Source of the DNA: Symbiotaphrina buchneri
Taxonomy: Eukaryota > Ascomycota > Symbiotaphrinales > Symbiotaphrinaceae
Direction: 5' to 3'
Assembly (NCBI GenBank): GCA_001599915.1
Contig: BCIG01000027.1
Span: 428,161 to 492,160 of the forward strand
Length of the DNA: 64,000 bases
Notes under the pieces: model-generated
Told to the model about the DNA's origin: nothing
The model's database searches: none
The model's input: the letters and a program-made list of their open reading frames with translations, nothing else
Shown here: one piece after another, positions 1 through 64,000 of the stretch
How positions within the stretch are numbered: the first letter of the stretch is position 1
How the letters are laid out: each line of letters starts with the position of its first letter
Position numbers and translations under genes: made by a program

Positions 1-294
1 GTTTGTATGCATGGTCCTAATCCTCTCAATCTTTGCCAGGCTCAATTGGCTGATAGTCCTCTTCATAGTGCTTTCTTCGCTCGCAAGCTACCGCTCGTTA
101 CTTGACGACTCGTTGCAGCATTAGCCCTCTCTCATCGACACTCTCGTCTCACGGAGAAATACTGGACTTCGATGAAGGGTGCAGGGGCTGCGTCCATCGA
201 CGACCCTCGAAATTGAACAGATACACACTGAGGGGCTATATGCGAGGCAAACGAATGGGGAGAATAGATGACTGGTGTACGAGTTCTGCATAGG

Positions 295-3200
295 ATGGAC
301 CATTTTGCAGAGTCGGAGAGGAAAAGACAGAGAATGGGTTCCTATGGAGCTCCTCCAAATCTAGGGCCAATGCCACCACAGAGTGAACTACCGATGGGAT
401 TTTCACGGCCACCGATCCCTCATAACATACCCCCGCCTCCGCCAGCGAACTATCCCCAAGAGCATATGCTGCCCGAAAGAGAGCTTCCGACCCCGTCGCC
501 CCAGCAATTCAATCATCCACCACCTGGTTACACAACACCTGTGAACACACAGGCACCCCATCCACCAGATCACGGGTTTGCTCGTCCTGCTCTCCCTCTC
601 CAGCCACAGCAACGATCGCCTGTCGATACGCAGCAAGTCTCGCAATTTCGGCCGTTACAGGTCGCTCCGCCGCATGAAGGGTACCAAGCTCAGCCTTTAG
701 TTGAACCTCTCCCAGTGGGTGCCGGATATGGAGAGCCTCCACCGACCAACGGAGCAATGCCTCACGGCTTACCCATGGGTGGCCACCCAGAAGTGATGGG
801 GACTCCGGGCCCCTATGCAACTCCGCAGATTCCTATGACACCATATCATCACCCTTACTCGGGCGCGCTGGTCGCAACACCCGCTCTGGCTCAGTCCCGG
901 AAGAGGGCCGTGCGCGCTCTACAGGTCGGTCTGTTTGTTTCCTCTGTTTATCAGTACCTGACAGTCTCCAGGCGTGTGATGCGTGCCGCCAGCGGAAAGC
1001 GAAGTGCGATGAGGGTCGCCCAGCTTGTCTGTACTGCAAAGAAGCTGGCGTCCCATGCAGTTATCGCGATGTTCCTCCGCCAAAGTAAATCTCTCCTTCC
1101 ACGCAGATTCAGGTGGTTTCTAACAATCAACGAGTAGGCAAGATCGTCAGATAACCGTGACCCAAGACATGATCCGACGTGTTGATGATCGTTTGAACGC
1201 TCGTTTGAACACTATGATAAGCCTCCTGCAAGTACTCGTCAAGAATGGCATATCTCCAGCTTCTATCGACCTCAACACTCTGATGGAACAAGACATGGAA
1301 CAAGACACGAAGATGGAAGAGGAGGAAGATATCCAGGGCACCTTGGATGCACCCTCGAGTCAACCCATGAGCACGATGCAGGAAGTGCCTGCGATAGATA
1401 CCAAAGATTACAAGAACGAGGTTGTTAACGAACTTGCTATTCCAATGGAGCATACGACAGCCGCTCAAAAGCTTCTCCGGTGGCCTTCAATACGTGCATT
1501 CGTTCAAGATCTGGACATTACTGAGTCATATGTGTTGGACGGTGAAGAGCGCCGTGGTCTCTTGCGAGTGTGGGGCCGAGGTGAAGGCAGAGCGCTTGAT
1601 GGTGGCAGTTTGTTACCACCACGCGAAGACGCGGTTAAAACCAAAGACGGAAAGCTTCATTTTCCGGTATTCGGTGAGAACAAAGGGCCAGTGGTGGACA
1701 ATCTTTGGGGCACTGAACCAGGTCCTGTTGCAACATCGGACGGGAAACGGGTGGTACATGGGGAAGCGGGTGGCTTGAGCCCAGACGGTACACTCAAGTT
1801 GGACTACTCCACTGTTAACCGCCTCCTGGGGACTTATATGGACAAAATACATATCCTACATCCATTCCTTAATCGGGACGAGATCACTTACATGGTTCAA
1901 GCCTTGTCCGCAAGATGTGGTAACACGCTGGACCCGTCAAGATCATCAGTGCCTAGCTCTCCATTCGCTTCGTCGGGAACATTGGCGGGCCACCCTGCAG
2001 CTGCGTTGAAACAACAGCAAGCTCCGAAACGGAAACGCTCAGCTCCAACGGTGGCTGGTATGCCCGCACCAGGTGCGCACACAAGCGTTCCCAAAACTCT
2101 CCTGGAGCGGTCGATACAGTCTGCAATAGCCCTGTTGGTGTTGGCCTTGGGTAAAGTTTGTGAGCATACAAAGTGGCTTCCTGGGCCTGTCCCCGACATG
2201 GACTCAGCCTCTGCTCAAGTCTGGTCCCCGCCTGTCCTTCGCAGCGACTCTCCTTCCATGTCCGTCCATCAATCTCCAACGTCTTCACAATCGGGAAGCT
2301 TCACCTCCGCAGCTTCGCCCCACGATATGGATCGTCGACCGTCAGTCGATGCAAGCGGTAATGCAGGATTAAGGAACATCGACGTCATTCCTGGTCTGGC
2401 TTATTACGGCTATGCTACTGATATCCTCGGCAACCTCTCGGCTGGAACAGAGCTCGAACATATACAGGCCTTTGTGCTGGCTGGATTGTACATGGGTCAG
2501 CTTGGTAGGGTAGTGGAAAGCTGGCTCTGGATCAATCGTGCAGGAATTGCGATACAAGTCTTGTTGCGAAGGTGTGTATCCCGCTATTTCTGAAAGAAAT
2601 ATACCGAAAGAAGGGACAGCGTGTCTGACCAGGCTTATACAGGGAACCATACAAGAACCTCGAGGACCACTCGGACAGGCTCCTCAGGGTGACTACGACT
2701 TACTGGACAGCCGTGCAATTAGAGAGGTAAGGTGGTCGTATCTCCTGCACATAATAGCCATCTAATAATACAACAGCGATATCCTGGCAGAGCTGGATGT
2801 TCCTCCTAGTGGGATGTCAAGATATGAAGACGAGATGCCGATCCCATTGCCGGTGCATATCATGAATAAGGAAGGCTCCGACAAGGAAGTTGAGGTCTGG
2901 CAATACTACCTCTCTCAGATCACAATCCGCAAACTTCTCAACAGGGTCCATACCGAGCTGTACAAGAGTGATGGTATATACAGCTGTATCATATTATCTC
3001 AACCTTTGCTAACTCAGGCATTTTAGATGGCAAACACTCCGCATGGTCAAGCAAAGTCCAAGGGGAGCTAGCACAGCAGCTTGTTCGATGGCGCAATCAC
3101 CTGCCGGAGCAATTGCGGTGGGATGACAGCGAACCTCCTGCAGCGGAGATTAATGCTGCTCGGCTTCGCGGCAAATACTGGGGAGCGCACTATGTCATCC

Positions 3201-3747
3201 ATCGACCTTTCGTTCATCATGCGCTGCATCCTGTCGGTGGCAGCAGACAGTTCCCCTCTTTCGGATCGGATCGATCGGTGGATGAAAACAAACAGAAGAG
3301 CGCCGCTCAAAGTTCATCTATCCTTACGACGGATCCCGCGATCCAGAAGAAGGTTTTCGAGTCATGCAAGGCCTGTATCCATGCCGCTTATCAGTCAACC
3401 GTTGCCTTCCATCGTGTCGAGTCCTTTTATGGTCGTCCTATCATCACTAATATATTCGGCACTGCTCACGCGTGAGTTATCCGTCATTCTTTGCACTGAT
3501 CAACACTGACCATCTCCTTAGGCAATTCGGCAACCTTCTAGTCCTGCAGGCCGCATTGCGGAGCGAAGAACTGGGGCATCTCGTCGACCGTGAACATGTG
3601 ATTTTGCTATTAGAGAAGACCATTGCATTCCTTCGACATCTTGCTCCGTTGGGCCCAACCTTTAGGACGGATGCAATGATCCTTGAGCACAGTCTCAAGA
3701 AGCTGCACGAAGACTATCCTAATTATGGGCGGAAGCCCAAGGTCTAG
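295..3747 (+). CDS. Zn2Cys6 fungal-specific transcription factor
   Basis: Predicted nuclear DNA-binding regulator of 1046 residues; the target is not deducible. The seven exons are 295-924, 972-1084, 1138-2573, 2633-2726, 2777-2973, 3027-3471 and 3522-3747, and they sum to an exact codon multiple. Residues 1-210 are a Pro/Gln-rich region. The binuclear zinc cluster starts right at exon 2 (ACDACRQRKAKCDEG, then CLYCKEAGVPC), so the first intron separates the low-complexity N-terminus from the DNA-binding domain. A short region after the cluster (DRQITVTQDMIRRVDDRL) looks like the usual dimerisation helix. The long middle and C-terminal part fits the fungal_trans middle homology region (for example GTYMDKIHILHPFLNRDEI near 1830-1890 and RIKQ-type helices later). 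An in-frame ATG at 268 is an alternative start; I prefer 295 because the sequence from MDHFAESERKRQR looks like a normal N-terminus. Confidence 0.88.
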
Positions 3748-5686
3748 CCACCTACAGACCGATCTTTATCGTCCCATCTTGCACAAACTCTCCCGTCATA
3801 TCCCACTCTCCGCGGTTTCTTCCCCGTCGTCCATCTACAACCGCTTCGAGCCTACCAAAGCTCAACCTTCTCGTCATGAGAAAGCATCACTTAGTTGTTC
3901 TGTATACTTGCATAAACGGCCTACGGCGCGGGTACACGGTCCAGTCACGGCAAGGCGGTTATCTGATCTTTTCTGGCATACCATGAGTCTGATGCAGGTT
4001 GATGACCCTTACTGCTTCAGAACATACACCCCCTGCGCTCCTCCGAGAGTGGCAGGTAATCATCTTCCAGCATACATCCCGGGGTGGGGATGAGGCGCGA
4101 GTACACACATTGTTGTTTGGGCAATCTGCCGTCACCTGCCTTTTAAATTTGCATTCTGCCTATATTCTACCTAGTATCGATATCCCCCGGCGGTTAGCGT
4201 TGCGCTTTCTTTCTCTTGTCTTTCATCTCTCCGTGCTCCATGTATGCAGCGAGTGCCACCGTCCGCGCTCTTAATGCATCCCGGCAGCAAACACCCCATC
4301 CCTATCATCAACACCAGCACTGGGCGGCTCAAGTCATTCATCAAAGAACCATCACTTGGTTCGCATCATCATCATCATCATCATATCCTCATCCGCATCA
4401 TCGTCGTCATCGTCGATCTGTCATATCTCTCGGGCATTTCCGGTTTCTAGGTCTCGTGGGCAGGCAGGCGGCTCTTTATGTCTTTTTGTCCTGTTTTTCC
4501 CGCGTGCGCGCAAAGCATCTCTATCTTGTCGCTACTATCGCCCAATTGTATCTTTATCCGCCTTTCTCTGCCCACACACAGCCCCCCACACACGTCGGCG
4601 GGCAGGCTGGGTCTGAGGGCGACCCGGCTTTGCTTGCTGGTGTCTCATCGCCGAAATCTCGCGGCGAGTAAGGGGTGTGTCATGTCCCTTGTTTCCCGCC
4701 GCGGAAGCGCTGGACTGCTCGGTTTGATCACGCAGATGTGTCTTGCGCCGCTGCTGGCTGGTGTTTCGACTCGGCGCGCTCCTGTGCTGGATATGCGACC
4801 TATCCTACCTTACGCTTCGCCTGCTCTGCTGCTCGCTGCAGCAGGGTTAGGAGACGCGAGAAGCAAAAATGCTCTTCAGGGCGCAGGCGCGGGGTAGTTC
4901 GTCAATCAGCCTGGTCAACCAGGCCAGTCAAGCAGCCAGCCAGTCGGTCAATCGATCTCCCGGTCAACCGAACCCCTCCCGAACGCTTTGATCGCGCGGC
5001 GGGAGCCGGTCCCTATGGAGCATGACCCTCCGCCCTCCTGCGGAGACTCCCTTCTCTTGTTCTTCCCAACGAAGGAGACATGGAAGGAGAGCATGGAAGT
5101 TGGTCCAAGAGGGACAAGGCAAAGGCGTGTGTGGGCAGACAATAATAGGGGGTATATATACAATACACACGAGTGGTGTCTGTGAGTCTGTGCTGTGATG
5201 CATGGATGGATATGGATATGGTTGGATATGTATGGATGGTTGGATGTCGGGTATATAGGCGAAATATATCTTATGGACATCCCATCCCCATCTTCGCCGA
5301 TTCCGATTCCTCTTTCCCTTCCGTGACGCGATGCTTGAGCTACGTGCGTGCGTGCTACGTGCGTGCCTTTTTGGTGTTTGTCACTTGCATCTGCTCTGCA
5401 CAAAATGTAGAAGAAGCTTTACCTTATCACATTGAGAGTGGGCAGGCAGACGTTGATATCACGTAGATGTAGGTACAGTACGGTACGATAGGGTATGCAG
5501 ATTTCCATAAGAAGGAAGGATGGATGCTTTCATTGACGTTGTGCATTGTGCATCCATTACCATGTCAATTAGACAAGCAAGCGCACTACCTACTTTACTC
5601 CAACTTGTTCGCTCGCTCCCTCCGCTGCATAAAGACTCTTTAATTAAGGAAACCCTATCCCAACCCGTCCACACGCGCGCCGCAGC

Positions 5687-5690
<4 letters not shown>

Positions 5691-5717
<27 letters not shown>
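5691..5717. repeat. (CA)n microsatellite
   Basis: About thirteen uninterrupted CA units lie directly after a GCGCGCCGCAG stretch. Read directly from the sequence. Confidence 0.9.
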
Positions 5718-5940
5718 TCCTCCTTTTCTCTGTAAGGTAGATGGCGAGACCCCGTCCACCCCGTCCACCCCAGGCTAGCCCCACCAACCGAATTAACAAG
5801 ACGCTGACGAAAAGAAGACCAACGGGTCAGACAAGGAAACAATAGTGCTCGAGTACGACGCCCGCAAACCGCTGCCGCACAGCGCGCTCCTGTGTGCCTC
5901 GATGGGAAAGAAAGAGGGAAGAGGAACTCAGGAAAAGGAG

Positions 5941-5964
5941 ACCGAAACCGAAACCGAAACCGAG
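5941..5964. repeat. (ACCGAA)n hexanucleotide run
   Basis: Four consecutive ACCGAA-type units end in ACCGAG. On the plus strand this would encode Glu-Thr repeats, but no credible gene surrounds it. Confidence 0.8.
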
Positions 5965-6373
5965 ACTGTAGACCAAAAGCTTTTCCATGCCCGTGCCTGC
6001 CTTTGTCGCGCCCTGCCTGCTTGCCTTGCTTGTTGCTTGTTGCCTGTTGCTTTTTATCTTTCCCATCACGATCCTACCGGCGTGAGGATGACGCCGGTAG
6101 TGTATGAATGGCAACGACATGACCATCTCGAATACAACACCCTCGCAGACGGATCAATGATATATGGACAGCCCCCCGGCTCGATCACCGCAAATGTAGC
6201 AAGACGAGGTCTCTCCCTCCTGCTGTTTTCCGCCTGCATCGTCGTGCGCCAGAAATTGATAATGACGCCACGGGTGAGCAGACATTCATATAAGAAAACA
6301 CAATGTATCTCGCGAGTTCCAGTCCACGATGCAATACAAGTCATGTTCGACATCCTGACCTTACAACAACCCC

Positions 6374-7714
6374 TCAGTGTCCGTTCATTGCCGCGTCTCC
6401 TACATTCCCCATCGTTGTATCCATACCATTCTGTGCGGATACAGTATTACTCACGGCTCTCTGCTGCTGTTGCTGTGCATTGCCTGCAGCCGTGCGACGT
6501 CCCGTCGCACCACCTTGTAGAACCCCGAGGATCTGCCTCATCACCTCACTATTCTGGTCGACGGCGCGGCGCATCTCTGCCAGCGACCGTTCAACTGTGC
6601 TAAGCCGTGTCTCCAGATTTTGACTCGCGGCGGTGGAGCGGGATTGTGAGGGGGTATTCTCCGACGATGCGGTTTTGGCTTGTGAGGCGAGGGCGTCGGT
6701 GACCGCAGCTTGGACGAGGGAGGCGATGGAGGTGCCGAGATTTGAGAGGTTGGCTGCGAGTGCGCGAGAAGGTGCGAGAAGGGATACGGGGGTGTCGGGA
6801 TTGAGATGTGCCGTCGAAGCCAGCCCTGGGGTGCTATTAGGCGGGCCCATGGGCGCGTGAGGGGCATGGAACTGAGCATGACATGGTTGCCGTGCACTTG
6901 CAGGTGTTGTGTGGAACAGACCTGCGGATGCTGCTGCTTCCTCTAGAGGGTCCACCAGTTCACGCGCTTCCTGGACGAAGGAGGAGAAGGACCGCTTGCG
7001 ACCGCGGCGACCCGTGCCTGCATCTGGAGTCCCTTGTACCGAGTCTAGTCCATCACCTGTGTTGTTAACGCGCATCCTCCCCTGCACAGGACCGGCGTCG
7101 ACCATCCTCACACGCTCCTGGAACCGGTCTAGCAGATCTCTCATTCCCTCGACCATCTCACCGGACCCGCTCAGCCGTGCACGACTGATCTTGCCATTCT
7201 TCAGCTCAGGAACGACTCCTTCTCGGCTTTTCTCTTCCTGCCTAGCTTTCAACAAAGCGAGGACACGACCGCGCGGGTCTTTGAAGTCCCGCTGGATAGT
7301 CTCGCGGAAGAGCTCTCGGATGCGTGCCCAAAACTCCTGCTTGTTGCCAGCGTAGAACTCGTGCGCATGCTCTACACAAAGGCGAAGCAGCGCCAAGTCT
7401 TCGGCCCGGGTCAACCGTATCCTGCGTTGCTTTTCCTTGGTCGCGGGAGTGCCTGAGGGAGAATCGCCGCCGTTCTGGGGAGAGCCATAGTCGTGGGGAG
7501 AGTTGCCGTGAGTATTGCCTCCCAAAGGAGTTCCATCAACTGTCGGAGTAGAGAGCCCAGGGACCGCTCCACTCATTGTATTGCTGATGGCGCGATTTTG
7601 GGGGAGGGGAGTGGTGGTGAAGGAGCTCGAGGACTGTGCGGTAGGAGGGAAGTAGTGGAAGTTGGTGATGAGGCTTGGGTCGAGCGTAGTAGCGGAGTTG
7701 ACGTCGAATGACAT
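6374..7714 (-). CDS. Myb/SANT-like putative DNA-binding protein
   Basis: Intronless 446-residue protein. After a Ser/Thr/Gly/Pro-rich N-terminus (residues 1-95), residues about 96-165 form a basic, tryptophan-containing helical region (RIRLTRAEDLALLRLCVEHA, then ELFRETIQRDFKDPRGRV). This has the look of a Myb/SANT or GT1-type DNA-binding domain; that assignment is inference from pattern. The middle is rich in Ala/Ser and includes a basic patch (GRRGRKRSFSSFVQEA) that could be a nuclear localisation signal. Near the C-terminus a heptad-like segment (LETRLSTVERSLAEMRRAVD) predicts a coiled coil, followed by a QQQQQ run. The function is unknown. The start at 7714 is the first ATG of the frame and no intron signals interrupt it. 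Confidence 0.75.
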   Translation of the reverse strand: MSFDVNSATTLDPSLITNFHYFPPTAQSSSSFTTTPLPQNRAISNTMSGAVPGLSTPTVDGTPLGGNTHGNSPHDYGSPQNGGDSPSGTPATKEKQRRIRLTRAEDLALLRLCVEHAHEFYAGNKQEFWARIRELFRETIQRDFKDPRGRVLALLKARQEEKSREGVVPELKNGKISRARLSGSGEMVEGMRDLLDRFQERVRMVDAGPVQGRMRVNNTGDGLDSVQGTPDAGTGRRGRKRSFSSFVQEARELVDPLEEAAASAGLFHTTPASARQPCHAQFHAPHAPMGPPNSTPGLASTAHLNPDTPVSLLAPSRALAANLSNLGTSIASLVQAAVTDALASQAKTASSENTPSQSRSTAASQNLETRLSTVERSLAEMRRAVDQNSEVMRQILGVLQGGATGRRTAAGNAQQQQQRAVSNTVSAQNGMDTTMGNVGDAAMNGH

Positions 7715-8441
7715 GAATCAACTTAGTGCAATGGTCGCATCATCGATGGCATTGGGTTCGAATATGGTGGTTCAATTGAGGTTTATCAGCGAATGCAGAT
7801 TGTAGGCGCTTGTTCGCTGGGGTTGCAGATCAAGATCTTAGAGGCAGAGGTTGCAACACCAGTAGCGCCTTGATTATGTAACCGACCCTGAAACGGCCTC
7901 CGCACTTTCATTGTCAATATCAATAAATAGACTCGTGCAACATAACCGGCAGCCTAGGGAGGAGCAGTTTCATTTCGCCTCTGATCCTAGAGATAATAAA
8001 GGACCTGCTGATTATCCTCAGGACACGATTGTCTTCATTCAAGACCCAACATAATGGCATCAGTGTTACCAAGTTGACTTAAATCACGCTTTGCTACAGG
8101 CGTGGGAGATGTACAGCCGGAACATCAAGAGCTATTGGATGGTGAATATAGCCGCACAGTAGTGAGAGCATTCTAATACCAGACGTAGAAATCTGCTCGA
8201 GACAACAGAGAACAGTTCATTACTAATAGCTAAAAAGCAACGAGCTCAACGCTTTTCAAAACAGCAATGCTATGCAGATCCCTGTGTTTCGTAGGACATT
8301 ACTTCGTGTGCGCAGAAGCTAAAGCTGAAAGAATCAATATGCAACTTCCGAAGGCTAAAGCCATAGAAAAGCACATGGAGGGTTCGAAATGTGATCTCAG
8401 GAATTGCATGTTTGGGCGCTGTGCTCATGACACCAGCAATC
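7715..8441. other. Intergenic region, no gene seen
   Basis: AT-richer spacer of 727 bp between two minus-strand genes. It should contain the promoter and 5' UTR of the Myb/SANT-like gene and the 3' end region of the HAM1-like gene. A small plus-strand open frame at 8267 has no recognisable features and I do not call it. Confidence 0.4.
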
Positions 8442-10721
8442 TCACTGATTCAATGCCCTTGCCTGTACATCAAAGACTGCGTTCCTCCATCCTTGCTGCG
8501 CGTTGTCATCAATAATCTCCGGTGCTCGTGCTGCTTCATCAATCCATAACTTCGTCACTGACCCTGGAGCGTAGACGCCAGCGAAGATACCCTTCTTCGG
8601 TGCGGCAATACCTGGCCGAACGTATGTATCTGGGTCCTCCTCCGGGCTCAACCTCGCCAACACGGCCTTGACGAAGGTAGCCAGATCTTTTGGATCCGCA
8701 ATTCTTGTCGCCCGGAGCCGCTCACGGGCGTACAGCAGTTCGCGATTGGCGGCGTGCAGGGCGTCGGCAATGGCGGTTGCAATCTGCTTCTCCATGACTT
8801 TGCGGACAATGGGCCGAACAATGGGCTTGAAGAGGAAAGCAACCCAGGAGAACTTCGATTTCCGAAGGGTGTAGTTGAGATGGTGTATTTTGACCTTGAC
8901 ATTGCGGAGAGAAAGGATATGTTCAAGCTTATTGCGACCAATCTCGATGTCAATGTTGATGTCTATGCCCTTCTGGTCAAGGTGGAAGTTCGCAATACCC
9001 TCATCTGCGAGGCGTAGTATGCCCGTGTGTGCCCGCATCCAGAAACCAACCTCATCAGCGCGCATCGAAAGCCCTTCGATCTTGATCGTAGCTAGGGAGG
9101 TGAGGCGTGATGTTGTGCGGAAGCGTGCCTTGCGAACTTCCACGTCATTATATGTCTCTAGGCGGAAGCGGTAAGGTAGAAAGGAGCTGTTGTTGACGGT
9201 CTGACCCGGTTCGATAATGATATTTTCGAGCAGGAGGTCAGCCTCAGGGACAGATACTTCCAAACGTGGAATAGGTATGTATTGGATTCCCTGGATAAAG
9301 AGAGGCACGAAGACGTTGATAGCATCCTGGATAAGTTCTCCGTTGGTTGCTGTATGCACGGGGGAGAGAATGCCGATTATCTTGAGCGTAGTGTTCAGTA
9401 GCTTGTTGAGGTCTTCATCCTTTGACACTGAAAGTAGTGTCCTTTGGGCTTGTTTGAAGAGCTCTTCCACATCCTTCCGCAAGGACGTCTCCGAACCCGT
9501 GGATTCAGCTTCTTTCCGCAACTCCGCAAGCTTCTCGTCGGCGTGTTCAAAGAAGTCTGGATCAGTCAAAAGTTTCTCGGTGGAGTTTCCGACATCATTC
9601 ATCAAAGTTTCGAATTCTGGATCATTCCCTGAGTGCCCTATGACCTTCTTGAACTGCTTTTCGAGTTTCTCCCATTCCTTGGAATCGCCAAAGGAGCTCA
9701 TGATGGACCTGAAATTCTGAACTGCTCTGTCCAATTCCTCGTTCTTGTCCACATCATCTTGAACGGCGTCCGCAGTTGCTTCAACAGCTCGGGAGTAGGC
9801 CTTGGCATACTGTTTGATGAGCAACGAAATAGTGGAGACGGAATCATTGTAATCTGGTCGTTTGCGCAATTTCAGGACAGCCTGCTTCAAACGGAAAAGT
9901 AGGGTTTCTTTGTTCTCGCCAGCAATATGGTCTGCCACACTCTGAGCAGCGGCTTCACCAGTCCTGACAAGACCATCAGTCACGGCCTCTCCTACCTCGC
10001 CCGTTTGTTGCTTCAGATCCTGTTTGGAGACAGGACCGGACTCCTGCCCCGGTTTCTTGATGTTCTCCTTTTCATCTTTCGATGGTTCAATCTTCTTGCC
10101 GGTCTCCTCCGCTACTTGGGAAAGTGTGAAAGCGGTATCGGCGAAGACTTCACGACCAATTGTGTTAAGGTCAGAAAGGAAGATGCGGAAGTCGGAGTTG
10201 GTCAACAGTAGGCTTCCGACTGTACGAAGGCTTTCCAAAGCTAGAACGTATTAGTATATATTGGCGCCGTAATTGAAGGTCAGGCACTTACCAGCTGTAG
10301 CATCGGCCTTGCTCTTAGCTTTCTGTGCGCGGACAGCCAAATCCGCTGCATTGACCGACACCCTCGACTTTGTGAGAAACCAAATGAAGTCTTGAATCTG
10401 GTCTCTTCCATTCTTGTGTGCCAGTAGTTCGTTGAACTGTGTCAACCACTGTTTGGTATATTTGACGAGCAACCTCCCCGAATCGCTGAGCTCAGGGTCC
10501 GATGGGTTCAGCACATCTGAAGCTAGTAACGTTCGGATGTTGGCGATAATCTGTTCGGTAGAAGGGAGGTAGCCATCTGCAATTGCTCGAAGCTCCTGAT
10601 AGGTGTGGAATTTTTGGTGCAGTCGGCGTTGGAGAGCTGTGTCGTCGTTGTACTGAGGAAGCAGAGGTTGGGTCTCATCGGAAGCCTTGCGGCGACCGAA
10701 GCATGAAGACCAGGACGACAT
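8442..10721 (-). CDS. HAM1-like protein (TULIP/BPI-fold family)
   Basis: Two exons (10721-10292 and 10240-8442) encode 742 residues; the 51-nt intron has GTAAGT and CTAG ends. The N-terminal part is a long, charged, helical region (WFLTKSRVSVNAADLAVRAQ, later a Lys/Glu-rich linker). The C-terminal 300 residues have the alternating beta-rich pattern of the fungal HAM1-like C-terminal domain (IKIEGLSMRADEVGFWMRAH, GIANFHLDQKGIDINIDIEI, VKVKIHHLNYTLRKSKFSW). This family is related to the BPI/TULIP lipid-binding fold. A membrane-lipid binding or transfer role would follow from the family and is not shown here. It diverges from the hydrolase at 11013, so the two share a promoter region of about 290 bp. 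I am sure of the gene and moderately sure of the family name. Confidence 0.8.
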
Positions 10722-11012
10722 GGCGTAGATGGGAGCTTCAACCAGCAGTCACTGCGGCTAGCCTCTTGCAAGGATAGAGGATGGTAGGAGAGCACGAGAG
10801 GGCAGTTTGCCGTCTCTGGTTGGAGATGAGGTTGCCTGATGATTGTGAGGGGAAAAAACCTGGAAGCTGTAGCTCTAGCTTGGTTACGGTCACCAGCAGC
10901 GTTGTCGTCATCGCGCAGTCATGTACGGCGGCCGATAAGGAAAAGTTGGTGCGCCCAAAATCCGGGGAACTCAGCTAGGTACGTACCTACCTACCTTCAC
11001 TTTATCGACCGA

Positions 11013-12750
11013 ATGATCAATATCCGCAGCCATCTCCGACTGACAACAGAAGGACGGTTAATGTCTCGGACATTGTCACTTCCTCAAGGGACACCAAATG
11101 CGGCTGAGGTCTCAATTGAGGCTAATACCCAAGGCAACCATGATTCATATCTCGACTCTACAACCTCTACCCCGATAACCGCTGCTCGGGGACTGGCCCG
11201 GCATCTCGAGCTACAACCTTCCTTGATAGACTATCTGCTTCAACCTGGCTTCCGGCTCGGCAACTACATTTGCTCCTACACCGTCATCCGCCTCGCCGTT
11301 ATTGCCGTCCTCCTGCCTACCTATCTCACCGTCCAAGCATTCTCCATACTTCCAAATGCCCTCCGAAATATACCAACCCTTTTGCGGCCTAGCAAATGGC
11401 AAAGCTTCGTAGAGCGGGCGGATCGATACCGGGTAAGAGATGATCAGATTGCAGCGCAGCAATTTGACCAATCTTTCTATTTCCATCAATGGGCATATCT
11501 TAGACAGATGCAGAGCTATGACGACGCTATCAAAAGAGATGCAAATTGGGATACTCATACGGAGAAATTCGTGGTCTGCGGGTTACGGGCCAATATTGTG
11601 GTAGCGGAACCGGATGACCGTGGAAATGCTTCTGGGAAGACTATTGTGTTGCTGCATGGGAATCCCAGTTGGTCATACATGTGGAGAGATGTATGTTGTT
11701 CCACTTAGCCTTCAAGCGGACCCCTTACGAATCTAACTGAGGCGTTAGGTGATACCGTTACTGACAGCTTCTGGCCACCGTGTATTGGCTCTTGACTGGA
11801 TCGGCCATGGCTTGTCCGACAAACCGACAATGGCTTCCCGGTTGACCTTTGAACTGCATATGCGGACACTCCTTGATTTGTTTGCCCATTACAATCTTCG
11901 CTCGGCTATCATCGTCGCTCATGACTGGGGCGGATGCATTGCTCTTTGTACTATTCCACACTTGGCGCCAGGTGCTTGCTCCGGACTGTTTTGTCTAAAT
12001 ACATTCTTCCCGGCTCGAGATACAGACGTCAGTCTGAAGTACTATGCACTATACTGGATATGGTTCCTCAGCACTGGCATCATGAATGGGTATATCCCTG
12101 AATCTGTTATAATGCGTTACATGGCTCCTTCCATAACCTCGAGAGCTGTGAATGGTTATGGTGCTCCCTTTTCGATAGCGAAGAAAACTGAAGGGCTCAG
12201 GGGCTGGGCGTTAGCGAAGACAAGCGTAACACGCTTCTCACACATGGTCCCTGCTTTCCCAGATGAGGTCTTGATTAGACTCAGGAATACCTGGCTTTGG
12301 CGGTTCGTTGAAGGGGTGTGCGGCCCGTCAAGGTTTACTCATCTGAACGCTCAAACGAGGCTGGCAAGGCTTAATGTCTTCGTGAGGCGGTACTGGAGCA
12401 ATCCAAGTGATGTATCCGGCCCTGAAGCTACGACCACAATTGCATCAGCCTCTACACGTCACCAGCATTCTCTCGCCAGCACCTATCCTCCAAGAAGCTC
12501 GAGAATAACTAACGGCGAAGATGCGGTGATAAGGGAAGGAAGGCCGAAAGTGGCGGTGGTCTTCGGTGAGGAAGATCCTCTGTTGAAGGATTTTAAAGCA
12601 ATACTTGAGCGGACGATTCACCCCGCTCTGCAGATCCCGGCCCCGCATGATGGGTGGATACGTGGTGCAGGGCATTACCCAGTACAGGAGGCTCCGGAAG
12701 AAGTAGCGGAGCGAACTCTTTGGTTCACTGAGCGAGTATTTGACCCTTAG
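11013..12750 (+). CDS. Alpha/beta hydrolase (haloalkane dehalogenase / epoxide hydrolase type)
   Basis: Two exons (11013-11690, 11749-12750) encode 559 residues. A hydrophobic segment (LAVIAVLLPTYLTVQAFSIL, about residues 90-110) suggests membrane anchoring upstream of the catalytic domain. The core shows the oxyanion-hole motif HGNPSWSYMWRD, which spans the splice junction, and DWIGHGLSDKP. The nucleophile elbow is VAHDWGG, with aspartate rather than serine, as in haloalkane dehalogenases and soluble epoxide hydrolases. The C-terminal GAGHYPVQEAPEEVAE supplies the catalytic histidine. The acid is plausibly in GEEDPLL. A Ser/Thr/Arg-rich insertion (about residues 460-490) before the last strands is unusual. 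The substrate cannot be read from sequence. An internal ATG at 11061 is an alternative start. Confidence 0.85.
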
Positions 12751-13149
12751 AAATAGATAGCATTGCCTGATATATAAAGATAGATGATCTCAATACAAAA
12801 CCTGATTATTCCATACCCAGAAGACGAACAATAAAATGTCTTTGGTGCAAAGTGCCATTTATTGCGGGTGGTGCGCGGACGGGGAGTATTCTCGGTTCGG
12901 GCTCGGCCCCTCGGCCCCTGGCCACCCCTGGCCCCTGAGCCCCTAACCCCTGTGGTACGCATTCCCGCGTCTTGCCGAGAGGCCCCCGAAAACTCTTTCT
13001 CTTCCAAAAACCACCCAAAAACCATCAGAAAGAAACCAAATAAAGCAAAATCCACAGAGAATAAATCCCCGAACCCTTCCCTGAGTGTCCGGCTCAAGAA
13101 AAAAAGGTTGCAAAAAAGATGGTCAAGCGATCACTTGAGAAGTTTTGAT
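12751..13149. other. Spacer with Pol III-type T-runs for the minus strand
   Basis: No gene seen. On the minus strand, two T-runs (13112-13117 and 13099-13105) lie 33-50 nt past the 3' end of the tRNA-Asp and could terminate RNA polymerase III. A GGCCCC-rich patch (12899-12945) consists of short imperfect direct repeats. Confidence 0.4.
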
Positions 13150-13287
13150 CTCCCCAACAGGGAATCGAACCCTGGTCTCCCGCGGCTTGTTCAAGAGGCC
13201 TTGACAAGCTGACTTTTGTTAGAACGAGTTCGAGAGTGTACAAGTTGATTTACCCACCGGAAATGATCACCACTACACTATTGAGGA
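13150..13287 (-). tRNA. tRNA-Asp(GTC), interrupted twice
   Basis: Mature pieces on the minus strand are 13287-13258 (nt 1-30), 13208-13202 (nt 31-37) and 13184-13150 (nt 38-73), 72 nt in all. The acceptor stem TCCTCAA pairs with TTGGGGA, and the T-arm CAGGG-TTCGATT-CCCTG is perfect. The anticodon stem TCCGC pairs with GCGGG (one T-G wobble) around the loop TTGTCAC, with anticodon GTC. Intron a (13201-13185, 17 nt) follows A37, the canonical site; CTTGTCAAG in the anticodon arm pairs with CTTGAACAAG in the intron. Insertion b (13257-13209, 49 nt) sits inside the anticodon stem between nt 30 and 31. It starts GTGGGT, contains TTCTAAC and ends AGTCAG, like a fungal spliceosomal intron. Box A (TAGTGTAGTGG) and box B (GGTTCGATTCC) are intact. 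Without removal of b no anticodon arm forms, so the gene needs two kinds of processing or is inactive. Confidence 0.78.
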
Positions 13288-13969
13288 ATTGTTGGTTGTA
13301 ATAGGTTGTGTTTTTTCAATATATATCCTAAAAATTTTCTGTTGGGCGAAAACAGGGGCTGCTGAGGTGCGAAAACGGGCGAGATAGGCGCTTGCAAAAT
13401 TTTTGGTGTGTGCTGTGCTGGTAGCGGCCTTAGCGGCGAGCCGGGTGCGGTCTCTACACCTAGGCGGGCGATTATATAAGCGAGAGCCGTGACCAATAAG
13501 AGGCGAGGCAGGATTTCTACGTGCCCTTGCTTGGAATTGTTTGGCCAGGAGATGGCTCGCAGTAGGTGAGGTAAGCTAGCTACCTGCATGCCTAAATCTA
13601 CGCATGGCGAGAGGATAACTACGCGTATACTCTTAAGTCCGCGGCAATTAGCTCCCGGATAGCGGAGAAAGGTATCGGTGATTGGCACCCCTACCCCTCG
13701 ACGTCAGTTTCCATGGAAGCCGTACGGCAAAAGACGACTCCAGAATGCGCCATGGCGAGGATTCCGGACTTAGTCTGGACATCTCGCCGTTTGACAAATG
13801 CTTCGGGCTTTGAAGGCTGAGGCTCGCGGTGTTATAAAGCCCTGAAGTGGCCTCCTGCGTGTGAGCATACACGGGACATCCACGCGAGGCACTTGGTATT
13901 TCCAACCATATACATACCCATAGCCAGCATCTACAGAAGATAACTAGTTTTCTCCCTCCCGTCAACGAA
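13288..13969. other. Spacer; promoter of the SDR gene
   Basis: No gene recognised in 682 bp. A TATA-like TATAAA at 13833-13838 lies about 130 bp before the SDR start codon, a reasonable position for its core promoter. Confidence 0.4.
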
Positions 13970-14794
13970 ATGTCAGCCACACGCCTCACCGGCAAAGTCG
14001 CCCTAGTCACCGGCGCCTCCAAAGGAATCGGCAAAGCCACCGCACTCGCACTGGCCGCTCAAGGCGCCAGCGTCGTGGTCAACTACCTGTCCTCCGCCGG
14101 GGGTGCCGAAGAAGTTGTCGAGAAGATCGGCAAGGACCGGGCCAGTGCAGGCGGACGTCGGGGACGTGGCGCAGGCCAAGGCCCTGGTCGCGAAGAGCGT
14201 GGAGCGGTTCGGCAAGATCGATTTCCTGGTGCTGAATGCGGGGTTACTGCTGCAGAACGGAGGACTGGATCAGGCGACGGAGGAGAACTATGAGCGCATC
14301 ATGAGGGCGAATGTTAAAGGCCCGTTGTTTATGGCGAAGGTAGCCCCCCCCCATTCCTTTTTCTCTGGCGGTGATGAGAGGAAGAGAGAACGTCCCCGCT
14401 GACGCTTGACAAGGAATCAGCGCCATACATCCCTTCCGGCGGACGCATTCTATTCTTCTCCTCCTCTCTCACTGTCGCCGCGGGCATCACGCCCAACTAC
14501 CTACTATACGTCATGACCAAAGGCGCCGTGGAACAGATGGCGCGCGTGCTGGCCAAAGATCTCTTCCGCAAGAACATCAGCGTCAACATCATCTCGCCCG
14601 GCCCCATTGGCACCGAGTCGTACTATGTGGGCAAGACGGAGCAGATCATTAAGATGATCAATAGCGTCCATCCACAGGGCAGAGTGGGTACGCCGGAAGA
14701 GGTCGCGAATGCGGTGGTCATGTTGGTTGGTGAGGAGAGTAGCTGGATTAATGGGATCAATTTAAGGGTCAATGGTGGATTTACGGTGGGTTAG
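13970..14794 (+). CDS. Short-chain dehydrogenase/reductase, frameshifted
   Basis: Classical NAD(P)-dependent SDR. The N-terminus [20 protein letters not shown] carries the TGxxxGxG cofactor motif. The middle has VQADVGD, LVLNAG (NAG motif) and NVKGPLF. Exon 2 has [10 protein letters not shown] and the catalytic YVMTK (YxxxK), then SPGPIGTE and a normal C-terminus [15 protein letters not shown]. One intron, 14340-14413, joins FMAK to [10 protein letters not shown]. The two exons sum to 751 nt, one more than a codon multiple. The reading frame breaks between GKDR and PVQADV at about 14138-14144, inside a GGACCGGGCC stretch. No GT-AG pair can explain this, so it is a true frameshift or a sequencing error. 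Otherwise all catalytic motifs are present. Confidence 0.8.
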
Positions 14795-14857
14795 AGGATG
14801 GGCGGCGGTGGGCTGATGCTCTGATGATATGCATCTTAGTTGATATTGATCGTCAAA

Positions 14858-15318
14858 GGTAATCGGTAATGGCACGCCCCGATTCTTGGTTACCACACGC
14901 CCTCTCATCTATTCGCATCGTATCAAATCTATCCGTATATCTCATCTATCTGCATATCGCATCCTGTCGTATCTATCTGTCCGTGTATCAGCATCGGAGA
15001 CTATCCGTATCGCATCTCATCTATCTGGTTAATCTTCATGATGGATGGATCGATCAACCAATAACCTGATCCAGGGTGACATATGTCAGATCTATCTGTA
15101 AATCTACATCATCTTGTATCTTATCATATCGTATCTATCTGGGTTATCTCTGTGATGGATGGATTGATTAATCGATCAATCAATCAAGGACACGATCTTA
15201 TACATGTTCACAAATCTATCCGCATATCAAAGTGGGCTTAGTCTGCACGCTCCACGCTTTTTGTGTATGAGAGGGGCGTGCAGTTACCAAAAACAGGGGC
15301 GTGCCATTACCGATTACC
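14858..15318. mobile_element. MITE with long terminal inverted repeats and 9-bp target duplication
   Basis: A 461-bp non-coding element. The left end starts GGTAATCGGTAATGGCACGC and continues CCC..TTGGT.ACC.CACGCCC.CTCAT; the right end is its inverted complement, giving terminal inverted repeats of about 50 bp. It is flanked by identical 9-bp direct repeats ATCGTCAAA (14849-14857 and 15319-15327), the size typical of Mutator-like transposons. The interior is AT-rich with many ATCTATC/ATCGTATC-type units and no open frame for a transposase. It is therefore a non-autonomous element. A decayed relative lies at 40398-40795. Confidence 0.85.
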
Positions 15319-15455
15319 ATCGTCAAATACCTAATGCTTATGAACAAGGACTGCTGCAGCCCCTTCTTGATGTTTCATTTCACAATGGGCCTGCTGAAGT
15401 TGCATGACACAGGTCTTACTGATGTAGTCGATTATTTCTATGATGTACACCAGGC

Positions 15456-17081
15456 TCAGCTGCCTCCATCGGCGGTCGGAGCATCTCGTATCTTCCCGCT
15501 CTTTCTCCTACCCTCCAACAATGGCTCCGTCTCACCAAACTCTTCACCTTCCACCTCCTCCTCCGCATCCACCGCTGGTTTATGCTTCGGCATGGCCAGC
15601 CACTCGCCGTCCAAGACATACTTGACCCGCCACGTGCCCTCCCTCTTGGCCGCCTCAAAGAACTCCTGATTCTCCTGAAAGCTCCTGCCGCCGCTCTCAG
15701 GCAAGAACGCCCACGTCCACCAGCCGGCGAATGCGTTGGTCGCTGCAAACACCAGGAACAGCCAGAAATAGAGGTTATTGAACATGATCGGCGTCAGGAA
15801 CGTAACAGCGAAGTTGGCAAGGCCCCAGATGACGACGCTGACGGCAGCCCCTTGTGCGCGTGCCGTCGAGGGGTAGATCTCTGTGGGCACCAGCCACACT
15901 GTGCTGAGCCAGCCGATGCCGAAGATAGCGGTTGCGATGTAGAGGATGACGGTGCCGGTGATGGCCGGGGCGAGGACGGGGAGGTGGAGCTCTGCAGCGT
16001 TCATGGCGAGGGCGGCGAGAAGCGTCAGTAACGCGAAGGACGTGGCCAGCCCGACGGCGCCCCAGACCATGAGGAAGCGTCGGCCCAGGCGGTCGATGAG
16101 CATGAAGGCGAGGGTCATGAAGGCTAGGTAGGAGATGTAGTTGCCCTGGGAGAGGTACTCGGAGGTGCGAACGGAAAAGCCAAGGAGCGCGAAGATTTGT
16201 GGTCCGTAGACGGAGACGGCGCCGTACCCGGTCAGGGCTTGGTTGATCTGCCCCATGATGGTGATGATGGTCGGGTGAAATTGACTGCCAGAAGGACGCA
16301 GCATGTCGGTGTATGTGACGGATTTAGACGATTCTTCTTCCTGTGCCCGTATGAGTTCGTCAAGCTTATCTTTGGCAGAGTCTTGCGAGTCTGGACCGAG
16401 AATTGCTTCGAGCGATGCAAATGCATCGGATTGTCTGGAGCGATAGAGATACCAGCGGGGAGTCTCAGGTAGACGGTGCATGATGGTGATTAGAAGCAGC
16501 GGGAAGATCTGCATGACGATGATCGGAGCGCGCCAAGCCCACTGCGACCATTTTCCAAGAGCGATGGTGACACCCAGGTTGATCCCGAACGCCATATTGA
16601 GCCCGAAGATGTTCATCTGGAACCCTTGCGCAAGCGATTTTCCTCTTGATCCATCGGAAGCCAGCTCGGAGGAATACACGGGGATGACAGCATCAATGCC
16701 GCCGACACCTAGACCCATGATAACGCGGCCGAGCAACATCACTCCCAATGCACCACGCCGGTAGCCGAAGCCGGAGATGAACATGAGGAGGTTTCCTACC
16801 GAGGCAGTGATCAAGCAAGCCAGGATACTGGCTTTGCGGCCTTTGGCATCGGCGTACCTTGATGCGAGGACGGCACCGATGGCGCAACCAATGTAGTAGA
16901 CAGCGACGATGACACCAACGATGGGAGACTCTTCGGTAATGCCCATTGTGTGCAGGTAGTTACGGTTGGTGTTGACCAGAGACATCATACCCTGGTCATA
17001 GCCATACAGGGCGATGGCAGTCGAGGAGAAGAGGACAATCTCATGCTTTTTGGAAACAGGACTGCGGAAGGGGAGAAACAT
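15456..17081 (-). CDS. MFS sugar transporter
   Basis: Intronless 541-residue integral membrane protein of the sugar porter family (proton-linked uptake of a sugar or related polyol at the plasma membrane; substrate not deducible). Family landmarks in order: ALYGYDQGMMS in TM1, RYADAKGRKA (loop 2-3, GRK motif), LGRVIMGLGVGGIDAVIPVY, PETPRW (after TM6), GQINQALTGYGAVSVYGPQI (TM7), DRLGRRFLM (loop 8-9), WLVPTEIYPSTARAQGAA (TM10 region) and FLPESGGRSFQE after TM12. About twelve hydrophobic segments are visible. The C-terminal tail is acidic (VDAEEEVEGEEFGETE). Its 3' end lies about 130 bp from the MITE. Confidence 0.92.
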   Translation of the reverse strand: MFLPFRSPVSKKHEIVLFSSTAIALYGYDQGMMSLVNTNRNYLHTMGITEESPIVGVIVAVYYIGCAIGAVLASRYADAKGRKASILACLITASVGNLLMFISGFGYRRGALGVMLLGRVIMGLGVGGIDAVIPVYSSELASDGSRGKSLAQGFQMNIFGLNMAFGINLGVTIALGKWSQWAWRAPIIVMQIFPLLLITIMHRLPETPRWYLYRSRQSDAFASLEAILGPDSQDSAKDKLDELIRAQEEESSKSVTYTDMLRPSGSQFHPTIITIMGQINQALTGYGAVSVYGPQIFALLGFSVRTSEYLSQGNYISYLAFMTLAFMLIDRLGRRFLMVWGAVGLATSFALLTLLAALAMNAAELHLPVLAPAITGTVILYIATAIFGIGWLSTVWLVPTEIYPSTARAQGAAVSVVIWGLANFAVTFLTPIMFNNLYFWLFLVFAATNAFAGWWTWAFLPESGGRSFQENQEFFEAAKREGTWRVKYVLDGEWLAMPKHKPAVDAEEEVEGEEFGETEPLLEGRRKSGKIRDAPTADGGS

Positions 17082-18047
17082 TGTGCTGGAGAGGTGTCTG
17101 GCTCAACACGATAGAAAGATACGTAAACAGGGCGACGCTGGTGAATTGCTCGAAAGGCTGAACGGATGGCACGGTATCTCTGGAGGATATCTGAATTGAG
17201 AACACAGTCGTGTAAAGACCGTTTCAGCGCTTAACTCCACAGTCGTATGTGTATTAGGGGTTTGAAGTTGACCACAACAGCCGAGAAATTGTGAATACAC
17301 AGTCACCCCCGCCTTGGGCCGGAGGTGCCTCGCTCGTCGTTCTTCCTAGCAACGCCGTTTTGAGGTCTTAATTGGGAAGGAGCTTGAGCCTGAGAAGGGA
17401 AGTAAACCTCGTAGAGCACACATCAATCGTGCATGGATGTGTTGGCAAGAGGATTGTTGGGCCCTTGAAAACCGGAGATGGGGGAACGGCCTCGATGCCG
17501 CTTGCTTTTCTCGGCCGCTGACGTCGGGTTGCAGGCGCCTGTGTTGCAGCATAGGGCAATGCTTAAGTAAGCAGCCAGCCTCGCGCTTTAGCCTTGGACC
17601 CACAAAGAACAGGGCGAGGGTTTCCAGATCATCGTAGTAGTTCCGACTTCTGATGATTAGCTAAATCCCGGAGAACCAAGGATATCGCACTCACGATGCC
17701 TTGTCGAGTAGGCCACATTCTCAAAAGACTAGGAGGCTTGCCGGTGTGTACAGTGGAAAGCGGATGGAAATACCACCAAACGCGAAGCCAATCTACGATC
17801 CTCTGGGGCCATTGTACGACTGTCATGATATGACTCAAGGATGTTGCTCTTCGAGGCAGTTAGAACTTTAACCCTTTCATAGAGTCAGCAAGCTGGTTTG
17901 TCCTTTGTTGCCGGGGGCCAACTTACCCCAGCACGGCCGGCAATTCGGAAGATCTCGAGTGGGACACCACATTGGACACCCTGTTCTTGTAAAGACAATG
18001 TCTGCGGATTTGAGGAGAGGGTATTTGAAGAGAGACCGTGTACTCAG

Positions 18048-18580
18048 ACGGACGGCTTAAGATGGCGAAGACATTGCATCGCATTTTATGAGATGGGTGT
18101 TGCCTGCTGGGTCATGATGGCGATTGAAGACATGCCGCACGCTGGGAGGAAGGCGTTAAACTGTGTAGGCGTTGCATCGCAATCCATGAGATGGATATTT
18201 GTCTGCCTGCATTGAGGTGGTGATGTCTTTGTAGTGGCGGACATTTGGTAAGAGTGATTCTGAGAGCAAATCCGCATGTTCGGGCGGACGGTAAGAAGTC
18301 GTCGGTGTAGGCCTTGCATCTCATTTCATGTGATGGATATTGTCAGCCAACATTGAAGTGGTAACATGTCGGTGGTGGAGGATATTTTATTTCTGCGAGG
18401 GAGACCTGTAAGCAGGGGACGTCTGAGAGCGATGTAAGAGGGTGACGTACGAATCCGCACGCTCTGATGGACGGTGTGGACTGATTTAACGATAAAGGCC
18501 TTGCATCTCAAACCAATGTGATGGATATTGTAAGCTTTCATCGATATTGATGTCGTTATTATAGACATTTTGTTTCGGAA
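18048..18580. repeat. Diverged tandem repeat units around TTGCATC...GATGGATATT
   Basis: Four copies of a core reading roughly GGCCTTGCATCTCAT..CATGTGATGGATATTGT, followed by an ATTGA.GT.GTGATGTC-like stretch, start near 18074, 18172, 18314 and 18501. Spacing grows (98, 142, 187 bp), so these are old, unequally trimmed duplications rather than a regular satellite. An intervening CGGACGG-type segment also recurs. Confidence 0.55.
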
Positions 18581-18774
18581 AATTGTTGAATGCTGCGCAC
18601 CTCTGGTGAACGCTGATGGCAATGAGGTTGTCTTAGTTTCGCCTACCCGTGGCTTGGGTAGGCTACTCGTCCCCAGCACTGCGTAGAAGTGCAACCTCGG
18701 CGCTGGAGAAAGAGAATGAAGAAAAGAGCTTATGCAGTAGAAGGATCTGTGGTGTATGGTGGTTGTGGTTGGTG

Positions 18775-18890
18775 AGCGTTGAGGAGGGAAAGAAGAGATG
18801 AGGGGAGAGGTGAAGAGGGAAGGAGGAAAGAGAAGAGAAGAGGGGAGATGAGCAGAGGAAATGAGAGAAGCGAGCAGCAGTGAAGAAGCA
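18775..18890. repeat. GA-rich polypurine tract
   Basis: About 115 bp that is almost purely A and G on the plus strand (GAGGAGGGAAAG... type). Such tracts can adopt triplex structures; no gene is attached to it. Confidence 0.6.
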
Positions 18891-19560
18891 GGCTAGAGTA
18901 AATGTAAAGTGAATGCTGCTGGGTGCTGACTGCGTATGAAAAAGATTTTAGATGGGATACCATGTGGATAGGCTATGATGCTGATATACGGACAGATAGA
19001 TATTATACAACGCAGCTAGATGATATTGCGAATAGATTTGATACGGGGCAAATAGATGAGAGGGTGTCTCAGTGGCTCATCCCAGTTACAGCTCGCCCAA
19101 TGTGAGTAAACAGATGAAACGCGGGGCTACCGGGGCTACCCCAGGCTCCGTAAGGTATCATATTCGTAATCTCACCTTATGTACTGCATAAAACAGATTA
19201 CCTATATGGTTTTGTCTGTGCCTTGAAAATCCACCATCAGGGTCAGGCAGGAAGTGGCCCAAGTGGCCGTGGAAAGAGCGGAAAGTGCGGAAATCCACGA
19301 TTACTGAACTTCATCCGCGACGGCTCGCTTCGGACAGCAGCGAACCTTCGGGCTTACTTGACAGCGAGCCAGTATTCCCGCAGCGTATGATGTCTTCCGA
19401 TCTCCCCCAAAAGAGAAATCTTTTCTCTCCATATACCTCGTCCAACTGAATGTGCAACTGTTGATCTCTCATGGCCGGGTTCCCACTCACACCAACATCC
19501 TCCGCGCCGCCTCTCCACACACGGCACGCGTCGCTGCCGTCGCTCATACATGCCCCCTCC

Positions 19561-20815
19561 ATGCGCCCACTGAACCGCCTAGTCACCCGCCCATTCGCGG
19601 GGCGGCTGGGCGCGAATCAACCGTATGCGCTCGAGCCGGAGAGTCCTGAGTACCTTGAAGCCTTGAAGAAGACGCCGGATGCGGCGCCGCAGCTGACGTG
19701 GAAGGAGAGTTTTGATCTGAGGCCGTTGAGGGAGCTGGATCTCTGGAAGATGGGTGTTTTTGAGGGGTTTGGTGAGTGAGATTGTGTTGGGCATAGCTGC
19801 TTGCGAGATGTTGGACTGGGTAAGAAGGGTGTGGTAGAAATATGGGCTGATATGGAGATAGTTACCTGCTTGTTTATATTCCTGCAAGGCCTTGTCGCGG
19901 TAGGACTTGACCCCGTAGCAGAGTATTTCCCACCAATTCCTTCTATAAGAAGACCATTCGGCTGAATTTGTGGACAGTGAGACGTCCGTCGGGCCGCTAC
20001 TTCCTCCTATAATCGGCGATCTTCATCTGATGCTGCAGCTCTCATTGTTCATCTACGCGGGCGGCCCTGTGTCGGGTGGGCATTTTAACCCGCTGATAAC
20101 AATTGGGACATTCCTTGGACGCCTGGCCACGTTCCCGCGCATGGTTCTGTATGTGGCCTTTCAGGTGGCGGGCGCGGCTGTTGGAGGATACTTTGTCAGG
20201 GCGGGAGTTGGGACCAAGGTTATGGAACAGGTAGGTCTCTCCTCTCGTTCAGTCTTTGTTAGGTGCCTGCCGCTGTGGCCCTTTCACGCAGTGTGCCGAT
20301 ATCTTTCAGAAAGGAATAGAGAGAAGGTGCATTGCAATTGCGACATGAAGGATACTGACACCTTCTCCAGCTAATCATCCCGGGCTGCACCATAACGCCA
20401 TCGCTCATCACCCCAGGGCAAGCCTTCGTCCTGGAAACAATGTCCGCACTCGCCTTACTCTTCCTTGCATTTGGCCTGGGCCTCGACCCACGGCAGAAAT
20501 TTGGGCCAAGCGTGGGACCCATGGTGGTGGGTATCGCGACCGGACTCGTGGCGTTTTCCAGCGCTTTTTTGGTCAAGGGCTATACAGGAGCATGTGAGTC
20601 AAACAACGATATCTTGTGGACGGATGGTCTGAGCGGCGAGCGCTGACATGTGTATCATTTGCGTAGCACTGAATCCGGCACGGTGCTTTGGACTGATGGC
20701 GGCTTCGCAGCAGTGGACGTATCATTATGTGCATTGGACTGGAGATATCACGGCGGCTATAGTGCATGGGATTATATATTGGGCTATTCCACCTATTCAG
20801 AAGGTCGATCGGTAG
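19561..20815 (+). CDS. Aquaporin / MIP-family channel, frameshifted
   Basis: Membrane channel for water or small neutral solutes. Exons are 19561-19771, 19862-20230, 20371-20593 and 20667-20815. The N-terminus MRPLNRLVTRPFAGRLGANQ is typical of a fungal aquaporin subgroup. TM1 is VTCLFIFLQGLVAVG. The first pore loop reads SGGHFNPLITIGTF (NPL instead of NPA). The second loop GASLNPARCFGLM keeps NPA-R across the last intron. The protein ends IPPIQKVDR. Exon lengths sum to 952, one more than a codon multiple. In exon 2 the frame of PVAEYFPPIPSIRRP hits a stop, while the downstream frame (SAEFVDSETSVGPLLP) starts one base later. The break lies at 19948-19962 and no splice sites cover it. Either a pseudogene or an assembly error. 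An upstream in-frame ATG at 19471 exists. Confidence 0.75.
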
Positions 20816-21157
20816 TGGACCTGATCAATCTATGAAACTGGCTGTTCTTCACCTCGTCCAGCAAGGTCCATTACCCGCCACACGACGTGAGAGGGAATTG
20901 GAAACATCTCCCCTACCACCATGACTGCCTAACAACTATCGCCGACCAACATTATGTCTCTCTGCTGCCAGAGACCAAAGAGGAGGGGATCATCCCATAC
21001 AATACATGTCAGCGAAAATTTGCTTCGGGCGCTCCTTCCGCCGAAACCAATTGTGGATTCCACAAGCACCAGGGAGCTCCTCGTCTCCTGGTTTCTTGCG
21101 CCTTCAATTGTTCTCTGATTCATAAGACAAAATAACCCACCCACTCTTACATAATCA
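20816..21157. other. Spacer upstream of tRNA-Ala
   Basis: 342 bp with no recognisable gene or repeat; 3' flank of the aquaporin gene. Confidence 0.4.
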
Positions 21158-21321
21158 GGGCGCATGGTCTAGTGGTATGATTTCTCTTTAGCATGCCTAT
21201 CTTCTTCTGAAGAATGGCTTGACATAGAGGAGGTCCTGGTAAGCTATCCCTTCCCACCAGTAAGCTCGCAGCAAGACAAATGACTAATATCTTTCAAAGG
21301 GTTCAATTCCCAGTGCGTCCA
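21158..21321 (+). tRNA. tRNA-Ala(AGC), interrupted twice
   Basis: Mature pieces are 21158-21193 (nt 1-37), 21225-21238 (nt 38-51) and 21300-21321 (nt 52-73), 72 nt in all. The acceptor stem GGGCGCA pairs with TGCGTCC and contains the G3-U70 wobble, the alanine identity element. The anticodon stem TCTCT pairs with AGAGG around TTAGCAT, anticodon AGC. Intron a (21194-21224, 31 nt) is at the canonical site after nt 37 and carries GGCT, able to pair with the anticodon. Insertion b (21239-21299, 61 nt) splits the T-stem. It begins GTAAGC, has a TGACTAAT branch-like site 12-18 nt from the end and finishes AAAG. After removal the T-arm CTGGG-TTCAATT-CCCAG is perfect. Box A (TGGTCTAGTGG) and box B (GGTTCAATTCC) are both outside the inserts. 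Confidence 0.8.
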
Positions 21322-21333
21322 ATTGATCATTTC

Positions 21334-21347
21334 TTTTTGGTTTTTTT
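21334..21347 (+). terminator. Pol III terminator T-runs after tRNA-Ala
   Basis: T5 at 21334-21338 and T7 at 21341-21347 start 13 nt after the discriminator base, a normal spacing for RNA polymerase III termination. Confidence 0.7.
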
Positions 21348-22116
21348 GGACTGCGTATGCATGGGAGTGGGGCGCGGAAGGGTTAGCCCTTTTCTTTTTG
21401 ACGGCTGGGTGGGGCCAGTTGGCGGGCTTGGCGAGGGAGTGAGGTGGTGGCTACATACTGGCTCCTGAGGAAGGGGGTTGATTGCCCGCGTTAGTCTTTT
21501 GGAGGGCTTCTGTTTGATGATGCTAGAGTCGAGCTTGGGCATATGTGATCCTACGTTGGAACTTTGGAAGGTCCAAATGCCTTGTCCAAGTGGGAATTCC
21601 GCAGCTTCAGTTGACTGCCGTGATGCCCAAGTACTCCGATATCTTCCTAGCTCCGATTAATAATGCTACGTACCTTCTGACCGGGGCAGAACAGCACGAT
21701 CAAGCTCCAGCTCCAGCTCGCGAGGAAGCCAGATAAGCCCCAAACTGCAAATTCCCCTCATTAATAATTGCTCAGGGCGCAAGACGGGACGTGGGCGCTG
21801 GGCCGCTAAGCCTGTTCTAGGCAAATCCACTCAATGGCACGAGTTGACGCCATCGACATGGATGGAAACATGCCGTGACAAAGCATCGGTAATCCATCTG
21901 CCGGCATGGTGATAGGCAGTGATTGCAGAAGGGGGGAATGGGATTGTGTGATGCATTATTGGGATGGTCGATGAGGGGTAAGGTATATAGATGTGGCGCA
22001 TCTCCCTCCTTTTTTCTTGCTGCAGCGCATCGCCGTACCGCCTGTTCCATAGAGCTTGAGCATCACCCCACAAATTCGATTGTCTTCATAACACACCACC
22101 ATCCTCCACAGCCAGA
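21348..22116. other. Spacer; promoter of the NmrA-like gene
   Basis: About 770 bp without a supported gene. Short open frames on both strands lack features. The last 200 bp should hold the promoter of the gene starting at 22117. Confidence 0.4.
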
Positions 22117-23145
22117 ATGTCCTCACCATACAAGAACGTCATCGTAATCGGGGTGAGTCCCTCTCCCTCCCCTACGCGTCCAATCCCCCTCCACACTAAC
22201 CCGCCACCAGGCCGGCGGGAACCTCGGCCCGGCCATCGTCAACGCGCTCCTCTCCTCGCGCAACCCCACATTCAGCGTGTCCGCACTCTCCCGCTCCACC
22301 AGCAGCGCAACCTTCCCCTCGGGCGTAACCGTGCACAAAACCGACTACAGCCACGCCTCGCTCGTTTCCGCACTGAAGGGGCAAGACGCGATCGTGAGCA
22401 CGATCGGCGGCGCGGCGCTGGGGCAGCAGAAAGCGATTATTGATGCGGCGATTGAGGCCGGCGTGAAGAAGTTCATCCCGAGTGAGTTTGGCGTTGATAC
22501 GAGTAATCCGAAGGCGATTGAGACGTTGCCCCTGTTTCAGGTTAAGCAGGATGTTAGGGAGTATTTGGATAGTAAGAAGGGGAAGATTGAGTGGACGGGT
22601 ATCGCGACGGGGCCGTTCTTTGATTGGGTATGTCCCGTTTTGCCTGTATCTTGCATCTTCGGATATATTTGCACGCCGGTACTGACCGCACAAACCAGGG
22701 CCTGCAAGTCGGCTTCCTCGGCTTCGACCTCAAATCGCACACCGCCACCATCTGGGACTCGGGCTCACAACCCTTCAGCACGACCACCCTCTCCCAAATC
22801 GGCGCCGCCGTCATCGGCGCACTAACGCACCCCTCCGAGAGCGCCAACAAGTTCCTATTCGTGCAGTCGTTCCGCACGACGCAGAACGAGGTGCTGGCGG
22901 TGCTGGAGAAGGTCTCTGGCACCAAGTGGACGGTGAACAAGACGATGGTGGCGGAGCGCAAGAGGGAAGGTACCGAGAAGTTGCAGAAAGGCGATTTTTC
23001 AGGGGTGGGGGATTTGATTCTGAGTCTGGTGTTTGCGAAGGGCTACGGAGGAGATTTTGAGACGGAGAGGAGTGTGGCGAATGCGCAGTTGGGCTTGGAG
23101 GAGGAGGATTTGCAGGAGGTTGTTAGGAGGGTCTTGGGGAAGTAG
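22117..23145 (+). CDS. NmrA-like / isoflavone reductase-like NAD(P) oxidoreductase
   Basis: Three exons (22117-22152, 22211-22627, 22699-23145) encode 299 residues. The first intron falls inside the nucleotide-binding motif: MSSPYKNVIVIG joins AGGNLGPAIVNALL to give the GxGGxLG-type Rossmann loop. Further landmarks of the NmrA/PCBER family are GQDAIVSTIGG, AAIEAGVKKFIPSEFGVD (with the conserved Lys-Lys-Phe-Ile-Pro-Ser-Glu-Phe-Gly block) and TGIATGPFFDW. The C-terminal half is the variable substrate-binding part. It could be an aromatic-metabolite reductase or a redox-sensing regulator; sequence alone does not separate these. Confidence 0.88.
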
Positions 23146-23327
23146 TAGGACGTCTAGGTATCCTGTCTAGCTGCAGATCAGGTCGAATAACGGACGCCTC
23201 TGGTGCGTTATAACGAAGTTCCTGACGTTCTTCTTTGTATTCACTCCCGGTGGCTCCTGCCTTGGAAGTACTTGCTTGACCTCTTACTCGACTACAAAAT
23301 CATCTTGCACCCGCCAAAACGGCCGGC

Positions 23328-23519
23328 CTAGGCACCGACAACGTCCTCCATCGAAATCCCTTCATACTCGTCCATTTCGGTCTCCAAGCATTTGACCAAA
23401 TCCTTGAGAGCGCCCTCTATTATTGGGCAACTCGGCCCACCCAAACACGTATGCCCTCTCTCGTCCGTCAAGGCGTGTGCTCCTGCATAAGTATCTCGCT
23501 CGCGGACAGGTTCAGGCAC
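23328..23519 (-). pseudogene. C-terminal fragment of a BTB-family paralogue
   Basis: A 63-residue frame whose composition and end match the C-termini of the BTB proteins downstream: a His-rich lead, Cys...CP, then a helix ending in Glu/Asp (HTCLGGPSCPIIEGALKDL, then ETEMDEYEGISMEDV). Compare CPLVITVAALAAQVKERL in the gene at 24459 and CPAHRALEELKRSL in the gene at 49982. Nothing resembling the BTB domain precedes it on the minus strand up to 24000, so it looks like an orphaned tail. Confidence 0.5.
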
Positions 23520-24458
23520 TTGATATCCAGCGAAACCCTACAGTAAGGATGATTCTTCTGATCTAATCGGCAAACTAATCTACCTAGTAAAGGAGGGAGG
23601 CTCGGATCAGTCACAACACCCAGGAAGATCTCCCGAACTTTTATTCACGAAGCCTGTCCAATTCTGTCACAGGTTCATCGTGCAAGATGTGCCTGACTAT
23701 CAGGAACACCAGATGACTGAAGACGGCAATGACTTTACTTCTCTGGACAGGCTTGTGAGCGAGATGAGGAGATGGGCAATCTGATTAGGGAAAGTGAAGG
23801 CTCCGAGCTACTGGCTGCAACAGAGGCGTTCTATATCGTGGTGGTTTTCGGTGCGGAAAATAGCTTATTCCTGGTGTCCCGTCCTTTTCATTGCTGACTA
23901 TTCAAAAAGCCTATCTCCAAACGAGTAACTGTGTCTCTATGCCGAGACAGGAAGGGTCGAGTCGGATAGCTACCGGGGAAAGAAAGTTTGTCTGGCGCTG
24001 TGGCGATGCGCGATGTTCGGACAAAAAGCCCTGTTCCGCGTCGGAACGCTCCTCCGGCTCCGTCTAAGCGACCCAGGATCCTAACGCTGAGAGGTTTAGC
24101 CCGAAGGAAAGAAACGCCCCGGCTCCATGTTTATCAGCCACTACATTTACCGGCGTCCCTTCGTTGCGCTGCGATCCGATCACGGCTGGGTTCCACCATG
24201 TGTTGCCTGGTAAAAGGGTCGACGGAGCAAGCCCACTTGCTCAGATGGGTATAGCTGTGACGGAGGATTCTCTGCAGGTCCGGTGGCTGTGTGTCGTGCG
24301 TTCGGGGATCTCACGGCACGATGCCTGCCTTATATAGGTCGGTCGTCACTTCCCTGTGGCGTCCACGACTGGCACACATAGGCACAAACCTACATCTTTC
24401 GTTGCCTCTTCCTGCTGCAAGCTGTCTTGCAGATTATATTCGGTCACTTCAAAGACAC
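23520..24458. other. Spacer between BTB fragment and first BTB gene
   Basis: No gene recognised in 939 bp. It may contain unrecognisable remains of the 5' part of the minus-strand BTB copy ending at 23328, plus the promoter of the plus-strand gene at 24459. Confidence 0.35.
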
Positions 24459-25590
24459 ATGCAAAGACCGACCACCGGTCTCTTTGATAATATCGATGGC
24501 GCCATGGACGAATCTCCTGGTAAGTCGTGGAGAGGTCAAATTGCTGGGTCCATGACTGACCGTACACGCAGATGCCCGGATCGTTGAAGTCGATCCGGAC
24601 GGCGATGTCTTCCTGGATGTATCCTTCCCCAACCACAAGGATCAGGCATCGGCCCTGATCCGATACTCCGTCTCCTCTAAAGTTTTGAGTCTCGCCTCGC
24701 CTGTCTTCAACGCCTTGTTTCATTCGCCTTTCCGGGAAGGGCTTATCACACAGGGGGGTAACCGAGCGCCAATTCACATGGAGGAGGATATTTCCGAGCC
24801 GGAGGTCATGGGCCTAATGCTGAACCAACTACACTTCCGCCATGCGAAGATGCCACCGCGAGTCGGGGCCTCGACGCTCGGCGAGCTATATACCTTAGTG
24901 GATAAATATGATTGCAAGCCCTCCTTCGATGCGTCCGTGGGAGAATGGCTGGGCCTACTCGACGCAGACATGTTGCACAGTGACCCGGACACTATCGCGG
25001 GCCTGGTCATGAGAGCAATGGAATGGCAGAATACGCTTCATTTCGAGCATTTTACCGACTCTTTCGTCAAACTATCTCAGTATACTGTCCAGCAGCAATG
25101 TGAGGAATGGGCGAAAGATACCAGCGGGGTCAGACTGGTCAAACTAGCGTGTATGTGCTCCCAGTCTAGCCAACTCGGCCCGCCATCTCTCCCTGCGCAC
25201 TTACTCACTGATGTCCCAGACAAAATTCAAAAGCGGAACGCCGAGATCTTCAACAAGATCCAGCGGCTCATTCTCCGCTCCGTCGACGACCTCGGCTACT
25301 ACCGCGACAGCTACGACTCCAACGGGAGCGATAAATGCATGATCCTCTCGCGCTTCGTGTTGATCTATTCCTCGCTGCGGGAGATGTGCCTGCTGCCCAT
25401 CTCCGGTCGGTATAGCTTGCACGATGTGTGGAAACGAGTGGAGGATGTGCAAGGAGACTTGGGAGATCAAGGCCATGCTTGTGAGGCCGGGGATAAGTGC
25501 CCCTTGGTCATTACGGTGGCGGCATTGGCGGCACAGGTGAAGGAGAGATTGACGAGGCGAGAAGATGGGATTAGACTTGAGGAGATATAG
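24459..25590 (+). CDS. BTB/POZ-domain protein, paralogue 1
   Basis: Exons 24459-24519, 24572-25150 and 25220-25590 encode 336 residues; both introns are phase 1. The tiny first exon is followed by the family signature IVEVDPDGDVFLDVSF, then the BTB core YSVSSKVLSLASPVFNALF and FHSPFREG. Next is a conserved segment LGELYTLVDKYDCKPSFDAS ending in a Trp-containing helix, then a helical C-terminal half. The last 40 residues keep HACEAGDKCPL and a basic helix. In fungi such BTB proteins usually act as protein-interaction modules, often cullin-3 adaptors or chromatin-associated proteins; the role of this family is unknown. By analogy with paralogues the start may be the in-frame ATG at 24504 (MDESP). 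Confidence 0.8.
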
Positions 25591-26415
25591 CGTCTTTGCG
25601 TCAGAAAGGCGGTCTATCGCGCAGGATGAGACGTACGAGAGGGATTGCTGCCATATGCGTGGAGACAGCGCAGGCAACTGTATCTCCATTGTTGGGCCGC
25701 CCTCACATTCTTTCTAAAGGAATAAAAAGGAAACTTTTGACGTGAATGACCAGCTCTGTACGCTCGTTTCTGGATCACAGGAATTTTGTAATGTTCTTTA
25801 ATGACACCTTTTGACACCGGCTTCTTTGTATTTTACCTATGCAATATGGGTCCGTTGTGATGGGTTCAGATCTTGACAGCAGCGCGGTTCTTGGCGTCAG
25901 GGTTTCAGGGGCAAGAAAAAGGGGCCCACCACCGATGATATATCAAAGCTGCAATATCAATGACATATTCATGTCAAGACAACATTCACCGCTTGTAAAC
26001 AACTGACCAACGTAATTCACACCAACGTCTCCTGCCTCGAGAACATATTCTCTCTTGACGCGAAAGGATGACCATAATGAGTTGATAGCTCACTTTTGTC
26101 TCTCTTGTAGATTGAGACCTGCTCGGTACTTCAAAGGGATGACTGATATGTGTGGCAGGTCAGGTACTCGTCCAAAGGAGCTCAAGTATCTTTCCATGCT
26201 TAGGTACTGCTGCGCTGGAAATTCACATTGCGGGTCTGACCAGGTGGGAGGCGTGTATAGAGGTACCGATTTCTGTTCCTCCTAGACCCGCACCTCTTCC
26301 GCCCATCCTCCATCTCGTGTCTTCAACGTGCTCTTAGACCACTTCATCTCATCCCCTTTTCTATTGAAATCTCTCACTTGTCACCACCTGCAAACCGCCT
26401 GAATCTCGTCTAACA
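25591..26415. other. Spacer between BTB paralogues 1 and 2
   Basis: 825 bp without a supported gene; promoter of the gene at 26416 lies at its right end. Confidence 0.4.
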
Positions 26416-27553
26416 ATGTCCACGGACGCCGTGACGGCTCAGCCCGGCGAGGATATCGCTGTATCAGTTGCGCCGGAGCAGCCCATTACAGTTCATTTCG
26501 ACCCTGCTGGAGATGCCTCGTTACGACTAAAGGACTCAACTGTCGATCCTCCCCGCAGTTATGTCTACGTAGTGTCATCCACTGTTCTACGTCTGGCATC
26601 CCCAGTTTTTGCTAAGATAATGTTCAAACCTCACCACCGGGAAGGGCCGACTCCTGGGGAGATGAGGTACTTCGAAATGAAGGACGTCAACCCTCATACA
26701 GTCGCCATCCTTCTCAATGTCCTCCACTTTAAGGAGCAGGCAGTGCCGGACACAGTGACCAGGGCGACGCTTGATGATCTAAATGCATTGGCGTTTCAGT
26801 ACCAGTGCAAAGGCACTATGAAGCTTCACGCGGAACGTTGGTTGGGGCATCTTATGAACAACACAGCCTCCGCCGACGACTTGGCTGATCTTCTGCGTCT
26901 GGCATTTTTATTTGATAGCGCAGCCAGGTTTTCGGAGACCAGCCTGAGGTTGCTCAAGGCAGCGAGTCCGGTATGGGCAGAGGATCAGCTTGACACGGTG
27001 ATAGCAGGCAAATCACCGGTAATCAGACTCTGGTGTAAGTTGTCACCGCTAGAGGCAGCGCCTTTTTACTAAAATGAGACTAGATGACTTCCATGTAATG
27101 CATCGGGGGTTTACAGATGGGCTGCATTGGCGAATCGAGGCGACGGCCACATCGCTGCTCTCCCATAAGGAGTCCTACCCGACATCGGATCGGAAATGCA
27201 TACGATGCGAAAGGATTATGCCCAAAGAAGCCAAACAGTGCCACCCATGTGGCGGCAATAGAGAATTCAACTACATCCAATGCAGTACAGCATCCCGTCT
27301 GGAACATTACATCAACAGGGTCGAACAAGCCTCCCTTTACCCCAGGTCAGACGACCACGATGAATGCACCGCGGCAGAAATCAGAGCGAAGGTCACTAAG
27401 ATTTTGACGAGCTGGACACATGCATGTGGTGCACATGATCGTTGCCCTTTGAGGGTTGAGATCCAGGAGCTGGAGAGTGGAATGACCGCGGATATGGATG
27501 CTGCGGTTGGCTTTCAGTTGGAGGACTACGCTGACATGCTGCAAAGCGGGTAG
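26416..27553 (+). CDS. BTB/POZ-domain protein with Cys-pair motif, paralogue 2
   Basis: Exons 26416-27034 and 27084-27553 encode 362 residues. The BTB part is ITVHFDPAGDASLRL, then VVSSTVLRLASPVFAKIMF and ALAFQYQCKGTMKLHAERWL. The first small-exon intron seen in paralogues is absent; the mid-gene phase-1 intron is kept (RLW to YDDFH). The C-terminal exon carries CIRCERIMPKEAKQCHPCGG, a Cx2C...Cx2C arrangement that could bind zinc, also seen in paralogues 3 and 4. The tail HACGAHDRCPLRVEIQELES matches the family C-terminus. The domain call is secure; the biochemical role is unknown. Confidence 0.8.
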
Positions 27554-27969
27554 AGAACTAGGCATGGAGGATGGTATCTGGCACTCAAAAACTGATGGGA
27601 AAATTTGTGGAATAGGATGTCAGTAGCTGGAAGCTTCTTTCCTTGCGGAGCATGCAATCTGCATACTGGATAGATCTCAACGGAGCTAGGGCCTGTGCGG
27701 ATCAACTGGGCTTACGTTTAGATACACTGAGGCTTACGTCGTTGCATTGCCTGAAGTGCACATTACTAGCTATAATGGTCCCCGGCAGTTGTATCAGTCC
27801 ATATAAATCTGAGGGTATCTTGCGGTGCAAAAGGGGACAGGCAGGCGGCTGGAAACAAAGCGATGCTCGCCGAAAACCAGGAAACCTCATCTTGATATTG
27901 CGGGAAATTGCAAGAATATCTTCGAAACTTCTGCTCCTCCATCTGAGCCACACTGGCGAACTTCTAGCC
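27554..27969. other. Spacer between convergent BTB genes
   Basis: 416 bp between the ends of a plus-strand and a minus-strand gene; 3' flanks only, no gene seen. Confidence 0.4.
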
Positions 27970-29192
27970 TTAGGCAGGGAGGTACCTTTCCTTGAAGTCA
28001 TCCAAGAACAGACCCATTATGACCTCGTCACGGTCTTCATGCAGGATCCTCCGAAAGACCTTCTCCAACCTGCGGTAAGCAATCCAGAACGGGCAAGACA
28101 CCTTCCTCCTGCAATTATGGATGCTGCGCGTCACGTTGAGCTCCACAAGACGCTCATATATGGCGCTAAAAGGCGTCTGGTCCCAGCCGTAGAAGAGCAA
28201 GCGGTCTTCTATTGTAGATTGGTTCCACTGCTTGATGCGGGACTGCCGCGTGCAAGGATGTTTGATGTTCAGCGTGTTTATGCAACCGCATCTGGCGCAC
28301 CGCTCGAGTCCGTCCTCCTCTGCGTCCCAGTCTGCCGGCTGGATGGCGTCGCACATGTCGCAGGTCAGCTGCCGCGAAGGGATGGTCACGTCCTGGTAGA
28401 GCACTTCCATCTGGATGCGGCGGACGTGGTTGTAGATAAGGGCAAAAGCTTGCTGGACGGCTTTGTCCAGTTCATCTGCATCTGTTAGCTTGTTCTTCTG
28501 GACACAAGGGGTTCGGGGTTGGGATCGGGATGGGGATCGGGATGGGATCACCTACGCCATATCTGGACATGCAGTCTACTGTCTCCGTTAATCATCATCA
28601 CCTCCACCTGCTCCCTCGCATAGCCGGTGTCCATATTGACGATGAGCCGTTTTGAGAAATGGTAGAACCCTTCTTCATGGTTGAATGCCAAAGAGAGGCC
28701 AAGGAGCGATACCAATCTCTCGACATCCTCCGCTGTGCGGCAGGAGCCATACGCAACTTCTTTGCGGTCTGTAGTGGGCCACTTGACCACAATATGGCGA
28801 TGTAGCCAGGCTGTGCCCCATGGCGCGACAGCAGGACCGCACATGTATTTGTCACACAGATCGGCGAGACCATCGAACAAATCCACATCGATGTTCTTAG
28901 GAATCTGATCGTATCGGGAATGCAGGAGATGGAGTAGAAGCTCCCACGCGCGCGGATCATCCTCCCTCAAGATCACCGTGGGCCGGGCTTCTCGTGCCAA
29001 TGCCAGCCCCTCCTTGAATGGAGACTTGAACATCTTGTCGAAGACTGGAGAGGCTCTGCTTAGTAAACCAGCGGAAACGTGGAATTTGTAACTGCGATGT
29101 ATGACCAGTCCTTGGCGTTGGTAGCCGTTGACTTTGTGGTCGTAGTTGCAATTTCTGGCCTTGCGCAAGGCGCCATATCCCCAGCCTGCCAA
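27970..29192 (-). CDS. BTB/POZ-domain protein with Cys-pair motif, paralogue 3 (5' end uncertain)
   Basis: Exons 29192-28556 and 28481-27970 stay in one frame across a 74-nt phase-1 intron, the family mid-gene position (QIW to HADELDK). The BTB core reads YKFHVSAGLLSRASPVFDKM, then FKSPFKEGLAL and LADLCDKYMCGP. The C-terminal exon has CDMCDAIQ...CARCGCINTLNI (possible zinc site) and a shortened family tail ending KERYLPA. The true start is unclear. In-frame coding potential continues upstream (VDIGTVSAQHKRDLVVLAIE) to a TAG at 29294-29292. A good N-terminus (MVRIKTTNTFMAGML) lies just beyond that stop in the same frame. This is either a nonsense mutation or a missed intron. The intron contains GATCCC/CATCCC short repeats. 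Confidence 0.7.
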
Positions 29193-29877
29193 TATTTTAT
29201 CCTCATCTGTACTGTTGACCCCAGTATGCTCAATGGCCAGAACAACGAGGTCTCTTTTGTGTTGGGCGCTGACCGTCCCTATGTCGACAAACTATTTTGT
29301 GCTGTTGTCTTCCGCCGGTTTGCCGGGAAGCATACCGGCCATAAAGGTGTTTGTCGTCTTGATTCTGACCATGGTCACAAACCAGATGAATATGTTAAGA
29401 AAATGGCGACAAGACGGTGTTGGAAATGTTTATAGTCTATCCCAGGTCGCTGTTATGGTCAGCAAGATACCCTGGTGGATGAAGCTCGCCGGGGAACGAC
29501 AGCCGTCCGATCTTTGTGAACGTACTAAGCTGGTTTTATCCATCATCCCAACATTGTCCATGATGATGATAATGGACTTGTCCTAAGGAAAAAGAGGGAT
29601 GAGATGCCCGATTACTGCAAAGATAGCGCTGGCTATACTGAGGAATCCAGATTACCTTCCGCATCGCGCGACCATTGTGTGTGCGATACTAGCCCAAGTT
29701 TCCATGCCATTAAAGTAGAGATTTCCAGCATTGGCTCAGCCCTTTAGGAAAGAATCCCTCGCCCAATGCTCATGACTGCCTGAGGTCCACCAACTTCCTG
29801 ATCGCTGAAGCGCCGATTTGTGAAGAGCGTCATCATGCCCATGTCTTCCATTCACATCTGCTGCTCTGCACCAGACA

Positions 29878-30055
29878 ATAGCGTAGCAAACAACCCCTCA
29901 GTAAGAATATTAACCATAGCGCGCATGACAGCCCGAACAATCACGAAAAAGAGGGGTAACCCCTCATTTGCTACGCATGTTTGCGGTGCATATGAGTCAT
30001 TTCCAGGGGGTGACACAGCGTAGCAAACACACGCAGAGGGGTAGCAAACATACAC
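29878..30055. repeat. GCGTAGCAAAC inverted-repeat cluster
   Basis: GCGTAGCAAACAACCCCTC at 29880-29898 is mirrored by GAGGGGT...CCCTCATTTGCTACGC ending near 29978. The same word returns in direct orientation near 30018 (GCGTAGCAAAC) and 30041 (GTAGCAAACAT). The first pair could fold into a hairpin of about 100 nt. It may be a small MITE-like or solo terminal-repeat remnant; no clear target duplication was found. Confidence 0.5.
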
Positions 30056-30299
30056 CGCTGTCCTTAAAATGCGGGTTCCCGGCCCAGATTCTGGATTTTT
30101 TTTTTCTCTTTTCTCTCCAGTAACCGCTATCCTCAGCCTTCTTTTGTATATTATATATATATATATATATACATCCAGTCTCAATCTTGCAGTGTTGAGC
30201 GATGCTTCGTAAGTCTTACTTTGTTACCATTCACTCTCTCTTAGGGTACGTCGCTTGAGTGGCATCACTGACTTGACTGAGTGAATCTCCAGTGCAGAC

Positions 30300-30376
30300 A
30301 CAATACTTCCAGACTCTCCAAATATTTTCAGATTCTCCCAATATTTTCAGATTCTCCCAATTTTTTCAGACTCTCA
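30300..30376. repeat. Short tandem repeat (about 19 bp unit)
   Basis: Three to four imperfect copies of CCAATATTTTCAGATTCTC. Read directly from the sequence. Confidence 0.7.
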
Positions 30377-31948
30377 TTGTCCAGGTGCAGCCCCGGCGCT
30401 GGTCCTCGTCCCATCAAGCCTGATCTCACCATGACAAAGATCAAGCAAGAGGTAGGAATTGCCCTTCATTCCCGACGTCTTTCGCTCGCTCATTGGCCAG
30501 GCCCTCTCAGAAGGCGAGTACGATGACGGAAATGCTTGGCCGGACTCGGACCCAGATGATTATGATGAAGAGTCTATGTACTCGGAGGATGAGGATGATC
30601 CTGTGAAGATAAAGGAGGAAAGCTTCGACGCAGCCCGCGTGATTGTAAATCCTGGCACAGCGGAAGAAGCCCTTTACATATTTGATACAGATGATGAGAT
30701 CGATGAAGATAATGCAGAGTTTCAGGACACCAGTCCAGACACCCAACCTTTTCCGGTATGTTGTCTTTTGTCTTTGGCATTGTATCGTACTGGCTAACAT
30801 GGAACAGGGACAACTGGAGCGCGACTGGACAGCCCCTACCCCGTTGGACCTGTTGCTGAGGGAAATTGCACCGAACAAAGGGAGATCAAGAAATGTTTTC
30901 TTTACAGAATCGGTCGACTGGGTCAAGTCCTTGACGGAACGATATGCGAAAGAGACCATAAGTTTCGATGAGTTGCTTAGTCTCCTGCCCACGGACGCCA
31001 ACTGGGTGCGGTTACCCATGAAGCACTTTGAGCGACATCGGGGTAAAGAGTGCCTCTTAACTCTTGGACATTGTCCACAATATGCCGAAGCCGTGGCCGA
31101 GTCGCTCGCTGATGTGTCGCCGGGAGCAGCACGCAGCTTTACGACTGTCATGCTGAGTACGATTGGACGACTCTTTGCGCCAATGCCGGTTATCGACATC
31201 AACCTGCGTAAAGACTGCAGGAAGCAAGCGTCCAAGGCAACAGAGCGCTCCGGATACTTGAAATGTGCGCCCATTACAAGTCTCGGCAGAGAATTCGATC
31301 TCCTGGTAGCGGAAACGATCCTCGAGCTCACAATCGCACGCAAAGAATACAACATCTCTTTCAAACTGTGTCTCACATACTCAGTAAAAGCCAACGACGT
31401 CGCGTTGGGTCTGGGATTGAACCCGGTCAGCTTTCCCTGTCACCTTTCTACGCCTGCGAGATGCAGCTACTTTGCGATACCGCCTCGCTGCTCGCGCTTT
31501 ATTACACGAGAGTGAACGTACCAGTTTTTTGTACATGGGCGCCACGCACGTAGCCGCCGACAATGGCATCCGTGCTTATAACTCCCTTGCTTATGACAGA
31601 AAGCCGCTCAGAGTGTATCGTCCCATGCATGAGAAGGTCAACTGAGCAATATTCTCTCGTGCTGAAGCCAACGTCGTGACCGCGGAGCTTGAGTCTACCG
31701 AGTCTGCAATCCTCAACAAGATCAAGAGCGACGTGAGCCAGTCCACTTTCGCTTTGGAAAAATACTCTTTGTCCTTCCAACGAGTTGAGGTAGCTCGTGC
31801 TGGAAAAGAAGTCTTGATGATGGGCTATCCAGTCCCAGAGAATGAGCGAAACGACGACGCGATCCTAGACGCAATGGATGGTCCAGAAGGCGGTGAAACG
31901 ATCATCGGCCACGACCGTCCAGACATTGTCGACGTGAAGCGCGAGGAT

Positions 31949-32292
31949 CCGGTCGACATGTGGGTGGAAATACGTAAATTCCTTTGACAAGTTTCAAGAG
32001 AAAGATGAACAGGGGAAACTTCATCGAATACAGTCAATGGTCTGATGAAGACAAGAGGAAGTTCAAGCTCGCCCAGCAGTACACGGCAGATGATCTGGTC
32101 AAGAAAGCGACATTTCTAGCCCGGTTGACATGTGGGTAGAAATCCGTAAATTCCTTGACAAGTTTCAAGAGAAAGACGCCCGGGGAAACTTCATCGAGTA
32201 CAACTGGTGGTCTGATGAAGACAAGAGGAAGTTCAAGCTCGCCCAGCAGTACATGGCAGATGATCTGATCGAGAAAGCGACATTCCTGGCCA
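31949..32292 (+). repeat. 172-bp tandem duplication inside the helicase remnant
   Basis: Copy 1 (31949-32120) and copy 2 (32121-32292) are near identical. Both start CCGGT.GACATGTGGGT.GAAAT and run to AAGCGACATT.CT.GCC. Copy 1 has one additional T near 31982 that shifts its frame; copy 2 stays open. Confidence 0.88.
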
Positions 32293-32452
32293 CAACGACG
32301 AACAATGCCGGCGCTTCTGTGGTTGCGAAAACTTTGCAGAGAATGCGGACCGATTTATCGCCATGCTGGACGAAGCTCAGAGCGATCGGCCAACGGAGAC
32401 ATACGTATTCCTCGGAAAGCTTAGGAACGCGGGGAAATGCGAAGGCATTTGG

Positions 32453-32802
32453 GTGATGGAGACGAAACACAGCTCGGAACACTGGGCTTTCAGCCCAAGC
32501 ACAACCTCCGGTCAACGAGTTCGCGCCACAACTGACGATGTCGAAGTTCGCATGATTCCGGATGTCACAATGGAAGACGCATGTGCTCCTTGAGCAGAAT
32601 AGGATGCACCCAAGCATTGCCCTCATTCTTGGATGATGGGAGACGAAACACAGCTGGGAACGACTGTGCTTTCAGCGCAAGCCCGACCTGCAGTCAACGA
32701 GTTCGCACAACAGCTGATGATGTCGGAGTTCGCACGATTTTGGATGTCGCAATGGAAAACGCACATGCTCTTTACAAATTAGGATGCACCCAAGCATTGC
32801 GG
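32453..32802 (+). repeat. About 180-bp tandem duplication inside the helicase remnant
   Basis: AGACGAAACACAGCT.GGAAC occurs at 32460 and again at 32641. Both copies end with AGGATGCACCCAAGCATTGC (32601 and 32781). The copies differ by many substitutions, so this duplication is older than the 172-bp one. Confidence 0.85.
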
Positions 32803-34280
32803 CTTTCCCCAATATGCGGACATACGCCGGAAAGTTGCGGAATGCTTAGAATCTTAGATACCCTCTCGATCCAGCGGAAACCGAGTTCTTTAAGCAATAT
32901 TTCCAGCTGAAAAACTCCGTCTCTGTCAAGATCAACTACAACCGCGTGTGGTGGGTCGACGTCCCCAGTGGCGTATGTGAGATCAATCCGGTCACAATGT
33001 CACGTTTCAATCTACAGAACGTGCAGGCTGTTCGCCAGTTGCTGATTTCGGCGATTGAGAAAAAGGTATTCGGTGGAAGAGATCGCAAAGTGATTATTGC
33101 TTTCTACAAAGATCAAGTCCGATTATATCACGTGATGTTGTTTGAGTTGCAGCGCGACGGTATGTCCGCTGATGAACTCCCGGAGGTGAAGACGGTCGAT
33201 GGGTACATGGGGAACGAAGCCGATTGGGTGATGCTGGACACAGCCGGATCAAGTTCCGCAAAACGCTCCGATCTTGGGTTTGTCAACAATGACGCCTGGG
33301 ATTGGGAATAGCAACATCAGTGCAGACACATTCCTTGAGGCTGAGATGGAGAAGAGGAACCAGAGAGGTGGTTGGAAGCATCGGCCGGCAACTGATGACA
33401 AGGTGATACTGCGGAAGCCATTCTACATCGAGTATCAAGAATGCCTCACCAAGGCAAACTGCATCGTGCAACCACTTGTGGAAGAGCCTCCTGTGGAAAC
33501 CGCCATCTTACGCACCGGAGATTACAGGGAGACCACCGAAGACGCGGTCTGTTCCAACGGAGATGCAGCTACTTTGCGATAGAAGCCACGAAATCACTGA
33601 TTAGAGACTTTTGCCGAATTCTATCCAAGCATGCCCCCAATGACGAGGACGATATCTTCGAGAGATCTGCGGAAGATCTCGATGAAGCAAGGGGGCATAG
33701 CATTGCGCGCCTCCTTCCCGTGGGTCGAGGTCTTGCTATAGAGGGAATGCACGTCGCTCATCGACAACGCGCTGCGGCGTTGAGTGGCCATCAACTTGCG
33801 CTTAGTGAAAAGGATCAACGGGCACTGGATGAGCATCAAGCGTCGGTGCTGCGAAAGCGGGAGAAGAAGAATAGACGTGTCACCTCTAAGGATTCCACTG
33901 CTAAGTCCATATTGGGCAAGGAAAACGACATGGTCGCATACCGAAAGACTGCGCACGGTAAGGCAAAGGAACAGGAGCATCGGCGCTTAGAACATGGCAG
34001 GAAGGTCCGGTATGAGACCAATAAAAGAAACCAAGAAAGAAAAACGGCGGAAAAGAATGAGGAGAAGTACCGCACCGGCAAGGAAAAACGTCCGGAACAA
34101 GTAGCCCTCACCGAGGAAGAAACCCTTGCAAAGGAGAAGGAAGAGAGCCGCATGGAGGAAAAAGTACAACCAGACAGAGAAGGGAAGGCAGCCATCGAAA
34201 GATACCAGGCCCGCTCGAAGGAGGAAGGTCGTCTAGCTAAACAAGAAAAAGCAAAGGACCAGGAAAGAGATACTGGTTAG

Positions 34281-35335
34281 CGGCTCCTCTCAGCCTTATA
34301 GGTAGTTAGACTATCATGGACCAATCTCCAGCCGTTTCCTCGCCTCTCCGAGCGCGTCCCATTGCAATTTGCCTCCTATATGCTATTGTACACCGAGAGG
34401 CGCCTGTTGGTTTCCTGAGCTCCCCCTAATTCTCCGTTTGCCCTCATCCCTTTGAAGTCGGTGCTCAGGAGACCCTCCCGCAGCCCTCCAACGGCATAAG
34501 TCCCTTCACCGTGGTACGGCAGCAATATGTCTCGTCTCCAAGGGCCCCCGTTCTTCCCCCTCCCCGCGCGGACTTCCAGTGTACGGCTATTGGACAGCTT
34601 GTGCCCGTCATGGGAGGTCATTGTTCAAGAGTACCTCGCGAAGGGAGATAAAGGGAGGGTGACCGGGTTGCTCTGCTCTGCTTTGTGTATTTCTGTGGTG
34701 GGGGCGAAGGAGTGTTGTTCTGCCTCTCTCTAATGTGTGATGCTCTTCTCTACTCTCTTCCCCTTCCCTCTTCTAAGTATGTCCTTGTCTCTCTTCCTAC
34801 TTCGTCTTTCCCCTCGAGAGTCCTCTCTCTTTCTTGTGCTAGTATGCATAAATTGTCCAGCTGGGACCAGTCGTTCCTTGGGGAGGACCAGGCACAATGC
34901 TATTGTCCCATTGTAATGCACGAGACAAAGGCTGGTGAGAGACATTCCGCTTTGTTCCTGCCGCAGCACCAATACCAACAAACCCCAATTGTCGACTCAA
35001 AGGACGCGGAAACATTGGTGCCCAATAGCTTCGGCAAGTCCAAGCTCTACAATCGACCATGCGCAACTTGATCCCGGGCACCCTCAAACAGCGGCATTGA
35101 GCCACCATGTCTCAGACGCACAGTCCCATCCCACCAGCCTCTTTGCTCCGACAATACTGGGACAATTCCGGGACTGCCCGCAGACTAGCCTATAAAAGAA
35201 GCCTCCAGGAGCAACGAAGTCAAGAATTCGTATGCGCATGCAAAAGGATTTCCATAGGCACTTTTCGTTGAACGTTGATCTATCGACTTTTTGAGGAAAC
35301 TTTGCACTTGTGTTTTCACTTTTGCGCCCACCACT
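34281..35335. other. Spacer after helicase remnant
   Basis: About 1 kb without a supported gene. Pyrimidine-rich CTCTTC-type sequence at 34740-34840 could belong to a promoter or to relic UTR. Confidence 0.4.
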
Positions 35336-36457
35336 ATGGCGAGACCCTCGACGCGTTGGCGTCGAAGTCTCAAAGCAATCCTTTTCATCGGCCGTACCCG
35401 GCCGGTTTCCGAGACCGTTGAAGAGGTAAGAGAACTTCCATTTATTGACCCTGCGGCCAGGGGTCGCAGGGTCCACCTGACCTTGAGGTTTCGAGGCAGC
35501 GATGGAGATTTCCGTTGGTGGAGATTCATTGTCCTCTTCAGCGCTTATACCACAACTCGCCCGTTCTTAGTCGGATGGTTCGGGAAGCCGATAGGGGCTC
35601 CGGCACAGTCGTTGTTCGGATCTTCGATGACGCTCCAGTGGCCATCCGCACATTGATGACCATTTTTCATGAAGGCCAAGGCCCTGTGCCTGTCCCGCAC
35701 ACCCTGACCCTGGACTCCCTTCGCGACTTCGATGCCGTCGTCCGTAAGTACGACTGCAGAGTAGTCGTCTTCCTGGATGTTGAGCGCTGGCTAATAGGCT
35801 TGGCAGAGCTCCTTACTGATAGACGTGAGCTGTTCATTCTGCTCCTGCTGGCCGTCTCATTGAGGCAGCAGAGACAAGTAGCTTCGATCTCGTCCAGGCT
35901 CATCCAACTCCTCTCGCCAGCTGAAATCGAAACCCGCTGGCCCGACACTTGGCCCGGTGCACGAGCAGAGGCAACCGGACGACTTCTTCTGTGGCACAAC
36001 AGGGCCCTCGTCACCGAGCTCTACGAGCGCCTCAGCGCCGCTTCTGCGTCCGCTGGTCGATGCCACGGAGCACAGTCCTTGGTCTTGCGAGGTATGTCTC
36101 TCCGGGCTCTTTTCGGAAACCACTGCTGACTGCGAGTGCAGAAGGCTCAACTGGACCCGCGGTCAACGCTGGTCGGTTGCATGTCTGCATGCGTATCTCG
36201 CCGAGTTGGCTCGCATGGGCCTTTGGCCTTGGCCAGCGTCGATCACGGAGGCTCCTTCGCCAGCGGAGATTTTGGAGCGTGTTGGCAGGTTCTGCAGGTC
36301 AACTGCGGCTCCGCATGGAGGCCAGATCGATCCAACAGATTATTGCCTTGGCGTACTTGCCTTGCAGGCCTTGTATATAGGCCTACAGGAAAGGATGGCG
36401 CGGGTTCGAGGTTTTAGTTTGGAAGATGTCGACAGGGAAATGAAAGGGTGCAGGTGA
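35336..36457 (+). pseudogene. BTB/POZ-domain paralogue 4, intronless and frame-broken
   Basis: The start MARPSTRWRRSLKAILFIGR is followed by the family pattern FIDPAARGRRVHLTLRFRGS. The frame then shifts at about 35510 to continue VEIHCPLQRLYHNSPVLSRM, RKYDCRVVVFLDVERWLIGL and RLLLWHNRALVTELYERLSA. At about 36025-36050 it shifts back to reach SPWSCEVCLSGLFSETTADC (Cys pairs), HGGQIDPTDYCLGVLAL and RVRGFSLEDVDREMKGCR. The shifts cancel, but about 175 residues would be read wrongly. Neither of the two family introns is present; the sequence reads straight through both positions. It may therefore be a retro-copy of a spliced transcript that has since decayed, or two errors in one assembly. Confidence 0.65.
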
Positions 36458-36936
36458 GTACCCCCCTTGCACCATCAATCTGATTGTTATGACAGTTATT
36501 ACGAAACGACAGATGTTTTGTATTTCAGGTTTTGGGTTTTGGCGTTTGTTTGGATCCATCGGTGAGTCTTTTAGCAATAAAAAAAAAGTTCGAAAAACAT
36601 TTAATCTTGCCCATTGTTGTGACCTGTAAGAGTGTATCTGCGCACTACCAAACAAAGATCCCCCGTAGCTGTAGTAGTAGGGTCTCGTAATACTGCTTTC
36701 ATTGTCTCTTTCCTTTGTTTCACTTGCTTTGTTCCCCAGCGGCCGACCCGTGACAGAAGAGATCTCGATTATCTGGGAGATCTCGACCATCTGAGAGATC
36801 GTGATTATCTGGGATATATCACGCACACAAATCTCAGTGAGGCCAGTGAAGCCGTCTTTCCCAAATCACCATCTAGGAAATATTACACACATCCTTTCCA
36901 ATGAGACCAGTAAAGCCATCTATCCCAACCCACCAT
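36458..36936. other. Spacer with short repeats
   Basis: No gene seen. GAGATCTCGATTATCTGG, ATCTCGACCATCTGAG and GATCGTGATTATCTGG (about 36760-36812) are tandem variants. CCAGTGAAGCC.TCTTTCCC.A and CCAGTAAAGCCATCTATCCC (36843-36925) are another pair. Confidence 0.45.
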
Positions 36937-38325
36937 CTAAGGCCTCCGACCGACACTATACACGAGTTTCTCATGGGACACCTGCCCTCTCCGATGCAGC
37001 TCAAAACCCTCCTGCACGTTCCCCACACTCAACTCTCCCATCTTCCGCACCGGATTCGGCACAATAACATGATTCCGCAACCAATCATGCAGATGCGAAT
37101 ACAACTCCGCCGCCAGATCATGATCCGCCTGACTAGCCTGCGTGCACATCAGCCCCTGGCCCTCACCGAACCTTCTAGGAGACTAGGAGGATAAGTGGAG
37201 AAGCGACCTACGGGCCAGAAAAACTCCTTATAGCGATGATCCTTCAGGAACGCCGTCCACACCAACACATCGGTGACCTTCACATTCCGGGGCACATTCT
37301 CCGTAAACGCCTTCCCCGGGCGGACAGTGCACATGACACCGTCCTTATCCCCAATAGCCCGCCCGCAGGACTCAGACGTCGAGGCGTTGCCGATCGTGTC
37401 GAACGCGTATTCGATGTCCGGCACCGCCTCGCGGATCTTCGGGATCACGTCTGGGTCGCGGTAGTCGAAGACGAAATCGGCGCCGTAGGATTTGACGGCG
37501 TCGAAGTGTCGCGTGCTGCAGGTTGTCGTCACTTTCATCCCGCTTTGGTGAGCGAGCTGGATTGCGAAGGCGCCGACGGATGCTGGGGTTGGGTTGTTAG
37601 TGGCAGAGTAAGGGGGTGGAGGGTACGGGGGGGTAAGTACAGCTGCCGCCCCAGATGAGCACCGAGGGACGTTGGCCGGGCCCGCGCGGGATGGCGAGGC
37701 AGTCGTTCGAGAACAGCGCCAGCCAGGATGTGGTGGCAGCCAGCGGCACGGTGGCGGCTTGGGGGAAGCTGATGTTGACGGGGATGCGGTAGAGGATCCT
37801 GCTGTCGGCGATGCAGTGTGATCTATGTGTGGCCTTTAGCTGACTTGGCCGTGGCACGCAGAGCCCGAAATCAGCGGGAGATGTTACGCATATGCACCCA
37901 GGCCTTTGATTTCACCTGCACAAGGAGCAGTCAGCGCGAGAGACCATGTATCACATGGGTCAAAAGCAACCCGTACCTCCCCATATCAACGCCGCGACTT
38001 TCTCCCCAACGGCGACATTCTGTACCGCGCTCCCTACCTGCTTTACGACGCCGGCGAAGTCGCACCCGTATACGGCGCCCTCGCCGAACGCTTCAGCGTC
38101 GAATGACTGGACTGCACCCGGCATCAACCATCAGCAGTCTGAATGGACCCGTACGCCGCCCCTTCTCCAAGCAGGGATCGGAGGCATACCGTCGGTGGGG
38201 TTCTGTGCGGCCTTGTACACTTCGACCAACACCTGATGTGGGGCTAGCGGGGGAAGCTCGAGCTGCTGCTCCACCAGCTGCTTCCCGGGCGCGGTTACAA
38301 TGGAGATACGGGTCGTGATGCTCAT
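36937..38325 (-). CDS. Zinc-type alcohol dehydrogenase / enoyl reductase-like protein, frameshifted
   Basis: Medium-chain dehydrogenase/reductase resembling fungal trans-enoyl-reductase-like NADPH enzymes. Exons are 38325-38190, 38111-37977, 37915-37641, 37582-37212 and 37137-36937. In order: MSITTRISIVTAPGKQLVEQ, VEVYKAAQNPTD, AVYGCDFAGVVKQVG, AALIWGGEIKGLGAYA, FPQAATVPLAATTSWLALF, SVLIWGGSSSVGAFAIQLAH (Rossmann loop), YGADFVFDYRDPDV and QEGFELHRRGQVSHEKLVYS. Exons sum to 1118 nt, not a codon multiple. After GLGAYA the frame meets TAA (37886-37884), while the following sequence (ADFGLCVPRPSQ) is in another frame, so a small deletion or insertion lies near 37875-37890. Probably inactive unless this is a sequencing error. 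Only single-domain length; not part of a PKS. Confidence 0.72.
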
Positions 38326-38889
38326 GATTGGAAGATCTAGAGGAGGATGATACGGGTGGAAGGTTGAGCATTTAGATCGCCATAAGTCAGAAAGCCAGGG
38401 TGTACACAGGGACTTGTGGGGAAGGTTGCGCGAGCGTTTCGGTACGTCATTGGGATCGGTCCGATTGCCGGTACTCTCGGATTATTTTACTGCTACGTGT
38501 ACCCACCTATCTGCAGTACGGCCATCCAATGCAGACAGTTGCTATTATTGATGGAATGCACCATAACCAAAGGATCTTTGTTACAGTCTTTCTCACAAGC
38601 AGAAAATCTCTAATATTACTCCGTGATGGGAGACGCGTCCTACAGTTAAAGATACTCAAGGCAGCGGCGATGCCCGGCTCGGCGCAATTCGGCTTCGGGA
38701 TAATTCAATTGCAATACCAAAGTCGGGCTAACTCCAACGGGGCAAGCAATGTGGATTATTAACGTTCAAGTCAATCCTCCCCATTTCCCCTCACGCGATC
38801 TGGACCCTGTCGCCATAGACGTAAAGCATCGTTGTAGCCCATGTGATTGATTATCGGCTCATCTGTCTCTACGCATCACACAGAACGTC
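38326..38889. other. Divergent promoter spacer
   Basis: 564 bp between divergently transcribed genes (enoyl-reductase-like to the left, hydroxyacid dehydrogenase to the right). No gene seen; a shared regulatory region is possible. Confidence 0.4.
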
Positions 38890-40195
38890 ATGGCATCCAT
38901 CTCTGAACCGCCAGCCGCTAGCAACCAGCTGCAGCCCAACGCGGGGTTGAGCAATGGCGCGCTGGATGTGCCCACCTACACCATCATCCAGGCCGACGGT
39001 CTCTACCCGGTTCGTCACAATCCAGATGCCATTGACTTACAAGACTAACCATGGCGATCTCAGGACGACGTTATCGAGCAAAAGATCTTCCTCTCGAACC
39101 CCTCGCATCCGTACAAGCTCAACTACCTCCAAACAGGCCTGTTTCCGACGGGCACGGCGCACCCGAAGCCCTGGTCAGACGTTCCCAAGGCGCTGAGAGA
39201 GCAGGTTGATGGCATCATGGTGTTGAAGATGGCTTTTACGGAGCAAGACCTGGCGCTGTTTCCGCGCCTGAAAGTGTAAGGAAATCTGGCAGCTTGTTAC
39301 CCCGCTTTGGTGAGCTTATAGGATCTAGGATTGTAAGGATGGGAGTCGGATACGACAGACTTGATCGCGTGGCATTGGCCAAGCGCGGGGTCACAGTCTG
39401 TAACGTACCAGGTCCGTGTCTTTCTGATCTTTTCCCTGCTTGCTACAAAGAATCCCCCGTAATCCAAGCACTCTAGACTACGGCACCGCCGAAATCGCCG
39501 ACCACGCCTTCGCGCTCGCACTCAGCCTGCGTCGCGGCGTGCTCCTCCACCACGACCGACAGCGCGCACCCTACATAGCACCCTGGATGTACATCGACAG
39601 CCCGCTCGTGCGGCGACTCCAAGGCGCGACCTACGGGATCCTCGGTCTCGGGCGGATCGGCACCGCCGCGTGCCTGCGCGCCAAAGCGTTCGGGCTGCAC
39701 GTGCTGTTCTACGACCCGTACCTGCCCAACGGCGTCGACAAGAGCCTGGGCATCGAGCGCACCAAGGATATCCGCGAACTGTTCCGCCGCAGCACCACGC
39801 TGAGCATCCATTGTGCGTGTACGCGCGAGACGCGCGGGATGATTGGTTGGGATTTGGTGGGGTTGATGCAGCCTGGTGCGGTGCTGGTGAATACGGCGCG
39901 CGGAGAGGTGTTGCAGCTGGATGCGGTGGAGAGGGCGCTTAAAGAGGGGATACTGGCGGGCGCGGGCCTGGATGTCCTGCCCGAGGAACCGATTGATGAG
40001 GAGAATGTACATCCGCTGGTTAAGGCGTATAGGGATAAGGAGGAGTGGTTGGTGGGAAGAATGGCAATCACGTGTCATACGGCGTTTTATAGCCCGGAGA
40101 GCTTTGTGGATATTCGCGTGAAGAGCGCGGAGACGATGAGGGATGTGCTGATTGATGGGGGGAAGAGCAATATTATTACGCCGGATATGCTGTAG
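38890..40195 (+). CDS. D-isomer-specific 2-hydroxyacid dehydrogenase family protein (CtBP-like)
   Basis: Four exons (38890-39009, 39064-39275, 39329-39411, 39477-40195) encode 377 residues. NAD-dependent 2-hydroxyacid dehydrogenase fold: substrate-domain motif VRMGVGYDRLDRVALAKRGV, then NVPDYGTAEIADHAFALALS. The nucleotide-binding loop is YGILGLGRIGTAACLRAKAF (GxGxxG). Catalytic residues are Arg in NTARGEVLQLDAVERALKEG, Glu in LDVLPEEP and His in ITCHTAFYS. The pattern around DYGTAEIADHA is closer to C-terminal-binding-protein-like members than to formate dehydrogenases. Cytosolic enzyme or corepressor; the substrate is not evident. An acidic or hydrophobic membrane anchor is absent. Confidence 0.9.
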
Positions 40196-40968
40196 GTCTT
40201 TTTTGCCTCGGTCTCAGGCACTGAGAAGCCCTTTGCAGCAGAGTATAAGTTTCAGAAAAAAGGATCTCGGGCGGGTTTTGGATAGATAGAGATGTCAGAT
40301 AGACATATCCTTTAAGCACGCTGTTCATCAACTAAAGCCACGATGCTTGGATGATGCTTGGACGCCACAGCTCATTCTCTTTATGCGGACATTCAGAATC
40401 GGTAATGGGCAATAGCACGCCCTGATTTCTGGATGTCACACGCCCTCTCCTCTATTCGCAATCTCATATATCTGCATTGTATCGTATCTATCTGCCCGTA
40501 TATTAACATCGTAGGCTATTCACATCATATCTCATCTATCCGGTTAATCTCCATACCAGATGGATCGATCAACCAATACCCTAATCCAGATGGACATATA
40601 TGAGATTCATCTTTATATCGACATCATATCATATCTTATCAATCTGTATGATCTCCATGAGTGACAGCCTGATTAACCGATTTATCAGTTACTCTATGCC
40701 AATATCTCGATTGTACCTTATCTGTATATCCATCTAGATATCGACATCGTATCTCATCATATCGTATTTATCTGATTTATCTCGGTGATGGATGGTGGCG
40801 AAATACCGCCATAACAGCTGCCTAGGTAATTAGTGGGTCTAGCGCATGACAGACGACATCGCAAACAACTTCCCCGCTTTCCATTCCCCGAAAGACAGCA
40901 AACATACCAATTCCACCATCACATTGGATTGTTTGCTATATGACCGAGCATTGATTGGGAGTTCCAGA
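40196..40968. other. Spacer containing a degenerate MITE
   Basis: 3' flank of the dehydrogenase, then the MITE relative at 40398-40795, then the likely promoter of the serine hydrolase at 40969. Confidence 0.4.
40398..40795. mobile_element. Degenerate copy of the 14858 MITE
   Basis: The left end AATCGGTAATGGGCAATAGC followed by ACGCCC, then CACACGCCCTCTC and ATCTATC-rich interior sequence, runs parallel to the intact element, including GGATCGATCAACCAATA.CC and a GTGATGGATGG near the right. The right terminal inverted repeat is missing and no target duplication is visible, so it is truncated and old. Confidence 0.7.
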
Positions 40969-42779
40969 ATGCGCTTGACAAAGAGCTATGTGTGCTCGTA
41001 TTTCTGCTTGCTGGACCTGCTTGGGCTGGTCACTGGTTCTTCTTCCCAATACCCGTTAAAAGATGGCCCCGCAACGCCATTCACGGATTCATACAATGCC
41101 TTGATCAATGACTCCTTGTCACGATTTCATGCTCCCGGGCTTGCTGTTGCTGTAATTGATGGCAATCAGACGTGGGCAAAGGTGTGCTACCCGTCCGCAT
41201 AGCTCCAACGGACAATGCCTCTGGCTTCCTTGTTTTTTGCACTGTCATTACCCCTGATACTGTCTAGTTCATTGATATTATTGCATCGCCCCTATAAGTT
41301 TTGCGCTATGCCTCTGCAATTCTAACGGGACAAAAAGGGGTATGGCATAGCTACCTTTCCATCCACTCCCGTCACCCCGCACACTCTGTTCTTCACCGGC
41401 AGCACCACTAAAGCCTTCACGGCAGCTGCGATGTCGCTGCTCATCGACAACAGCAGCGATCTGACGTGGTCTACACCAATAAACACGGTCATAAGAGATG
41501 ATTTCGTGGTCCCAGATGCCTATGCCACCGATCACATCACTCTCGAAGATGCGCTATCCCACCGCTCCGGGATGCCGCGGCATGATCTCAGCTGGGGGAA
41601 GAAGACCACCAAAGAGATAGTACGGAGCATGAGGCATCTTCCGCTGACTGCGGAGATCAGGACGAAATGGCAGTACTGCAATATGATGTTTATAACGGTG
41701 AGCCATGTCATAGAAACGCTGACGGGGATGTGGCTGGGCGACTTCTTCCGCGAGAGGCTTTGGGAGCCGCTTGGGATGAATAGCACTTTCCTCAAGCTGC
41801 AGGATGCTCTGGATTATGTTGGCGGCGAAGACTACGGACACACCGCAGACGAAGACACGCCGACGTTGGCCCATGGCTACTGGTGGGACAACAACACCCA
41901 GACGTTCAAGGCCGTGCCATATATGGACGAACCCGGCGTCAGTGGCGCCGGCCACACCATATCCAATGTGCTGGACTACTCGCACTGGATCCGCGCAATG
42001 ATGACTCGCTCGGAGCCAATCTCTGCCGCAGGCCACGCCGCACTGGTGGCACCGCACAGCATCATCGCAGACGCAATGCCGCCTTTCTACGACACTCCAG
42101 CATGGTATGGGCTGGGCTGGATGTCTACCATCTACCGGGGCGAGCGCATGATCTTCCATGGCGGAGCTTGGGACGGTTTCATCGCGAACGTGCTGTACTT
42201 CCCTAGGAAACAGTGGGGTGTGGTGACGATGTGTAATGCCGCAAGCCCGGTGCAGGATATTGCGTATTTCGAGCTGGTGTGGGAGTACTTGAAGGTCCCC
42301 AAAGATGAGAGGGTTGATATCCCTGCTGTGTAAGTATCTCCGCAGAACTCTACTCGTCCTCCGTTGCTGATGCAGCCCGCAGAGTAAACCAATCCTATGC
42401 GCAATTGAAGCAACTCATCGACTCTGCTCCTTCCCGTCTCTACCCCGACGTCCCCTCGCCACCTCTCCCGCCAACGCTCCCTCTCGCCAACTACACTGGA
42501 AACTATACACACCCGGCCTACAAAACTCTTACCGTCGACCTCAACAGCACGGCAGGAGAGCCCTACCTCTATGGCTTCCTGCCCGCGACAACGCCGATCA
42601 ATCTGGTGTTGAAGCATGTCTCCGGAGATCACTTCCTCGCGTATGTGAGTGAACAGGCACATTCGGATGAGCCGGAGATGGTTATTAAGGCGAGGTTTGA
42701 GGTGGGCGTCGATGGACTCGTCGGAAAAGTTGGAGCACAACTTGAGGAGGGTTGGACGTGGTGGGAACGGGATGAATAG
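40969..42779 (+). CDS. Secreted serine beta-lactamase-like hydrolase (class C / peptidase S12 type)
   Basis: Three exons (40969-41181, 41338-42329, 42383-42779) encode 533 residues. A probable signal peptide is MRLTKSYVCSYFCLLDLLGL with cleavage near SSSQ. Catalytic motifs of the serine beta-lactamase/DD-peptidase fold: SxxK in TGSTTKAFTAAAM (the serine lies about 30 nt after the first splice junction), YxN as WQYCNMMF, and HGG in MIFHGGAWDGF. LSHRSGMPRHD and YGLGWMS are also typical. The C-terminal exon adds a domain (LANYTGNYTHPAYKTLTVDL) found in many fungal and bacterial S12-like esterases. NxT/NxS sites suggest glycosylation. In fungi such proteins are esterases, amidases or lactone-forming enzymes; the substrate is unknown. 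An upstream in-frame ATG at 40846 would bury the signal peptide. Confidence 0.87.
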
Positions 42780-43087
42780 GGTATATAGATGATAATAGTG
42801 GCTTCTGCGACGTAAGGCTGGCCGTCCAGTTTATCCTCTCTACACACGTTTCGTTTAACACGCGAGAGAGCGTGTGTTTACAGGCATAGTTACGGCAGTA
42901 GCATTCCAGCCCCATACTTTCTCGAAGAGGACAGTAATTACTTGGACTAGGACGTCAAATTCAGCCGAGTACCAGTCGGAAGGAAGCCCGCTATCAGAGG
43001 GATATTTGCCTTGGTTTGATACACCGTCCATTTTCCGTGCCCCTCAAGCCATGACATTTCAGATGCTGCTGTGCCAGTACTCCAGCC
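42780..43087. other. Spacer between convergent genes
   Basis: 308 bp of 3' flanks; no gene seen. Confidence 0.4.
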
Positions 43088-43803
43088 TCAGTTGAGGTAG
43101 GTCTGTAGTGTGAGACCACGGGCCCCGTCTAATTCCTTCTGTATCTCCGCCGCCAGGAGCTTCACAGACACAGTAAACCGGCAAAATCCAACACAATCAC
43201 ATGACACTCTAGTTTGCTGACACTTGATAATCTTCAGGGTGATCTTCTTGAAGAAAAAATCCAGCTTCCAGAACAGGCCATGTCCAAGGAGCTCGAAGAG
43301 GACCTGTTTGGTAGGGTCTTTTGTTCCCAGACCGCTGAGCCACACACAGATCATCGGTGTCAGAGCAACCCGGCAGTCATACTTGTCCGCAATGACCTGC
43401 AAGTCATCCAATGCCTTCAGGTGCTCCTTATATTTGGCCTTCCCGTTGTCGAGGACGAGTCCGCCAAGATGTATTGCTTGTAGGAAGATCCGGAATGATA
43501 GCGGCTGAACGTTCTCCTCCTTCAGGGTGATGGGTTCTTTACTACCGGCCGCCACTGCTGCACCTTCGCGGAATCCTGAAGTGAATAGCTTGAGAAAGTA
43601 CGGAGATGCCACGCTCAAGATCTTGGAAGAAACCAAGTAGAGCTGCGTCGTGTCGTCGGGAAACTGCACGGAGAGGGTGACATCGCCATCAGGATCAATC
43701 TTCATCACTTCAGCACCTAGCCATCGCCAGGAGTAAGATGAGAGTCTCAGAGACGAGTGAAATCCAGGCATAACTTACCTTGACCCTCACCCAGCTTATC
43801 CAT
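43088..43803 (-). CDS. Truncated BTB/POZ-domain protein, paralogue 5
   Basis: Exons 43803-43779 and 43716-43088 encode 217 residues, against 314-362 in complete paralogues. The tiny first exon MDKLGEGQ is joined by a phase-1 intron to GAEVMKIDPDGDVTLSVQF, exactly the family arrangement. The BTB core is YLVSSKILSVASPYFLKLF, then TSGFREGAAV and LQVIADKYDCRVALTPMICV. After KKITLKIIKCQQTRVSCDCV the sequence jumps to the family C-terminal helix (LLAAEIQKELDGARGLTLQT). About 120-150 residues of the C-terminal half, including the mid-gene intron, appear deleted, but the frame stays open. The short stretch VSCDCVGFCRFTVSV may be a relic of intron sequence. Confidence 0.72.
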
Positions 43804-44229
43804 GACGCGTGCTTTTGGTCGGCAGGGTGTATGACGAGTGGCGTGCTGTGGAGGGATCCCGTCAAGGGGAATGGGAAGGTGGGAGCTTCTGGAGCCCGCA
43901 TTTCGTGGTGATGGGTCGTGTGGGTTGACTCGTCTTCCTGTACGAGGCAGTCGTATGGTAAGGACTTGCCCACGGTGAGTGGTGACCTAGGGAGAGATGA
44001 AAAGAGAGCGATGAGAACTCAGGATACTCGGCAGTGAATGCTGACCTGAGTGACTGATGAAAAAGAACTTAGGGTACTCCGCGGTGGGTGGCGGTATGAA
44101 ACAATTTGTAAGAGCATGAAGCGACGCTGCAGCCTGCTGCAGATTTGGTTGCTCGTGTGAAAGGCGCACGCTTTACAAGGAAGAATTTGAAACGGCTCAA
44201 CAACAATAACAAATCCCTTCTCACTGAGG
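43804..44229. other. Spacer on the minus-strand pair
   Basis: 426 bp; promoter of BTB paralogue 5 and 3' flank of the FAD oxidoreductase. No gene seen. Confidence 0.4.
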
Positions 44230-45744
44230 CTATAGTCTACTCTGAGGGTGCTTCCGCAAATCCAGGTCCTCATCATTGTACAACTTCTGATTTTGTAAGG
44301 CCCTTTGGCCTTGCAGTCCCTCCATGATCACATTAAACGGTTTCTGACCCTCTTCCAGGCTCCGCCATCTCCAATACCGCAACTCCTCTGTCTCCTTTCC
44401 TTCGATTTTGTCCGCCGCAAACCCGCCGATCGTCGGCAGGAATTTGAAAGCATGGCCACTGCCGCCCGTTGCTACCATAACTCCCTTACGCTGGGGCACC
44501 GCATCGATCACCCAATGATTGTCGAACGAATCATTATACCAACACAGGCGCGTTTTGAAGATTTTGATACCATTCTCGGCGAGCTCAGGAAGGAAGTCGT
44601 TCAGAAAGGCTTTGATAGTATCGATGGCCTTCTCCGGCACGCGGGTGATGCTGGGCGTGGTATACCGGGTCACAGGAGTACTGCGGACCTTTCCGTCCTG
44701 CTGTCTTACGGGATTGGGATACTTCGTGCCGCGGTATCCTACTTTCAGGATGCCTTCAGTGGTTCGTGGGAAGCCATACAGGCCGGCGGTCTGGCCTTCC
44801 TTCGTCTTGCTTGTCCAGCTCGGGAACCTCTCAGGAGCGAAACGGTCATACAGCGGAGACTCTCGGGGGATCCTCAGCATGGCGACGGAGCCAGCAGTCG
44901 TCTCGCACAGGCCGTCTAGCTCAGGCACAATGGTCTGAGTCCAACCGCCGCAGGCCACAACAACGAGCTTGGCCTTGCGTGTTTTCCCATCCGCTGTTCG
45001 AACGCCGACGACTGCACCACGCTCTTCTAGGAAGGACTCAAACTTCCCAGCCACAGGGTCGAGAATAAACTTGACACCAGCTTTCCTTGCGAAATGGAGT
45101 GCAAGCCTACATGACTTATCCGCATATACAAACCCACCCGCTCCATCTAGCACGCCCTGGTATGGCTGTCCCCGCCTTATCCTCCCGAAGGCATCCAAGG
45201 CGTAATCAAATCCATCCCTCTTGGCTCTTTCCACGTCCCTAGGATCGTTGGTGACGTACTGGGTGTCCCTTAACCCTGCAGCAATCATGGCTTGCAGCGT
45301 CGCTTCCTGGAAGTCGGATAAACCCGGCGTGCCGGCCACCTGCAGATTACCGTTGTTGACAAAGACCTGATATCTACTGCTCAGGCCTGAGGGTAGGTCC
45401 TTTCCATTTGCGAGATAGGCATTCCACGCCTTCCATTCTTTGATTGCTTCCACTGACAGGCCTTGGTAGATACTTTCCCCGCCATAGGCCGACCGAATGA
45501 TCTTGTTGATATCTTGTGCGCTCTGTCAGCAGCTTCCTCTACTACGGAAGGGCAAGCACACACCCGCAGAAGCACCATCGCATCCTTTGTCGTATGAATA
45601 CAGAGTCTCATCGTACGGCTGCCGGTCTAGAACCTTCACATCCTTGAAGCCGCGGCGTGCAAGATGCAGGGCAGTACTGAGGCCGAAGATGCCGGCACCG
45701 ACAACGATTATAGGATCATTCTTTCCTGCCATTGGAGGAGCCAT
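44230..45744 (-). CDS. FAD-dependent amine/amino-acid oxidoreductase, peroxisomal
   Basis: Exons 45744-45564 and 45512-44230 encode 487 residues of the DAO family (sarcosine / pipecolate / saccharopine / fructosyl-amine oxidase relatives). The FAD dinucleotide-binding motif is IIVVGAGIFGLSTALHLARR, with CDGASADINKIIRSAYGG across the intron. VVVACGGWTQTIVPEL is a second FAD contact region. The C-terminal signature is CWYNDSFDNHWVIDAVPQRK then VMVATGGSGHAFKFLPTIGG. In sarcosine oxidase-like members a cysteine near the end carries covalent FAD; here the Cys of the CWYND motif is the candidate. The protein ends in SRL, a peroxisomal targeting type 1 tripeptide, fitting an H2O2-producing oxidase. 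An ATG further upstream (45873) is in frame; I prefer 45744. Confidence 0.88.
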
Positions 45745-46678
45745 CTTCGTAATGTTGGACACCGGGCTATGACCGGAAACAACGAAGGTTGCTTCCCTTT
45801 GTTTCCTAATTGTATCAAGAAGACGAGATGTTGCACGACAGCTCGACGATGATGTTTCGGGTTCGGTTTCCACCGACGGTTCGCCTTTGTCCGTGGACCG
45901 CTTTTGCCTTCTGTAGTTGTAGGTGGAGAGATACGCAGCAGCTCCCTATCTTAGTGGGCCGTAGCTCCCGGCGCGGCAAGGAGGAGGGCGATGTGATTCG
46001 GCATCGCCGACCGAGCCCAGAAGAGCGCGGCTGGCGGAGGAATATTAATCCGACTCCCCCCTTTTCCTACATGCAGCTTGTATACGCTGCGAAATGCAGA
46101 CGACACACCTCAGACCGCACCGGTCCCCTAAACTCTTGCTGTACTGAAACCTTTGAATACTATGCTGGCAACATATATCTGAATCATCATTGATGTGGTG
46201 TAACGTTGAGGCAAGGGTCTTCAGGAGGTTCCCGTGCCGCCAAAATCCACCTGCGAATGTCAAAGAAGAGATCGAAAGGGGCTGAACAGGGGCTGGATAT
46301 GGGTAGGACCACGGAGCCAAACCATGTTTCTTGCTGGCGTCATAGTGATTTATCACAATGTCCAGGGACTATATCTTCATGTTCGTGCATGTCTCTCATG
46401 TTACCATATATCTTCCAAGTATTTGCTTTGGCGCTGTTGTCCCTAACTGTTCAATGGGGTCGTTCACTGCCGGCGAACAGCAGCGGCAGGTGACTCTTGA
46501 CAGCAGGCATTCACCATGAATGAGAGTGCAGGCACATAATGGCCACAAAGTGGGACCGCTTCTCCGTCTTGTCCACCCTTTTCCTCACTTGAGCGGCCAC
46601 ACATCCCATACTCACATCAGCTCGGACACATCTGAAAGTTCAAAAAATCATGTCCGGACCATCGGTCAACGTGAAAAC
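45745..46678. other. Divergent promoter spacer
   Basis: 934 bp between the oxidoreductase (left) and BTB paralogue 6 (right). No supported gene or repeat. Confidence 0.4.
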
Positions 46679-47838
46679 ATGCCGGAGGGTGGTATGTATC
46701 ATCTGTATCCGCTCCGGTGCCCGCCCGGCTGGCTTTTCATAGTTCCCGAGACCACCGTCTTTGACCCCAACGACGACATCAAGCTGATTGTCAAGTATGT
46801 CCAATGCGACCCTGTCAGTACAGGGGTTTACAAGGTCAACTCAAAAGCCCTCGCGCTTTCTTCCGATTTCTTCAAGGGGATGTTGAAGCCCTGCTGGAAG
46901 GAAGGCCGCGCTCTGCAAGAAGAATCAGAGCCCACCATCGCTCTCGAGGAAGATATCAAGAACCCTATGGCAATCTGCATCCTACTGAACATTCTCCACG
47001 CCCGCATTCATCTCTTGCCTGGAGAAGTCTCCCTAGACGCCATCGACGATCTTTTGGTGCTACGCGACAAATACTTGTGCAAAGACCGCCTGACCACATT
47101 TGTGGGCCCCTGGTTGAGCAAGATAGAGAATAGGGTACAGAATGATAGTGTCCTATCGCATCTAGTTATCACGAGCTTGGGATGGGGCAATGCAAGTGTG
47201 TTCCAACTATCGTCGGCACGATTGATGAAACGCTCGCGGAAGAGTGTCCAGGCGATGTGTGATGCTTGGAGTAATCGCTTCGATGAGCCAATGTTCTTGA
47301 AGTTAGCTTGTGAGCATGCCCTTCAGCCCCTCCAATCCCATTCCCACCTGTGGTCATTGCATCTATCTTCTAACATAATCTCATCTCAGATGAGGTCCGG
47401 AAACAAAACGACTGGCTCTATCATCAGATCCAGTCCGTAATTTCCCTCAAAATGACTCAACTACGTCGCCGTCGCGGAACACTCTTGTCGGACCCAGTGG
47501 CGCACCTGGAATTGAGGATGTCCCACATCCTCGGCTACAGCCACCCGGACTCTTTTGGTCCGATTGAAGGCTCGATTGCGGCGGAGGATCTGGTCTACGG
47601 CATGCACAGAATCAAACAGATTTCTGAGTACCCCCCACATGGGAAGGAGCTGAGCTCGGAGGAGAAGAGGGTCGTAGAAGCCGTCTCTGATATGTGTTGG
47701 GATATCCAGAAAGTTTTAACGGCAGTGAAAGGACTGGACGTAAGCAATGATGGAAGGGTGAAGACAGCGACGCTTCCCCCGTCGCATCAGAGGAGGCTCC
47801 GCGGGCATACGAGGACCAACGCGGTTCACCGGGTTTAG
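46679..47838 (+). CDS. BTB/POZ-domain protein, paralogue 6
   Basis: Exons 46679-46691, 46743-47309 and 47390-47838 encode 342 residues. The first exon codes only MPEG plus one base. The frame forced by the phase-1 intron (VPETTVFDPNDDIKLIVKYV) decides this start over the nearby ATG at 46650. The BTB core is YKVNSKALALSSDFFKGML, then LKPCWKEGRAL, and LNILHARIHLLPGEVSLDAI followed by LLVLRDKYLCKDRL. The second intron joins FLKLA to YEVRKQNDWLYHQIQSVISL at the family position. The C-terminal half differs from paralogues 1-3 and lacks the Cys pairs. Possible protein-interaction adaptor; function unknown. Confidence 0.8.
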
Positions 47839-48184
47839 GGTGGCGCTTTCTGTCATACGTCCCGTTAGGCTTTGGAAATAGTTCGCCTGGAGGTGCTGCC
47901 GAGACCCGTCCAAACGGCCTCAATGTAATAGCCTATTATCTCTTGCTTCTCGACCCGTGCAAATATTAGATATGTGCTTCATCTATCTTAAACTCTACCA
48001 GCAATCCATAGTTTATAGTAAGCAGTTCGGTAGTCGGTCTTATTGCCTGCCACATCCACTGCTAAACCGACCCTCGCTTCAGGTCCACTGCGCCAACCGA
48101 ACCTATCTTCCACATCAGACGCAAGCATCCACCCGGGCCCCTTTGTTCATCTTCCTCATTACACACCTGCAACAGCGTTGCAAC
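47839..48184. other. Spacer between BTB paralogues 6 and 7
   Basis: 346 bp; no gene seen. Contains the promoter of the gene at 48185. Confidence 0.4.
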
Positions 48185-49386
48185 ATGCTCTTTCCCGGCT
48201 CAGACCTATCCACCTCTGAAGGTACCGTGCCTACCCCACCAGGAAGCATGAGTACGTTGGCCGAAGACGACGGAGGTAGAGTTTCCTACACGGCCCTGTA
48301 CGTCCAGGAACTGATTATGTATACAGCTCCCACCGTCATCAAGATCACACGGACTGGGGACGTTGTGTTATCCGTCAAATTTGCAGAAGATCTTGAGCGG
48401 GCATCAAGACATGAAAGATATCTTGTCTCCTCGCAGGTGCTCGGCCTCGTATCCCCGGTCTTCCGGGCTATGTTCAGGAACGCTGCCTTTTCAGGAGGTG
48501 CATGCTCGGAGGTCATTCATAAACAGCCGGTGGTAGAACTGACAGAGGAAGTGAACAATCCGTCGTCTCTAGAGATGCTCCTTAGAACTCTTCATGTTCC
48601 TGACACTACTGACCTTGGTGACATGGGTTGGGTGGAAGCCATCTTGACCCTGTGGGAGCTCTTCGAACTGGCGAATAAGTACAACTGCAAGGAATATTGC
48701 CTCAGGTCCGTGGGCCTATGGTTGCGAACTATGCGTATGAATGGTCAGGGCAAGGACATACCACTATCCATGAAGTTGTTGATGCAGTCAGTCGCGTGGG
48801 ATAACAATGAAGAGTTTAAGGAAAACTCAAAGTCATTGATCTGGGCGGCGCAGACACCGTTGAAGATGGAGCTCAAAAATTGCCTTGGGCGTATCAAAGC
48901 TCCCTGGTTTGCCCCCCTTTTGTGTGAGTTATCCCCGAGGTCGAGGGGATGATACAGTCCATCAAAACTCTAATCAAGGTTCTAGTCATTCTCTACGAGC
49001 GTAGCGTTTTCCTAAGGGAAAAGATCAGAGACACCCTTGACGAGTTTCTTCATGTCATCCACCACTACGACCGCCCAGTCACGGGGGGAAAGCACAATGG
49101 AGATAAATGCAGCATGACCTTCCGCCTCGCAGCCTACTATCGGAGGCGGGGATCCATCTGGGCAAATTTGTCCTCTCCAATGCTGACGCCGGGTGAGGTT
49201 ATGAGAAGCATCGTGGAGCTCATCGGAAGAGACGAAGACGCTTGTAGGGCCGAGATCCATTGCGTGAGCCATGATGCGTTTCGCAAGTTGGAAGACTCTT
49301 TCGAAAGGATTAAAAAGGAGGAGGGGTTTGACATCAGTGAAATACCGCAGCTCAAGCAGCCAAAGGCAACGATCAAGAAGGAATAG
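48185..49386 (+). CDS. BTB/POZ-domain protein, paralogue 7
   Basis: Exons 48185-48275, 48327-48923 and 48986-49386 encode 362 residues; both introns are phase 1. The first intron joins STLAEDDG to APTVIKITRTGDVVLSVKF. The BTB core is RYLVSSQVLGLVSPVFRAMF, then VEAILTLWELFELANKYNCK. The second intron joins WFAPLL to FILYERSVFLREKIRDTLDE. The C-terminus is basic (QLKQPKATIKKE). The second in-frame ATG (48248, MSTLAEDDG) would give a short first exon like the other paralogues and may be the real start. Confidence 0.78.
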
Positions 49387-49981
49387 TGAGAGCCGACCTC
49401 ATACGCGGATTAAGGGTTGATCTCGTGGGATTGAGGACACTGGAGGCGTGTAGAACACAGATTACAGGAGCCGGTGCCGGTACAATAAATTGGTTCAGGG
49501 TAGCTTTGACGTTTCTCTGCCCGGTAATGCCTTTACCTTTGCCTCTGCACTTGGTCCTTGATTGGTATCCGTCACAAATTCATTGATAGACCACCGCAAG
49601 TTCCACGCCTTCACCCAGTACAGTCCCAGCCAAAAATACGGGTTTCTCATACCTTTGGGTTCTCGAAAGATCCACAGCATGGAGCTCTCATAGACTCTAC
49701 ATAGATACGGGTGAGCAATAATGATAGAGCAAACACCCAAAGCAGATAGTCCGAATAAGTAGTAGATGTCTAGTGCCCATGAAGTCAAATATGAAAGTAC
49801 CGACGTACTTAGATGCAGGTGAATGCTTCTGCATTCACATAGTTTTGTGCTGCAAGCCTCCGGCCTTTCTTCACTACCGCCTTCTTCTCGCCTCACATCC
49901 TCTCTCTTAAGCTCAGCCACGAACAACGTCCACTCCTCATCTCGCTCCCATTTCACCTCGCGTTACACTGTCAGGTCTGTG
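49387..49981. other. Spacer between BTB paralogues 7 and 8
   Basis: 595 bp; a minus-strand open frame here (from 49956) has no domain features and I treat it as chance. Confidence 0.4.
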
Positions 49982-51149
49982 ATGTTGAAGAGAAAGGCCC
50001 CAGTCATGTCGGACGACTCTAGTAAGTTCGATATCGACCGAACGGCGAGGCCGCAAAGCTAATCCAGTTCTTTAGCTCCTGACATTGTTCACACGGACTC
50101 AGGCGGTGATTTTACTGCGCGAGATGTCATCAAAGTTGACCCGGACGACGATGTCATCCTAAAGGTGGTTTTCGAACCCGAGGGCTTGCGCTCCGACAGA
50201 TCGTATTTGGCCTCTTCAAAGGTGTTGGGTCTCGCATCACCTGTCTTCAAAACCATGTTTGGGCCGCACTTTAAAGAGGGAGCACAACTATTGGGGACGA
50301 GTCATCCGGAGATCAAGCTGAAGGAAGGAGTCCTATACCAAAAGACCATGGATTTCATGCTATATACTCTGCATCACGGGCAGTACCTTTCAGCAGCAAA
50401 GCAAACCATTCATGAGATCGATGACCTAGAGTCTCTCGTCGACAAGTACGATTGCAAGTCATTGTTCACGTATGCTGTTTCTAAATGGCATGCCAACTTG
50501 ACCAAAGAGGTTTTGACAACCGACGCTCGCACCGACCTGTTCATTCAAGCTCTGAGATGGGGCAATAGAGATATCGTGACCCAGCTCTCTGAAGAACTAA
50601 TGCTTGCTGCACCTCAAGATGTCCATCAGCAGTGCATGCGTATCTTGCAAGGAAGTGAGGCCGGTTGGCTAGGATTGATTGCATGTTAGTATCTCGGCAC
50701 CTCTCCATATCATGATATTCTGACGCGTCGCAGACGAGATAAGCAAAGGCAATACGCAGCTCTGGTCTCGTCTTCGTACGAAGCTGGAAAAGTTCATGGA
50801 GTTCCTCATTGGTGAATGCAAACGTTTCCAGAAATTAGAGGCACCGGAAGATGATTGCGATATCATCGCGCACATGGCCGAGCGTGACAGCTACGCATAC
50901 CCCGTCGGAAACACGGACAAGTGCCTTTGGCTTCATCTGGATGCAGAAAACCTAGATGCGAAAGGCCTATGCAAACGCATCAACGTCCTACTTGATGGGA
51001 TGCATACCTATTGCCGTGCCTCATTTTCTTGCCCTGCACACAGGGCCTTGGAAGAACTAAAGCGCTCACTGGTAAAGGAGCTGGATTCGTGCCCTGGACT
51101 CGATCTCAGCACTATCTCAGGATGGGCTCCCATTGAGGATGACAAATAG
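49982..51149 (+). CDS. BTB/POZ-domain protein, paralogue 8
   Basis: Exons 49982-50021, 50076-50684 and 50734-51149 encode 354 residues. The first exon is MLKRKAPVMSDDS plus one base; the next begins TPDIVHTDSGGDFTARDVIK followed by VDPDDDVILKVVF. The BTB core is SYLASSKVLGLASPVFKTMF, then GPHFKEGAQL and IDDLESLVDKYDCKSLFTYA. The second phase-1 intron joins WLGLIA to YEISKGNTQLWSRLRTKLEK. The C-terminal tail CRASFSCPAHRALEELKRSL ends in PIEDDK. Its 3' flank (from 51213) recurs behind paralogue 9, marking a segmental duplication. Confidence 0.82.
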
Positions 51150-52244
51150 GATAGGCCTGGAGTGTCCCGTCCAGCAAATGGGAGTGACCTATTCTAGACT
51201 CATCGTTCTAGTTAGAAGGCAGCTCAAGAGTCATAATTCGATGACACACTGAACCAATGGAGGGCTTATGTGAACATGTGTCCGTGAAGTAATTTGTCCA
51301 CTGTTGACTCTTTTGAACCCATCCGTACTACCATACCTGGTTGCCATGACTCTAGATCTACGATATGAGTCAACCAGTACTGTGATATTGCCAAGCCATC
51401 TCCGCTCATGGTGGGAATCCGGTGGATAACCACATCCACAGCATTTGGTGACGTCTAGTTGAACAATGTTTAGAAGTACGTCTTTCGGTTCGACATGCAA
51501 GCCGTGTGACTCTTTGCTTCCGTCTATCCTGCATGTACTATATACGCTTCTGAACACCGGTATGGGGTAACAAAAAGGGCCAGAAACTCATACATAGCGA
51601 TAACAGCTTGTTTGTTCTTGTGAGCCTAGTTCCTGAGATGGACACTGACCACGGGCGAGGTCTTTCAATAAATTGTTTGTGGTAGGCCTCATATGACTGG
51701 CTTGAGACAGGATCTCACGTCGTTTGTCTAACACAACAAAACCAACTGCTACACGCTTGGCCACCTCTTTAGCTACCCATCACGTTTGCAACTCCTCTTG
51801 TACTTCCATCACAGAGTGTGACACCGTCTTTGGGTAAGGCCGAGGATCGTTGGTCCCTTCTGGCGGTTGTTAGAAGTGTCCTTGCTGAGGCTTCCTCTGC
51901 GGAGGCCACTTCTCTCCATTTACTTAAACCACGTCGACTTTCCATTTCTCCAACTCCCTTGCATTACAGGCTTTACTACACCAAGGCTCTTCGAATACAG
52001 GCAAGTGGAAACCATTTGCGATGAGCAAAGGTACGCCTACTCAACAGTACGAAGGTAGGAACAATACCTGCGCTCATATGTGCGACGCAGTACCGCGCCG
52101 CGAAGCGTCCGGCCTTGAAACGGTTGGGCACTTGAAGTCTGCTCTCAGAAATCAGGCTTGGGCACCGCTTATTCGTGGAGTTTCTTCTAATCTCACGGCA
52201 TGGACTATTCTTCGGCTTCCGTCAGTCATCTCTCCGAAAGCACG
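51150..52244. other. Spacer; left copy of duplicated 3' flank
   Basis: 1.1 kb without a supported gene. The segment from 51213 to about 51310 (GGCAGCTCAAGAGTCATAAT, then CACACTGAACCAATGGAGGG) is repeated at 53364 onwards. The right end is the promoter of paralogue 9. A plus-strand frame from 52021 is not the start of that gene by the splicing argument given there. Confidence 0.5.
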
Positions 52245-53460
52245 ATGACAGACCAACTAGGTTCGCAGTCTCCCACCCACTAGACGTCCATTTAGCTGAT
52301 CTGGCCAAGAGGATATTGACGTTTTCTTCGATCAGAAGGGGGATGCCATTCTCGAGGTCCATTTTACGGGCGAATGGATAGGGACGCAGAAGCACCTAGT
52401 CTCTTCCACCATGCTCAAGAAGGCTTCCCCGGTCTTTGAAGCCATATTCAGACCACACTTCAAAGAAGGGATCCCACTCTTGACTGACACACGTCCGGTA
52501 AGTCGGTTAGAAGAAGAGTGCATCCCTGATTCGATGGCGAGCATACTCTGGGCATTACATGATAAACCTGATTGTGCCATGAAATTGGGGGCCGTTTCTA
52601 TCCTGTATATGCATGAGCTGGGGAAACTGGTGGACAGGTACGAGTGCAAAAGGCTCATTGAGCCCCATATTCACCAGTGGCTCAGCGAGATGATGGACTC
52701 TTTGGAACTAGAGTCTCTTCCGGAGTACGTGGCCCAGTCCTTGAAATGGAGATGTGCATATGCCTTCAAGAAAGCCTCGAAAGCGCTCATCAAGGGCAGC
52801 CCAGCCGCAGTACAGAATTGGCTCCATCAGATTGTGGAAGATCCTGAGGACAGGGTGCTACTACGCGTTGCTTGTAGGTATGCCAACGATGCCTAGAGAC
52901 CACACTGACAAAATTCAGACCAGGCAATGATCGCGAATCAGAGCCTAGCTGACAAGGTCACCACAAGAATTGGGGAAATTCTTGCGGAGAACTTGGGACA
53001 AGAGAGCGAAATGCTTGCACTAAATCGCTGCCCAGGGATAAATGGGCTGATCAAAAAAATATTTGGTGAAGCGGGCCCGTGGCCTAGACCTTCACAGATG
53101 TCGAGACTTGAAGACATCTCTGCCGACATTTCGAAAGTCTTTGCACGCGCACATCTGGAGTGTCCTAATCAGCGCAAATGCAGAGCTAGTCCTGTTGTTG
53201 AAGACTTAGTTTCAACTCTGGACTCGATATTGCGGTATCAAGATGGATTAATCCTCTATGATTTCTACCCACCGAGCAAGTGAGCTCAGATCAGGGGAAT
53301 CTCTGCCATGACGTCAAGGCTACTGTTTATTCTTTCGGACTTTCTAGACGCAAGTTTAGTTAGGAGGCAGCTCAAGAGTCATAATCCGACGACACACTGA
53401 ACCAATGGAGGGCTTATTTGATCACGTGCCCTGGGAAGTAACCTTGCACCGTTGACTTTC
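51213..53460 (+). repeat. Duplicated 3'-flank segments marking a tandem gene duplication
   Basis: 51213-51310 and 53361-53460 share AGGCAGCTCAAGAGTCATAA, CACACTGAACCAATGGAGGG and GTTGACT, with an offset of about 2.15 kb. The offset equals the distance between the ends of paralogues 8 and 9 (51149 and 53283), so gene plus flank was duplicated as one unit. Confidence 0.8.
52245..53283 (+). CDS. BTB/POZ-domain protein, paralogue 9
   Basis: Exons 52245-52260, 52310-52873 and 52919-53283 encode 314 residues. The first exon codes MTDQL plus one base; the phase-1 intron leads to EDIDVFFDQKGDAILEVHF, matching the family start. The BTB core is KHLVSSTMLKKASPVFEAIF, then RPHFKEGIPLL, which is closest to paralogue 8 (GPHFKEGAQLL), and LGKLVDRYECKRLIEPHIHQ. 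The second phase-1 intron (45 nt, short but typical) joins LLRVA to YQAMIANQSLADKVTTRIGE. The C-terminus retains LECPNQRKCRASPVVEDLVS, close to CRASFSCP of paralogue 8. Confidence 0.82.
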
Positions 53461-53839
53461 TAAGCACTTCACCAAACTCCCTATAGCCAGCATGCATTGC
53501 CAATGTCTTTCGTCAATACTTGAATTGCTGTGTGCTGTGCATCATCAAGCGCCCAGCATTTCCACAGCCCCCAGTTGTAGATGTCCACCATTGCGGAAGC
53601 ACAGGTGATGAAGCGGGTAGCAGTCAAGATATTAATTCTCCATGATTAATATTACGTATTAGAAGGCCACGCCCGGGTCCCTAGCTAGATAGCTTGACAG
53701 TAAAGACTGACGATCGTACATATATTGCACTTCAAAAATAGCCTCCTTGAACTCCATCGAACTCCCAAGTCGGACGTTCAAATCGGTTGGTAGCCAACGT
53801 CCACCAGCATCAGCCCACGCCCGCGCCTAGAGGATGTGT
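53461..53839. other. Spacer
   Basis: 379 bp, no gene or clear repeat seen beyond the flank repeat that ends here. Confidence 0.35.
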
Positions 53840-54464
53840 CTAGGGGAAGACAGCCTCGAGCTGGACATCCACGCAGCGTGAGCCGCGGAAATGGTTATGA
53901 CCCGGGAAGAAGAGAGCAGCAGTTTCCTGGTACACATCGCAGGCTACAGTCACAGGTCATCAGCAAGTGCCCACCCAAACCCCATTCACACCAAACAAAA
54001 CATCAGGCAAACTCACCATAGAAAACATTCGTGCCATTATACGCCAACTTGTTATCCTGGAGATAGATCCCCTGGGTCGGCTTCACATAATTCCAGTCCT
54101 CCAAGGGCGACAAGCCTACAAGGTAGATCTTCTTGCCATCCCATTGGTCAACGGCGCGGATCTCGAGGCCGACCTTCTGCGGGCCCTCCTGTACGAAGAG
54201 CGTGCCGTTGTGCAGAGCCAGTTCCTCCGCCGTGCCATTGAGGTGCGCGAAGAGCGCGTTGCGTGGCTCAGAGAGCACGGCTGCCTCGTAGGGTGAGTCG
54301 CCGAAGTCGTAGGATGTGAACATCGTGCCGTTGACAGGTGGCGAGAGGTCTGTGGCGTTGCTGGGCACGATGGCCTTGAGCCAGAAGCCGGGCTGGGGCC
54401 AGACTGGCGCTGCGGAGGCGAGGTAGGGGAGGAGGGAGAGTGCGGCGAGAGCGAAGGAACGCAT
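53840..54464 (-). CDS. Small secreted protein, unknown family
   Basis: Exons 54464-54017 and 53943-53840 encode 183 residues. A clear signal peptide is MRSFALAALSLLPYLASAAP, with likely cleavage after SA. The mature protein has several N-glycosylation sequons (NAT, NGT x3) and a beta-rich pattern (KVGLEIRAVDQWDGKKIYLV). The intron acceptor was chosen because it gives VFYACDVYQETAALFFPGH and a normal end RGSRCVDVQLEAVFP with two cysteines, as in fungal secreted proteins that end with a Cys-containing strand. The other acceptor, 17 nt downstream, gives an early stop. A cell-wall or extracellular role is likely; no enzyme motif is visible. Confidence 0.75.
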
Positions 54465-54996
54465 GTTGCTTGGTGTGTGAATTTGGTGGTACCTTGGATG
54501 AAAGAATAGTGTTGGCTCTGCGAAGGATATGATGAGAAGGTCGAGGAAACGGGTGGTGGGCGTAGGAGATGCGTCGGTCTTTTATAGCTCGAGGGCGCCA
54601 GCCACCTTGATGGTCATCGCAACAGAACATGCCCAACTCAGTTCACCACTGCAGCTCTTTCCGGCTTAGACGACATAGATACTCTCCCGTGAACCAACCC
54701 CCGGGTTGCAACCGTGGCTTCTTCGGGTAACAAATAATTTTCACGACGTTAGTGCCCATGTAATCCACGAGCACAGCACCTTAGATGGGGCAGGGACGAG
54801 GCACATTCATATCGCGCAACGAAGAGCGCTTTTATTTTGTGACTGTAGGTCCAGTAATTCAAATCTCAATTGGTTGAATTTCTTATACCTGCTTGGCTGA
54901 GCCCTTATTCTTGTCAAAGAACGGCACATGATCCAACCAAGACCAGAGCCAACCGACGGTCGAGACGTGGCCTGCATCGCTCTCAAAAAGGCCTTT
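54465..54996. other. Spacer; promoter of the secreted protein at 53840
   Basis: 532 bp. A TTTTATAG TATA-like element at about 54581-54588 lies about 115 bp from the start codon on the minus strand (CTATAAAA). No gene seen. Confidence 0.4.
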
Positions 54997-55593
54997 CTAA
55001 TAATTCTCTGCAGCATCTGCAGCATATGGATTAAAAGTCGTCACCGAGACCCCGTAGGCCTGCCCTAACTTCTTGCCTATAAGCAGCAAGGTCAGCCGCG
55101 CCTAACCCTCGACCCACCCACGTCTCCCACTCGAATCCTTCCAGAAAAAGGGAAAAAAGGAAAGAAAAGAAAAAGATTGCTTGCTCACCATTATCATCAT
55201 ATATGCAATTCCTCCTCCACTCTTCATTTTGGTCATCAGAAACGCAATCTGTCGCCCACCGAAACCACTCCACGTTCGGATACTTGTCTTCGGGCATATC
55301 AATCCCGCAGCGTGCAATGTTCTCGTTCGAGGCAGTCACCATATCGTAGCAACCGTAGAAAGTGTCTGGCCCGGGAAACATGTGGCCTAGATCATACGGC
55401 GCACCAAAGCAGGCTTGACCTACGCCCGTCCCATTGAAGCCCCAGACGATGCAGCCGAAATCAGGTTCCTGAAAAGTGTTAGACAGGTATGGAGATGGAG
55501 AAGAGGGGTAAATACGAGCCACGGGTCCGCCTGGGTAGGCAGGCTGGCGCTGAGGAGAGCGAGGAATGCGGTGATGGATGAGAAGGGTTTCAT
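54997..55593 (-). CDS. Small secreted cysteine-containing protein, unknown family
   Basis: Exons 55593-55516, 55468-55189 and 55076-54997 encode 145 residues. The signal peptide is MKPFSSITAFLALLSASLPT, cleaved near QA-DP. The mature part contains six cysteines (FGCIVWGF, QACFGAPY, YGCYDMV, ARCGIDM, TDCVSDD, NCIYDDN) and no large hydrophobic segment. It therefore looks like a small disulfide-stabilised secreted protein, a size and style shared by fungal effector-like proteins. The last intron (112 nt) is longer than most here. If it were retained, translation would continue through Phe/Ser-rich sequence to a stop near 55031. No family recognised. Confidence 0.7.
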
Positions 55594-56575
55594 TCCGTTG
55601 ATTTGTGATAGAAACGAATCGACAATGGCATTTGTGTGGCGAGTACTGGGATGGCGATGGTGTTGTACTTGTCGCATCCAGAACGGAGCACCTTGCTGGT
55701 TAGATGACTTGATAGGGCGAAATTGGATCGCCGCACACAGCCTTCAGGTGCGGTGCGCTCCCACGACCGTTACCGGGTGCACAAATCGGAGAGAAAACCG
55801 CTTACGGCTTTTGAAAGTAGTCGATTGGTAGTTGCGAGAGAGGCGTTCGACAGCCGATGCAGCATGTTCTTCCTCACCTCTGCCATCTCGACTTGACCGT
55901 GAACTCGGGGTTCCCACATCCAGTGGACTCATTACTTCAGTCCCCGAGAAGGGTGCCATCGATGCTGTCAGATTGAATGCTCGTGGATTCCTTCAGCGGA
56001 TGGAGTCGAATCAATAGAGACATATTTTGCAGCTTTCTCCGTCGTCCACCTCTCTAACCACAGTGGAGTCACGACATGGCCTCGGCTGATGGCGATTGAT
56101 TAAAAAGAGTGAGCCTGTCAGTTGGGGAAGTGTCGACGGAGTCAACCTGGAATACATTGAGATGCCACGGTCGTACCCCGAGTTGTAAATCCATCGAGTC
56201 GTAGATGGTGTTGACCGCGCGGTTGATAATCCCGAAGGAGCTGATTGGGCAGAGATCCAGCCAGCCAATCGGAGGCTCTTCAAGTCGGGCGTGTCGCGCA
56301 AACCACCTCTTGGCGCCCGCACGGGTCCACGAAAATCCCGAGCGATCCGCTGGAGATGCAATTTGCACAATCGTACGCCAGCGCGCCTGTCAGCTCAATC
56401 CGGCAACGAGTACAGATGCGCCTCACCGATCAAGAGCCACGACTGCCAATACCAAAGAACCTTCAAACTATTTCCAGCCGCTTGGATCGCCTTTGACAAT
56501 TGGACAGGGAAGATTTCGGGCGGCTTATCTGATCCCCCTCACCGTCTTATCAGATCATCTGTCCTCCTGAAAGCC
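55594..56575. other. Divergent promoter spacer
   Basis: 982 bp between the secreted protein (left, minus) and the b561-type gene (right, plus). No supported gene. Confidence 0.4.
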
Positions 56576-57664
56576 ATGGGCTCCTCCCCTATCACTCGCG
56601 CTCTCCTCCTATCCCTCCTCTTCTGCACCCCTGGCTTGATTCTGGCCGTCCCACAAAGCGCAGAAGACCCTGCCTCTTCACCCACGCCACCAGTCAAAGT
56701 CCGCCCGCTGATCGGCGTCCGGGAGATCCATGGCTTGCTGCTGGGGGTTGCATTCGTGTTCATCTTCCCCACTGGGGCGGTTGCGTTGCGATCCGGTGTG
56801 CGAGGTGCCTTCACGTATCACTGGGTCGTGCAAGTTGTTGGCAGTATCGTTGCTTTGGCGGGCCTCGGAGTGGGGTTGCGGATGCAATGGCGGGATGGAT
56901 TTGTGGGTTCTTTTTCCCTTTACTCGCAGACTCTGTTTGGCTTGATATGAGACGCGATGCTGCATTCTTCTTTGGCAACCTTGCTGCTTCCATTTACTGT
57001 GTTTGCGCGCGAGATTGTTATGTCCATGTCCTTGCATTGAGCTGGGGAGAGCATAGAGCTAACGCCGCATGTGCCCGCCCAGAACCTGCGCAAATTCCAC
57101 CAGCTTCTCGGCTTATTGATCGGATTGGTGCTGGTAGTACAGATCGGCATCGGCTGGTGGCATCACATCTTGTTCCTCCGGTTCAAGCGGAAGACCACCT
57201 ACGGCACCGCGCATGTCTGGCTCGGTCGCGGCGTTGGGCTAGCAGCGTTGTTGAATTTCGGGATGTAAGTTCCACGCATCTTCCTGCTTTGCTATCTTGC
57301 CATCTCTCGTTCTGGCCCCCTCGAGCGCCTGGTCCGTTGACATATATGCAGTGGTCTCCGCCTCGCCCACGCCGGCCCCGGGACGCTGGTGCTGTGGTAC
57401 GGTTCTCTCGCTATTGAGGCAGGAGTCGTGGCGTATATTGCGTGGCGTACCGGTTTGTGGCAGAAGGTGTGGTACGGGCGTGAGAAGATCCCTACTGTTG
57501 ATGAGCCGGAAGGTCCGGATGAGGAGGGCGTTGGCTTGTTTAGGCTCGATGAGGAGGATGAGGCTGATGCTGCTTTTGATGGCGACGCCGACCTCGAGGA
57601 CGAAGGAGAGGGCGATATGAGAAGGAGGATGGAGAAGAAGGAAGTTCTATTGAAGGGTGCGTAA
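56576..57664 (+). CDS. Cytochrome b561-type membrane protein
   Basis: Exons 56576-56902, 57059-57264 and 57352-57664 encode 281 residues. The signal peptide is MGSSPITRALLLSLLFCTPG; about five transmembrane segments follow. Histidines at the places expected for haem ligands occur in VREIHGLLLGVAFVFIFPTG, AFTYHWVVQVVGSIVALAGL, LRKFHQLLGLLIGLVLVVQI and YGTAHVWLGRGVGLAALLNF. This matches the fungal b561/ferric-reductase-like transmembrane domain, which moves electrons across a membrane. There is no DOMON or dehydrogenase domain, so it would act with a partner. The C-terminal tail is very acidic (LDEEDEADAAFDGDADLEDE). The first intron (156 nt) is unusually long; its ends were chosen to join RDGF to LTPHVPAQNL. 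Confidence 0.8.
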
Positions 57665-57941
57665 GATCACTGGTGGGCGGCCCCCTGCAGGGGAAGCATT
57701 TTGTGGGCTGGTATTTCATGCAGGTATCGATTGCCAAACTTCTATCAAATGAGGCGCTGCAATACGTCCAGGATCAAATACATTAATCATAGGTCTGATT
57801 CCCATCACTCTAGGTTTATTTGCTATTAAGGAGTGGATACTGGACTCTTAGTTCTGAAAGGTCCAGTTATTTATTACCGTTCCACCAACTGCTCTCGTCC
57901 TGCGTCCTCGAAACCTTGGTTGGTCCAAGGCAATCACGCAT

Positions 57942-59564
57942 CTACACATCCTGGCCGGTTTCCTTCTCCACTTTCTTCTCCGGAGGCCCCCTCATCATCT
58001 GCTCCCTTGCCTTCTTCACACTCCTCCACTCCATCGGCAGCGCACAAAGAAAACACGCGGCCGCCATCGCCGCCGCTACAAAGAACGTCGTCGTCACCGC
58101 AGCATTATACGCGCTCAACACCGGTCCCAGTGCCTGCGATCCCACCACATCTCTTAAGTCCGTCGCGCCAGTGCTCAACACCGCACTCGCATCAAGCGCG
58201 GCCACACCCTGCAAGCCCTTCGCGAGCCTCGAATCGAAGATACTCTGCGCGACGCACACAAACACTGCACCACCCAGCGACTGCGCGAAGAACATGAGCG
58301 ACACGCCCGTCGCGATATCCCTACTCCGCAGCGTCGCCTGTGCCGCCATGCCAGACTGCTGCATAGCGAGGCCGTTGCCGAAGCCGATGATGAACTGGTA
58401 TCCGATCCACTTGGCGTGTCCCGTGTCGACCTGCAGCATGGTCAACAGGCCTGCGCCGATGGCCATGAAGACGCCGCCGGCTAGTAGGAAGGGGGCGTAG
58501 TATCCGAAACGCGAGACGGCTGCACCGGCGAGGATGCTGGCCACGACGAGCGAGAGGATATAGGGGAGCGTCATGATACCGCTCTTCATGGCGTCGACGC
58601 CCTTGATGGCTTGCAGCCACAGCGGGAAGAAGTAGACAACCACCATCATCGTCGCCCCGATGCACGCGCTGCACAGCACACCCGACGCGATGCTTCGCTG
58701 GGTGATGATGCGCGGTGGCACCGTGGCGTTCTCTTTGCCCCAGACTTGCAGCGCGATGAAGACGAGCATGAGCACGCCGAAAAGCACCAGCAGAGCGATG
58801 ATCCTCCCAGAGCCCCAGGCGTACTTGCTCCCGCCCCACTGCAGCGCGAGGAGCAGGCATATCACCGCCGGAAGGAAAACCAGCGTGCCGGCGGGGTCCA
58901 TGCGGCGGATCTGCTCACGCAACGGCGTTGCGCTGTCTTTCGGACTCGGCACGTGCAGCATAAACAAGACCACTGCGGCCGCTACACCGCCTATCGGGAG
59001 GTTGATATAGAAGCACCAGCGCCAGGAAACGTTCTTCGTGAACGCGCCTCCAAGGAGCGGTCCGACAACCGAGGACACCCCAAAAATGGCTCCACTCAAT
59101 CCCATATACAGCGGTCTCTTCCTAAGCGGGACGAGGGGGATCATGACCACAATTGCGCCGCTGAAGATGCCCGCGGAGCCCAAACCAGCGAGCGCGCGGC
59201 CGATGATGAAGACGGTGGACGAGGGCGCGGCACCGCATAGCGTGGAGCCGACTTCGAAGACGGCCACGGCGGCTAGGAAGACCCATTTGGTGTTGTGGAA
59301 GGTGTAGATGCGCCCGTAGAGCAGCTGGAAGGCGCAGGAAGTGATGAGGTAGGCGCTGCTGTACCATCCGATGTCGGCGAGGGAGTTGAAGGCGTCGGTG
59401 ATGCGTGGTACGGCGGTTGCGATGATCGTGCGGTCCTGCGTATGTGAGAGAGGGAATATTAGTCTTGGGAGCTTGGTTGAGAGGAGATGAAGGCAGATCT
59501 AGGGAGGGAAGGGAGGGAGACGAACGAGTGCGACAAGGAACATGCACATGTAGACGCCGGTCAT
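57942..59564 (-). CDS. MFS transporter, DHA2 drug:proton antiporter family
   Basis: Exons 59564-59526 and 59435-57942 encode 510 residues from the chosen ATG. The 14-TM DHA2 landmarks are MTGVYMCMFLVALDRTIIAT (motif D1 across the intron), DIGWYSSAYLITSCAFQLLY, GRALAGLGSAGIFSGAIVVM and SSVVGPLLGGAFTKNVSWRW (antiporter motif C, GPxxGG) followed by CFYINLPIGG. The tail is basic (MRGPPEKKVEKETGQDV). Likely plasma-membrane export of toxic or secondary compounds. Coding potential continues upstream of the ATG (TPSGGSPQDETQYPPTRVVI) to a stop at about 59660 without a Met. The real N-terminus may therefore sit on a further exon I could not place. Confidence 0.85.
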
Positions 59565-59659
59565 GACGGCGATGACGACGCGAGTGGGCGGGTATTGTGT
59601 TTCATCTTGTGGCGAACCACCGCTTGGTGTATCCTTGGTCTTCTCGATACGCCCGAATT

Positions 59660-60699
59660 ATTTTGCTCGATCCCAACGGTTGGAGTTGGCGACGGGTTCG
59701 TTTTCTCGTCTTAAGTATCGACTGCCATTCTCACGCAGTGGATATGGGAAGCTTCGAAAAGATCTCGTCTGGTGTTTATTTTCGAGGAAGAATTTACTGC
59801 AGGTTAATCTAGGTGTTCAGATCAATCCAGTAAAGCAATGAGACAAGTCCTCGTGGTGGTTGGGTGGATTCACTTCATTATATATACAGGGCTTCGGGCG
59901 GGCTCCTTTCCCCTCCCGACGAATGTTTGTGTGTGCGTGCTGCACTATCGGGGAGAATATGCTCGTTGGGCCCGATACGCTCGAGCTCCCGTAGCGCGTC
60001 CACCCTTGGTTGGCAAAAGGGGCTTGGCACGGGGGCTGTTCCTCGACGGAAGAGTCCCCTGTCTCTTCCGGAACAACGTGTACAAACAGGAAAGGAAGGG
60101 GCACTCGAAGTCTGAGACTGCAAAGAGCAGCAAATAAGTGATGGCAATTTGGGGAAGGGAATATAGGCAGGACTAGGGTTCACAATCGTACGGCGTACAG
60201 AAGCTTGAGCACCGAGGTTGACGAGTCCGGGCGGACTGGATTGGCCGAATTTGGACGCAATTTCGATGCAGTGACCATAGCACGGTCAAATATCAGATAT
60301 GGGGCAAATACGTGATGCATCTTATGTAGTTACCTATGGATCGCCTGTAACTCTTTCGGGCGGTCTTCGAAACCAAGAGCGACGGGCTCCTTGCGGGACT
60401 AGCCGGCTTCCTTGGTTGTCATTCACTATAGTATAGGAAGTCTCGGTCTTTCCCCTGCAGGATTCACCTGAAATGGCGTCAAGCCTAGTCATTGACTTTC
60501 AACCGTAAACAAAGTTATTGTCGAGGGCGTACCTGCCGTGTAACTCAAGGCGCGTTTCCGACTTCCACTTCACGTGGTGTAGCCGCTAAGCGCGCCGTCG
60601 GGAGCTTCTTTGCGGACCCGGCCCGATCTCCTAACCTTCCTCTCTCTCTCCACATACACCACCCCACAGACACAACACGCCGCAAGCATTATCAGCATC
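59660..60699. other. Divergent promoter spacer
   Basis: About 1 kb between the DHA2 transporter (minus) and the Zn2Cys6 regulator (plus). No supported gene. The head-to-head arrangement is common where a regulator controls its neighbouring transporter. Confidence 0.45.
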
Positions 60700-63058
60700 A
60701 TGGCATCTCTAGAAGCCAGCACTGATAGCGCAGCGCAAGCAACAACCACGTCCGGCAAACCAGCCCGTACACCGTCATGCACCGTGTGCTCGAGGCGCAA
60801 GGTCAGGTGTGACCGAAAACCACTCTGCTCTACATGCAAGAAGTCGGGCTTGGAGTGTGTCTATCCGCCTCCACCGTCACCCCCGGAGCCCAAAGATATC
60901 AAGAAAGACCGCCAGCTAGAGTTGCTGCAGAAGCGTATCGAGGAGTATGAAGAGAAGTTTCAACGGTTGAGTGGTAGCCCGAGCGCCGCCTCCACCAACG
61001 GACTCCGTGCCAGTGACACGAGCATGGAACGCCCCGAAAAGCAGCGGAGACTCCTGGGAGCCGAGCAGACCTCTCATACTTCTCGCTCCGAATCGGCGCC
61101 TACGGCTAATGCGGAGCCGAGGTTCCTTGGAGAGTATGTTGAGCCCTTTCCTCGTGACCCAGCCTTGTGAAGCCTCGCTAACCAACTGACAGCAACTTAT
61201 GGAACGGGCTTGGAGATGATGTGAGTGACACTATATCGCTACAGGTAGATATGTCAGGCTGATCCGAAATAGTTCCGTGATCCCCGAGAGACCTCTCATC
61301 AAACGCTAGTTGCCGAAACTTCGGTTCTTTCAACGCCCGGTCTCAACGCGAGCGCTCTGATGCTTCCGGCATGTGGCATGGCGAACGATGCCCTGAGCAA
61401 ACTCCACCCGGGAGCCGTCCACATCTTCCTCCTTTGGCAAACCTATCTTGACAATGTCAATCCTATCTCGAAGATCTTGCATGGACCCACCGTGCAATGG
61501 AAGGTGCTTGAAGCAAGCCGTAACCTTGATCAGGTCGATAAGACTACGGAGACACTCATGTTTTGCATGTACGCCATCGCCACGGCTTCTCTTAACGAGA
61601 CTCAGTGTGAGACTATGCTTGGTGAGCCCAAAGAGGCGCTCTTGACGAAGTTCTTCTCAGGCGCCCAACAAGCGCTGATCAGGGCCAACGTCTTGCATAC
61701 GACGGACTTGACCATCTTGCAAGCTTATGTTCTATACCTCGTGGGTTATCAAACGTCCTCCTGCCGGTTATAACTAACCATCTTCGCAGCTGGCAATTCG
61801 CCCACATTACGACAGCGCAACGCACTGGGTCTTGACAGGTATTGCAGCACGTCTCGGCGAGCGTATGGGTCTCCACCGTGAATCCACCAATCGGTCAATC
61901 TCAGTCTTCGAAGCCGAGTTACGTCGTCGCCTCTGGTGGCAGATTGTCTTGCTCGACAGTCGTAGTGCCCAAGTCTCCGGTTCACTTTCGACCATCTCCC
62001 ACAGCAGCTGGGACACGCACGTACCAGCCAACCTCAATGACAGCGAGCTATACCCCGAGATGCGCGAACTCCCAACCGAGCACGCCGGCCCCACGGAGAT
62101 GTTCTTCTGCCTCTCCCGCTACTCCTTCGGCGCCTTTCTCCGCGAACCATGCAGCAACGGAACAGAAGGTACCTGGGAGCGGCTGAGCAACCGGTCCGTG
62201 CCACTGGAAGAAAAAGATCAGATCCTTGACACGCTCCACTCTTTTGTGGAGACCAAGTTCCTGAAGCACTGCGATATGAACATCCCGCTACACGCCATGG
62301 TCGCCGGTGTAGCCAAGATTGGCGTCGGCAAGATGCGCCTCGTCGCACACCATCCACGCCAGTACCCCGATGGCGGCGCGCACATGCCGCGTGCCGAGCG
62401 CGAGTTCCTCCTCCGCACGTGCATGGAGATGATCGACTTCGACGTCGTGGGCCAGAGCCTGCCCACCCTCGAGCGTTTCCGGTGGCACACGGGCTCATAC
62501 TTCCAAGTCGACCTGCTCGTGCTGCTCCTCAGCGAGCTGAAGAAAGGCGGCGTGGGCGCGGACCTCGCAGCGCAAGCGTGGGACCTGGTCGAGCGCACCT
62601 TCGCCGCGCATCCGGAACTCCTCACCACTGCTTCCTCCGCTGCGGACAACGATGCTAAGCCAGGAGGAAACGCGCTCTTCCGCGCCGTCGGCGATCTCAC
62701 GCTCAAAGCCTACGAGACGCGCGAGGCCAAGCTACGCCGTGGCGGGAGCGGGCCCACGGTCTCGCCTTTGATTGCCACGCTGCGCGAGCAGCGCGCCATC
62801 GTCATGTCCCCGCGCTCACCGCTCACTGATGATGGCGGCGCGCCTGCTCTTGTGATTGGTTCGAGGAATGGCAATGGTGAGGCTGGGAATGGGGTCGATG
62901 AGGGATTGTTGCTGAATGGAGGGGACCGAGGGGACCGAGGGGTTGATCTGGGAAATGGTGATTTCGGAGATCTGGGTCTGGGTATGAGTCCGATGGATTG
63001 GGATTACTGGATGAAGCTGCTGCAGGATAATGACTTGCAGGGCGTGGGAAGGCTTTGA
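60700..63058 (+). CDS. Zn2Cys6 fungal-specific transcription factor
   Basis: Exons 60700-61133, 61193-61220, 61273-61740 and 61790-63058 encode 732 residues. The zinc cluster is near the N-terminus: CTVCSRRKVRCDRKPLCSTC followed by KKSGLEC (residues about 27-53, spacing 2-6-5-2-6). A coiled-coil segment follows (LELLQKRIEEYEEKFQRLSG). The fungal_trans domain starts at LHPGAVHIFLLWQTYLDNVN and has the landmark GIAARLGERMGLHRES then FEAELRRRLWWQIVLLDSRS. The 28-nt exon 2 (DNLWNGLGDD) is a microexon but keeps the frame and splice sites. The C-terminus is Gly/Asn/Asp-rich (LLNGGDRGDRGVDLGNGDFG), plausibly an activation region. It is divergent to the DHA2 transporter, which is a candidate target. 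Confidence 0.9.
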
Positions 63059-63915
63059 GAAGGGTCGGCTCCGCGTATGTCGTCCTTGCATGGGGTGGAT
63101 TGTCCATGATGAAGGATGAGGTTGCGTATCTGCATGGCATGGCATGGCGGCGTCGATGTCTTAACCCTTCGAGTGTCAAAAGCTCTGCGGGGATGCGAGG
63201 AGTTTGTTTGTCTGTCTGAGTACGGGTTCTTTCATGCGGTTGATTTCAAGATACTCGATTTGCTCATACTGGCTCCTGTCTTTTCGCGGGTGTTGCGCAT
63301 TGCATGCATGGGAGAGATACCATGGGAATTGCTCGAACTTCAATGTGCCATTTTCTACTCTGGCTCCCTCCATCGAATGGAATGAGGATTTGCCTCGACT
63401 TTACGGATTGGCTGAGTGCGGATTGCTTTCCCTTTGCTTAGCTGAAAGGATTTCGATCCATATTGAATGAACCCACGGATTGCTGGAGAACAGTGTAGTG
63501 AACTGTGCCCACCGTCCATTCTGTACTGGAATATCACCAGCAGATCTGGGTGTCTCGAATCAAACATAGACGTAGTACGAATGGGAATCTGGAAAAAGCT
63601 TTCAGAGTAGCTCCGTCAACGCATAACTACGTGGAGCAGTAAGGAGAAACGAGCCATAAGGACCCTCATACGGGTCTATCAACTCCTCGATGCATTTAAC
63701 ACACGTTGGAAGCATATCATCTCCACCAGAGAGTGCAATCTTGCAGGTCCCACACTACGATGCAGCCGTGACCTCATGCCAGAGATGTTTTGGCCATGCC
63801 TCGTTATGACATTACTTCCCGAGTGGGCAGAATTCGTACAGGGACAATCCTTCTTGTGCCCGCAATTCTGTGCTCAAACTCTGAACTATTTCTTTGAGCT
63901 CTTCATAGAAGGAGC
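63059..63915. other. Spacer after the regulator
   Basis: 857 bp; no supported gene. Short open frames only. Confidence 0.4.
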
Positions 63916-64000
63916 ATGACGGGGTCCGGGTTTGGCGGCAGAATCGACGGCCTCGCCGGCGGGGAGCCAATGGGCGGGCCGGACGCGAAGGCGGTGGCCG
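63916..64000 (+). CDS. Possible start of a gene running off the window
   Basis: An ATG at 63916 opens a frame that stays open to the end of the window (MTGSGFGGRIDGLAGGEPMG and on), in a stretch far richer in GC than the preceding spacer. It could be the first exon of a gene or simply GC-rich promoter sequence. Too short to identify. Confidence 0.2.
   Translation, partial: MTGSGFGGRIDGLAGGEPMGGPDAKAVA

Follow-up and report, generated by a model that had tools for sequence, protein, structure and literature searches.

The window (the whole 64-kb stretch of DNA analysed) carries two interrupted tRNA genes, tRNA-Ala(AGC) gene 1 and, on the opposite strand, tRNA-Asp(GTC) gene 2; their features are collected in Table 1 together with the insert sites found elsewhere in the genome. 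In tRNA-Ala(AGC)-1, a 36-nt exon is followed by the canonical tRNA intron, a 14-nt exon, the 61-nt insert and a 22-nt exon, and the insert interrupts the T-stem past its third base. On re-parsing, the coordinates and anatomy reported for this gene in an earlier note on the same DNA, including both insertions and the 72-nt product, proved exact. The joined product has the complete acceptor, anticodon and T stems which that note had described, with 7/7 pairs including G3-U70, 5/5 pairs (one G-U) and 5/5 pairs, respectively, while the D-stem contains one U13-U22 mismatch and one G-U. Further statements of the note were also borne out, namely that the canonical intron is able to pair with the anticodon and that both Pol III boxes are intact. 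T-runs are present downstream. The A/T-rich sequence upstream of the gene is possibly a TATA-like element, and the CTAAT near the 3' end of the insert would serve as its branch site.

Table 1. Features of the two tRNA genes of the window, and sites of the additional inserts in tRNA genes across the genome.
Feature	Position in window	Strand	Site (tRNA nt)	Remarks
tRNA-Ala(AGC) gene 1	21158..21321	+		164 nt; mature product 72 nt
A/T-rich element ATAAGACAAAATAA 5' of Ala(AGC)-1	21122..21135	+		by eye
A box TGGTCTAGTGG (Pol III promoter), Ala(AGC)-1	21165..21175	+		intact
Canonical tRNA intron, Ala(AGC)-1	21194..21224	+	37/38	31 nt; includes GCT, complement of anticodon AGC
GT-AG (spliceosomal-type) insert, Ala(AGC)-1	21239..21299	+	51/52	61 nt; GTAAGC...TGACTAATATCTTTCAAAG
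Branch-site-like CTAAT, Ala(AGC)-1 insert	21284..21288	+		putative branch A 21287, 12 nt upstream of insert end
B box GGTTCAATTCC, Ala(AGC)-1	21300..21310	+		intact; first base abuts 3' end of insert
Putative Pol III terminator (T-runs of 5 and 7 T), Ala(AGC)-1	21334..21347	+
tRNA-Asp(GTC) gene 2	13150..13287	-		138 nt; mature product 72 nt
Canonical tRNA intron, Asp(GTC)-2	13185..13201	-	37/38	17 nt
GT-AG insert, Asp(GTC)-2	13209..13257	-	30/31	49 nt; GTGGGT...TTCTAACAAAAGTCAG; anticodon stem
Ala(AGC)-2 insert			13/14
Trp(CCA) insert			51/52
Ile(AAT)-2 insert			53/54
Arg(CCG) insert			19/20
Arg(TCT) insert			52/53
Pro(AGG) insert			52/53
Gln(TTG) insert			52/53
Val(AAC) insert			15/16
Ser(AGA) inserts (2)			15/16 and variable arm
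Thr(TGT) insert			32/33
Pro(TGG) insert			23/24
Pro(CGG) inserts (2)			20/21 and 30/31
Ser(GCT) insert			25/26
Phe(GAA) inserts (2)			30/31 and 52/53
Lys(CTT)-2 inserts (3)			8/9, 28/29 and 55/56

Scans of the window with ARAGORN (bacterial setting) and with Rfam at its gathering score reported no tRNA, Asp(GTC)-2 thus being undetected by either tool; Ala(AGC)-1 obtains an Rfam score of 20.3 bits, below the gathering score of 29. A genome-specific covariance model run over the window returned two tRNAs, Ala(AGC)-1 at 33.9 bits (E 2e-8), with its joined sequence being 1 of the 20 training rows, and Asp(GTC)-2 at 39.5 bits, outside the training set though with its sister Asp(GTC)-1 inside. Since ARAGORN and Rfam miss both genes, related genomes may be mistaken for ones with an incomplete tRNA set.

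The positions of the inserts were checked against the tRNA fold alone. In a fold-only enumeration, every 40-80 nt deletion was combined with a 37/38 intron and scored on tRNA fold and invariant bases. For Ala(AGC)-1, the boundary obtained was exactly that of the 61-nt piece; three shifts by 1 nt scored equally well, and one of these is GT..AG. By examining 12 single-insert genes in this way, it was found that the GT/GC..AG placement lies inside the top tie set (1-14 placements) in 11 of them, or in 12 of 13 once Asp(GTC)-2 is included, whose GT-AG placement falls within a top four-way tie. The exception is Ala(AGC)-2, for which the best fold-only placement is 1 nt from GT-AG and the paralogue backs the GT-AG choice. 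In the four genes with several inserts, all nine were initially positioned manually under the GT-AG rule; when each was tested with the others removed, the chosen placement was in the top tie for seven of the nine, and fold scores favoured other placements for the first Pro(CGG) insert (86 vs 82) and the 112-nt Lys(CTT)-2 insert (89 vs 85). Structure constrains the variable-arm insert of Ser(AGA) poorly, with 219 placements tied at the top. In total, the fold alone does not favour the GT-AG placement in 3 of 22 inserts, namely those of Ala(AGC)-2, the first of Pro(CGG) and the 112-nt one of Lys(CTT)-2.

The genome in which these genes lie is a Pezizomycotina assembly of 23.4 Mb in 82 contigs. 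In a tree of one gene, the HAM1-like protein of the window with 29 named relatives, the protein is placed beside Xylona heveae (support 92/83, end branch 0.61), so that the source is perhaps an ascomycete similar to Xylonomycetes. tRNA genes were sought by an Rfam search, by pattern searches, with the covariance model built from 20 mature tRNAs, and by scans of chosen regions. A first look with Rfam scored 62 of 613 candidates. Pattern searches gave 77, 169 and 121 places, from which 40 regions were examined, nearly all of them picked by eye among the matches listed, and a further pattern search gave 72 places, of which 7 were examined. The nuclear tRNA genes parsed number 46, 17 of them with 22 extra inserts in total and 29 without. 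These numbers are lower bounds, because detection relied on either one type of D-arm or a B box in the vicinity of a T-run, and because the pattern searches overlooked Asp(GTC)-2. Two of the 29 insert-free genes, Lys(CTT)-1 (L016) and Met (L088), were read by hand with one anticodon-stem mismatch each, the automatic parse having given an over-long variable loop.

The 22 inserts are distributed over the D-, anticodon, variable and T-arms and position 8/9, and none is found at 37/38. A separate 37/38 intron is present in 16 of the 17 insert-bearing genes, the one without being Ser(AGA). Among all 46 parsed genes, the 37/38 intron was seen in 42, being absent from Thr(AGT), both Arg(ACG) copies and Ser(AGA), and tRNA genes in this genome were mostly seen as single copies. 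The most heavily interrupted gene, Lys(CTT)-2 (L130; contig C13, 632250-633150, minus strand), has four introns in a length of 340 nt, its tRNA being 73 nt long; given an A-C mismatch at acceptor pair 6-67, the gene may be weak or in decay.

Several tRNA-like loci were set aside and stand outside all counts. Four of them (L019, L073, L030 and L080) gave no clean tRNA parse, the first three even with GT-AG pieces made removable. AT-rich, mitochondrial-looking tRNAs on large contigs (L008, L015 and L029, on contigs C3, C1 and C9) and a tRNA-Cys-like gene on the 24-kb contig C49 (L002) are possibly mitochondrial insertions or part of a mitochondrial contig. No clean nuclear gene for Cys(GCA), Glu(TTC), Gly(GCC), Leu(TAA) or initiator Met was obtained in these searches.

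Splice signals are shared by the inserts to a degree not seen in the canonical tRNA introns. As placed, 20 of the 22 have GT..AG termini and the remaining two GC..AG (both beginning GCAAGT). None of the canonical 37/38 introns tested (38 of the 42 known, with those of Phe, Lys(CTT)-2, Asp(GTC)-2 and Ala(TGC) outside the test and that of Gln entered one base short) could be slid to GT/GC..AG. The coding introns used for comparison number 13, six from beta-tubulin, four from calmodulin, one from each of two H4 genes and one from ubiquitin, and their boundaries were set by eye to restore the protein with GT-AG assumed. G at +5 occurs in 21/22 inserts vs 13/13 coding introns. The motif CTRAY, sought 9-25 nt before the end, was found in 17 of the 22 inserts, whereas shuffled inserts reached a mean of 2.15 and a maximum of 10 in 5000 trials; it is present in 12/13 coding introns and in 1/38 canonical tRNA introns. 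The tested stretch held no CTRAY in the remaining five inserts (Thr(TGT), Pro(TGG), the first of Pro(CGG), Ser(GCT) and the second of Phe). Insert lengths are 49-69 nt, plus one of 112 nt, and those of the coding introns 48-79 nt. The AAG 3' end of the Ala(AGC)-1 insert is found in 2/13 coding introns. The probability that the termini alone arose by chance was calculated as ~10^-41 for 21 inserts with sliding allowed and base composition considered, a value that is too small given the hand placement in four genes; in our judgement, the termini signal survives any reasonable correction for this.

With only the 13 coding introns as training data, a simple splice model was applied to all inserts except that of Asp(GTC)-2. 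It placed the tRNA-derived boundary first in 12 of the 21 inserts and among the top two in 17, and for Ala(AGC)-1 the pair 21239-21299 ranked first of 87 GT/GC..AG pairs around the gene. The inserts scored 12.3-19.9. As controls, the best sense pair stayed below 12.3 in 27 of the 29 insert-free tRNA genes, the best antisense pair reached 12.3 in 6 of the 17 insert-bearing genes, and for 600 pieces of 160 nt drawn at random from the window the best pair had a median score of 9.4, with a 90th percentile of 14.7, a 95th of 16.8 and a maximum of 22.8. Because control scores overlap with those of the inserts, the score by itself is not proof; the evidence lies in its agreement with the boundaries derived from the tRNA fold.

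Judged by sequence, the inserts thus appear to be of U2-type, with GT/GC-AG termini, an extended 5' splice site, CTRAY and the length of host introns. The Ala(AGC)-1 insert is beyond chance, because the same type of insert is found in 16 other tRNA genes. Its identification in the earlier note as probably spliceosomal rather than of the bulge-helix-bulge (BHB) type is strongly supported: both the other tRNA inserts and the coding introns agree with it in length, in the 5' splice site and 3' end, and in the branch motif. The note did not recognise that such inserts occur throughout the genome, nor the second example in the window.

Alternatively, the inserts could be ectopic tRNA introns that the tRNA splicing endonuclease excises at BHB or relaxed motifs, as in archaea, nucleomorphs and Cyanidioschyzon merolae; their GT-AG ends would then be incidental. 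A precedent is provided by C. merolae, in which D-, anticodon- and T-arm introns with BHB motifs occupy similar sites (12/13, 37/38 and 53/54), according to the part of PMC9602550 drawn on here, and D/T-arm inserts are also recorded in nucleomorph genes in the relevant passages of PMC4090602. The BHB check proposed in the earlier note was run on 16 inserts and 38 canonical introns. Of the 4 bp of the core helix, 1-4 pairs are possible in the inserts, including three of four in eight inserts and all four in one, and 0-4 in the canonical introns; the counts overlap, so that the check fails to separate the two groups. In contrast, GT/GC..AG in 22/22 inserts, like their +5 G and CTRAY, is not required for BHB cleavage, and the canonical introns of the same genome lack these termini throughout and CTRAY in all but one case. 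Cleavage of the inserts by the endonuclease is accordingly considered improbable.

Even less probable is that the insert-bearing genes are pseudogenes or otherwise non-functional copies that received random insertions, with intact genes located elsewhere. In the passages of a 2014 review that treat the subject, D/T-arm insertions in eukaryotes are held to lie mostly in one of many synonymous copies, supposed pseudogenes, with nucleomorphs and C. merolae excepted (PMC4090602). In the present genome, insert-free sisters exist for Ile(AAT), Lys(CTT) and Asp(GTC), identical to the insert-bearing copies at 71/73, 70/73 and 62/72 positions, and a truncated tandem remnant of Ala(AGC)-2 (L117; contig C9, 584700-585000, minus strand), which retains the 3' part of the GT-AG insert, adjoins that gene. 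According to the earlier note, intact tRNA-Ala(AGC) genes elsewhere, together with strong divergence of Ala(AGC)-1, would point to a pseudogene. This was not borne out: the only other full-length gene found has a GT-AG insert of its own, at 13/14, and the third copy is the truncated remnant. Ala(AGC)-1 and Ala(AGC)-2 are identical at 60/72 positions and, because their inserts lie at different sites, each serves as an uninterrupted reference for the other.

The wider gene set also argues against decay. Removal of the inserts gives cloverleaves scoring 79-93 in all 17 genes, similar to most insert-free genes, and GT/GC..AG throughout is not expected from random insertions. The genome was searched at the DNA level with joined sequences from 14 insert-bearing genes (all but Phe, Lys(CTT)-2 and Asp(GTC)-2). 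Apart from the query genes themselves, this search, which detects close copies only, returned no intact close copy other than Ile(AAT)-1, together with the truncated Ala remnant. Among the genes found, those of 13 isoacceptors, including Trp, Phe and the three Pro, are all insert-bearing, and the sole Phe(GAA) gene has two inserts; no intact gene for any of the 13 emerged from the searches made, which could have missed intact diverged genes.

A third explanation, in which introner-like mobile elements or other repeats have recently spread and gave the inserts, is the least probable of those weighed. The many independent sites within one gene class do suggest active gain. However, when 16 of the 22 inserts were compared with the whole genome, the only matches were the inserts themselves and the remnant in the duplicated Ala copy, and pairwise similarity among all 22 is about at the shuffled level (best 15, against a null maximum of 14 in 400 shuffled pairs). 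Group I and group II self-splicing introns were rejected as well, the inserts being only 49-112 nt long and the catalytic core of such introns requiring some 200 nt or more.

The Pol III signals were checked in 14 of the 17 insert-bearing genes. T-runs lie within 45 nt in 14/14, which is partly due to how the genes were found. An A-box match was kept in the DNA of 11 and lost in three, and an exact GGTTCRANNC(C) B box is present in 11/14. In Lys(CTT)-2, the inserts at 8/9 and 55/56 interrupt the A and B boxes. Such losses and interruptions could weaken the Pol III promoters. No insert was seen in the one U6 gene and the 16 5S genes found, by searches that favour uninterrupted genes, and a short 18S DNA query gave no match in this genome.

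Taking these observations together, we consider it highly likely, at a probability of roughly 0.88, that the 61-nt piece is a U2-type spliceosomal intron in a Pol III-transcribed nuclear tRNA gene, and belongs to a set of 22 or more such introns spread over 17 or more tRNA genes of this fungus. Under this spliceosomal reading, Pol III would transcribe the interrupted gene from the internal A and B boxes; in genes with a box split by an intron, an A/T-rich element further upstream would probably assist. On the uncapped pre-tRNA, the nuclear spliceosome would then recognise the GTRNGT-like start, CTRAY and the AG end in the manner known for U6 and U3 precursors of fungi, and join the D-arm, anticodon arm or T-arm. 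Only afterwards would the precursor fold and its ends be processed by RNase P and tRNase Z, and the 37/38 intron would be removed last, by tRNA endonuclease and ligase. We infer that the spliceosome acts before the tRNA endonuclease because the latter needs a folded tRNA body.

It is likely, though somewhat less so than the nature of the introns, that the spliceosome is an essential tRNA-maturation enzyme in this lineage, with Pol III pre-tRNAs as routine substrates. At least 13 isoacceptors would depend on it, among them those of the single Trp gene, the single Phe gene and each of the three Pro genes detected; translation would be directly coupled to spliceosome activity, and two unrelated splicing systems would act on each such precursor in a fixed order. 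With more than one third of the parsed tRNA genes affected (17/46), spliceosomes would routinely process uncapped, highly structured Pol III transcripts, and two independent splicing machineries would operate in sequence on one tRNA. Furthermore, the presence/absence pairs in similar paralogues would offer a natural system for the study of intron gain. Spliceosomal introns are generally considered to reside in Pol II genes, apart from a small number of cases that include U6, U3 and lichen rRNA. In a search of 5.39 million open-access papers by titles and abstract starts, no report on spliceosomal introns in tRNA genes was seen among the matches listed, and exact-phrase queries gave no paper.

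Several known systems share individual features with these genes. One such system is given by the mRNA-type introns of fungal U6 snRNA and U3 snoRNA precursors, which are removed by the spliceosome (PMC5832005), with S. pombe U6 and the U3 of S. cerevisiae and Neurospora as examples. In both cases, small structured RNAs are interrupted by introns with mRNA splice signals. Unlike in U6 and U3, the hosts here are tRNAs, many genes are interrupted at many positions with up to three inserts per gene, each transcript would also be the substrate of a second splicing system, and the U6 gene found in this genome is itself insert-free. A further precedent comes from the rDNA of lichen-forming ascomycetes, from which a 57-bp intron in Pol I rRNA was removed by yeast spliceosomes, as described in the consulted part of PMC8527467. 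These are likewise short spliceosomal introns in ascomycete non-coding genes outside Pol II, whereas the present ones are in tRNA genes of Pol III.

In their positions, the inserts resemble the introns of multi-intron tRNAs in C. merolae, in cryptophyte and chlorarachniophyte nucleomorphs and in Crenarchaeota, where D-, anticodon- and T-arm introns occur in addition to 37/38, as far as the relevant portions of PMC9602550 and PMC4090602 describe them. In C. merolae, removal of the anticodon intron is presumed to come after that of the D- and T-arm introns (PMC9602550). A word search of the main text of PMC4090602 gave no match to "spliceosom". The C. merolae introns are described with BHB motifs and those of the Guillardia nucleomorph as 3-24 nt long; in contrast, the inserts of this genome have GT/GC-AG termini, a branch site and the lengths of mRNA introns. 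Lastly, the inserts co-occur with canonical eukaryotic 37/38 introns in all insert-bearing genes except Ser(AGA), and they differ from these introns both in position and in carrying a splice-site consensus.
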